A stretch of 33,308 bases of DNA, taken from contig JALGYA010000004.1 of the NCBI GenBank assembly GCA_029824475.1, positions 1 to 33,308 on the forward strand, read 5' to 3'. The stretch comes from Fimbriimonadia bacterium (GTDB lineage: Bacteria > Armatimonadota > Fimbriimonadia > Fimbriimonadales > Fimbriimonadaceae). Positions 1-33,308 of this stretch are shown piece by piece (positions within the stretch are counted from its first letter, which is position 1; each line of letters begins with the position of its first letter). The position numbers and the translations under genes are program-made. The notes under the pieces were generated by a model, which made no database searches, was not told where the DNA came from, and saw only the letters and a list, made by a program, of their open reading frames with translations.

Positions 1-918
1 GTCCGGTCATCGCTTCTGAGGCTCAATGGCGTTCAGATTACGGCGGATAAAGCGTTTTACGACAAGTCGAGCAATCGGTATAGCACGAAGGCGTTTCACA
101 TCCTCGATGCCTTCGAAATCAACGGCGGTCAAGGGCTGAGGGAAGAGAGCTATGTACGGTTCAGCACTGAGCTGTTCAGCTCGATCCAGTCAGGTGCGAT
201 CAACACCCTCGATTTTGGCGCGTACCTTGCGCTGAACGGCAGCGTGGCTCGGCGGCTCTATCGGTACCTCGACAAGAATCGCTACGATGGTAAGGAAGCC
301 TATCGAATTGGAATCAAAAAGCTGGCGTTCGAGAGGCTCGGAATGCCGCGCCACTACTACCCGTCACAGATCAAGCGAAATCTTGACAAGGCTCATGAGG
401 AGCTGGTCGATTCGGGCTTTTTGAAAAAGTGGGCTTACCAAAAAGGCCGTGAGGACGAGAATGTTGCCTACACATTTGCCGGAGCAAGCAAAGAGACTTC
501 GGACTCCGTTGAAGCCCTCATCAGTCGCGGAGTCACAGCGACAACGGCTCGGCGGCTTGTTTCAAAGCACGGTTGCGAACTGGTCAACCGTCAGGTGCAG
601 GCCTTTGATTCGCTGCAGGCATCCGGCAAGCTGAATGCCAAGAACCCCGGCGGCTGGCTGAAGCAGGCGATCGAGAAGAAGTTCGACTTTTCCGGCGTCG
701 AGATCCGGTCCACGAAGTCAGATCCGGTGGATAAGGCGGTCAAGGTGATCGGGCAGAAGCGGTCTGACGAGATCCTTGCTGAGGCTACGGATGAGATCAT
801 GAGCCTGCCGGAGAACGAGGGCTTTGAAGCTGGTCCCGGCATTCGGAAGAAGGCCAAGCAAATTTGGCAGGAACGAGTGATCGAAGAGGCTGCCGCCGCA
901 CCCAGCCGTTCAGGCTAG
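1..918 (+). CDS. Plasmid-type replication initiator protein (RPA-like), 5' truncated by window edge
   Basis: The frame is open from base 1 without a stop, so the first 81 codons before the internal GTG at 244 belong to the gene and the true start lies outside the window; 305 residues are visible. The visible part contains SLLRLNGVQ, then FSTELFSSIQSGAINTLDF and ARRLYRYLDKNRY, then a stretch of basic and aromatic residues ending in EELVDSGFLKK. This is the winged-helix pattern of replication initiator protein A (RPA) families of plasmids and chromids. The C-terminal part (RGVTATTARRLVSKHG, then KNPGGWLKQAI) matches the C-terminal module often seen in such initiators. Family assignment is from recalled motif patterns, not a search. 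The next gene starts 83 bases downstream on the same strand. If correct, the locus is on, or beside, a secondary replicon. Confidence 0.65.
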   Translation, partial: VRSSLLRLNGVQITADKAFYDKSSNRYSTKAFHILDAFEINGGQGLREESYVRFSTELFSSIQSGAINTLDFGAYLALNGSVARRLYRYLDKNRYDGKEAYRIGIKKLAFERLGMPRHYYPSQIKRNLDKAHEELVDSGFLKKWAYQKGREDENVAYTFAGASKETSDSVEALISRGVTATTARRLVSKHGCELVNRQVQAFDSLQASGKLNAKNPGGWLKQAIEKKFDFSGVEIRSTKSDPVDKAVKVIGQKRSDEILAEATDEIMSLPENEGFEAGPGIRKKAKQIWQERVIEEAAAAPSRSG

Positions 919-1001
919 TTTTCACCTTGGGCCAAGGTATGCTCTGCCCCGTTCGGCGGGTGGTCTCCGTCTGAATGTTTAGACAGTTTGGGCAGGCATC
1001 C

Positions 1002-4000
1002 ATGATCAGGTTTATCAGCACTCTTGCGGCGATCTCCGCGCTCCTCTTAGGGCTCCCCGTTTCGGGCATCGCTCAGGGCGGTCAGACAGGGGGCCAGACG
1101 GGCGGCCAGACGCAGGCGACTGGCCAAGCAGCTGGTGGCGGGGAAGCGAAGGCAGAAGAGGGCGCAGAGGAGACCAAGGCTTCATCCGTCACGGAAGAGT
1201 CAAATTTCGGCAACACAGAATTGTATGGGTACCGAATCTTTGAGCCAGCCAGGGTTCGAATCGATGAGTACCGCAGAATGGTCGCAGAGGCTACTGCTGG
1301 CGGCTCAGCATTTGAGAGCCCGGTTGGCCCGCTTTTGCCTCCGGTGAATGCCACTCCGCCCGCAAGCTATCAGCTTGGACCAGGCGACCGCCTAAGCGTG
1401 AGACTCTGGAGCCCAACGCTCGAGCTGCAGCAGGCGGAGCTGGAGATCGACCAGCAGGGAAGGGTTACCGCCCCTGGCAGCCAGCGACAGATCGTGCTGC
1501 GAGGCCAGACGCTGGCTCAGGCCGAATCGACACTGAAGGCTGAGGCTGCGAGGGCTGTCAAAAACGCCAACGTCACAGTTGAACTCGAAGCGCTCAGAAC
1601 TTTCAGCGTCACGATCATCGGTGATTCTTATCTCCCTGGCACATACGAAGTTCCGGCGATGACCACGGTCTTCAATCTGGTTTACGCAACTGGCGGCCCC
1701 GCAAACACGGGCTCTATGCGGCAGATTCTGGTCAAGCGGCAGCACGAGGAGACTAAGACGGTCGATCTTTACAGGCTGTTGATGGAAGGAGATGACTCGC
1801 AGGATTTCCGGCTTCAGCCAGGCGACATGGTTTTGATTCCGCCTGCCCGAACAAAGATCCGTGTGACAGGTGAGGTTCTCCGGCCTGCCGTCTATGAGCT
1901 TAAGCCAACAGAGACGCTTCTGCATGCCGTCGAACTTGCCGGTGGGGTCCGCCCGTCTGGTGTCTCCCAGTCGATCTCCATCGACTCGGTGGTGCCCGGA
2001 CAGGAGCGGGTCCAGATCGACGTGGACCTCCTGAGTGATCAGGCTTCAAAGGTTGCGCTATACGATGGCGACCAGGTGGAGATCATGAGCATCCGGCCTG
2101 AAAAGGTCAATGCTGTGCAGATTGCCGGTGCTGTTGATCAGCCTCGTTCCTACGCCCTGACCGACGGCATGAAGCTGTCCGATCTGGTTCACTCAGCGCG
2201 CGGCCTGCTTACCGACGCCTACATGTCGATGGCGCATATTCGACGCCGCAACGATGACCAGACCTATACTCAGATCACGGTTGACCTGGGCAGAGCGATG
2301 GCCGGTGATCCCGAGCACGACGCACTGCTCAAATCGTTCGACGAGGTCAGGATTTTCAGCATGCTTGAGGTCGAGTGGTTCCAGGACCGCCGAGTCTCTA
2401 TCCGTGGTGCCGTGAAGCGGCCCGAAACCCTAAATCGCGCCGACGGAATGACCGTGGTTGACTTGATCACGATGTCGGGCGGCCTGCGCCCGGATGCAGA
2501 CATGGATCAGGCGTTTATTCAGCGCCTCAATCCGGACGGCACTCCTGGCCCTCTGCTCAAGATCAGCCTCAATAAGGCCAAGGCGGGCAACCCAGAGCAT
2601 AACTTGGTTCTGCATGACCTTGATGTTCTCGAGATCTTCACAAAAGAGCAGAACAAGGCCGTCACCGACCAGAAGGTGAACGTCATCGGTGCGGTTCAGC
2701 GGCCAGGCACCTACACGCTCTCAGCCGGCCTGACCATTCGAGAAGTGATCGAATACGCTGGCGGCCTGGCATTGAATGCTGCACCCGATCGAACCTATTT
2801 ACAGCGGAAGAACGCTGACGGAACCATCGGCCAGCTCTATCTGATAGATGCAGAGAAGGCGATCGCTGACGACGCAGAGCACAACCTCGCGCTGCAGAGT
2901 GGAGACGATCTGCGGATCTACACGAAGGAGCAGGCGGCGGTTCAGTATGCCGAGACAGTGACCATTACCGGCGCTGTCCAAAACACAGGGCCGTACCAGA
3001 GAGGGAAGGGGATGACCATCCGCGACCTGATCAACATGGCCGGCGGAACGGTCTTCAATGCAGGTGACGTCATCGAACTGGCAAGAGCCAGACAGGCGGA
3101 GGGCTCCACAGTTCTTCAGCTGAGCCTGCGTGCTGTCATGGCCAGCGATCAAGCCAATATCCTGCTCCAAGACGGCGACATTATTTCGATCATGGCTGAC
3201 AGCTCAATCCTGGCGAGCCCGCTCATGGTCGAGCTGAAGGGCGAGGTGGCGCGGCCGGGGCTCTACATGGTCACCCGGCGCGACGAAAGGCTGTCAGAGA
3301 TCATTGAGAGAGCTGGTGGGCTCACATCCCACGCGTGGAGTGAAGGCCTGCAGTTCGCACGAAACCCCAATGGGCTAACAACACCGCTGCAGGACCTGGT
3401 CAAACCCCGCATGATGCAGGTGATGAGCCAGATCCAGGTAAACGCCTACACCCGCGCTTTTGCCCGGAGCGAAATGGAGAAGGTCCGATTTGCCAATGAC
3501 CAGGGCGGCGGACAGCAGCCCTCGATTCTGCCAATGGCCTCTGCGCCTTATGCGGCGCCGATGCAGCAGGCACCTGCCGACCTGACCAGCCTGGGGCAGC
3601 TTGTTTCAAAAGCGCGCACCGGCGGACCGGAGTCTGTGCTCGGCGGCAACCTCCACGTTGACCTCGAAGAGGCGATGGATCACCCAGGAAGCCCGGATGA
3701 CCTGCTGCTCAAGGATGGCGACATCATCAGCGTGCCTGAGATGCCGTCGACGGTTCTTGTTTCAGGGCCTGGTGTCCTGCTGAGTCAGGGCGTGATCTAC
3801 CGGCCTGGCAAGGATCTCAACTGGTACGTGAAGCAGGCTGGTGGATTGACTCCGGATGCTGACAAGGATCTCGTCATGGTGATTCGACCATCTGGTGTGC
3901 TGCTGAAGCCGCGGATGTCGACGAGAATCAAGCAGGGCGACGTGATCTACATCCCGACAGAAGTGATGCGAGCCCGCCTCGGCGACTCGGTCTCTGATTT

Positions 4001-4070
4001 CGAGAGGATTGTGCGATCGATCACGAACGGCGCGCTTCTGTTCGGAGTCTTCCAGGCTCTGACGAAGTAG
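1002..4070 (+). CDS. Polysaccharide export protein with about eight SLBB domains (Wza-like, oversized)
   Basis: Predicted outer-membrane/periplasmic exporter of capsule, O-antigen or EPS chains. I place the start at ATG 1002 rather than the in-frame ATG 975, because 1002 opens directly into a signal peptide (MIRFISTLAAISALLLGLPVSGIAQ region, hydrophobic residues 4-21) and has GGGCAGG upstream. A short GGQT tandem (bases ~1078-1112) follows the cleavage site. A Poly_export domain lies around residues 120-200 (YQLGPGDRLSVRLW). SLBB units begin near residues 202, 285, 372, 465, 560, 653, 743 and 918, each marked by a V-x-V/I-x-G-x-V-x-x-P-x-x-Y motif followed by an AGG. A proline/glutamine-rich insert (about 820-890) separates the last unit. 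At 1022 residues it is more than twice the length of Wza (about 380). No lipobox cysteine is seen. The C-terminus is hydrophobic (ALLFGVFQAL). A TATGCT box at 938-943 is a possible -10. Confidence 0.88.
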   Translation: MIRFISTLAAISALLLGLPVSGIAQGGQTGGQTGGQTQATGQAAGGGEAKAEEGAEETKASSVTEESNFGNTELYGYRIFEPARVRIDEYRRMVAEATAGGSAFESPVGPLLPPVNATPPASYQLGPGDRLSVRLWSPTLELQQAELEIDQQGRVTAPGSQRQIVLRGQTLAQAESTLKAEAARAVKNANVTVELEALRTFSVTIIGDSYLPGTYEVPAMTTVFNLVYATGGPANTGSMRQILVKRQHEETKTVDLYRLLMEGDDSQDFRLQPGDMVLIPPARTKIRVTGEVLRPAVYELKPTETLLHAVELAGGVRPSGVSQSISIDSVVPGQERVQIDVDLLSDQASKVALYDGDQVEIMSIRPEKVNAVQIAGAVDQPRSYALTDGMKLSDLVHSARGLLTDAYMSMAHIRRRNDDQTYTQITVDLGRAMAGDPEHDALLKSFDEVRIFSMLEVEWFQDRRVSIRGAVKRPETLNRADGMTVVDLITMSGGLRPDADMDQAFIQRLNPDGTPGPLLKISLNKAKAGNPEHNLVLHDLDVLEIFTKEQNKAVTDQKVNVIGAVQRPGTYTLSAGLTIREVIEYAGGLALNAAPDRTYLQRKNADGTIGQLYLIDAEKAIADDAEHNLALQSGDDLRIYTKEQAAVQYAETVTITGAVQNTGPYQRGKGMTIRDLINMAGGTVFNAGDVIELARARQAEGSTVLQLSLRAVMASDQANILLQDGDIISIMADSSILASPLMVELKGEVARPGLYMVTRRDERLSEIIERAGGLTSHAWSEGLQFARNPNGLTTPLQDLVKPRMMQVMSQIQVNAYTRAFARSEMEKVRFANDQGGGQQPSILPMASAPYAAPMQQAPADLTSLGQLVSKARTGGPESVLGGNLHVDLEEAMDHPGSPDDLLLKDGDIISVPEMPSTVLVSGPGVLLSQGVIYRPGKDLNWYVKQAGGLTPDADKDLVMVIRPSGVLLKPRMSTRIKQGDVIYIPTEVMRARLGDSVSDFERIVRSITNGALLFGVFQALTK

Positions 4071-4101
4071 GTTCTTAGGCGCACCACAGGTGGCCCGATT
4101 T

Positions 4102-4190
4102 GTGTGCCATGGACAGGCCCGATAGGGTTTGTCCGTGTCTTAGTGGATAGCCGCACGGACAAACGCCGGGGGCGCCTGTCCATGGCACAC
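4102..4190. repeat. Family A palindromic repeat, full length (copy A1)
   Basis: An 89-base element with outer arms GTGTGCCATGGACAGG and its exact complement at the other end, and inner arms GTTTGTCCGTG / CACGGACAAAC. Each half is itself a hairpin (GGACA...TGTCC), with a CCCGATAGGG loop stem on the left and a GC-rich variant on the right. It fills the gap between the convergent SLBB exporter and wecC genes, so it could act as a bidirectional terminator, but no T-tract follows. Other full copies are at 17267-17352 and 27334-27421. Confidence 0.9.
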
Positions 4191-4216
4191 GGAGCTTTCA
4201 TCCCCCAACCAAATGG

Positions 4217-5434
4217 TCAGACGCGTTTGAGGCCGCAGAAGTCGATCAGGTCGGGGCGGCGGATTGAGGCGCCGGCGAATTGGCTGTGCTTGACCAGTCC
4301 AACCACAATGTCAGCTGACTCGATGGTGGACTCGTAATCGCCCATTTTGAGGCCAGATACGGCTTCGGTGGCGTAGGGCTCGACAGCGATGACTTCCATT
4401 TCAGGAAGGCCATTCAACCGTTCGGTGATCATCAGTGCGGGGCTCTCTCGGAAGTCGTCGACGTCCGGTTTGAATGCGAGGCCGAGACAGGCGACGGTCG
4501 CCTTGCGGCCGTTTCTTTCCTGGAAGGACTGAGCAGCCGTCTGGACCTGGTTGATCACAAAATCCGGCTTGCCGTCGTTCACGATTCGGGCTGTGTGGAT
4601 CAGCCGGGCAAGGTCGGGGACCATGCTGACGATGAACCATGGGTCGACCGCGATGCAGTGGCCGCCGACGCCGCAGCCAGGCTGCAGAATATTGACGCGC
4701 GGGTGGTGGTTTGCGAGCTCGATCAGCTCCCAGACGTTGACGTTGACGCGGTCCGCGATGAGCGAAAGCTCGTTGGCAAAAGCGATGTTGAGGTCGCGGT
4801 AGCTGTTCTCTGTCAGCTTCACCATCTCCGCTGTCTGGGCGTTGGTTTCGAGGATCTGCGCTTTGACGAACGTGCGGTAGATGCGGCTGGCGTTAGCTGC
4901 ACCTTCTGGTGAAAGCCCGCCAACAATCCGGTCGTTGTGGATCAGCTCCGACATGATTTTGCCGGGAAGGACGCGCTCCGGGCAGTAGGCGAAAAAGAGC
5001 TTCATGTCCGGGCCGACGTGGGCGCGGACCTGCTTCTCAACGGCTTCAGTTGTGCCGACGGGCGATGTGGATTCGACAATGATCGTATCACCGTCTTTGA
5101 GCAGCGGGGCGACCGTGTCTGCGGACTGCAGAACGTAGCTGATATCCGGCTCGGGGATGTCGCCCTCCTCCTTGAAGGGGGTGGGGACGCAGAGGATGTA
5201 GAACTCAGCTTCTTTCGGCTCGAGGTCGGCGGTCAGATTGCCTGATACAACAGCTGATCGCACGGCGGAGTCGAGGTCAGGCTCGATGATGTGAGCCTTG
5301 CCTGAATTGATCGTATCGACAGCCTCTTTTCGGACATCGACGCCGAAGACACGGACGCCGCTGTTGGCGAACATCGTTGCCGTTGGCAGGCCGATGTAGC
5401 CCAGACCCATGATGCAGACTCGCTGTTGTTCCAT
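4217..5434 (-). CDS. wecC: UDP-N-acetyl-D-mannosaminuronate dehydrogenase
   Basis: Oxidises UDP-ManNAc to UDP-ManNAcA with two NAD+, in the cytoplasm. The 405-residue protein opens with the Rossmann motif GLGYIGLP (residues 10-17). It then carries VPTPFK and ESTSPVGTTE, the conserved AYCPERVLPG segment (149-158), a KLTENSYRDLNIAFANELS helix, and the active-site cysteine C260 in GGHCIAVDPW. The FKPDVDDFRESP motif of the C-terminal UDP-binding domain is also present. Length and all key residues match WecC of the UDP-glucose/GDP-mannose dehydrogenase family, and the HHPRVNILQPG stretch favours WecC over Ugd. It is the last gene of a minus-strand wzz-wzx-wecC unit, 37 bases after the flippase stop. 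A TACAAT box (complement of 5464-5469) in that gap could give extra transcription. The presumed partner WecB is encoded separately at 17560-18660. Confidence 0.95.
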   Translation of the reverse strand: MEQQRVCIMGLGYIGLPTATMFANSGVRVFGVDVRKEAVDTINSGKAHIIEPDLDSAVRSAVVSGNLTADLEPKEAEFYILCVPTPFKEEGDIPEPDISYVLQSADTVAPLLKDGDTIIVESTSPVGTTEAVEKQVRAHVGPDMKLFFAYCPERVLPGKIMSELIHNDRIVGGLSPEGAANASRIYRTFVKAQILETNAQTAEMVKLTENSYRDLNIAFANELSLIADRVNVNVWELIELANHHPRVNILQPGCGVGGHCIAVDPWFIVSMVPDLARLIHTARIVNDGKPDFVINQVQTAAQSFQERNGRKATVACLGLAFKPDVDDFRESPALMITERLNGLPEMEVIAVEPYATEAVSGLKMGDYESTIESADIVVGLVKHSQFAGASIRRPDLIDFCGLKRV

Positions 5435-5471
5435 CTCTTGCAGGCCCTCTTTGAGCCCAGGTGATTGTATC

Positions 5472-6833
5472 TCAGGCCTGGGCAGCAGCCTGGGAAGCCT
5501 GATCTGAAAGCCTCTTGAGCGCCTTCTTCACAAGGAGGAACATCGGGCCGGCGCTGAGGACCAGTATCGCTGTCGCCAGCACAAGGAAAGCACCGGCTGG
5601 CCCGTATTTCTGGAAGGCCATCGGGATGATCGCCACCGCCACAAGGGTTCGCCCGAGCCAGACAGCCGCTGCCTGGTATCGCCAGCCGAGGGCAAAGAGG
5701 ATCGAGAAGTGGACGTGCTCCCAGCAGAAGAACAGGAAGTGCGCCGCCCACGCAATTAGGAACAGCCAGCTCGGTGTGAACTCGATGTTTGTGATCGTGG
5801 GAATAACCGGTTGGCCGAACGTGATGAAACCAATCCCAGCCACCGAGGCCACCCCCAGCGCATAGAGGATCGCTTTGCGATAGGTGCGCTTCACCCAAGC
5901 TGTGTCACCGCGTGTAGCGGCGTCAACCAGTGCTGGCCGCAGCGGCAGGACGACCATCGAGATCATCCCATAGGCCTGCGTCACGAGCTGAAACGCGAAC
6001 AGATTCAGCGCGACCTGGTCGCCCTCCAGCGAGCGGTAGGCGAGCGCGATAGGGAACTGCATTCCGAGATACGAGGCGAGCGAACCGCTCAGCGCATAGG
6101 CGATGCCGTCGCTGGCGAGCTCCTTGAACTCCTTCTTGGCGAACCGTTTAGTTGAAATCTTCAGGTGGGGCCGGCCGCGCAGGAACAGGAACATGTTGCC
6201 GATCTGCACGGCGTACATGGGCGCATTGACGGCAACGATGAGCCAGGTGATCGACGGGGCGTACTTCGCGGCCAGCAGGATGGAGACGAACGCAAAGACG
6301 TTGCCGACGATCTGCCGCAGGTTGATCCGGTGTGTCTCCTGGTAGCCGATCTGCGCTGCCTCGGCGGCGGTCATCACAAGCTGCAGGCCCGCAAACACAG
6401 ACATGCAGAGCAGTGCGGTCTTCAAGTCCGCTTGATTCAGCCCTAGCGCATTCTCACCGAGGATCTGTGCCGGGGTGAGCAGGGAAGTGCCGACGAGCGC
6501 CCCGATAACGGCCAGGAGCCCGATAACGACCACTGGGAGCATTCCGCTGGCAAACAGCCTGCTCTGGCGATCCTCGTCGTCTTCAGCAGCGGCTTGGGCG
6601 AGGCGCACCGTCATCGCCGGGCCAAGCCCGATATTTGCGATGCGCAGGAACGCGAGAAGGCTGATGATCGGGCCGTAGATCGCAAAGGCCTCCTCACCAA
6701 GGGCCGCGCGGCCGACAGGGATCGCGACGAGCACGACGATCGCCGTGGTCAGCTTGGAGATGATCGACGTGATGACGGCGAGCTTGAGCCGCTTGCCGCG
6801 ATGAGCCTGAGCGTCAGGCTGCGGAGTCGCCAT
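5472..6833 (-). CDS. wzx: Polysaccharide flippase, Wzx/MATE-type (oligosaccharide flippase)
   Basis: Predicted inner-membrane protein of 453 residues that would move undecaprenyl-linked repeat units to the periplasmic face. After a short charged N-terminus (QAHRGKRLK) there are about 12 hydrophobic segments, starting with LAVITSIISKLTTAIVVLVAIPV and ending with GAFLVLATAILVLSAGPMFLLV. The segment FAIYGPIISLLAFLRIANIGLGPAMT resembles the second and third helices of the MVF/Wzx superfamily. Wzx proteins share little sequence identity, so the call rests on topology, length and context. The start overlaps the 3' end of wzz by 20 bases, indicating translational coupling. WecC follows after 37 bases. 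The function is strongly supported by the neighbours; the substrate is unknown. Confidence 0.85.
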   Translation of the reverse strand: MATPQPDAQAHRGKRLKLAVITSIISKLTTAIVVLVAIPVGRAALGEEAFAIYGPIISLLAFLRIANIGLGPAMTVRLAQAAAEDDEDRQSRLFASGMLPVVVIGLLAVIGALVGTSLLTPAQILGENALGLNQADLKTALLCMSVFAGLQLVMTAAEAAQIGYQETHRINLRQIVGNVFAFVSILLAAKYAPSITWLIVAVNAPMYAVQIGNMFLFLRGRPHLKISTKRFAKKEFKELASDGIAYALSGSLASYLGMQFPIALAYRSLEGDQVALNLFAFQLVTQAYGMISMVVLPLRPALVDAATRGDTAWVKRTYRKAILYALGVASVAGIGFITFGQPVIPTITNIEFTPSWLFLIAWAAHFLFFCWEHVHFSILFALGWRYQAAAVWLGRTLVAVAIIPMAFQKYGPAGAFLVLATAILVLSAGPMFLLVKKALKRLSDQASQAAAQA

Positions 6834-8091
6834 TGGTTCGACCGCCGCGAAGCATCGTCCAGAACGTCCCGAAGATTGCGCCTAGCAGAATGGCGAGCGC
6901 CGTGTAGAAGAGCGGGCGCTTGTTGGCTGGCCGCTCCTTGATGTACGGATCCTCCAGCACGTCCCACCGGACCTTTTCGATCTGCGCGTCAACGCGGCGG
7001 GCTTCGTAGTTCCGCTTGAGGGTGACGAGCACCTCTTCTAGGGTCCGGACCTCACGATAGAGACGCTGGATTTCAACGGCTTCGCCCGGGGCGGCCTCGG
7101 CAGCGACCTTGGCCTGAGCTACCTGATAGATGAGGGTTCGGCGGCGGAGCTCCAGATCCTGCACCTTCGTGCTGAGGTTCTGGTCGAGCGACTCGATCTC
7201 CTTGCCGACCTCTTCCTTCGCCATCTTCTCGGCCTCTGCGATCTGGCCTTGGAGCTTCACAACCTCCGGCTTGGCCGGGCCGAATGTGACCTCCGCAGCC
7301 CTGAGCTGGAACTTGAGATCGTTGATCTTGGTGCGCCAGTAGAACGAAGCGGAAGAGGCGGTCGGCATATCCAAAGCGCCTTCTGCAGCAGCCTTGGCCT
7401 GGCTCTTGGCCGCCTCCAGCTGGGTCTCAACAGTGCCGAGCTCGAAGAGAAAATCTTTGTAAGCCTGCAGTTTGATGGCGACGTCACCAGGCTCGGTAGG
7501 GTCAGAGGGAGCCTTCATCGCCGTCAGATAAGCCGACAGGTCAGCCTGTGCTTGGTCGAGCTCGTTCTCCTTGTCCGAGATGGCTTCAACGAGGTATTCC
7601 GCCTTCTTGCCGGCCGTCGAATAGTTCAGCTCTTTATCCCGCGTTTTGAGTGCGAGAATGGCTGATTCAAGCACACCAAGGATCAGCTTTTGATCCTTGT
7701 TTCTGACAGTCAAGACAACCTGATTCCGCTTGTACTCTTTTGTGGTGGTGAGCAGGGTGCTGAGGTCGCCCTCACTCATCCGCTTCTTGTCGGGCGTGAG
7801 ATCTTGGGTGGCGTCGCGTACGCTCTGCTGAACCGGGTTGCTCTTGATGACGCCTTCGATGATGTCGAGTGCGCTGGGGGCCTCAGCACCAAAGCGGAAC
7901 ATCGTGACGGCATCTACCGGATCGACTTCGAGGATAACGGAGGCTTTGCCCACATAGACAGGCGCGGCGACGAAGTGATAGATGACCGCCAGGACAGCGA
8001 ATCCACCGGAGGTGGCAGCGATGCGCTTCCATCCAGCCTTAACGGCGTCGATATATCGCCCAAGGTCGAGTTCGCCGCTTGCTTCAGCCAT
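6814..8091 (-). CDS. wzz: Polysaccharide chain-length determinant (Wzz/GNVR domain)
   Basis: Predicted polysaccharide co-polymerase of 425 residues. An N-terminal cytoplasmic segment (LDLGRYIDAVKAGWKRI) precedes transmembrane helix 1 (about residues 30-50), then the Wzz fold (VGKASVILEVDP). A long coiled-coil periplasmic region spans about residues 160-370 and includes LRAAEVTFGPAKPEVVKLQGQI, typical of the GNVR motif region. Transmembrane helix 2 is about 393-413 (LFYTALAILLGAIFGTFW). The protein ends shortly after, so no BY-kinase domain is fused, and no separate tyrosine kinase or phosphatase is visible in the window. It is the first gene of the minus-strand wzz-wzx-wecC unit and divergent from wzy, with 86 bases between the start codons. 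AGGA lies immediately before the ATG. A symmetric -10 element (8141-8148) may serve both directions. Confidence 0.9.
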   Translation of the reverse strand: MAEASGELDLGRYIDAVKAGWKRIAATSGGFAVLAVIYHFVAAPVYVGKASVILEVDPVDAVTMFRFGAEAPSALDIIEGVIKSNPVQQSVRDATQDLTPDKKRMSEGDLSTLLTTTKEYKRNQVVLTVRNKDQKLILGVLESAILALKTRDKELNYSTAGKKAEYLVEAISDKENELDQAQADLSAYLTAMKAPSDPTEPGDVAIKLQAYKDFLFELGTVETQLEAAKSQAKAAAEGALDMPTASSASFYWRTKINDLKFQLRAAEVTFGPAKPEVVKLQGQIAEAEKMAKEEVGKEIESLDQNLSTKVQDLELRRRTLIYQVAQAKVAAEAAPGEAVEIQRLYREVRTLEEVLVTLKRNYEARRVDAQIEKVRWDVLEDPYIKERPANKRPLFYTALAILLGAIFGTFWTMLRGGRTNGDSAA

Positions 8092-8140
8092 GTCCTACAC
8101 CGATCTGCCGCCGGGAGAGCCCAGGCCAGAAGGCGATGCC

Positions 8141-8148
8141 AGTATACT
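8141..8148. promoter_or_regulatory. Symmetric -10 element AGTATACT between wzz and wzy
   Basis: AGTATACT is a perfect palindrome that reads TATACT on both strands. On the plus strand it predicts a start near 8155, about 23 bases before the wzy GTG. On the minus strand it predicts a leader of about 43 bases before wzz. No convincing -35 boxes were found. A similar AGTAAACT stands at the other tight divergent junction (28305-28312). Confidence 0.45.
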
Positions 8149-8177
8149 CAGCCAGCCCTTTGCCAGAAGAGCGATGA

Positions 8178-9416
8178 GTGAGGATGATGACGCGAGAAAA
8201 ACACCTCTCAACGCTCTATCCGCTTTTTCTGGGGCTCACGCTGGCCGGGTATCCGGTTATCAGCTCGCTCACGTCGATCGCCGGCATCGACAGCAGCGCC
8301 CCTGCGATCCTCTTCCGCTTCGTCATTTTGGCTGTTGCGGTCCTTGTTTTTTTCCAGCTTGATGGGGTGAAAGGGCGGCTCTACAAAGGCCAGACCTGGC
8401 TTCTGATTGGCGCGCTCTGGCTGATGCTCATCGCTCGGCTGACCTATGAAACCGGGTTTTCAGGTCAGGAATTCACTTACTCAACTACGCCCAGGCTCTG
8501 GATTTTTGCGCTGGGTGCGTGCCTCCTGCCGATGATCGCCACCGCCGTGATCCCGGATGAGGCGTGGATCCGCAAAGCGCACACCTGGGCGCTGCACGCG
8601 CTGATGTTCGCTGCGGTCTGCGCTCTTGGCGCTGCGCTGTTCTTTGCCCCGGTTGTCACTGGGTTTGCTGAGCGGGCCTCCACTGAGCGCCTCGCTCCGA
8701 TCCCGATGGGGCACCTTGGCGTAACGCTCTGCATCGTCTCCTTGTGGCCGCTGATGCTGAATCAGGCCTGGAGGGGCGGGGTGGCCAAGCTGCTGTTTGG
8801 GTTCTTCTTAGGGGCCGGTACGGTCATAGTCTCGGCCTCTCGTGGCCCGTTCGTGATCCTTGTTGTCGTGTGTCTGCTCATGGGAGCCGCAGGCATCCAT
8901 TTCAGAGGCCGCAAGATTCCAAAATGGACGATGGTTGGCGGGTCGATCATCTTTATCGGGGGCCCCCTTGTGGCCCTCCTGCTTGGTGCCAGGAGCGATT
9001 ACGCCCTGTTTGTCCGCCTGATGAACTCGGGGGCGATTGACGCCGAAGCCGGCGGTCGCGCGACACTCCTGCCCGACGCGTTTTCACAGTTCACCGCCAG
9101 CCCGCTTTTAGGCTCTGGGATGGTTGAAGTGAACACCCAGATGTACCCGCACAACTTCTATCTGGAGGCGTTTATGGCGACGGGAATCTTTGGCGGATTC
9201 ATCATGCTCGCGCTGGTCTTCATGGCGGCCCGCTGCGCCTGGCGGCTCCTCATCTGGAAGACCCCCGCCGGCTGGCTCGGGCTGATCTTCATCCAGTACA
9301 TGCTCTACGGCGCGATGTCGCTGTCGCTCTATTTGGAAGGCACCTTCTGGACGCTGATGGCGCTGATGTTCACGCTTGAATTCGCTGCCCGGCGTGATCG
9401 GCAAAAGACAAGCTGA
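8178..9416 (+). CDS. wzy: O-antigen polymerase/ligase-like membrane protein (Wzy/WaaL family)
   Basis: Predicted inner-membrane polymerase of lipid-linked repeat units, 412 residues with about 10-11 hydrophobic segments from LYPLFLGLTLAGYPVISSL to LGLIFIQYMLYGAMSLSLYL. It carries the loop signature of the PF04932-type family: SASRGPFVILVVVCLL and, after a periplasmic loop, HNFYLEAFMATGIFGG, whose H-N-x-x-L-E core is typical of WaaL/Wzy proteins. The start is GTG 8178, with ATG 8184 and 8187 as alternatives. It stands alone on the plus strand, divergent from wzz. Its stop codon TGA (9414-9416) overlaps the first bases of a family-B repeat (TGATTGG), so the C-terminus may have been set by repeat insertion. 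Polymerase rather than ligase is inferred from wzx and wzz next door. Confidence 0.82.
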   Translation: MRMMTREKHLSTLYPLFLGLTLAGYPVISSLTSIAGIDSSAPAILFRFVILAVAVLVFFQLDGVKGRLYKGQTWLLIGALWLMLIARLTYETGFSGQEFTYSTTPRLWIFALGACLLPMIATAVIPDEAWIRKAHTWALHALMFAAVCALGAALFFAPVVTGFAERASTERLAPIPMGHLGVTLCIVSLWPLMLNQAWRGGVAKLLFGFFLGAGTVIVSASRGPFVILVVVCLLMGAAGIHFRGRKIPKWTMVGGSIIFIGGPLVALLLGARSDYALFVRLMNSGAIDAEAGGRATLLPDAFSQFTASPLLGSGMVEVNTQMYPHNFYLEAFMATGIFGGFIMLALVFMAARCAWRLLIWKTPAGWLGLIFIQYMLYGAMSLSLYLEGTFWTLMALMFTLEFAARRDRQKTS

Positions 9417-9484
9417 TTGGAAGCCCCCTTCCTCCTAGCTTTGTAGGAGGAAGGGGGGTTGGGGGATGGAGGTTTCTCGGCGCC
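9415..9484 (+). repeat. Family B-type hairpin repeat, upstream copy flanking the DUF559 gene
   Basis: Begins GATTGGAAGCCCCC, forms a hairpin CCCCTTCCTCCT / AGGAGGAAGGGG around a short loop, then continues GTTGGGGGATGGAGGTTTCT. A very similar copy in the same orientation starts at 9910, so the DUF559 reading frame lies between direct repeats. The repeat overlaps the wzy stop codon. Confidence 0.85.
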
Positions 9485-9911
9485 CACCACTCAGCCTAGC
9501 TATACTGAGATCACAACGGAGAGGCCAAAGAGGAATCGAGCGAACAGAGACTTCGCCCGGAAGCTAAGGCGGGAGATGTCGATTTCGGAGAAAGTTATGT
9601 GGCAGCACCTGCGCCGAAAGGGGCTAGGGTTCAGTTTCCGCCGCCAATATCCTGTGGGTCGGTATGTGCTCGACTTCTACTGCCCAGAAGCAAGACTCTG
9701 CGTTGAAATAGACGGCGAGCAGCATGATGCTAGGCAGTGCAGAGACGCCGCAAGAGACGCTTGGCTCTTGGAGCAGGGTGTATTGACTCTGCGTCTGTCA
9801 AGCCTTGAACTCTTTGACCACGATACGGTGGTCGATGCGAAGTTCTTGGGGGAGATTCGCAGGGCTTGTGAGGAGAGATCTGGACGGAAGGATTTTGAAG
9901 CCGGAGGATGA
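9459..9911 (+). CDS. DUF559 (PD-(D/E)XK / Vsr-like) endonuclease-domain protein
   Basis: A 150-residue frame with the DUF559 pattern: an Arg-rich N-terminal helix (NRANRDFARKLRREM), SEKVMWQHLRRKGLGFSFRRQYPVGRYVLDF, then CVEIDGEQHD. The conserved acidic residues D72, E83, D85 and the following H89 match the catalytic core expected for this very-short-patch-repair-like nuclease family. Biological role is not established for the family. The start is uncertain. A TAG at 9444-9446 closes the frame upstream, and the only candidates are TTG 9459, inside the repeat, or ATG 9576, which would drop the first helix and give 111 residues. The stop TGA (9909-9911) overlaps the downstream repeat (TGATTGG). 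Thus both ends of the frame lie in flanking direct repeats. A second, broken homologue is at 32522-32898. Confidence 0.85.
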   Translation: MGDGGFSAPTTQPSYTEITTERPKRNRANRDFARKLRREMSISEKVMWQHLRRKGLGFSFRRQYPVGRYVLDFYCPEARLCVEIDGEQHDARQCRDAARDAWLLEQGVLTLRLSSLELFDHDTVVDAKFLGEIRRACEERSGRKDFEAGG

Positions 9912-10052
9912 TTGGAAGCCCCATTCCTCCTTGCTTGGAAGGAGGAAGGGGGTTGGGGGATGGAGGTTTCTCGGCGCGAACCACACGGCTGGCCCCAGAA
10001 CCTCCTCACCCTAGCCCTCTCCTCCTCTCAAACGAGGAGGAGAGGGAACCAA
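9910..10052 (+). repeat. Composite family B repeat, long form, downstream of DUF559 gene
   Basis: Starts as the 9415 copy (GATTGGAAGCCCC, hairpin, GGGGGATGGAGGTTTCTC), then continues through GAACCACACGGCTGGCCCCAG and ends with a second hairpin CTCTCCTCCTC / GAGGAGGAGAG and GGGAACCAATC. The whole 140-base unit is present in inverted orientation at 27143-27280. Its right end overlaps the stop codon of the minus-strand acyltransferase (10053-10055), again as TGATTGG read on that strand. Confidence 0.85.
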
Positions 10053-10559
10053 TCAACCCCGAAGCTTCTCAAGCCCAGCCCGGTGAACCGCCTCATCCTC
10101 AGGCGAAAACCGCTTTCTCAAAGGCTTCGCCGGGACCCCGGCGACGATGTCATACGCCGCAACATCCTTCGTCACAACAGCCCCCGAAGCCACCACCGCC
10201 CCTTCGCCGATCGTCACTCCGTGCATGATGATCGCGCCGTAGCCGATCCAGACGTCATCCTCGATCGTCACCAGCAGGTTCTTATCTCGTCCAGAGAGAA
10301 CCGAAGGAGTGCCGGGAACGTCGATCCTGTGGTCACCGCCAACCACCGCGACCCGCCCAGCCAGCATCACCCAGCGGCCGATATCAACCTGCGATGCAAG
10401 CCAGCACTCAGGCCCGATAAAGCTCGATTCGCCCAGCGAAACACAGCCCTTGCGCATGTGAACACGGCCCCCAATATACGCACCACGCCCAAGGCTTTTG
10501 AGTTTGAGTCTAAACGTCGTGAGGAGGGCCATCCGGAGGGCTTTCAGGGCTGATTTCAT
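10053..10559 (-). CDS. Left-handed beta-helix (hexapeptide) acyltransferase, WcaF/LacA-like
   Basis: Predicted cytoplasmic O- or N-acetyltransferase of 168 residues, acetyl-CoA dependent. Hexapeptide-repeat turns run through almost the whole protein (IGGRVHMRKGCVSLGESSFIG, VTIEDDVWIGYGAIIMHGVTIGEGAVVASGAVVTKDV), closing with the usual VAGVPAKPLRKRFSPED tail. The likely catalytic His is in VVGGDHRID. The length fits small sugar O-acetyltransferases of polysaccharide clusters. The substrate cannot be told from sequence. A TACGAT box lies about 18 bases before the ATG on the minus strand. The stop codon overlaps a repeat border. The glycosyltransferase at 10775-11992 is upstream on the same strand but separated by a 216-base gap filled with repeat, so a shared transcript is uncertain. 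Confidence 0.88.
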   Translation of the reverse strand: MKSALKALRMALLTTFRLKLKSLGRGAYIGGRVHMRKGCVSLGESSFIGPECWLASQVDIGRWVMLAGRVAVVGGDHRIDVPGTPSVLSGRDKNLLVTIEDDVWIGYGAIIMHGVTIGEGAVVASGAVVTKDVAAYDIVAGVPAKPLRKRFSPEDEAVHRAGLEKLRG

Positions 10560-10610
10560 GATGCTGGCGCGGTTGAGATCGTACCGGATTGAATCTGCTG
10601 GAGGTTCTTG

Positions 10611-10754
10611 GATTGGTTCCTCCCCCGCTTGGGGCGGGGGAGGCTAGGAGGGGGCTGCGAGCGGAGCGAGCGGTCTTATGGCCAGCCTCCAGCACCGGCT
10701 GAGAGCCGGCCCCCTCTCTAATCTCCCCCGCCCCAAGCCGGGGGAGAGGCCAGA
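10611..10754. repeat. Family B repeat, long form with the GCGAGCGG core
   Basis: Fills most of the gap 10560-10774. The left border is GATTGGTTCCTCCCCCGCTT and its hairpin partner GGGGCGGGGGAGG. The core reads CTGCGAGCGGAGCGAGCGG, then CCGGCTGAGAGCCGGCC. The right border is CTCCCCCGCC and GGGGGAGAGGCCAGA. The same core occurs at 16391-16606, 29467-29646 and 30731-30930. Confidence 0.85.
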
Positions 10755-10774
10755 CGAGACACAGAATCAGAAGC

Positions 10775-11992
10775 CTAAATCGGCAGCCGGTGCTCTGGCG
10801 GGTCCTGCTGAGGAAGGTCGCCGGGCTTAATCCCCGACACAGCCCCGTCAATAATCTGCTGCTGCACGATCGGATTCCAGCGGTCGTCGATCACCTGCCA
10901 GATCGCCTTGCGATCCTCGATCGGAAGCCAAGGCTTGGCGGCCCACTCGCTCAGCTTGTCGGCCAAGCTCTCCAGGTTGTCCCACTCGAACATCGCTCCA
11001 TTCACGCCGTCGATGACTGACTCGTACTCGGGGCCGTGCTTTTCTGGGTTGTTGTGCGTGACGCAGGGCGTGCCGTAGGTCAGACTGTGCATCGCCAGCA
11101 GGCCGACCTTTCCAGGCGAACAGAGCGCCGTGGAGCACATGATGAACCGGCAGAGCAGCGATTCGTCGTAGCAAGGGCCATAGAAATTGGTCCGGACGCC
11201 AGCGTCTGCAGCCAGCTTTTCCAGCTCCTCCCTGTGGCCCTTGTCTGGCATTCCGCCGATCAGCAGCAGGTTCATCTCCTGCCCTCGGTTCTTGAGGATC
11301 TCGGCCGCCTTGATCAGCTGATCGCCCCTGCGGCCCCGATTGATGCGTCCGACAAGGGTGACGATTGGGGCGTCCGAGCCAGGGAAGAGCTCCTTGCGCA
11401 TCTCGTCGAGCTCCTCAAGCGTGACCTCGTCGCGCACAGATACCTGCTTGCGGTAGTCGAGGCTGTTGTAGACCACGTAGATGTTGTCCGGGTCGAAGCC
11501 CTCCTTCGTGACCGCGATCTCTTTGGCCCGGTGGCCATAGAGCAGCAGGCCGTCGGCGATCTTGAAGAACTGCCGCCGGAGCCAGCCATTGAGGCCAGTC
11601 GGGGTTCTCAGCCAGCCGTGCGACCAGAACAGAACCCGCTTCCCGGCCAGCTTGGCCAGAGGGGCGGAGATCCAGGTTGCGAGATAGTTCGGGTCCCCAA
11701 GATAGATGATCGCATCGAACCGCTTGTCGAACGCCAGCTTGATCATCCCGCTCTGGAACAGGATCCGCTTGGCGATGTAAAAGCACTTGGTGGGAATGAA
11801 CCTGCCGGGCGCGTCCTCCTCGACCTCCCACTCCTTGATTCCGATGTTTCTTGGGTCGACCGGCGCGCCCGCGAACCAGTATTCGTGCTCCCCGTTGTTC
11901 ACCAGCTCCCGGTTGACCGGGCCGCGGTAATGGGCGAAAAAGTGATAGACAATCGGCACACGAAGCCGCGATTTCTTCTGTTCGTTCGACAT
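10775..11992 (-). CDS. Glycosyltransferase family 4 (GT-B fold)
   Basis: Predicted cytoplasmic transferase of 405 residues adding a sugar to the lipid-linked repeat unit. The N-terminal half has a Rossmann start (VPIVYHFFAHYRGPVNREL), FDAIIYLGDPNYLATWIS, and VLFWSHGWL. The C-terminal GT4 domain begins at about residue 208 (DAPIVTLVGRINRGRRGDQLIKAAEIL), followed by LLLIGGMPDKGHREELEKLA, and a donor-binding region LCSPGKVGLLAMHSLTYGTPCVTHNN in place of the usual E-x7-E block. The start ATG 11992 gives a natural beginning but has no clear Shine-Dalgarno sequence. Donor and acceptor cannot be told. It is flanked on both sides by family-B repeats. Confidence 0.85.
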   Translation of the reverse strand: MSNEQKKSRLRVPIVYHFFAHYRGPVNRELVNNGEHEYWFAGAPVDPRNIGIKEWEVEEDAPGRFIPTKCFYIAKRILFQSGMIKLAFDKRFDAIIYLGDPNYLATWISAPLAKLAGKRVLFWSHGWLRTPTGLNGWLRRQFFKIADGLLLYGHRAKEIAVTKEGFDPDNIYVVYNSLDYRKQVSVRDEVTLEELDEMRKELFPGSDAPIVTLVGRINRGRRGDQLIKAAEILKNRGQEMNLLLIGGMPDKGHREELEKLAADAGVRTNFYGPCYDESLLCRFIMCSTALCSPGKVGLLAMHSLTYGTPCVTHNNPEKHGPEYESVIDGVNGAMFEWDNLESLADKLSEWAAKPWLPIEDRKAIWQVIDDRWNPIVQQQIIDGAVSGIKPGDLPQQDPPEHRLPI

Positions 11993-12076
11993 GGCGCCAG
12001 AGCTGATTTGTCCAGGATGACGCCTTCAAGCCTGTTCTCGCCAGCTTCCGCCCTATTCTCACTTCTGGAAGAATGG

Positions 12077-12340
12077 TGGATTGGTCCCTTCCCCACGTAA
12101 GGTGGGAGAGGCCAGAAGAGACCTCCTTCACAACCGGAAGAGCACGGACAAACGCTGGGAGCGCCTGTCCATGGCACACGAGAGAAGCCAGATCCTTGAT
12201 TGGTCCCTCTCCCTCAAGTGAGGGGGAGGTTAGGAGGGGGACAGACAAATCTTGCGTCTTACGAATCAGCCAGCAGTAGGTTGAGGCTTCGCTTGCGGCC
12301 CCCTCCCTAACTTCGCAAGGAGAGGGAACCATAACCTCAC
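12077..12340. repeat. Repeat cluster: family B fragment, half family A element, family B long form
   Basis: Occupies most of the 448-base gap 12000-12447. First a short B hairpin (GATTGGTCCCTTCCCCAC / GTGGGAGAGG, 12077-12110), then a half family-A unit (12142-12179), then a B element from about 12197 (GATTGGTCCCTCTCCCTC) to 12336 (GGAGAGGGAACC) with an AT-richer core. Bases 12000-12076 probably hold the promoter of the minus-strand glycosyltransferase, though no clear box was found. The remaining 12341-12447 contains a CATAAT box. Confidence 0.85.
12142..12179 (-). repeat. Half family A element (single REP-like unit, copy A2)
   Basis: The right half only: GCACGGACAAACGCTG, a short stem AACGCTGGGAGCGCC, then CCTGTCCATGGCACAC. 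It still folds as a hairpin (GGACA/TGTCC). The partner half is absent upstream. An almost identical half element is at 23945-23982. Confidence 0.85.
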
Positions 12341-12401
12341 CCATGTGACCACAGGACCCCCGCCCAAAGGGCGAAAATTCAGGCGCTGCAGATGAGCCAG
12401 C

Positions 12402-12407
12402 CATAAT
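12402..12407 (+). promoter_or_regulatory. Possible -10 box CATAAT upstream of the two-domain dehydrogenase
   Basis: CATAAT matches five of six consensus bases and would start a transcript near 12414, about 34 bases before ATG 12448. No -35 box is recognisable. It would drive the four-gene sugar operon. Confidence 0.35.
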
Positions 12408-12447
12408 AGGCCTGAAATGGCTGGGGAAAACCCGCCATCGCGTGCTC

Positions 12448-14583
12448 ATGCTTCAAGTCCTGCAAAACCTCAGCTCCGGCGAAACCGAAGTCGTCGACGT
12501 CCCCTGCCCGGGGGCGAAGCCCGGATGCCTGTTGATCCGCACCTCCAAGACGCTGATCTCAGCCGGCACCGAGCGAATGCTCGTCGAATTCGGAAAAGCA
12601 GGCCTCATTGCCAAGGCGAAATCCCAGCCTGATAAGGTTAAAGACGTCCTCAGTAAGGTCAAAACTGACGGGCTTATGACGACGCTGGATGCCGTTAAGA
12701 GCAAGCTGGACCAGCCCTTGCCGCTTGGCTACTGCAACGCAGGCACAGTCATGGAGGTCGGCGAGGGTGTGGAGGGCTTCACCGTTGGCGACCGAGTCAT
12801 CAGCAACGGCCAGCACGCTGAAGTTGTCAATATCCCGATCAATCTCTGCGCGAAGATTCCGGACAACGTGCCGTTCGATGAAGCCGCATTCACAGTGCTC
12901 GGCTCGATCGGCCTTCAGGGCATCCGGCTGCTCAAGCCGACCCTCGGCGAGTCGTTCGTCGTCACCGGCCTGGGCCTGATCGGCCTGATGTGCGTCCAGA
13001 TGCTCCGCGCCAATGGCTGCAGAGTGCTCGGCATCGACTTTGACGCCGCCAAGCTGAAGCTTGCCGAGGAGATGGGAGCTGAAGTCGTCAACCTAGGCGC
13101 AGGAGAAGACCCGGAAGCCGCCGCCGCTGCGTTCTCAAACGGCAGAGGCGTGGACGGAGCCCTCATTACGGCTTCCACAAGCTCAAGCGAGCCGGCTGCA
13201 CAAGCCGCCCACATGTGCCGCAAGCGCGGTCGAATCATCCTGGTGGGCGTGATCGGCTTAGAGCTCTCCCGCAACGACTTTTACGAAAAAGAGCTGTCGT
13301 TCCAGGTGAGCTGCTCCTACGGCCCTGGCCGATATGATTTGGACTACGAAGAGAAAGGCCGCGACTACCCGCTGCCCTTCGTACGCTGGACAGAGCAGAG
13401 AAACTTCGAAGCGATCCTTGAGCTGATGTCAAACGGCGGACTTGATGTTAAGCCGCTCATCAGCGACAGCTACAAGATCGCCGACGCGGGAGACGCCTTC
13501 GTCAAGCTGACCGAAGATAAGGCCATCCTCGGCCTCGTCATCGACTACCCGACCGACGAAGAGAAGCCAGAAGAGACCCTCCGCAAGCCGATTATTGAAG
13601 TCAAAGAGTTCGCTAAGCCGGAAGCCGGCAAGCCAGCCGTCAGCTTTATCGGGGCAGGCAACTACTCATCGCGAATGCTCCTCCCAGCCTTCGTCAAGGC
13701 GGGAGCAAAACTGCTGACCTTGGCCAGCAGAGGCGGCGTCAGCGCCAAGCACAACGCAGGCAAATTCGGCTTCAGCCACGCGACAACCGACACCGATGCA
13801 TTGATTAGTGACCCTAACTGTAATGCGGTCGCAGTCGTCACACGCCACGACACTCACGCAGACTTTGTGATCAAGGCGATGGCAGCAGGGAAGGACGTAT
13901 TCGTCGAAAAGCCGATCGCCATCACTCGCGACCAGCTCAGCCAGATCGAAGAAGCCTATGACGAGGGCGGCCCCAGGGTCATGGTCGGCTTCAACCGCCG
14001 ATTCGCACCGACGGTCAAGAAGATGAAGAGCCTTCTCGACACGACATCGGAGCCCAGGAGCGTGATCTACACGGTCAACGCCGGCGCGATCCCGGCCAAT
14101 CACTGGACACAGGACAGGGAAGTCGGTGGCGGCAGATTCATCGGCGAAGGCTGCCACTTTGTCGATCTGCTGCGCTTCCTGGCAGGCTCCCCGATCAAGC
14201 GGATTCAGGCAATGATGATGGGCGACGCTCCCGGAATTGAAATCCGCACAGACAAGACGATCGTCAACATAGAGTTCGAAGACGGCTCCATCGGCTCAAT
14301 CCAATACCTTGCGGACGGCCACAAATCCTTCCCGAAGGAGAGGATTGACGTCTTCTGCGGCGGCAAGGCCCTGCAGCTCGACAACTTCCGCAAGCTGACC
14401 GGCTATGGCTGGTCCGGGTTCAAATCGTTGAAGAACTCAAAGCAGGACAAGGGCCAGGACGGGTGCAGCGAGGCCTTCGTCACAGCCATCAGCACAGGCG
14501 GACCCTCCCCGATCCCGTTCGATGAGATCATGGAAGTCCACAAAGCCTGCTTCGACGTCGACGAGCAGTGCTCAGCCGGATAG
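12448..14583 (+). CDS. Two-domain dehydrogenase: zinc-type MDR dehydrogenase fused to Gfo/Idh/MocA oxidoreductase
   Basis: A 711-residue fusion. Residues 1 to about 370 form a medium-chain dehydrogenase: LISAGTERMLVEFGKAGL, LGYCNAGTVMEVGEGVEGFTVGDRV, then the Rossmann motif GLGLIGL, and CRKRGRIILVGVIG. From about residue 395 a Gfo/Idh/MocA domain follows (VSFIGAGNYSSRMLLPAFVKAG, then FVEKPIAITRDQL with the conserved EKP lysine, then GFNRRFAPTVKKM and GGGRFIGEGCHFVDLLRFL). I chose ATG 12448 over GTG 12442 because family members begin MxQVLQ. Such bi-domain oxidoreductases are common in polysaccharide clusters, usually beside heparinase-like or aminotransferase genes; their exact reaction is not established. 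Four bases separate the stop from the DegT gene, so the two are co-transcribed. Confidence 0.9.
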   Translation: MLQVLQNLSSGETEVVDVPCPGAKPGCLLIRTSKTLISAGTERMLVEFGKAGLIAKAKSQPDKVKDVLSKVKTDGLMTTLDAVKSKLDQPLPLGYCNAGTVMEVGEGVEGFTVGDRVISNGQHAEVVNIPINLCAKIPDNVPFDEAAFTVLGSIGLQGIRLLKPTLGESFVVTGLGLIGLMCVQMLRANGCRVLGIDFDAAKLKLAEEMGAEVVNLGAGEDPEAAAAAFSNGRGVDGALITASTSSSEPAAQAAHMCRKRGRIILVGVIGLELSRNDFYEKELSFQVSCSYGPGRYDLDYEEKGRDYPLPFVRWTEQRNFEAILELMSNGGLDVKPLISDSYKIADAGDAFVKLTEDKAILGLVIDYPTDEEKPEETLRKPIIEVKEFAKPEAGKPAVSFIGAGNYSSRMLLPAFVKAGAKLLTLASRGGVSAKHNAGKFGFSHATTDTDALISDPNCNAVAVVTRHDTHADFVIKAMAAGKDVFVEKPIAITRDQLSQIEEAYDEGGPRVMVGFNRRFAPTVKKMKSLLDTTSEPRSVIYTVNAGAIPANHWTQDREVGGGRFIGEGCHFVDLLRFLAGSPIKRIQAMMMGDAPGIEIRTDKTIVNIEFEDGSIGSIQYLADGHKSFPKERIDVFCGGKALQLDNFRKLTGYGWSGFKSLKNSKQDKGQDGCSEAFVTAISTGGPSPIPFDEIMEVHKACFDVDEQCSAG

Positions 14584-14587
14584 ACGC

Positions 14588-15774
14588 ATGAACACCAGCC
14601 CCAAAACAGCGCCCGCAATCGCCCCCTGGCCGTACTTCGACCAGGAGCAGGTGAACGCGGCCGCGAAGGTGCTGGAATCGGGCAAAGTGAACTACTGGAC
14701 AGGCCAGGAAGGCCGCCAGTTCGAAGCCGAATTCGCAGCCAAAATAGGTTCAAAATACGCTGTTGCGATGTCAAACGGCACCGTAACGCTGGACGCCTGC
14801 CTTCGCGCACTCGGCGTCGGCCCCGGAGATGACGTCCTTGTCACGCCCCGCACGTTTTTGGCCTCCGCTTCCACCGTCATCAGCATCGGTGGGAACCCGG
14901 TTTTTGCCGATGTCGATCCTGTTAGCGGCTGCGTCACAGCAGAGACCCTCGCAGCTGCCGCAACGCCCAACACCAAGGCCGCAATCCCCGTCCACCTTGG
15001 TGGCTGGATCTGCGACATGCCCGCCATCATGGCCTGGGCTCAGCCCCTTGGCATCAAAGTTATCGAAGACTGCGCTCAAGTCCACGGCGGCACGCTCAAC
15101 GGCCAGGCGGCAGGCACATTCGGCGAGATCGCCAGCTGGTCGTTCTGCCAAGACAAGATCATGACGACCGGTGGGGAAGGGGGCATGGTCACCACCGACG
15201 ACCCCGACCTGTGGCGCGCCGTCTGGAGCCTGAAAGACCACGGCAAGAACTACGACACGGTCTACAGGAAGGACCACCCACCCGGGTTCCGCTGGGTGCA
15301 CGAATCGTTCGGGACCAACTGGCGCATGACAGAAATGCAGTCCGCTATCGGCCGAGTCCAGGTCCGTCGCCTCGATGACTGGGTGGCTGAGCGCCGGGCA
15401 AATGCAGCCTTCTATATGGAGTCGCTCAACAGCATCGACTGCCTCACATTCCCCGAGCCGCCAGAAGGGATGCACCACCCGTACTACAAGCTCTACTTCC
15501 TGATCGACCCTGCCCATCTGCGTGCAGGGGTTGGTCTTCAAGACCTGCTGCAGGAGTGCGGAGACCGCGGAGTTCAACTCTTCACCGGCACCTGCTCTGA
15601 GGTCTATCTCGAGAAGTGCTTCACAGAAGCCGGCATCGGCCCAGCTGAGCGCCTCCCGAACGCAAAACTGCTCGGCGAGACCTCGCTGATGCTCCCTGTC
15701 CATCCGGGGCTCACCGATGAGTATCTCGAAGCCTCGGCTGAGATCATCAAGGATGTGCTCCGGAGGGCCGTCAA

Positions 15775-15778
<4 letters not shown>
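14588..15778 (+). CDS. DegT/DnrJ/EryC1/StrS-type PLP sugar aminotransferase
   Basis: Predicted aminotransferase of nucleotide-linked keto-sugars, 396 residues, fold type I. The start is ATG 14588, four bases after the previous stop. The PLP-binding lysine is K190 in SFCQDKIMTTGGEGGM. Other family marks are SNGTVTLDACLRALGVGPGDDVLVTPRTF, then VHLGG, IEDCAQVHGG, and the WRMTEMQSAIGRVQ segment. The DKIMTTGGEGG version resembles PglE/LegC-type enzymes that make 4-amino sugars more than ArnB, but this is weak. Its 3' end overlaps the sugar-phosphate transferase start by four bases (GTGA), and the PglD-like acetyltransferase follows. The set E-C-D is reminiscent of the bacillosamine pathway, yet no PglF-type 4,6-dehydratase is in the window. 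Confidence 0.9.
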
Positions 15779-16368
<590 letters not shown>

Positions 16369-16390
16369 TCGCTGTTAATCTGGATTAGTG

Positions 16391-16606
16391 GATTGGTCCC
16401 TCCCCCACTTGGGGTGGGGGAGGTTAGGAGGGAGGGTCCGCCAAAGAAGCTGCCCAAAAGGCAGGTTCGACGTGGATTGCGAGCGGAGCGAGCGGTGTTT
16501 TGCCCACCGCAATCCCTGGACGTGAATTAGGCCACGCTTTGAGCTATTCCGGCTGAAAGCCGGCCCTCTCCTAGCCTCTCCCACCCTTCGTGGGAGAGGG
16601 ACCAGA
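16391..16606. repeat. Family B repeat, long form (216 bases)
   Basis: Fills the 302-base gap between the PglC-like and PglD-like genes. Left border GATTGGTCCCTCCCCCAC with hairpin partner GTGGGGGAGG; right border CTCTCCCACC / GTGGGAGAGGGACCAGA, so the ends are imperfect terminal inverted repeats. The core holds a segment at 16434-16475 shared with 32210-32252, then GCGAGCGGAGCGAGCGG and the CCGGCTGAAAGCCGG hairpin. Confidence 0.88.
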
Positions 16607-16670
16607 CCGAAGCCCAGAAACCTCTAAAACAGCAAACCGCCAAAACTTAGCCAGAATAGAGAGCAAAGAT

Positions 16671-17261
16671 ATGATCATCCTCGGAGCTGGTGGACACGCG
16701 AAAGTTGTCATCGCCGCGGCGCACGCTGCAGGCATGAATATCGATGGCATTTACGACGACTCGCCAGAGAAGCAGGGAGCAGATATCTTCGGAGTCCCAA
16801 TCCTCGGCCCGATCTCATCCGCCCCGACCGATGCAGAAGCCGTCATCGCCATAGGCAGCAACGCCGTCCGTGCCGAGCTTGCAAACCGCCTCAACCTCAA
16901 CTGGACAACAATCATCCACCCGACAGCCTGGGTGCACGAGTCCGTAGAGATCGGCCCAGGCACAGTGATCTTCGCAGGAGCCGTCATACAGCCTGACGCA
17001 AAAATCGGACGCCACGCGATCATCAACACCTGCGCATCAGTCGATCACGACTGCATCGTTGGAGCGTTCGCCCAGATCTCCCCCGGCGTCGCCCTCGCTG
17101 GCAGCGTCAACATCGGCCAAGGAGCCTTCATCGGCACCGGCGCCAGCATCATCCCCGGCGTCAGCATCGGCTCCGGAGCGGTCCTCGGCGCCGGCGGAGT
17201 CGCCACGCGCGACCTCCCCGCCAACTCGCTGGCCGTCGGCGTCCCCGCCAAAGTAATCTAA
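16671..17261 (+). CDS. Sugar O/N-acetyltransferase, NeuD/PglD family
   Basis: A 196-residue acetyl-CoA-dependent transferase of the PglD/NeuD type. The N-terminal Rossmann-like UDP-sugar-binding domain starts [21 protein letters not shown] (residues 1-20), followed by a left-handed beta helix (about 85-190). That helix includes [22 protein letters not shown] and [13 protein letters not shown], with the catalytic His in DHD, and it closes [10 protein letters not shown] in the usual manner. I start at ATG 16671, because the open frame further upstream is translation of the family-B repeat. A CAGAAT box at 16652-16657 would leave a very short leader. The gene follows the PglC-like transferase after a 302-base repeat-filled gap. 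It may N-acetylate the product of the DegT enzyme. Confidence 0.9.
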
Positions 17262-17266
17262 GTTCC

Positions 17267-17352
17267 GTGTGCCATGGACAGGCGCTCTCAGCGTTTGTCC
17301 GTGCGGCTAGCCAAGACACGGACAAACCCTATCGGGCCTGTCCATGGCACAC
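17267..17352. repeat. Family A palindromic repeat, full length (copy A3)
   Basis: An 86-base inverted repeat starting five bases after the PglD-like stop: GTGTGCCATGGACAGG at the left, its exact complement at the right, inner arms TTTGTCCGTG / CACGGACAAA. The left half has the loop stem CGCTCTCAGCG, the right half CCCTATCGGG, so the two halves differ only in their apical stems. Compared with 4102-4190 the two apical stems have swapped sides. Confidence 0.9.
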
Positions 17353-17366
17353 ATAAAGTTGGCTTT

Positions 17367-17551
17367 CTGGCCTCTCTCCTTCGACCATCGGGAGAGGGGG
17401 AGATCAGAGAGGGGGCTTTGCCCTCACACAAACAGCGACCACACGAAATCTCGAGGAGACCAAGGGCAGGACAGTGCTCACATTCTTCGGGCACAGCTTA
17501 AAGTTTTGTCCCCCTCCTAGCCTTCCCCTCATTCGAGGGAGAGGGACCAGA
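17367..17551. repeat. Family B repeat (mosaic) between PglD-like gene and wecB
   Basis: Starts CTGGCCTCTCTCCTTCG, has GGGAGAGGGGGAGATCAGAG, and ends CCTCATTCGAGGGAGAGGGACCAGA. The core (17459-17498) is an inverted, diverged copy of the module at 23842-23875 and 32342-32375. Directly follows the family A element, so the convergent gap 17262-17559 is entirely repeat. Confidence 0.85.
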
Positions 17552-17559
17552 TTTAGACC

Positions 17560-18660
17560 CTAAACTGAACCCAAAATCAGATCACAAATCTGACTCGCCG
17601 CCGCACCATCACCATAAGGGCTCGCGGTCTTGGCCATCGAATCATAAGCCGAAGAGTCACCCAACAATAGCCGAGCCTCCGACAAAATTCGGGCCTTATC
17701 CGTACCGATCAGCTTCGCGCAGCCGACGTCGACACCCTCAGGCCGCTCGGTCGTCTCGCGCAGCACTAGAACGGGAATCCCAAACGAAGGCGCCTCCTCC
17801 TGCACTCCACCCGAGTCCGTCAGGATCAGGTCAGAGCGCTGCATCAGCTTGACAAACTTCGCGTACTCTGGCGGCTCAATCAACTCAACCCGGTCCTTGC
17901 CAGCCAGCACACCCTCAAGAGTTTCGCGCACCACAGGGTTCCGGTGCATCGGCACGACCAGCCGGCAGTCTGGGTTCTCATTCACCAGCTGTAAACACGC
18001 CTCAGCGATGCCCCGCTGTGGTTCGCCCCAGTTCTCACGGCGATGTGTCGTCAGCAGGATCACGCGACCCTCATGGTCTGGGAGCCAGGTCTGCTCTTCA
18101 TCCTGAGCGACCCTCATCACAGCATCGATCCCCGTGTTACCGGTTACAAAAATCTTGGAGGCATCCCGCCCCTCGCGAATCAAATTATCCGCCGCCCACT
18201 GGGTCGGCGCAAAGTGGTGCTCGGCGATAATCGCGCTCGCCACGCGGTTGAACTCCTCAGGGAAGGGGTTGAAGATGTCGCCGGTACGCAGCCCAGCCTC
18301 GACGTGGCCAAACTTCGCCTTCTGATAGAACGCCGCCAGGCTCGCAGTGAAGGTGGTCGTCGTGTCGCCTTGAGCGATCACCCAATCCGGCTTATGCCGC
18401 CCGATCGCCTCATCCAGCCCGATCAAGCTCCGCCCGGTCAGCTCCGCCAACCCCTGCCCGTGCTTCATCAGCCCCAGATCTTCGTCCGGCTGCACCCCGA
18501 ACGTCTGGAACACCTGCTCTAGCATCTCGCGATGCTGGCCAGTGCTGAGAACCACACAATTGACTTCATCGGAGCGCCGCTTCAACTCAAGAACGACAGG
18601 CATCATCTTGATTGCATCCGGACGCGTGCCAAGAATGCAGACAACAGTGGGGCGGGACAT
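17560..18660 (-). CDS. wecB: UDP-N-acetylglucosamine 2-epimerase (non-hydrolysing)
   Basis: Interconverts UDP-GlcNAc and UDP-ManNAc in the cytoplasm, supplying WecC. The 366-residue protein has a GT-B-like fold with the family motifs CILGTRPDAIKMMPVV (residues 7-22), VQ/AQGDTTTTF with the catalytic Asp, HVEAGLRTGDIFNPFPEEFNR with both catalytic glutamates, LLTTHRRENWG with the catalytic His, and TDSGGVQEEAPSFGIPVLVLRETTERPE. The usual GTRPE is GTRPD here, a conservative change. The start is ATG 18660; the frame extends to 18744 but that part is repeat sequence. A TATCCT -10 box sits 8 bases upstream, suggesting a leaderless message. It is a single minus-strand gene, about 12 kb from wecC, flanked by repeats. 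Confidence 0.95.
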   Translation of the reverse strand: MSRPTVVCILGTRPDAIKMMPVVLELKRRSDEVNCVVLSTGQHREMLEQVFQTFGVQPDEDLGLMKHGQGLAELTGRSLIGLDEAIGRHKPDWVIAQGDTTTTFTASLAAFYQKAKFGHVEAGLRTGDIFNPFPEEFNRVASAIIAEHHFAPTQWAADNLIREGRDASKIFVTGNTGIDAVMRVAQDEEQTWLPDHEGRVILLTTHRRENWGEPQRGIAEACLQLVNENPDCRLVVPMHRNPVVRETLEGVLAGKDRVELIEPPEYAKFVKLMQRSDLILTDSGGVQEEAPSFGIPVLVLRETTERPEGVDVGCAKLIGTDKARILSEARLLLGDSSAYDSMAKTASPYGDGAAASQICDLILGSV

Positions 18661-18668
18661 CGGTTCAG

Positions 18669-18674
18669 AGGATA
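18669..18674 (-). promoter_or_regulatory. -10 box TATCCT directly upstream of wecB (leaderless-type spacing)
   Basis: On the minus strand TATCCT is followed by eight bases and then ATG 18660, so transcription would begin at or within one or two bases of the start codon. No Shine-Dalgarno sequence is present. No clear -35 box was found. Confidence 0.45.
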
Positions 18675-18693
18675 CCAGCGACAGAATTCTGGT

Positions 18694-18880
18694 CTGGTTC
18701 CCACTGGTCAAGGGAGGAGAGCTGAGAGCCAGCGGTCTTGTCAATCTGGCCTCTCCCCCGGCTTGGGGTGGGGGAGATTAAGAGAGGGGGCCGGCCTTCG
18801 GCCGGAATATCTGGCAATCAACAAGACTGCTCGCTGTACTCGCAGCCCCTCCTACCCCCCTCATTCGAGGGAGAGGAATA
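18694..18880. repeat. Family B repeat upstream of wecB
   Basis: Mosaic of B segments: CTGGTTCCC at the left, then GGCCTCTCCCCCGGCTTGG with GGGGTGGGGGAGATTAAG, a CCGGCCTTCGGCCGG hairpin, and CCTCATTCGAGGGAGAGG at the right. Confidence 0.8.
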
Positions 18881-18886
18881 GATTCT

Positions 18887-18897
18887 GTGTGCCATGG
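18887..18897. repeat. Family A remnant (11 bases, copy A4)
   Basis: GTGTGCCATGG, the outer end of a family A element, then unrelated sequence. It lies ten bases beyond the stop of the subtilase gene and directly abuts the family B repeat. It may be a decayed copy; on length alone it could be chance. Confidence 0.4.
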
Positions 18898-18907
18898 CCC
18901 GTCACTT

Positions 18908-21865
18908 TCAAGGATTCACGTACAGCCTAGCCCCGTAGCCGCGAGTCCCCCACACAGGGAGCGTCTGCGTCGCCACAACCCAAGACGAAGTCGAAGCACC
19001 CACCACCAGAGAGTTCACAGTCACGCCGATCGTGCTGTTGCCCTCAGGAATCGTCGCAGTCGACTGGACCGTCGCCGCCGCCGGATTGCTCGAATACAGG
19101 TCGATCAAATACCCACCTGCAGGCGCCGGGCCGTTCATCGTCACAGTAATCATTGAGCTGTCACCGCCAGTCACGGTATCTGGCGACATCACAACACCCG
19201 TCATCAGCAGAGGCTTGATGTAGATGTACGCGTCCTCAACCGTTGGATAGAGCGTCCCGACCTTGGTCAACAGCCGGATGCGATACACAGTTGTGCTCGT
19301 AATAAACCCAACGGTGGGAGTGATCGTGAAGTCAGCGCTGGTCGCACCCTCAGGAATCGTCACCGAATTCGGCATCGAAACCCCCGTTCCCGTCCTGGGG
19401 AACACCGCAACCCCACCGGTGGGCGCCGGGCTCGGAATCGTCACGGTTCCGGTCGATGTATCCGTCCAGGAGATCACAAGAGGGTCAATTGTCAGCTCAA
19501 TATCGTGCTTATCGACATCCGTCAGGTCGTTCACAGAGCGCGTCCACGAGCCCGTAACGACCTGAGAGGCGGTCACCCGGGTGGCTGTATCGAGCAGCAC
19601 AACTTTCGTTGAAACAGTCACTGCCAGCGCCGTTTCCCCCTCAGGGATCACGGCCGCCGCCGGTGAGTCAGCCGCATTCGTGTTTGAAGACACGAACGTG
19701 ACGCTGATCCCACCCACTGGTGCTGGTCCATTTAGAGTCAGGTCCAAAATGGCGTCATATCCACCCGTCACCGCATCTGGCTCGCCCTGAAATTCAGCCG
19801 AGTCTAGGAGCACTGGCGTGATCTTAATCGTGTCGCTGCCCATGTTCACTCCGCCCTGCCTCACCCTGACGGAATAGACCAGAGAGCTTGTAATGGCGCC
19901 AGTCGTCGGTGTGATCACAAAGTCTGCGGAGGTCTGGCCTGCAGGAACAGTCACGGTGCCCGGCATGCTCAGCGAGCCGTTAGACTCTGGGTTGAAGTCG
20001 AGCCCCCCAGATGGAGCCGGCCCGTCAAGGGTGATCGTGCCAGTCGCCGTGTCAGTGAAGCTGATTTCCGCAGGGTTGATCTCGAATCCTGAGAACTCTG
20101 CATCAGCCCCCTGCAGCCCTGTGAGAAGCAGTGAAAACGCCTGCGGCGCATCCTCCAGCGAACCTTTGTGCGTCACGGTAACCGTATAGCTGCCGCTCTC
20201 AGGGACCCCAATTACAACCTGCTCAACATTGTCGCGGAAGTTGTCGCCCGTCGTCGGAGGATTCGCCGGATTTGCCGGATCGAGCACCCAAGGGAAGTAG
20301 GTCGCACCATCTTTTATGATCCGGATATCAAGGTCATTAACCAGCATCAGGTCCGGCGGGTCAAGGCTCTGAGGGGGAAGGGTGGCAGGCAGATCAGTCC
20401 AGATTAGCGTGGCCTTGATCGGGCCGCTGCCCGTGTAGGTGAATGTGTCCGTGTAGGTTCCGCCGTCAGCCATCTCGAGCTCCTGGATGGCTGCATCGTT
20501 TGTCACATCCTCGGTGATGTGCGCCGCTGCGGCTTCAACATTCATCAGGCCCCACCCAAAGGAGTAGTCGGGCCCATCTGCTGCGCCCGCTTCATTTGTC
20601 GTGTGCAGCGCGACGCCTTTCAAGGTTGCTGCCCGCATATCCGCCCCTCCATTGAGAGTGCGGTAGTGACCGATCAGCAGCCCTAGGCTGCCGGAAACGC
20701 TGGGAGTGGCCATCGATGTGCCTGAGGCAGACGCATAGTCGTCATAAGAGCCGTTTCCGTTCCAATCGATGTAGTAGGCCGACACTAGAGTGGTGCCGTT
20801 CGCAACGATGTCCGGCTTTATTCGGCCATCGTCCGTAGGACCCCAACTGCTGAAAACAGACATGACAACATCGCTCGGCCCCGTGTATCCAGATGCAATC
20901 GACTCGACAGCTCCAACGGTAATAATGTTCTTAGCATTCGCTCCAGCAGGAATCGAATCGTAGCCATCTATGCCGCCATCGATGTCACGAACTGTAGCGT
21001 GATCCCACGTCCAATTGCCGGCAGAATTTCGAACGAGATGGCTGGCTGGCTGGCTGGAAGGTCCGTCGTCCCGATGGTTGCCGGCAGATCTCACCATCTG
21101 ATAATAGGGTGCGTTGTAATGGATGTCGTCATAGTCATCCGCATCGTAGTAGTAGATTCCAAACTTATAGTCCTCAGTCACGCTGTATGGCACCCAGCCG
21201 TACCAGTACCAGGCGGAATTGCGCCATTGCCAGCCTCCATATAGCCCGTAGGAGTGATTGGAGACTTTCAGCCCCGCCGCAGCGGCCGTCGCCATTTCAG
21301 AAAGATCGCTGTTCCAGTCGTATGCATGGAGGGTCGCCTCAGGCGCCATGCCCTTTGCAGGCCCATAGGTTCCTTGCCCAACCATTGTGCCTGCCACATG
21401 GGTGGGGTGGTAGTTTGCGGCTCCTCCAGAGTCGATCTGGGTGGCCCTCCCCCCAAATTCGACATGAGAGGTCCGGGTCCAGCCAACATCCCAAATGCCA
21501 AGGGTCACCCCTGACCCTGTCAGAGACAGCCCGGCACTTCCGCCAGGCCAAACGTTGAATGCGTTGATTGTCTTGGCTGAGTCGAGGTTGTTTGTGGCGT
21601 AGTAAATCGGCTCCCCATTATGGAAAAACCTAAGCTCCGCCAGTCCTCCGCCAGGGGTTATAAACCGGACTGGAATCCCGAGCACGTAGGCCTGGAGTTG
21701 GACGAAACTGCGCTGAGCCGCCGCCTCACGTTCTGCGCGTGCAGCGTATTCAGCCAACGCCTCGTGATTGGTTTCGGTCTGTGCAGATACGGCAGAAAAC
21801 GCCGCCAAAAGCAGCAGGAGCGAAAAGAGCTTCCCCCAACACCTCAAGAGTGAGTCCATATCCAT
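18908..21865 (-). CDS. Secreted subtilase (peptidase S8) with jelly-roll and Ig-like repeats, paralogue 1
   Basis: Exported serine protease of 985 residues. I start at ATG 21865 (MDMDSLLRCWGK then the hydrophobic LFSLLLLLAAFSAVSA signal segment); the frame continues upstream to 21919 but without a better start. The catalytic triad is D126 (LGIWDVG), H156 (HPTHVAGT) and S384 (GTSMATPS), with the oxyanion Asn N263 in RSAGN. A DWNGNGSYDDY loop (about 367) may bind calcium. A C-terminal jelly-roll domain of the KP-43-like type follows (about 470-600, LVNDLDIRI, then FRDNVEQVVIGVPESGSYTVTVTHKG). About four Ig-like modules of some 95 residues come next, each with GPAP-x-GG and IPEG/VPAG motifs. No sorting signal such as LPXTG is seen. 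The paralogue at 24042-26993 has the same architecture to the last residues (GYGAR-x-YVNP). Confidence 0.93.
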   Translation of the reverse strand: MDMDSLLRCWGKLFSLLLLLAAFSAVSAQTETNHEALAEYAARAEREAAAQRSFVQLQAYVLGIPVRFITPGGGLAELRFFHNGEPIYYATNNLDSAKTINAFNVWPGGSAGLSLTGSGVTLGIWDVGWTRTSHVEFGGRATQIDSGGAANYHPTHVAGTMVGQGTYGPAKGMAPEATLHAYDWNSDLSEMATAAAAGLKVSNHSYGLYGGWQWRNSAWYWYGWVPYSVTEDYKFGIYYYDADDYDDIHYNAPYYQMVRSAGNHRDDGPSSQPASHLVRNSAGNWTWDHATVRDIDGGIDGYDSIPAGANAKNIITVGAVESIASGYTGPSDVVMSVFSSWGPTDDGRIKPDIVANGTTLVSAYYIDWNGNGSYDDYASASGTSMATPSVSGSLGLLIGHYRTLNGGADMRAATLKGVALHTTNEAGAADGPDYSFGWGLMNVEAAAAHITEDVTNDAAIQELEMADGGTYTDTFTYTGSGPIKATLIWTDLPATLPPQSLDPPDLMLVNDLDIRIIKDGATYFPWVLDPANPANPPTTGDNFRDNVEQVVIGVPESGSYTVTVTHKGSLEDAPQAFSLLLTGLQGADAEFSGFEINPAEISFTDTATGTITLDGPAPSGGLDFNPESNGSLSMPGTVTVPAGQTSADFVITPTTGAITSSLVYSVRVRQGGVNMGSDTIKITPVLLDSAEFQGEPDAVTGGYDAILDLTLNGPAPVGGISVTFVSSNTNAADSPAAAVIPEGETALAVTVSTKVVLLDTATRVTASQVVTGSWTRSVNDLTDVDKHDIELTIDPLVISWTDTSTGTVTIPSPAPTGGVAVFPRTGTGVSMPNSVTIPEGATSADFTITPTVGFITSTTVYRIRLLTKVGTLYPTVEDAYIYIKPLLMTGVVMSPDTVTGGDSSMITVTMNGPAPAGGYLIDLYSSNPAAATVQSTATIPEGNSTIGVTVNSLVVGASTSSWVVATQTLPVWGTRGYGARLYVNP

Positions 21866-21913
21866 TTCCCCGAAAAACTCCGCCTTGCCAGATCCGGCGA
21901 AAGACGGCCAAAT

Positions 21914-21929
21914 CAACATACTGCAGACG
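21914..21929 (-). promoter_or_regulatory. Conserved motif upstream of subtilase 1
   Basis: On the minus strand CGTCTGCAGTATGTTG, about 50 bases before the start codon. The other subtilase has CGTCCGCAGTATGTTG about 60 bases before its start, and the similarity continues into TTCGCC-x-GAT downstream. TATGTT could be a -10 box. The rest of the gap 21866-22067 shows no gene. Confidence 0.4.
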
Positions 21930-22067
21930 GGCGGGCAATTCCGCCGTTAGCAGCTCCACGCCCTCATAGTAACGGATTTCCGGGAAATAGAGAGAATCTG
22001 GGCCCAGCCTGACCCAAGGGGCAGCAGGTGGCTCAGCTTGATTCAAGGCGTACGGGGAAGCCTGCGC

Positions 22068-22850
22068 CTAGAACCCGTTTGAATCGAGAATCTCATCCAG
22101 AATCTCCGCCCAAACCCCATATCCATCCCGCGTGAGGTGGATATGATCACTCGAAAGCGAGCCGTTATCAGGAAGTCCGCCATCAACCAGGAACTGGTTC
22201 CTGATGTCATAAAACAGCACTTTTTCGCCGTCAGCAAAGCGCTCAATGCTGTTTGTCACCTTGTCCATCTTTATGCGGACCGGATCAGCAGGCCCCTCAC
22301 CAGGAGGAAGCGGACTAAGAAGAATGATTGTCGCACTCGAAGCTTTCGTCCGCACCCTGCGAATCACGATCCCGATCGCTTCAGTGATCTCCTCTGCCGT
22401 ATGGGTCGGCGCATTATTGATCCCGATCATAAGGAGGATGACGTCAGGCCTGACGTTCTGAAACGCACCATTCTCAATCCGCCACAGCAGCTGCTGTGTC
22501 CCGTCGCCAGCGACTCCAAAGTTGGCGGTCGCCCTGTCGCCGAAAACAGACTCGTAGACTCCGTCTCTGGGTGAGGTGTAGACGTTTCTGCCAGGACCGC
22601 CCCAGTGCTGCATGATCGAATCGCCGAGCAGAACGGTTTTGACATCGCGAGCCCGTCCGATCTCCTTGATCGCCTCGTGCTCATCCATCCAGGTGCCTCC
22701 GCTCAGCCAGCTTTTGGAAAGCACTGTGTCTGGGCGCGCAGTCGGCTGGGCAGCTGTGTTCCATGCAGGGAAGACAAAGCCTTCTCCGCCGCAGCCAGCC
22801 AAAACAGCAGCCGCAACTGCACAAACACAGATCATCTTAAGAGGCCTCAT
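22068..22850 (-). CDS. Exported SGNH/GDSL hydrolase, predicted lipoprotein (PAF-acetylhydrolase-like)
   Basis: Predicted esterase or deacylase of 260 residues. The N-terminus MRPLKMICVCAVAAAVLAGC carries a lipobox (L17-A18-G19-C20), so it should be a lipoprotein in the cell envelope. The SGNH blocks are block I LLGDSIMQHW with S78, block II NFGVAGDG with G112, block III GINN with N145, and block V SSDHIHL with D235 and H238. The pattern NFG-x-x-GDGTQ-x-x-LWR is that of the platelet-activating-factor acetylhydrolase IB-like subfamily, common in planctomycete-type genomes. Its neighbour on the opposite strand (22976-23713) is a paralogue with the same blocks. Position within a polysaccharide locus suggests removal of O-acyl groups from glycan, which is inference. 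Confidence 0.9.
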   Translation of the reverse strand: MRPLKMICVCAVAAAVLAGCGGEGFVFPAWNTAAQPTARPDTVLSKSWLSGGTWMDEHEAIKEIGRARDVKTVLLGDSIMQHWGGPGRNVYTSPRDGVYESVFGDRATANFGVAGDGTQQLLWRIENGAFQNVRPDVILLMIGINNAPTHTAEEITEAIGIVIRRVRTKASSATIILLSPLPPGEGPADPVRIKMDKVTNSIERFADGEKVLFYDIRNQFLVDGGLPDNGSLSSDHIHLTRDGYGVWAEILDEILDSNGF

Positions 22851-22963
22851 TCAAGTACAAAAAGCCTACCCAGCAGCTTTGACAGCCTCTGTGCCTTCAC
22901 GGGCCCCCCATATCCCAGTAAAGACCTCCGGCAGAATCCATTACGTACGCTGCGGTCGCCAGA

Positions 22964-22969
22964 TATAAT
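22964..22969 (+). promoter_or_regulatory. Consensus -10 box TATAAT upstream of SGNH hydrolase 2 (leaderless-type spacing)
   Basis: A perfect TATAAT, with six bases between it and the GTG start at 22976, so transcription would begin at the start codon. TTACGT at 22941-22946 is a weak -35 at 17-base spacing. No Shine-Dalgarno sequence precedes the GTG. Confidence 0.5.
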
Positions 22970-22975
22970 CTAGGG

Positions 22976-23713
22976 GTGCTGGCCGCCGCCGCTCTCTTAA
23001 TAATTAGCCAAGTTGAATCTCGTCCGGAGACGGTTATTCCAGTCGTACAGCCTGAGAAAGGTTCGCGTACTTGGCTCGGCGGACGTGGATGGATGGACCA
23101 GCACAAAGACATCCTGGAGATTCCCCGGCGGCGCAAACCCGATCTCATCCTGCTCGGTGACTCACTCTTCCAGCACTGGGGAGGGGAGGGCCGAAGAGTT
23201 GCCCGAGGCGTTCGAACCTCCGACTACGATCTCTACTTCGCGCCCTATAACACCGCAAACTTCGGCGTATCCGGTGACGGAACACAGCACGTTCTCTGGC
23301 GGATCGACAACGGCGAATTTGAAGACGTCAACCCCAAGCTGATCCTGATCCATGTCGGCGTCAACAACACCGTCCACGCAACCGGAGAAGAGATCGCCGC
23401 CGGCATCAAAGAGATCGTCAACCGGCTCCGTAAACTCACACCCAACGCCAAACTCCTGATCGTCAGCCCCATCCCTGCCGGCCCAGACAAAGACCACTGG
23501 CGCAGAGTCAAACTCGACCGAGCATCCGAAATCATCGGCAGATACGCGGACAATAAGCGGATCTTCTACGCCGACCTCCGCAGTGAGTTCATCGAAGATG
23601 ACGGCAAACTCATCGAGGCCGACTATTCGAGCGATTCGATCCACCTGAGCAAACCGGGCTTCGCAAAAATGGGCAAAGTCCTCGCCGACCCCGTCCGTCG
23701 CCTGATGCGCTAG
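22976..23713 (+). CDS. SGNH/GDSL hydrolase, exported (paralogue of the 22068-22850 protein)
   Basis: A 245-residue predicted esterase. Block I is LLGDSLFQHW with S63, block II NFGVSGDGTQHVLWR, block III GVNN with N130, block V SSDSIHL with D220 and H223. It shares the W-L-G-G-x-x-W-M-D-x-H segment just before block I with the first hydrolase, so the two are duplicates. The start is GTG 22976; an in-frame TAA at 22919-22921 limits upstream extension, and no ATG lies between. The N-terminus (LAAAALLIISQ) is hydrophobic but lacks positive charges, so secretion is likely but not certain; there is no lipobox cysteine. It is divergent from its paralogue, with 125 bases between starts, and the pair is enclosed by the two subtilase genes. 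Confidence 0.88.
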   Translation: MLAAAALLIISQVESRPETVIPVVQPEKGSRTWLGGRGWMDQHKDILEIPRRRKPDLILLGDSLFQHWGGEGRRVARGVRTSDYDLYFAPYNTANFGVSGDGTQHVLWRIDNGEFEDVNPKLILIHVGVNNTVHATGEEIAAGIKEIVNRLRKLTPNAKLLIVSPIPAGPDKDHWRRVKLDRASEIIGRYADNKRIFYADLRSEFIEDDGKLIEADYSSDSIHLSKPGFAKMGKVLADPVRRLMR

Positions 23714-23723
23714 GCTGCCATGA

Positions 23724-23880
23724 AGGGCGGGAGAGGGGCCAGATTGGCAGCCATACATGCCGAAGGCTTCATTTCATCTCCTCTCCCTCGAACGAGGGGG
23801 AGGATGTCCGAAGGACAGGAGGGGGACCGACATAGAGCTGCGCTCGAAGAATGAGAGCGCTGTCCTGACCTTGGATACTC
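23724..23880. repeat. Family B repeat (mosaic) downstream of SGNH hydrolase 2
   Basis: Contains CCTCTCCCTCGAACGAGG and GGGGGAGGATGTCCGAAGGA, where a small TGTCC-GA-GGACA hairpin replaces the usual GGCTAGGAGG. It then has a 34-base module at 23842-23875 that is nearly identical to 32342-32375. Part of the 328-base gap 23714-24041. Confidence 0.85.
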
Positions 23881-23944
23881 CCGCTTGCTGGCAGCAGCTG
23901 GCAATTCGTGGGCAAGCTCCTCACGCCCTGTCTTGCCGGATGCC

Positions 23945-23982
23945 GCACGGACAAACGCTGAGAGCGCCTGTCCATGGCACAC
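23945..23982 (-). repeat. Half family A element (copy A5)
   Basis: GCACGGACAAACGCTG, then AGAGCG, then CCTGTCCATGGCACAC: the single hairpin half, nearly identical to 12142-12179. Bases 23881-23944 before it show nothing recognisable. Confidence 0.85.
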
Positions 23983-23997
23983 CAGATCTGGATTGAA

Positions 23998-24028
23998 AGC
24001 CCCCTTGCTCCTTCAAAGCAAGGGGGCT
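23998..24028. terminator. Strong hairpin after subtilase 2 (family B-type, terminator-like)
   Basis: AGCCCCCTTGCT and AGCAAGGGGGCT form a perfect 12-base stem with a seven-base loop, 13 bases past the minus-strand stop of subtilase 2. There is no T-tract, and the flank GATTGAAAGCCCCC marks it as a family B relative, so termination is only a possible effect. Confidence 0.5.
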
Positions 24029-24041
24029 GGAGGCTCCTCGC

Positions 24042-26993
24042 CTACGGGTTGACGTAGATCCTGGCGCCGTAGCCGCGAGTGCCCCAGACAGGAAGTGTCT
24101 GAGTCGCGACTACCCACGAGGATGTCGCAGAGCCGACCACGTTCGTGTTGACGGTCACATCGATCGTGCTGTCGCCCTCAGGGATCGTGGCTGTTGCCTG
24201 GATCGTCGCAGCTGCCGTGTTGACTGAATAGAGATCAATCACATAGCCGCCAGCGGGAGCCGGGCCGTTCATCGTCACCGTAAATGTCGATGAATTGCCG
24301 CCAGTCACCGTATCAGGGTTCATCACCACACCGGTCATCAGCAGAGGCTTGATGTAGATATAGGCCTGCTCGACGGTCGGATAGCTTCCGCCGATCTGTT
24401 TGAGCAGCCTGATGTTGTACACCTTCGTGCTGGTCGTGGAGCCCATCGTCGGGGTGACCGTAAAGTCGACCGATGTAGAGCCCTGTGGGATCGTCACCGA
24501 GTTCGGCATCGAGATGCCGCTGCCTGTTCTCGGATAGAGTGTCAGGCCGCCCGCCGGAGCGGGGTCTGGGATTTGCACTGTTGCTGTCGAGGTGTCCGAC
24601 CAAGAGATAACCAGCGGATCGAACGTCAGCTCAATATGGTGCTGAAGCACATCTGTCAGATCATTGACCGTTCTCGTCCAAGATCCGGTCACAACCTGCT
24701 CCGCGGTAATGCGAGTCTCAGTGTCCAGCAGCACAGCCTTAGTCGGCACTGTTACCGCGAAGCTGGTCTGGCCCTCGGGAATCACAATCGCTGCAGGAGC
24801 GTCCGCTGCGTTCGTGTTTGAAGAGACAAACGAGACGTTCAAGCCGCCGGTCGGTGCCGGTCCATTGAGCGTCAGATCCAGCGTAGTATCCAGACCGCCG
24901 ACCACCTCGTCAGGCTCACCATCGAACTCTGCCGCATCCAAGAGAACGGGGACGATTTTCACCGTGTCGGAGGCCATGTTTATGCCGCCCTGACGAATCG
25001 TCACCGTGAAGACACTGGAGGAAGTGACCGCCCCGGTCGTCGGTGTGATCGTAAAGTCTGCACTTGTGGCGCCCTCAGGAATGTTGACCGTCGTCGGGAA
25101 GCTGAGAGAGCCGCTCGTGATCGGGTTCACATCGATGCCGCCAGCAGGCGCCGCACCATTCAGAGTGACCGTGCCAGTTGCCGTGTCGGTGAATGTGATC
25201 TCAAACGGGTTGATCTCAAAATCAGAGACCTCCACCGCCGAGTCTTCAAGACCTGTGAGGATCAGCGAGAACGCTTGAGGAGCATCAACCAGTGTGCCCT
25301 TATGCGTCACCGTGACGGTGTAGTTGCCGCTCTCGGGTACGCCGATCTGAATCTGTTCAACGTTGTCGCGGAAGTTGTCGCCTGTCGTCGCAGCATTGCC
25401 AGGATTCGCAGGGTCAAGTATCCAGGGGAAGTAGGTCGCTCCACCCTTCGTGATGCGGATGTCAAGGTCGTTGACAAGCATCAGAGTAGCCGGGTCGACC
25501 GAACCCGCAGGCGGAGTGCCTTTAGGATCTGTCCAGACCATCGTCGCCTTGATCGGGCCGCTGCCTGTGTAGGTGAAAGTCTCTGTGTAAGTGTCGCCGT
25601 CATTGAGAGACAGCTCCTGCATCACGACATCGTTGGTCACGTCTTCTGTGATCACATCCGTGCCGCCTTCCACGTTCATCAGGCCCCAGCCAAATCTGTA
25701 GTCCGGTCCATCAGATGTTCCGGCTTCGTGGGCTGTATGCAGAATGACCGCTTTCAGCGTCGCCGAAAGCATCTCATTGCCAGGGTTCAAGCCGCGGAAG
25801 TGCTCCACCAGAAGCCCCGCACCGCCTGCAGCGCTTGGCGAGGACATCGAAGTTCCGCTCGAAGACGCGTAGTCGTCAAAAACCCCGTTGCCGTTGTAGT
25901 CCTCGGAGTAGATTGAAATCAGGCTCGTGCCGTTCGCCACGATGTCCGGCTTGATGCGTCCGTCATCGGTCGGCCCCCAGCAGCTGAAACTCGACATCAC
26001 AACGTCGGATGGAACGGAATAGCCCGATGCGATCGAGCCGACCGCACCCACCGTCATGATGTTCTTTGCTGTTCCCGCGAACCCAACAGTGTCGTAGCCT
26101 GTCGCTCCGCCATCCTTGTCGCGGGTTGTTGTTGTATTTGTGACCCAGGCGCCCTGTGAATTCCGGACCCAGTGGCTGATCGGCTGACTGCTCGGCCCAT
26201 CGCCTCGGTCGTTGCCTCCCGACTTGTGAATCAGATAGTAAGGGGCGTTGTACGCGATGTCATCATAGTCATCCGCGTCACCGCCGTAGAAGCCAAACTT
26301 ATAGTCCTCGGTGTTGCTGTAGCCTGGCCAGCCGTACCACCACCAGCTGGAGCCGCTCCAGTACCAGCCTGAAGCCGCACCGTAGGAGTGGTTGGAAATC
26401 ACCAGGCCTGCCGAAGCCGCTGTCGCCATCTCAGACAGATCACTGATCCAGTCGTATGCATCGATCGTTGCCGCCGGGGACATGCCCTTGGACAGGCTGA
26501 GGACGCCGCTTGCTGCCATCGTGCCTGAAACGTGTGCTGGATGCCAGTGGATGCTGCTGGGAGAGTCGACTTGAGTGGCTCGGCCGTTGATCTCAACGTG
26601 GTTGAGACGGATCGCACCGCCATCCCAAAGAGCTAAATTCACGCCGGAGCCGGACAGAGAGAGCCCTGCGCCGCCGCCGGACCAGACATTAAAAGCGTTG
26701 ATCGTCTTCGCCGCATCGAGGTTGAGCGTTCGGAAATAGATCGGCTCCTTGTTCTCAAAGCGAACCAGCTCGAAGAGAGTCCCATTGGCGTCTTCAAATC
26801 TGATCGGCAGATCGAGAACCAGTGCCTGCAGGTGAGCAAAGCTTCTCTGAGCCAGCGCCTCCTGCCCTTTTCTCTCAGCGATTTCAGCGAGGGCTTCGTG
26901 ATTCGTCTCAGTCTGAGCTGAGGCCGCGGAGAAGGCGGCGAGAAGAGCAGAGGCAACAAAGGCCCTGCCCAAAAATCCATTGCAAGCAGTCAT
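24042..26993 (-). CDS. Secreted subtilase (peptidase S8) with jelly-roll and Ig-like repeats, paralogue 2
   Basis: Exported serine protease of 983 residues, closely parallel to the gene at 18908-21865. The start is ATG 26993, with GGAG nine bases upstream and a signal segment (FLGRAFVASALLAAFSAASA) directly after. The frame runs on to 27104 but through the leader region. The catalytic triad is D124 (LALWDGG), H154 (HPAHVSGT) and S382 (GTSMSSPS), with oxyanion Asn N261 (SGGN). The DYNGNGVFDDY loop is retained. The jelly-roll domain (LVNDLDIRI, FRDNVEQIQIGVPESGNYTVTV) and four Ig-like modules (NGPAPAGG, IPEG) follow, ending GYGARIYVNP. The mature N-termini of both proteins begin QTETNHEALAE. 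The paralogy is certain; whether both are active or differ in specificity is not visible. Confidence 0.93.
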   Translation of the reverse strand: MTACNGFLGRAFVASALLAAFSAASAQTETNHEALAEIAERKGQEALAQRSFAHLQALVLDLPIRFEDANGTLFELVRFENKEPIYFRTLNLDAAKTINAFNVWSGGGAGLSLSGSGVNLALWDGGAIRLNHVEINGRATQVDSPSSIHWHPAHVSGTMAASGVLSLSKGMSPAATIDAYDWISDLSEMATAASAGLVISNHSYGAASGWYWSGSSWWWYGWPGYSNTEDYKFGFYGGDADDYDDIAYNAPYYLIHKSGGNDRGDGPSSQPISHWVRNSQGAWVTNTTTTRDKDGGATGYDTVGFAGTAKNIMTVGAVGSIASGYSVPSDVVMSSFSCWGPTDDGRIKPDIVANGTSLISIYSEDYNGNGVFDDYASSSGTSMSSPSAAGGAGLLVEHFRGLNPGNEMLSATLKAVILHTAHEAGTSDGPDYRFGWGLMNVEGGTDVITEDVTNDVVMQELSLNDGDTYTETFTYTGSGPIKATMVWTDPKGTPPAGSVDPATLMLVNDLDIRITKGGATYFPWILDPANPGNAATTGDNFRDNVEQIQIGVPESGNYTVTVTHKGTLVDAPQAFSLILTGLEDSAVEVSDFEINPFEITFTDTATGTVTLNGAAPAGGIDVNPITSGSLSFPTTVNIPEGATSADFTITPTTGAVTSSSVFTVTIRQGGINMASDTVKIVPVLLDAAEFDGEPDEVVGGLDTTLDLTLNGPAPTGGLNVSFVSSNTNAADAPAAIVIPEGQTSFAVTVPTKAVLLDTETRITAEQVVTGSWTRTVNDLTDVLQHHIELTFDPLVISWSDTSTATVQIPDPAPAGGLTLYPRTGSGISMPNSVTIPQGSTSVDFTVTPTMGSTTSTKVYNIRLLKQIGGSYPTVEQAYIYIKPLLMTGVVMNPDTVTGGNSSTFTVTMNGPAPAGGYVIDLYSVNTAAATIQATATIPEGDSTIDVTVNTNVVGSATSSWVVATQTLPVWGTRGYGARIYVNP

Positions 26994-27052
26994 GATCAAA
27001 TCTCCAGACCAACGTGTCCGGTAATGCAGAATCTGGCGAAGCTGCGCCAGCC

Positions 27053-27068
27053 CAACATACTGCGGACG
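27053..27068 (-). promoter_or_regulatory. Conserved motif upstream of subtilase 2
   Basis: Minus-strand CGTCCGCAGTATGTTG, matching 15 of 16 bases of the motif upstream of subtilase 1. It is followed in the leader by a small hairpin CTGGCG-CAGCTT-CGCCAG. It may be the promoter (TATGTT) or a binding site retained after duplication. Confidence 0.4.
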
Positions 27069-27142
27069 TCTAAAAAGACTCCACAGACTCATCTGCAGTC
27101 CCAATTATGGCCAAATCAGCCTAAAACTGGAGCAATTAAGGC

Positions 27143-27318
27143 TTGGTTCCCTCCCCTCCTCGATTGAGAGGAGGGGAGGGTTAGGGCGGGGAGGTTCTGG
27201 GGCCAGCCACGCGGTTCGCGCCGAGAAACCTCCATCCCCCAGCCCCCTTCCTCCTTCAAAGCAAGGAGGAAGAGGGCTTCTAGCCTCTCCCCCGACATTC
27301 GCGGCTGAGGGACCAATA
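27143..27318. repeat. Composite family B repeat, inverted copy of 9910-10052
   Basis: The left part (27143-27280) is the reverse complement of the composite repeat next to the DUF559 gene, with high identity through TTCTGGGGCCAGCC and CGCGCCGAGAAACCTCCATC. It continues with CCTCTCCCCCGACATTCG and GGGACCAAT. Part of the 458-base gap 26994-27451, whose left end (26994-27115) is the subtilase 2 leader. Confidence 0.88.
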
Positions 27319-27333
27319 AGAGAATCTGGATTC

Positions 27334-27421
27334 GTGTGCCATGGACAGGCGCTCTCAGCGTTTGTCCGTGCTCTCCTGACTAAAACACGGACAAGCCCAA
27401 AGCGGCCAGTCTATGGCACAC
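27334..27421. repeat. Family A palindromic repeat, full length (copy A6)
   Basis: An 88-base element with GTGTGCCATGGACAGG at the left and a slightly decayed complement at the right (CCAGTCTATGGCACAC). The inner arms are TTTGTCCGTG / CACGGACAAG. It lies between the family B repeat and the 3' end of the outer-membrane barrel gene. Confidence 0.9.
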
Positions 27422-27451
27422 AGCTTTTGATAGTAGGTGGATTTATTGCAC

Positions 27452-28279
27452 CTAAAACGAGAGGGAGCCGCCCCACGTCAGGTACTTGCCGCGGACCACG
27501 CCGATAAACATCGCCGCGTCCATCGCACGGCCGTCCGTATACCACCGCTCCTGGTCGGCACCGAACGGGCCGAGCTGATAAGAGGCGATGACGTTGATGT
27601 TGAACGCGTCGTACTCAGCGCCCAATGTCAGACGCTTCCCAACCGGAGCAGAGGCAGAAACAAACGCGCCTTCAAACCGCCGCGACCCACTCCCTGCCGA
27701 AAGATAAACGCCGTCCCGAGCCTCATAAGTGAGCACGCCGTACCAGCTGGTGCTGGCGTCGAGATCGCCCGGAAGGCCGGTGCCGCTCGCTCCACCGCCA
27801 CCGCGCAGATCCTGCACGCCCACAGCCCAGCGAACATCCGATGTCTGCCGGCCAGGAGCCCACTGCAGGTTAAAGGAGGTGTCCCAGTACGAGCTGAGCA
27901 CCATCATAGAGCCGGAAAACGAACCCGCATCACCAGCAGAAAAGCCCGTCATCAGCTGAAGAGTGCCGCTGCCGTCATTCACAAAATCTCCCGAATCGCC
28001 TTCTAAATGAAAGCTCATGTCGTTGCTCAAAACAACGGCCGAAGCGAGGAATCGCCAGTCTGTCGGTGTGTACGCAACAGGCGTGCTTAAGGTCAGCGCA
28101 CCGCCGTGGCCAAAGTGGCCGTTGGCTCTGATCGGGTAGCCCGAGCCGGGCAGAGCCCCGAACCCGCGATACTGAGGGTACTGGTGGTAGCCAAACAGCT
28201 CGCTCTGGGCAAAACCGGTCGATACAAGCAGTACAGCAGCAGACAGCCCAAGCAGGCCCCGAATTCTCATCATGGGCAT
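27452..28279 (-). CDS. Small outer-membrane beta-barrel protein of unknown function
   Basis: A 275-residue exported protein. The signal peptide is MPMMRIRGLLGLSAAVLLVSTGFAQ, with cleavage expected after FAQ. The rest is rich in alternating polar/hydrophobic strands with aromatic girdle residues (WRFLASAVVL, SWYGVLTYEARDGVYLSAGSG, KRLTLGAEYDAFNINVIASYQLG) and ends in Phe (TWGGSLSF), as BAM-inserted barrels do. About 10-12 strands are plausible. The layout recalls the barrel part of YjbH-type proteins of exopolysaccharide loci, but I cannot assign it. The start could be 28279, 28273 or 28270; AAAGGTAAG lies just upstream. It is divergent from the DegT gene with only 41 bases between starts, so expression may be coupled. 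Confidence 0.75.
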   Translation of the reverse strand: MPMMRIRGLLGLSAAVLLVSTGFAQSELFGYHQYPQYRGFGALPGSGYPIRANGHFGHGGALTLSTPVAYTPTDWRFLASAVVLSNDMSFHLEGDSGDFVNDGSGTLQLMTGFSAGDAGSFSGSMMVLSSYWDTSFNLQWAPGRQTSDVRWAVGVQDLRGGGGASGTGLPGDLDASTSWYGVLTYEARDGVYLSAGSGSRRFEGAFVSASAPVGKRLTLGAEYDAFNINVIASYQLGPFGADQERWYTDGRAMDAAMFIGVVRGKYLTWGGSLSF

Positions 28280-28304
28280 CTTACCTTTGGGTTCTGTGCC
28301 CTCA

Positions 28305-28312
28305 AGTAAACT
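28305..28312. promoter_or_regulatory. Overlapping divergent -10 boxes (AGTAAACT)
   Basis: On the plus strand TAAACT (28307-28312) ends eight bases before ATG 28321, a leaderless arrangement for the DegT gene. On the minus strand TTTACT (28305-28310) would give the barrel gene a leader of about 19 bases that contains AAAGG. The geometry is the same as AGTATACT at 8141-8148. Confidence 0.45.
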
Positions 28313-28320
28313 GCGCCGAG

Positions 28321-29445
28321 ATGAGCCAGCAGCAAGGCGAGCCGGTCAACATCTTCTCGCTCGAAACAGAGATTGAGGAGAACTGGGCGGAAATCAACCA
28401 CGCCGTCCAGCGTGTGATCAAATCCGGAATGTTCATCCTCGGTTCTGAGGTCAACGCATTCGAAGAAGAAGCTGCCAAATACCTGGGCGCCAAGCACGCC
28501 ATCAGCTGTGCCAACGGCACCGACGCGCTCATCATCAGCCTCCGCGCCCTCGACATCAAAGCCGGTGACGAGGTCATCACCACACCGTTTTCCTTCTTCG
28601 CCTCCGCTGAATCGATCTGCCTGGTAGGCGCTAAACCCCAGTTCGTCGATGTCGATCTCGACACGATGAACATGGACATGTCGCAGCTCGAAGCGGCCAT
28701 CACCGAAAAAACCAAGGCGATCATGCCGGTCCACCTGTTCGGCCTCCCGGCCAACATGGACGCCCTGATGGAAATCGCTGAGCGGCGCGGCATCGCGGTG
28801 ATCGAGGACACAGCCCAAGCCTTCGGCGCACGTGTCCCGGACGGCAAGTACCAGGGCCAGAGCGTCGGCTGCATCGGCACGACCGGCACCTATTCATTCT
28901 TCCCAACCAAGAACCTCGGCTGCTACGGCGATGGCGGAATGATCTCCACCAACGACGACGAGGTCGCCAAGATGTGCCGGATGATCCGGTTCCACGGCTC
29001 GAATCGCCGCTACCACCACGAGATGATCGGCATGAACTCGCGCTTGGATGCTCTGCAGGCCGCGATCCTGAGGCTCAAACTCCCGATGCTCGACGGCTAC
29101 AACGCCGCGCGGGTTCAGGTCGCCAAGAATTACGCTTCACTCTTGGAGGGTGTCGAAGGGATCATCACCCCTGAGGTCCGCCCGGGCCACATCTTCCACC
29201 AGTACACGATCCGAGTCCTCGACGGCCGCCGAGATGAACTCCAAGAAAAGCTCCGAGACAAGGCCATCGGCTCGATCATCTACTATCCAATCCCTCAGGA
29301 CCGTCTCGAAGTCTTCGAAGGCCAATACGACCGCATGCCCAACAGCGACACCCTCGCTGAACAGGTCCTCAGCCTCCCGATCCATCCGTATTTGAAGCTC
29401 GAACAACAGCAGCGCGTCGCTGCCGGCATCTCTGAGATTTTGTAG
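28321..29445 (+). CDS. DegT-family PLP sugar aminotransferase, WbpE/WlbC-like
   Basis: Predicted to add an amino group to a UDP-3-keto or 4-keto sugar; 374 residues, fold type I. PLP lysine K197 lies in TYSFFPTKNLGCYGDGGM, the version typical of WbpE/WlbC (UDP-2-acetamido-3-keto-glucuronate 3-aminotransferase). Other marks are SCANGTDALIISLRALDIKAGDEVITTPFSF, VHLFGLPANMD, and VIEDTAQAFGA. The complete C-terminal domain ends LPIHPYLKLEQQQRVA. The start ATG 28321 has no Shine-Dalgarno sequence but a -10 box at leaderless spacing. Dedicated WbpB (dehydrogenase) and WbpD (acetyltransferase) partners are not next to it, so the product sugar is uncertain. A family B repeat separates it from the epimerase. 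Confidence 0.92.
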   Translation: MSQQQGEPVNIFSLETEIEENWAEINHAVQRVIKSGMFILGSEVNAFEEEAAKYLGAKHAISCANGTDALIISLRALDIKAGDEVITTPFSFFASAESICLVGAKPQFVDVDLDTMNMDMSQLEAAITEKTKAIMPVHLFGLPANMDALMEIAERRGIAVIEDTAQAFGARVPDGKYQGQSVGCIGTTGTYSFFPTKNLGCYGDGGMISTNDDEVAKMCRMIRFHGSNRRYHHEMIGMNSRLDALQAAILRLKLPMLDGYNAARVQVAKNYASLLEGVEGIITPEVRPGHIFHQYTIRVLDGRRDELQEKLRDKAIGSIIYYPIPQDRLEVFEGQYDRMPNSDTLAEQVLSLPIHPYLKLEQQQRVAAGISEIL

Positions 29446-29466
29446 TTTGGATTTCTTAGGCTCGGT

Positions 29467-29646
29467 GGATTGGTCCCTCCCCCACTTGGGGTGGGGGAGG
29501 CTAGGAGCGGGCTGCGAGCGAAGCGAGCGGTCTTATCGCATACCGCCAGCACCGGCTGAAAGCCGGCCCCCTCTCAATCTCCCCCGCCCCAAGCCGGGGG
29601 AGAGGCCAGACAAGACCCTCCTCTCAAACGAGGGGGGGAGAAAACC
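29467..29646. repeat. Family B repeat, long form plus extra hairpin
   Basis: Left border GATTGGTCCCTCCCCCAC with partner GTGGGGGAGG, core CTGCGAGCGAAGCGAGCGG and CCGGCTGAAAGCCGG, right border CTCCCCCGCC / GGGGGAGAGGCCAGA, then an added CCTCCTCTC / GAGG hairpin. It fills most of the gap 29446-29690. A TACACT box at 29667-29672 lies between it and the epimerase. Confidence 0.88.
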
Positions 29647-29690
29647 AAATCCTCCACCCCAAGTGATACACTAGTCCGAGCAAGGGCGCT

Positions 29691-30647
29691 ATGCGAACCA
29701 CTCTCGTAACTGGATCGGCGGGGTTTATTGGGAGTCACCTTGTCGACGCGCTCCTCGCTAGAGGAGATAAGGTTGTTGGAGTCGACAACTTCGACAACTA
29801 CTACAGCCGAAGCCACAAAGAGGCCAATATTAGCGGCCAGCTAGGGCACCCCAATTTCACTTTTCATGAAGCAGATATCTGCGATCAGTCGCTGATAATG
29901 AGCCTGGGGCTGAGCGGCCTCGATTCAATCGTTCACTTCGCCGGCCGCGGCGGAGTACGGCCATCCATCGCTGACCCAGAGTCATACGCGAAGCTCAACG
30001 TCGGCGGAACCAGGAATATGCTCGATATGGCGGCTGAATACGGCGTGCCGCAGTTCGTTTTCGCCTCTTCCAGCAGTGTCTACGGGATCAATCCGAACGT
30101 CCCCTGGTGCGAGGATGACGACGACCTCTGCCCGATCAGCCCCTACGCAGAGACAAAAATTGCTGGGGAGCGGCTCGGCCACCAGTACTCCCGCACCCAC
30201 GGAATCAGATTCCTGGCGCTGCGCTTTTTCACTGTTTACGGTCCTCGACAGCGGCCCGACTTGGCAATCAGAAAATTCGCTGAGAAGATTCAGAGGGGAG
30301 ACGAAATTCAGGTCTATGGAGACGGCTCCTCGCGGCGCGACTACACGTGGATCGGGGACATTGTAAAAGGTGTTATGGCGGGCGTCGACTACCGCGACTC
30401 CCTCTTCGAGGTGATCAACCTGGGCAATAACCAGACCGTGTCGCTGCACGAGCTGATTGAGGCGATTGAGATTGCTGTCGGCCGCAAAGCCAATATCGAG
30501 AGAATGGCTCACCAGCCAGGTGACGTCCCGCAGACCTGGGCGAGGAACGACAAAGCCCAGAACCTGCTCGGATTCGCCCCAAACACACCGCTCAACACAG
30601 GCCTTGAGGAGTTCGTGTCCTGGCTGAATTCACAGCCCAAGCCATAA
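29691..30647 (+). CDS. NAD-dependent epimerase/dehydratase, UDP-glucuronate 4-epimerase-like
   Basis: Extended short-chain dehydrogenase of 318 residues acting on a nucleotide sugar. It has the NAD motif TGSAGFIGSH (residues 7-16), the DNFDNYY segment typical of UDP-GlcA/UDP-Gal 4-epimerases, the catalytic SSS region (FASSSSVYG), Y-x-x-x-K in PYAETKIAGE, and FTVYGPRQRPDLAI with the R-x-x-P-D substrate loop common to UDP-glucuronate 4-epimerases. DYTWIGDIV and NLGNNQTVSL complete the C-terminal part. An exact substrate cannot be fixed; UDP-GlcA to UDP-GalA is the best guess. AAGGG precedes the ATG, and TACACT about 18 bases upstream is a possible -10. A 22-base palindrome follows the stop. Confidence 0.88.
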   Translation: MRTTLVTGSAGFIGSHLVDALLARGDKVVGVDNFDNYYSRSHKEANISGQLGHPNFTFHEADICDQSLIMSLGLSGLDSIVHFAGRGGVRPSIADPESYAKLNVGGTRNMLDMAAEYGVPQFVFASSSSVYGINPNVPWCEDDDDLCPISPYAETKIAGERLGHQYSRTHGIRFLALRFFTVYGPRQRPDLAIRKFAEKIQRGDEIQVYGDGSSRRDYTWIGDIVKGVMAGVDYRDSLFEVINLGNNQTVSLHELIEAIEIAVGRKANIERMAHQPGDVPQTWARNDKAQNLLGFAPNTPLNTGLEEFVSWLNSQPKP

Positions 30648-30676
30648 TGTCCTCTGGCCTGAGGATCCCTGTCCGA

Positions 30677-30698
30677 AAATGTCAGACGTCTGACATTT
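30677..30698. promoter_or_regulatory. Perfect 22-base palindrome (operator-like)
   Basis: AAATGTCAGAC followed directly by its reverse complement, with no loop; the symmetry continues two more bases each side if one extra A is skipped. It lies 30 bases after the epimerase stop and just before a family B repeat. No gap in the centre argues for a protein-binding site rather than a terminator hairpin. The half sites GTCAGAC/GTCTGAC resemble FadR-type GntR sites, weakly. Confidence 0.5.
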
Positions 30699-30730
30699 CG
30701 TACCTGTGGAGGGTGGATTTTGGATTGGTG

Positions 30731-30930
30731 GATTGGTCCCTCCCCCGCGAATGGCGGGGGAGGATGTCCGAAGGACAGGAGGGGGCCGGCCCTTGGCCGG
30801 AACTCCAGAGGGCGATGCTAGTCATACGCCAAGAATTAGCGAAGCGAGCGGTCTTATCGCCCACCGCCAGCCCCGGCTGAAAGCCGGCCCCCTCTCAATC
30901 TCCCCCGCCCCAAGCCGGGGGAGAGGCCAG
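30731..30930. repeat. Family B repeat, long form with TGTCC hairpin variant
   Basis: Left border GATTGGTCCCTCCCCCGCG, then GGATGTCCGAAGGACAGG in place of GGCTAGG as at 23724-23880, a CCGGCCCTTGGCCGG hairpin, the core AGCGAAGCGAGCGG, CCGGCTGAAAGCCGG, and right border CTCCCCCGCC / GGGGGAGAGGCCAG. It fills most of the gap 30648-30951 and ends 21 bases before the next gene. Confidence 0.88.
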
Positions 30931-30951
30931 CAAGACAGGATTGGAAAGAGA

Positions 30952-32166
30952 ATGAGCAGAAAGATTTGGTGGGTAAACCACTATGCGATCACACCGGAAA
31001 GACCCGGCGGAACGAGGCATTTCGACCTCGGAACAGAGCTCGAGGCGCAGGGCCTCGATGTCCGTGTCTTCGCATGTGACATCAGCCTCTCCACCCGCAA
31101 ACGAACCCTGCTCAGGCCCAACCAGAATCACCTCTCAAAGAAGCATGGCCAGCTCGACTGGACCTGGATCAACGCAGCTGAATACGAGGCGAACAACTGG
31201 AAGCGCGCGTGGAACATGATCTCGTTCAGCAAGCGATTCCGCAGAGCCGCCAGGAAGCTGGCCGGAAAGGACAGGCCGTCGGTCATCATCGGGTCTTCGC
31301 CGCACCTCTTTGCTGCCAAGTCGGCGATGATCGTAGCCCGCAGGCGAAACGCCAAATTCGTCCTTGAGCTTCGCGATCTCTGGCCGCAGGCGCTCATCGA
31401 CATGGGTGAAATGGGCGAGGAGCACAAGGTCGTCAAACTCTTCAGAAGCCTGGAGCGGGAGCTCTACCGCGGAGCGGATGCGTTCATCATTCTTGCCGAA
31501 GGATCGCGCAAATACCTGCTGGATAGAGGTGTGCCGGAGTCGAAGATTCACTTCATCCCCAACGGTGTTCATTTGGGCCATTTCCAGGTCGATGAGACTC
31601 GTGAGGAGACTAGAAAAAGACTCGGCTTTGACAAGTTCACAATCGTCTACACCGGAGCCCACGGACCGGCGAACACGCTCCAGACGGTCGTCGAGGCCTC
31701 CCTTATTCTTGAGGGTTCGGGCATTGAGTTTGTCCTTGTGGGCGACGGCCCCTCCAAGGCTGATCTCGTCTCTGACGGCGGCAATGTTCGGTTTATGGAC
31801 CCTGTCTCGAAGGGCGAAATCCCCGCCCTGCTGCAGGCCGCTGATGCCGGTGTGATCACGCTCCAAGACATCCCTGCTTTTGCCTACGGCGTGAGCCCAA
31901 ATAAGCTGTTCGACTACATGGGCGCACAACTCCCCGTCCTCTGCAGCATTCCCGGCGATATGGCAGGTGTGGTTGAGCGTGCTGAAGCTGGTTTGATTGC
32001 AAAGCCCGAAGACGCCCAGGATCTTGCCGATAAGGCTTTGGCATTGCAGGCAATGTCAGACAGTGATCGCGCTGCGATGGGTGATCGAGGAAGAGCTTGT
32101 GTCGAGGAGAACTTCTCCCGGCAGAAGCTCGCTGAGCAGCTGAAGGATATGTTGACGAGCCTCTAA
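30952..32166 (+). CDS. Glycosyltransferase family 4, WbuB-like
   Basis: Predicted cytoplasmic glycosyltransferase of 404 residues. The start ATG 30952 has GGAAAGAG directly upstream; the frame is open back to 30706 but that stretch translates the repeat. The N-terminal domain has IWWVNHYAITPERPGGTRHFDLG (acceptor side, PGGTRH as in WbuB), and VLELRDLWPQALIDMG, a hallmark of the WbuB group. The C-terminal domain has FIPNGVHLGHF, then IVYTGAHGPANTLQTVVEA, VLVGDGPSK, and SPNKLFDYMGAQLPVLCSI, in which the usual E-x7-E first glutamate is replaced by asparagine-lysine. WbuB-like enzymes typically use N-acetyl-fucosamine or similar acetamido sugars; this specificity is unproven here. Confidence 0.88.
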   Translation: MSRKIWWVNHYAITPERPGGTRHFDLGTELEAQGLDVRVFACDISLSTRKRTLLRPNQNHLSKKHGQLDWTWINAAEYEANNWKRAWNMISFSKRFRRAARKLAGKDRPSVIIGSSPHLFAAKSAMIVARRRNAKFVLELRDLWPQALIDMGEMGEEHKVVKLFRSLERELYRGADAFIILAEGSRKYLLDRGVPESKIHFIPNGVHLGHFQVDETREETRKRLGFDKFTIVYTGAHGPANTLQTVVEASLILEGSGIEFVLVGDGPSKADLVSDGGNVRFMDPVSKGEIPALLQAADAGVITLQDIPAFAYGVSPNKLFDYMGAQLPVLCSIPGDMAGVVERAEAGLIAKPEDAQDLADKALALQAMSDSDRAAMGDRGRACVEENFSRQKLAEQLKDMLTSL

Positions 32167-32169
32167 CCT

Positions 32170-32470
32170 CTGAAAGCCCCCTTTCTCCTCGTTTGAGAGG
32201 AGGAAGGGGAGGGTCCGCCAAAGAAGGCTGCCATAAGCAGCGTTCGACGTGGAAAGGGGATGGAGGTTCTTAGGATTCGCTTCTGGTCCCTCTCCCTCGA
32301 ACGAGGGGGAGGCTAGGAGGGGGACCAATCATTAAGTCTGTGCTCGAAGAATGAGAGCACTGTCCTGACCTTGGACTCCTCTTGCTTTCCTGCAAAAAAC
32401 GCAGCCACTCGAGCAAGGCCCCCTCTCTTAATCTCCCCCTCTCGCTCCGCTCGAAGGAGAGAGGCCAGAA
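32170..32470. repeat. Family B repeat cluster before the second DUF559 gene
   Basis: Three B units in a row. A hairpin CCCCTTTCTCCTC / GAGGAGGAAGGGG (about 32178-32209) is followed by a segment shared with 16434-16475. GGTCCCTCTCCCTCGAACG and GGGGGAGGCTAGGAGGGGG then lead to the 34-base module at 32342-32375. CTCCCCCTCTCGCTCCGCTC and GAGAGGCCAGA close the cluster. It fills most of the 355-base gap 32167-32521; 32471-32521 is the leader of the DUF559 pseudogene. Confidence 0.85.
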
Positions 32471-32521
32471 TGGAGCGAATAAAGTACTCTCGTTCTGTTT
32501 AGGAAATAAAGGAGGAGACAA

Positions 32522-32898
32522 GTGCCACGTCAATATCAATCGGCGACGAATAGAGCCCGGAAGCTGAGGCAGACACACACCAATACCGAATCGAAAGTTT
32601 GGTCAAGGATCAGGCGCGGCCAGATCGGATTTCACTTTGCAGACAGCATCCGATCGAGCGTTACGTGCTCGATTTCTACTGTCCTGAGGCGAAGCTTTGT
32701 GTTGAGCTGGACGGAGACATTCACGCTGATCGGACAGACAAGGACCAGGCGCGAGACGAGGCCCTGGACTCTCAAGGCATCACCGTGATGCGGGTGCATT
32801 CGCAGCACGCTTGGCACAACTTGGATCAGGCTGTTGAGGAGATCTTGGCGACATGCATCGAGCTGACCGGACGCGATCCGTTTCCTGCCCCCGATTAG
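32522..32898 (+). pseudogene. DUF559 endonuclease-like gene broken by a one-base deletion
   Basis: GTG 32522 has an excellent Shine-Dalgarno sequence (AAAGGAGG, six bases upstream). The first 39 codons encode the Arg-rich N-terminus and KVWSRIRRGQIGFHF. Then the DUF559 sequence jumps to another frame: RQHPIERYVLDFYCPEAKL, CVELDGDIHADR, and the full C-terminal part to TAG at 32896-32898. One base is missing just after 32638 (expected Arg codon CGC before AGA), by alignment with RRQYPVGRYVLDF of the gene at 9459-9911. All catalytic residues (D, E-x-D) remain in the second frame. It is either a recent pseudogene, a sequencing or assembly error, or a programmed shift; no slippery heptamer is evident. 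Flanked by family B repeats on both sides. Confidence 0.88.
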
Positions 32899-32910
32899 GA
32901 CTGCTCACTA

Positions 32911-32951
32911 GATTGGTCCCTCCCCCACCCCAAGTGGGGGAGGGACCAATC
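32911..32951. repeat. Minimal family B element: perfect 18-base hairpin
   Basis: GATTGGTCCCTCCCCCAC, a five-base loop CCCAA, then the exact complement. It is the simplest family B form: the left terminus joined directly to an inverted copy of itself, without a core. It lies between the DUF559 pseudogene and the convergent integrase and could terminate both. Confidence 0.9.
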
Positions 32952-32959
32952 CAAGAACT

Positions 32960-33308
32960 CTACAGCCCCACACTCGCGGCAACGTTCTGCTTGAACAGCT
33001 CCGCTTCGCGCCGATAGCCGGTCATCACGGCGTGCGATCTATGACCCGTCTGCTCCATGATCACCGCCTCGGGGACGCCGGCGGCGAAGCCGTCGGTGAC
33101 AAGCCCAGCTCGGAGCGAGTGGCCGGAGACATCCTTGGCGTCGAGCCCCATCAGGGCAGCGCGCTTTTTGATGATCTCGGCGATGGTGCGATCCGTGATT
33201 CGGTCCGGAAGCACCTTTCCGGACTTGGTGACGCGGCGGAAGATCGGGCCTTGTTGAATAGCTGCCGTCTCCACCCAATCTGAAAGTGCTTTAACTGGGC
33301 AGGTGTCG
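32960..33308 (-). CDS. Tyrosine recombinase/integrase, C-terminal part (cut by window edge)
   Basis: The frame stays open to the last base of the window (TCPVKALSDWVETAAI...), so the N-terminal part lies outside; about 115 residues are visible, ending at TAG 32960-32962. Catalytic motifs of the lambda-integrase family are present: H-x-L-R in VSGHSLRAGLVTDG, H-R in QTGHRSHAVM, and the nucleophile Tyr in TGYRREAE, with FRRV and DRITDRTIAEIIKKRA before them. The KQNVAASVGL tail is typical of chromosomal and plasmid site-specific integrases of this subgroup. It may resolve replicon dimers or belong to an integrated element. It is convergent with the DUF559 pseudogene. Confidence 0.9.
   Translation of the reverse strand, partial: DTCPVKALSDWVETAAIQQGPIFRRVTKSGKVLPDRITDRTIAEIIKKRAALMGLDAKDVSGHSLRAGLVTDGFAAGVPEAVIMEQTGHRSHAVMTGYRREAELFKQNVAASVGL

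Follow-up and report, generated by a model that had tools for sequence, protein, structure and literature searches.

DUF559 nuclease genes bracketed by BoxC-type hairpin units: a candidate mobile system in Fimbriimonadaceae and other bacteria

A DUF559 gene lying between copies of one hairpin repeat raises the question of whether the encoded protein acts on such repeats, by analogy with RAYT proteins and REP sequences. The gene is located on contig JALGYA010000004.1 of a Fimbriimonadia bacterium (family Fimbriimonadaceae), and the whole 33,308 bp stretch that was analysed is referred to here as the window. DUF559 proteins are widespread. Repeats of the BoxC/PIT class were already described in E. 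coli in the 1990s; they are found in many bacteria and have been linked to genome variability, and to our knowledge they have no assigned gene. A literature search identified nothing tying DUF559, COG2852 or ycjD to repeats. The principal features of the window are as follows.

9415..9482, forward strand: left hairpin unit of triplex type, with GATTGG at its outer end and arms CCCCCTTCCTCC, GGAGGAAGGGGG and GGGGGATGGAGG
9459..9911, forward strand: DUF559 gene for a predicted Vsr/homing-type nuclease, 150 amino acids counted from TTG 9459 (PF04480, E=2.4e-29)
9910..9976, forward strand: second left-type unit, the first half of a complete gene-less pair, overlapping the stop of the DUF559 gene
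9997..10054, reverse strand: inverted, right-type unit that completes the pair begun at 9910, with CCAATC at its outer end
27143..27280, reverse strand: gene-less paired element, the 'empty' form, consisting of a right unit (27143-27198) and a left unit (27219-27280)
about 32520..32898, forward strand: another DUF559 gene, disrupted by a frameshift and sister to the C145 gene; units of the other subtype lie upstream of it
32911..32951, no strand assigned: perfect palindromic unit GATTGG...CCAATC, immediately 3' of the second DUF559 gene

Further units, belonging to two subtypes, were observed at 10611-10749, 12079-12111, 16391-16604, 18747-18808, 29468-29648, 30731-30926 and 32171-32209, and the density of units in this 33-kb window is unusually high.

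The sequence-only reading had placed the gene between two direct repeats, and these were recovered at 9415-9482 and 9910-9976, 495 bp apart and 93% identical over 68 bases. It was also correct that the frame is closed inside the left hairpin, by the TAG at 9444-9446, and that the stop codon, TGA 9909-9911, shares the first bases of the right-hand copy. The proposed start, TTG 9459, is the sole ATG, GTG or TTG upstream of helix 1 and is internal to the repeat, but it is less certain than had been claimed; the true start is uncertain because ATC 9510, perhaps an unusual start codon or a former one, sits at a possible start-codon position. The sequence-only reading had overlooked two features, the inverted partner at 9997-10054 that makes the right-hand copy half of a pair, and the frameshifted DUF559 gene near the end of the window. 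The sister gene at L145 starts with TTG at the same repeat-internal position, and the DUF559 copy on contig C329 of the same genome has no ATG, GTG or TTG start before the domain.

A unit is built of a pyrimidine arm, a purine arm complementary to it and a third arm mirroring the purine arm, in this order. In the left unit at 9415-9482 the complementary arm GGAGGAAGGGGG pairs with CCCCCTTCCTCC, and the third arm GGGGGATGGAGG is an 11/12 mirror. As this is the layout of BoxC (PIT, TMECO; PMC4666352), the window repeats are read, from their sequence, as BoxC/PIT-type triplex units and not as ordinary REPs. The unit at 9910-9976 misses the exact 8-mer core of the strict triplex-motif detector described below.

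The paired element at 9910-10054 is composed of GATTGG, a left unit, a spacer of ~20 bases, an inverted right unit and CCAATC. Among loci of the same genome, 24 left-right pairings were found, mostly gene-less with spacers of 12-30 bases, some having further units nested in the spacer; in the pairing on C329 the spacer is a DUF559 gene, giving an element of 567 bp vs 131-145 bp in empty pairs. At C329, L131, L134 and elsewhere the gene lies between two dispersed palindromes in inverted orientation; the outer ends read GATTGG in the window genome and CTCCCC in genomes G056 and G057, and copies lacking the gene are sharp-ended units, either solo or paired. The cargo-bearing form had been expected to consist of two direct copies; it is instead an inverted pair enclosing the gene (C329; L131/L134). 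A direct-repeat transposon was ruled out, the empty form being an inverted pair, and the direct repeat in the window consists of a single unit-gene copy lying next to an empty pair. In six loci of the window genome (L019, L021, L024, L026, L030 and L031) units of one subtype are apparently inserted in the pair spacer of another, and at L306 (G057:C190) a different triplex-type unit is nested between two inverted CTCCCC-type units; nested units of the kind found in the window genome may be of use for dating insertions.

The window protein scored 101.8 bits against PF04480 (curated cut-off 20.6). In the profile search it matched only PF04480 and, weakly, MTES_1575 (REase), and no PF01797 Y1 HUH tyrosine transposase domain was found. 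The putative active-site residues E44, D72, E83, D85 and H89 are present in the window protein and invariant across the 22-protein alignment A5. The closest PDB structure to the AF2 model (pLDDT 80.6) is 3hrl, a DUF559 structure from N. gonorrhoeae, followed by the catalytic domain of the homing endonuclease I-Bth0305I and then by Vsr; TM-scores (of target) were 0.81 for 3r3p_A and 0.54 for 1vsr. The DUF559 protein is predicted to be a nuclease of the PD-(D/E)XK type, with a single domain and the fold of Vsr and I-Bth0305I. Frameshifts or decay affect several of the DUF559 copies.

All four DUF559 genes of the window genome lie among GATTGG...CCAATC hairpins. Across the family, homologous repeats were present on both sides at 57/83 DUF559 loci, using a flank-to-flank matching threshold of 20 where random pairs from the same locus usually scored 14 or less. 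In the sequence-only reading, flanking repeats missing from DUF559 genes more often than from other genes would have counted against the idea; the comparison favoured the association. With the strict detector, a unit within 300 bases was found beside 47/82 DUF559 genes and beside 19/459 other ORFs of at least 200 aa in the same loci (p about 5e-30), and triplex-type units lay on both sides of 34/82 and 1/459 respectively. The 13-mer GATTGGAAGCCCC occurs six times in the genome and its reversed control not at all; the repeats bracketing DUF559 are not a product of chance, since this 13-mer count and flank matches far exceeding the same-locus controls agree. Triplex-type units were also found at 24/43 DUF559 genes vs 25/159 other genes in named Pseudomonadota loci, and at 6/10 vs 1/30 in loci of other phyla, and matching flanks occur in plasmid-collection records from Neisseria gonorrhoeae and Picosynechococcus. 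About 30% of the DUF559 genes of the family (e.g. L107, L113, L117, L118, L124 and L140) have no matching flanks, and some of these may be decayed, domesticated or members of a functionally different branch.

RAYT loci served as a control. Flanking repeats were detected at 18 of 20, and as this is a known property of RAYTs, the flank test works; triplex-type units were found at none of the 20. Y1_Tnp genes were present in 20 of the 21 genomes examined. RAYTs were considered as the mobiliser and rejected: they occur in most genomes, yet their flanks never hold triplex-type units. Two repeat systems exist side by side in these genomes.

The similarity between units increases with the similarity between DUF559 proteins, with Spearman coefficients of 0.33 between genomes and 0.48 inside one genome. 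After removal of orthologues with >80% identity, the Mantel test gave p=0.001 for different genera and p=0.001 for the same genome. Distant DUF559 genes in one genome have different units, the subtype at C145 and C161:32629 of the window genome differing from that of the gene at 9459-9911. The unit sequence tracks the DUF559 clade and not the host genome. The window unit is present in 5/85 family genomes, among them G029, which holds sister genes.

Movement of the gene together with its units was examined in the sister species G056 and G057. At L131 and L134 these share a block of 461 bp, ACTCCCCCTCTCC...unit, gene, inverted unit...GGAGAGGGGGAGT, with 84% identity, located in unrelated intergenic surroundings, and the homology ends exactly at the inverted units. 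As the same block occupies unrelated sites and ends at its units, the unit-gene-unit block has relocated. At the L131 site the sister species G057 lacks the block and has a different gene-less hairpin element; at the L134 site G056 contains a decayed copy split by an IS. A further copy, in G057 and split between two contigs (C185/C118), is missing in G056, whose matching site holds an unrelated gene. Solo 43-base units with sharp ends are scattered in both genomes. In the search for empty sites, also proposed beforehand, gene-less forms were found, but at the three G056/G057 sites there was no clean empty site with a target duplication, these polymorphic sites being too diverged for a target duplication to be read.

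Genera with DUF559 contain a median of 13 units vs 1.5 in genera without (p=3.5e-4), and DUF559 copy number reaches 11 per genome. Abundance of the repeats in genomes without a DUF559 gene had been named as evidence against the idea, and was encountered in part: 96 units in G063 (97% complete) and 61 in G051 (77% complete), with no gene detectable, although congeners of these genomes have DUF559. The G063 congeners G061 and G062 have one DUF559 gene each. G063 looks like a recent loss of the gene.

The E. coli protein YcjD is a member of the DUF559 family. Its gene was present in 3365/5426 complete E. coli genomes, with a stop codon inside a decayed BoxC and an intact BoxC about 160 bases further downstream; BoxC was found on the downstream side only. 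Among 60 records sampled across the ranking, those with ycjD contained 10-27 BoxC places (median 18) vs 1-17 (median 3) in those without. The gene is confined to phylogroups A, B1 and C and two other lineages, the eef operon taking its place elsewhere (PMC12817139), and because few independent lineages are involved, phylogeny confounds the link between ycjD and BoxC number, which is supportive and not decisive. In MG1655, 23 BoxC copies with five inverted pairs have been described, with high variability around BoxC sites, although the authors found no mobility function near them; triplex formation in vitro has been shown for E. coli BoxC oligonucleotides only (PMC4666352). Two intergenic regions, tauD-hemB and lptG-yjgR, have BoxC in some strains and not in others, but were rejected as polymorphic BoxC sites, the whole intergenic stretch being replaced. 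A near-perfect AT-rich palindrome, TCACCTCATTCTGACA...TGTCAGAATGAGGTGA, was observed upstream at the start of ycjD in E. coli (L262 and L307).

The explanation that we favour, with a probability of about 0.62, is that the DUF559 gene and the hairpin units form one mobile system in which the nuclease spreads its own units. The DUF559 protein would recognise the hairpin unit of its own clade and nick or cut at it, probably while this unit is in an extruded or single-stranded state, and copying across the cut would spread the unit; we infer both the cutting and its role as the driver of copying. The autonomous form would be unit-gene-inverted unit, and its non-autonomous derivatives would be the gene-less pairs, of about 140 bp, and the solo units, which measure 43-70 bp, as REPINs and REPs are to RAYT. 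The proposal that DUF559 stands to these repeats as RAYT to REP receives strong support from the enrichment, the match between units and clades, the occurrence of copies at different sites and the E. coli copy-number link, although the repeats are of BoxC/PIT type and not REPs, and spread or excision by the protein is a conjecture drawn from these patterns.

The main rival is homing, in which another agent spread the repeats, the DUF559 nuclease cuts existing pairs and the gene is copied into the spacer by gene conversion with the repeats as homology. The resemblance of the fold to the I-Bth0305I homing endonuclease, the gene in the spacer of the C329 pair and the match of local repeats to others across the genome are all in keeping with it, but the correspondence between unit and DUF559 clade inside one genome and the higher unit numbers in DUF559 genera are left unexplained, and the sister-species block moves with its own units into sites without them. 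We consider homing unlikely. Still less probable is that an unrelated transposase, or RecA recombination between repeats, mobilises or duplicates the units, with the DUF559 gene as a mere passenger. Further repeat systems, and Y1_Tnp genes among them, do exist in these genomes (20/21), and recombination between units could account for the direct duplication of 495 bp in the window, but DUF559 is the linked gene in every phylum examined, RAYT genes have none of these units, and unit type tracks DUF559 sequence. It is more doubtful again that DUF559 serves in repair, as a structure-specific or Vsr-like nuclease which clears triplex or mismatch structures and is kept beside the repeats as a remedy. 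The Vsr-like fold, the phenotype of Caulobacter VsrA, a DUF559 protein interpreted as a mismatch-repair enzyme (PMC12907096), and the raised variability around E. coli BoxC sites (PMC4666352) would suit such a role, but an enzyme with this role would have no need to lie between repeats, reach 11 copies per genome or relocate as a unit-gene-unit block. That GC-rich terminator hairpins gather in any intergenic gap, making genes of this size look bracketed, is hardly credible: the units are intergenic and GC-rich, but other ORFs in the same loci have a unit on either side in 4% and on both sides in 0.2% of cases, flank-to-flank identity is far above controls, and this reading is refuted by flank matching, unit enrichment and the RAYT control (0/20).

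As the gene lies between units here and in many bacteria, DUF559 is a strong candidate for the enzyme spreading BoxC/PIT-class repeats. We would give even odds to the broader proposal of a separate class of mobile element, occurring in several phyla, whose triplex-forming hairpins are spread by a Vsr/homing-type nuclease and not by a transposase, with YcjD and BoxC as its laboratory member. The link offers a testable role for both in K-12, which has ycjD and about 20 BoxC copies.

The system can be compared with several that are known. It resembles IS elements and MITEs in having autonomous and non-autonomous forms with common terminal inverted repeats, but differs from IS elements in that it has no transposase and a total length of about 460-640 bp; at the diverged polymorphic sites no target duplication could be read. 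The fold is common to Vsr and the EDxHD homing endonucleases (I-Bth0305I), but the DUF559 gene is a free-standing intergenic ORF and is not in a group I intron or intein, and its putative target is a dispersed repeat. The units share with BoxC/PIT/TMECO the pyrimidine arm, purine arm and mirror purine arm and the dispersed, intergenic distribution, sometimes as inverted pairs, while their sequence varies by clade; we know of no earlier case in which BoxC/PIT repeats were tied to a gene.

The likeness to RAYT/REP and REPINs extends to a gene between inverted hairpin units, dispersed solo and paired units, the match of unit type to gene clade, and gene-less short-spacer pairs which resemble REPINs. 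However, the enzyme is an unrelated predicted PD-(D/E)XK nuclease and not a Y1 HUH transposase (TnpA-REP), and the units have a mirror third arm and other outer ends. REP palindromes have a GTAG or CGTC tag at one end (PMC3733652), which was not found at the outer ends of the units (GATTGG in the window genome; CTCCCC in G056/G057). RAYTs have been described as single-copy and not self-mobilising (PMC3116915), whereas the DUF559 gene can occur in several copies and can relocate. Since it lacks the transposase domain and the tag sequences, the DUF559 system is not a member of RAYT/REP, though alike in working; by analogy, it would be a system that resembles RAYT/REP but uses a Vsr/homing-type nuclease. 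If this is true, the design of a hairpin plus a dedicated nuclease arose with an unrelated enzyme, alongside RAYT/REP in the same genomes.
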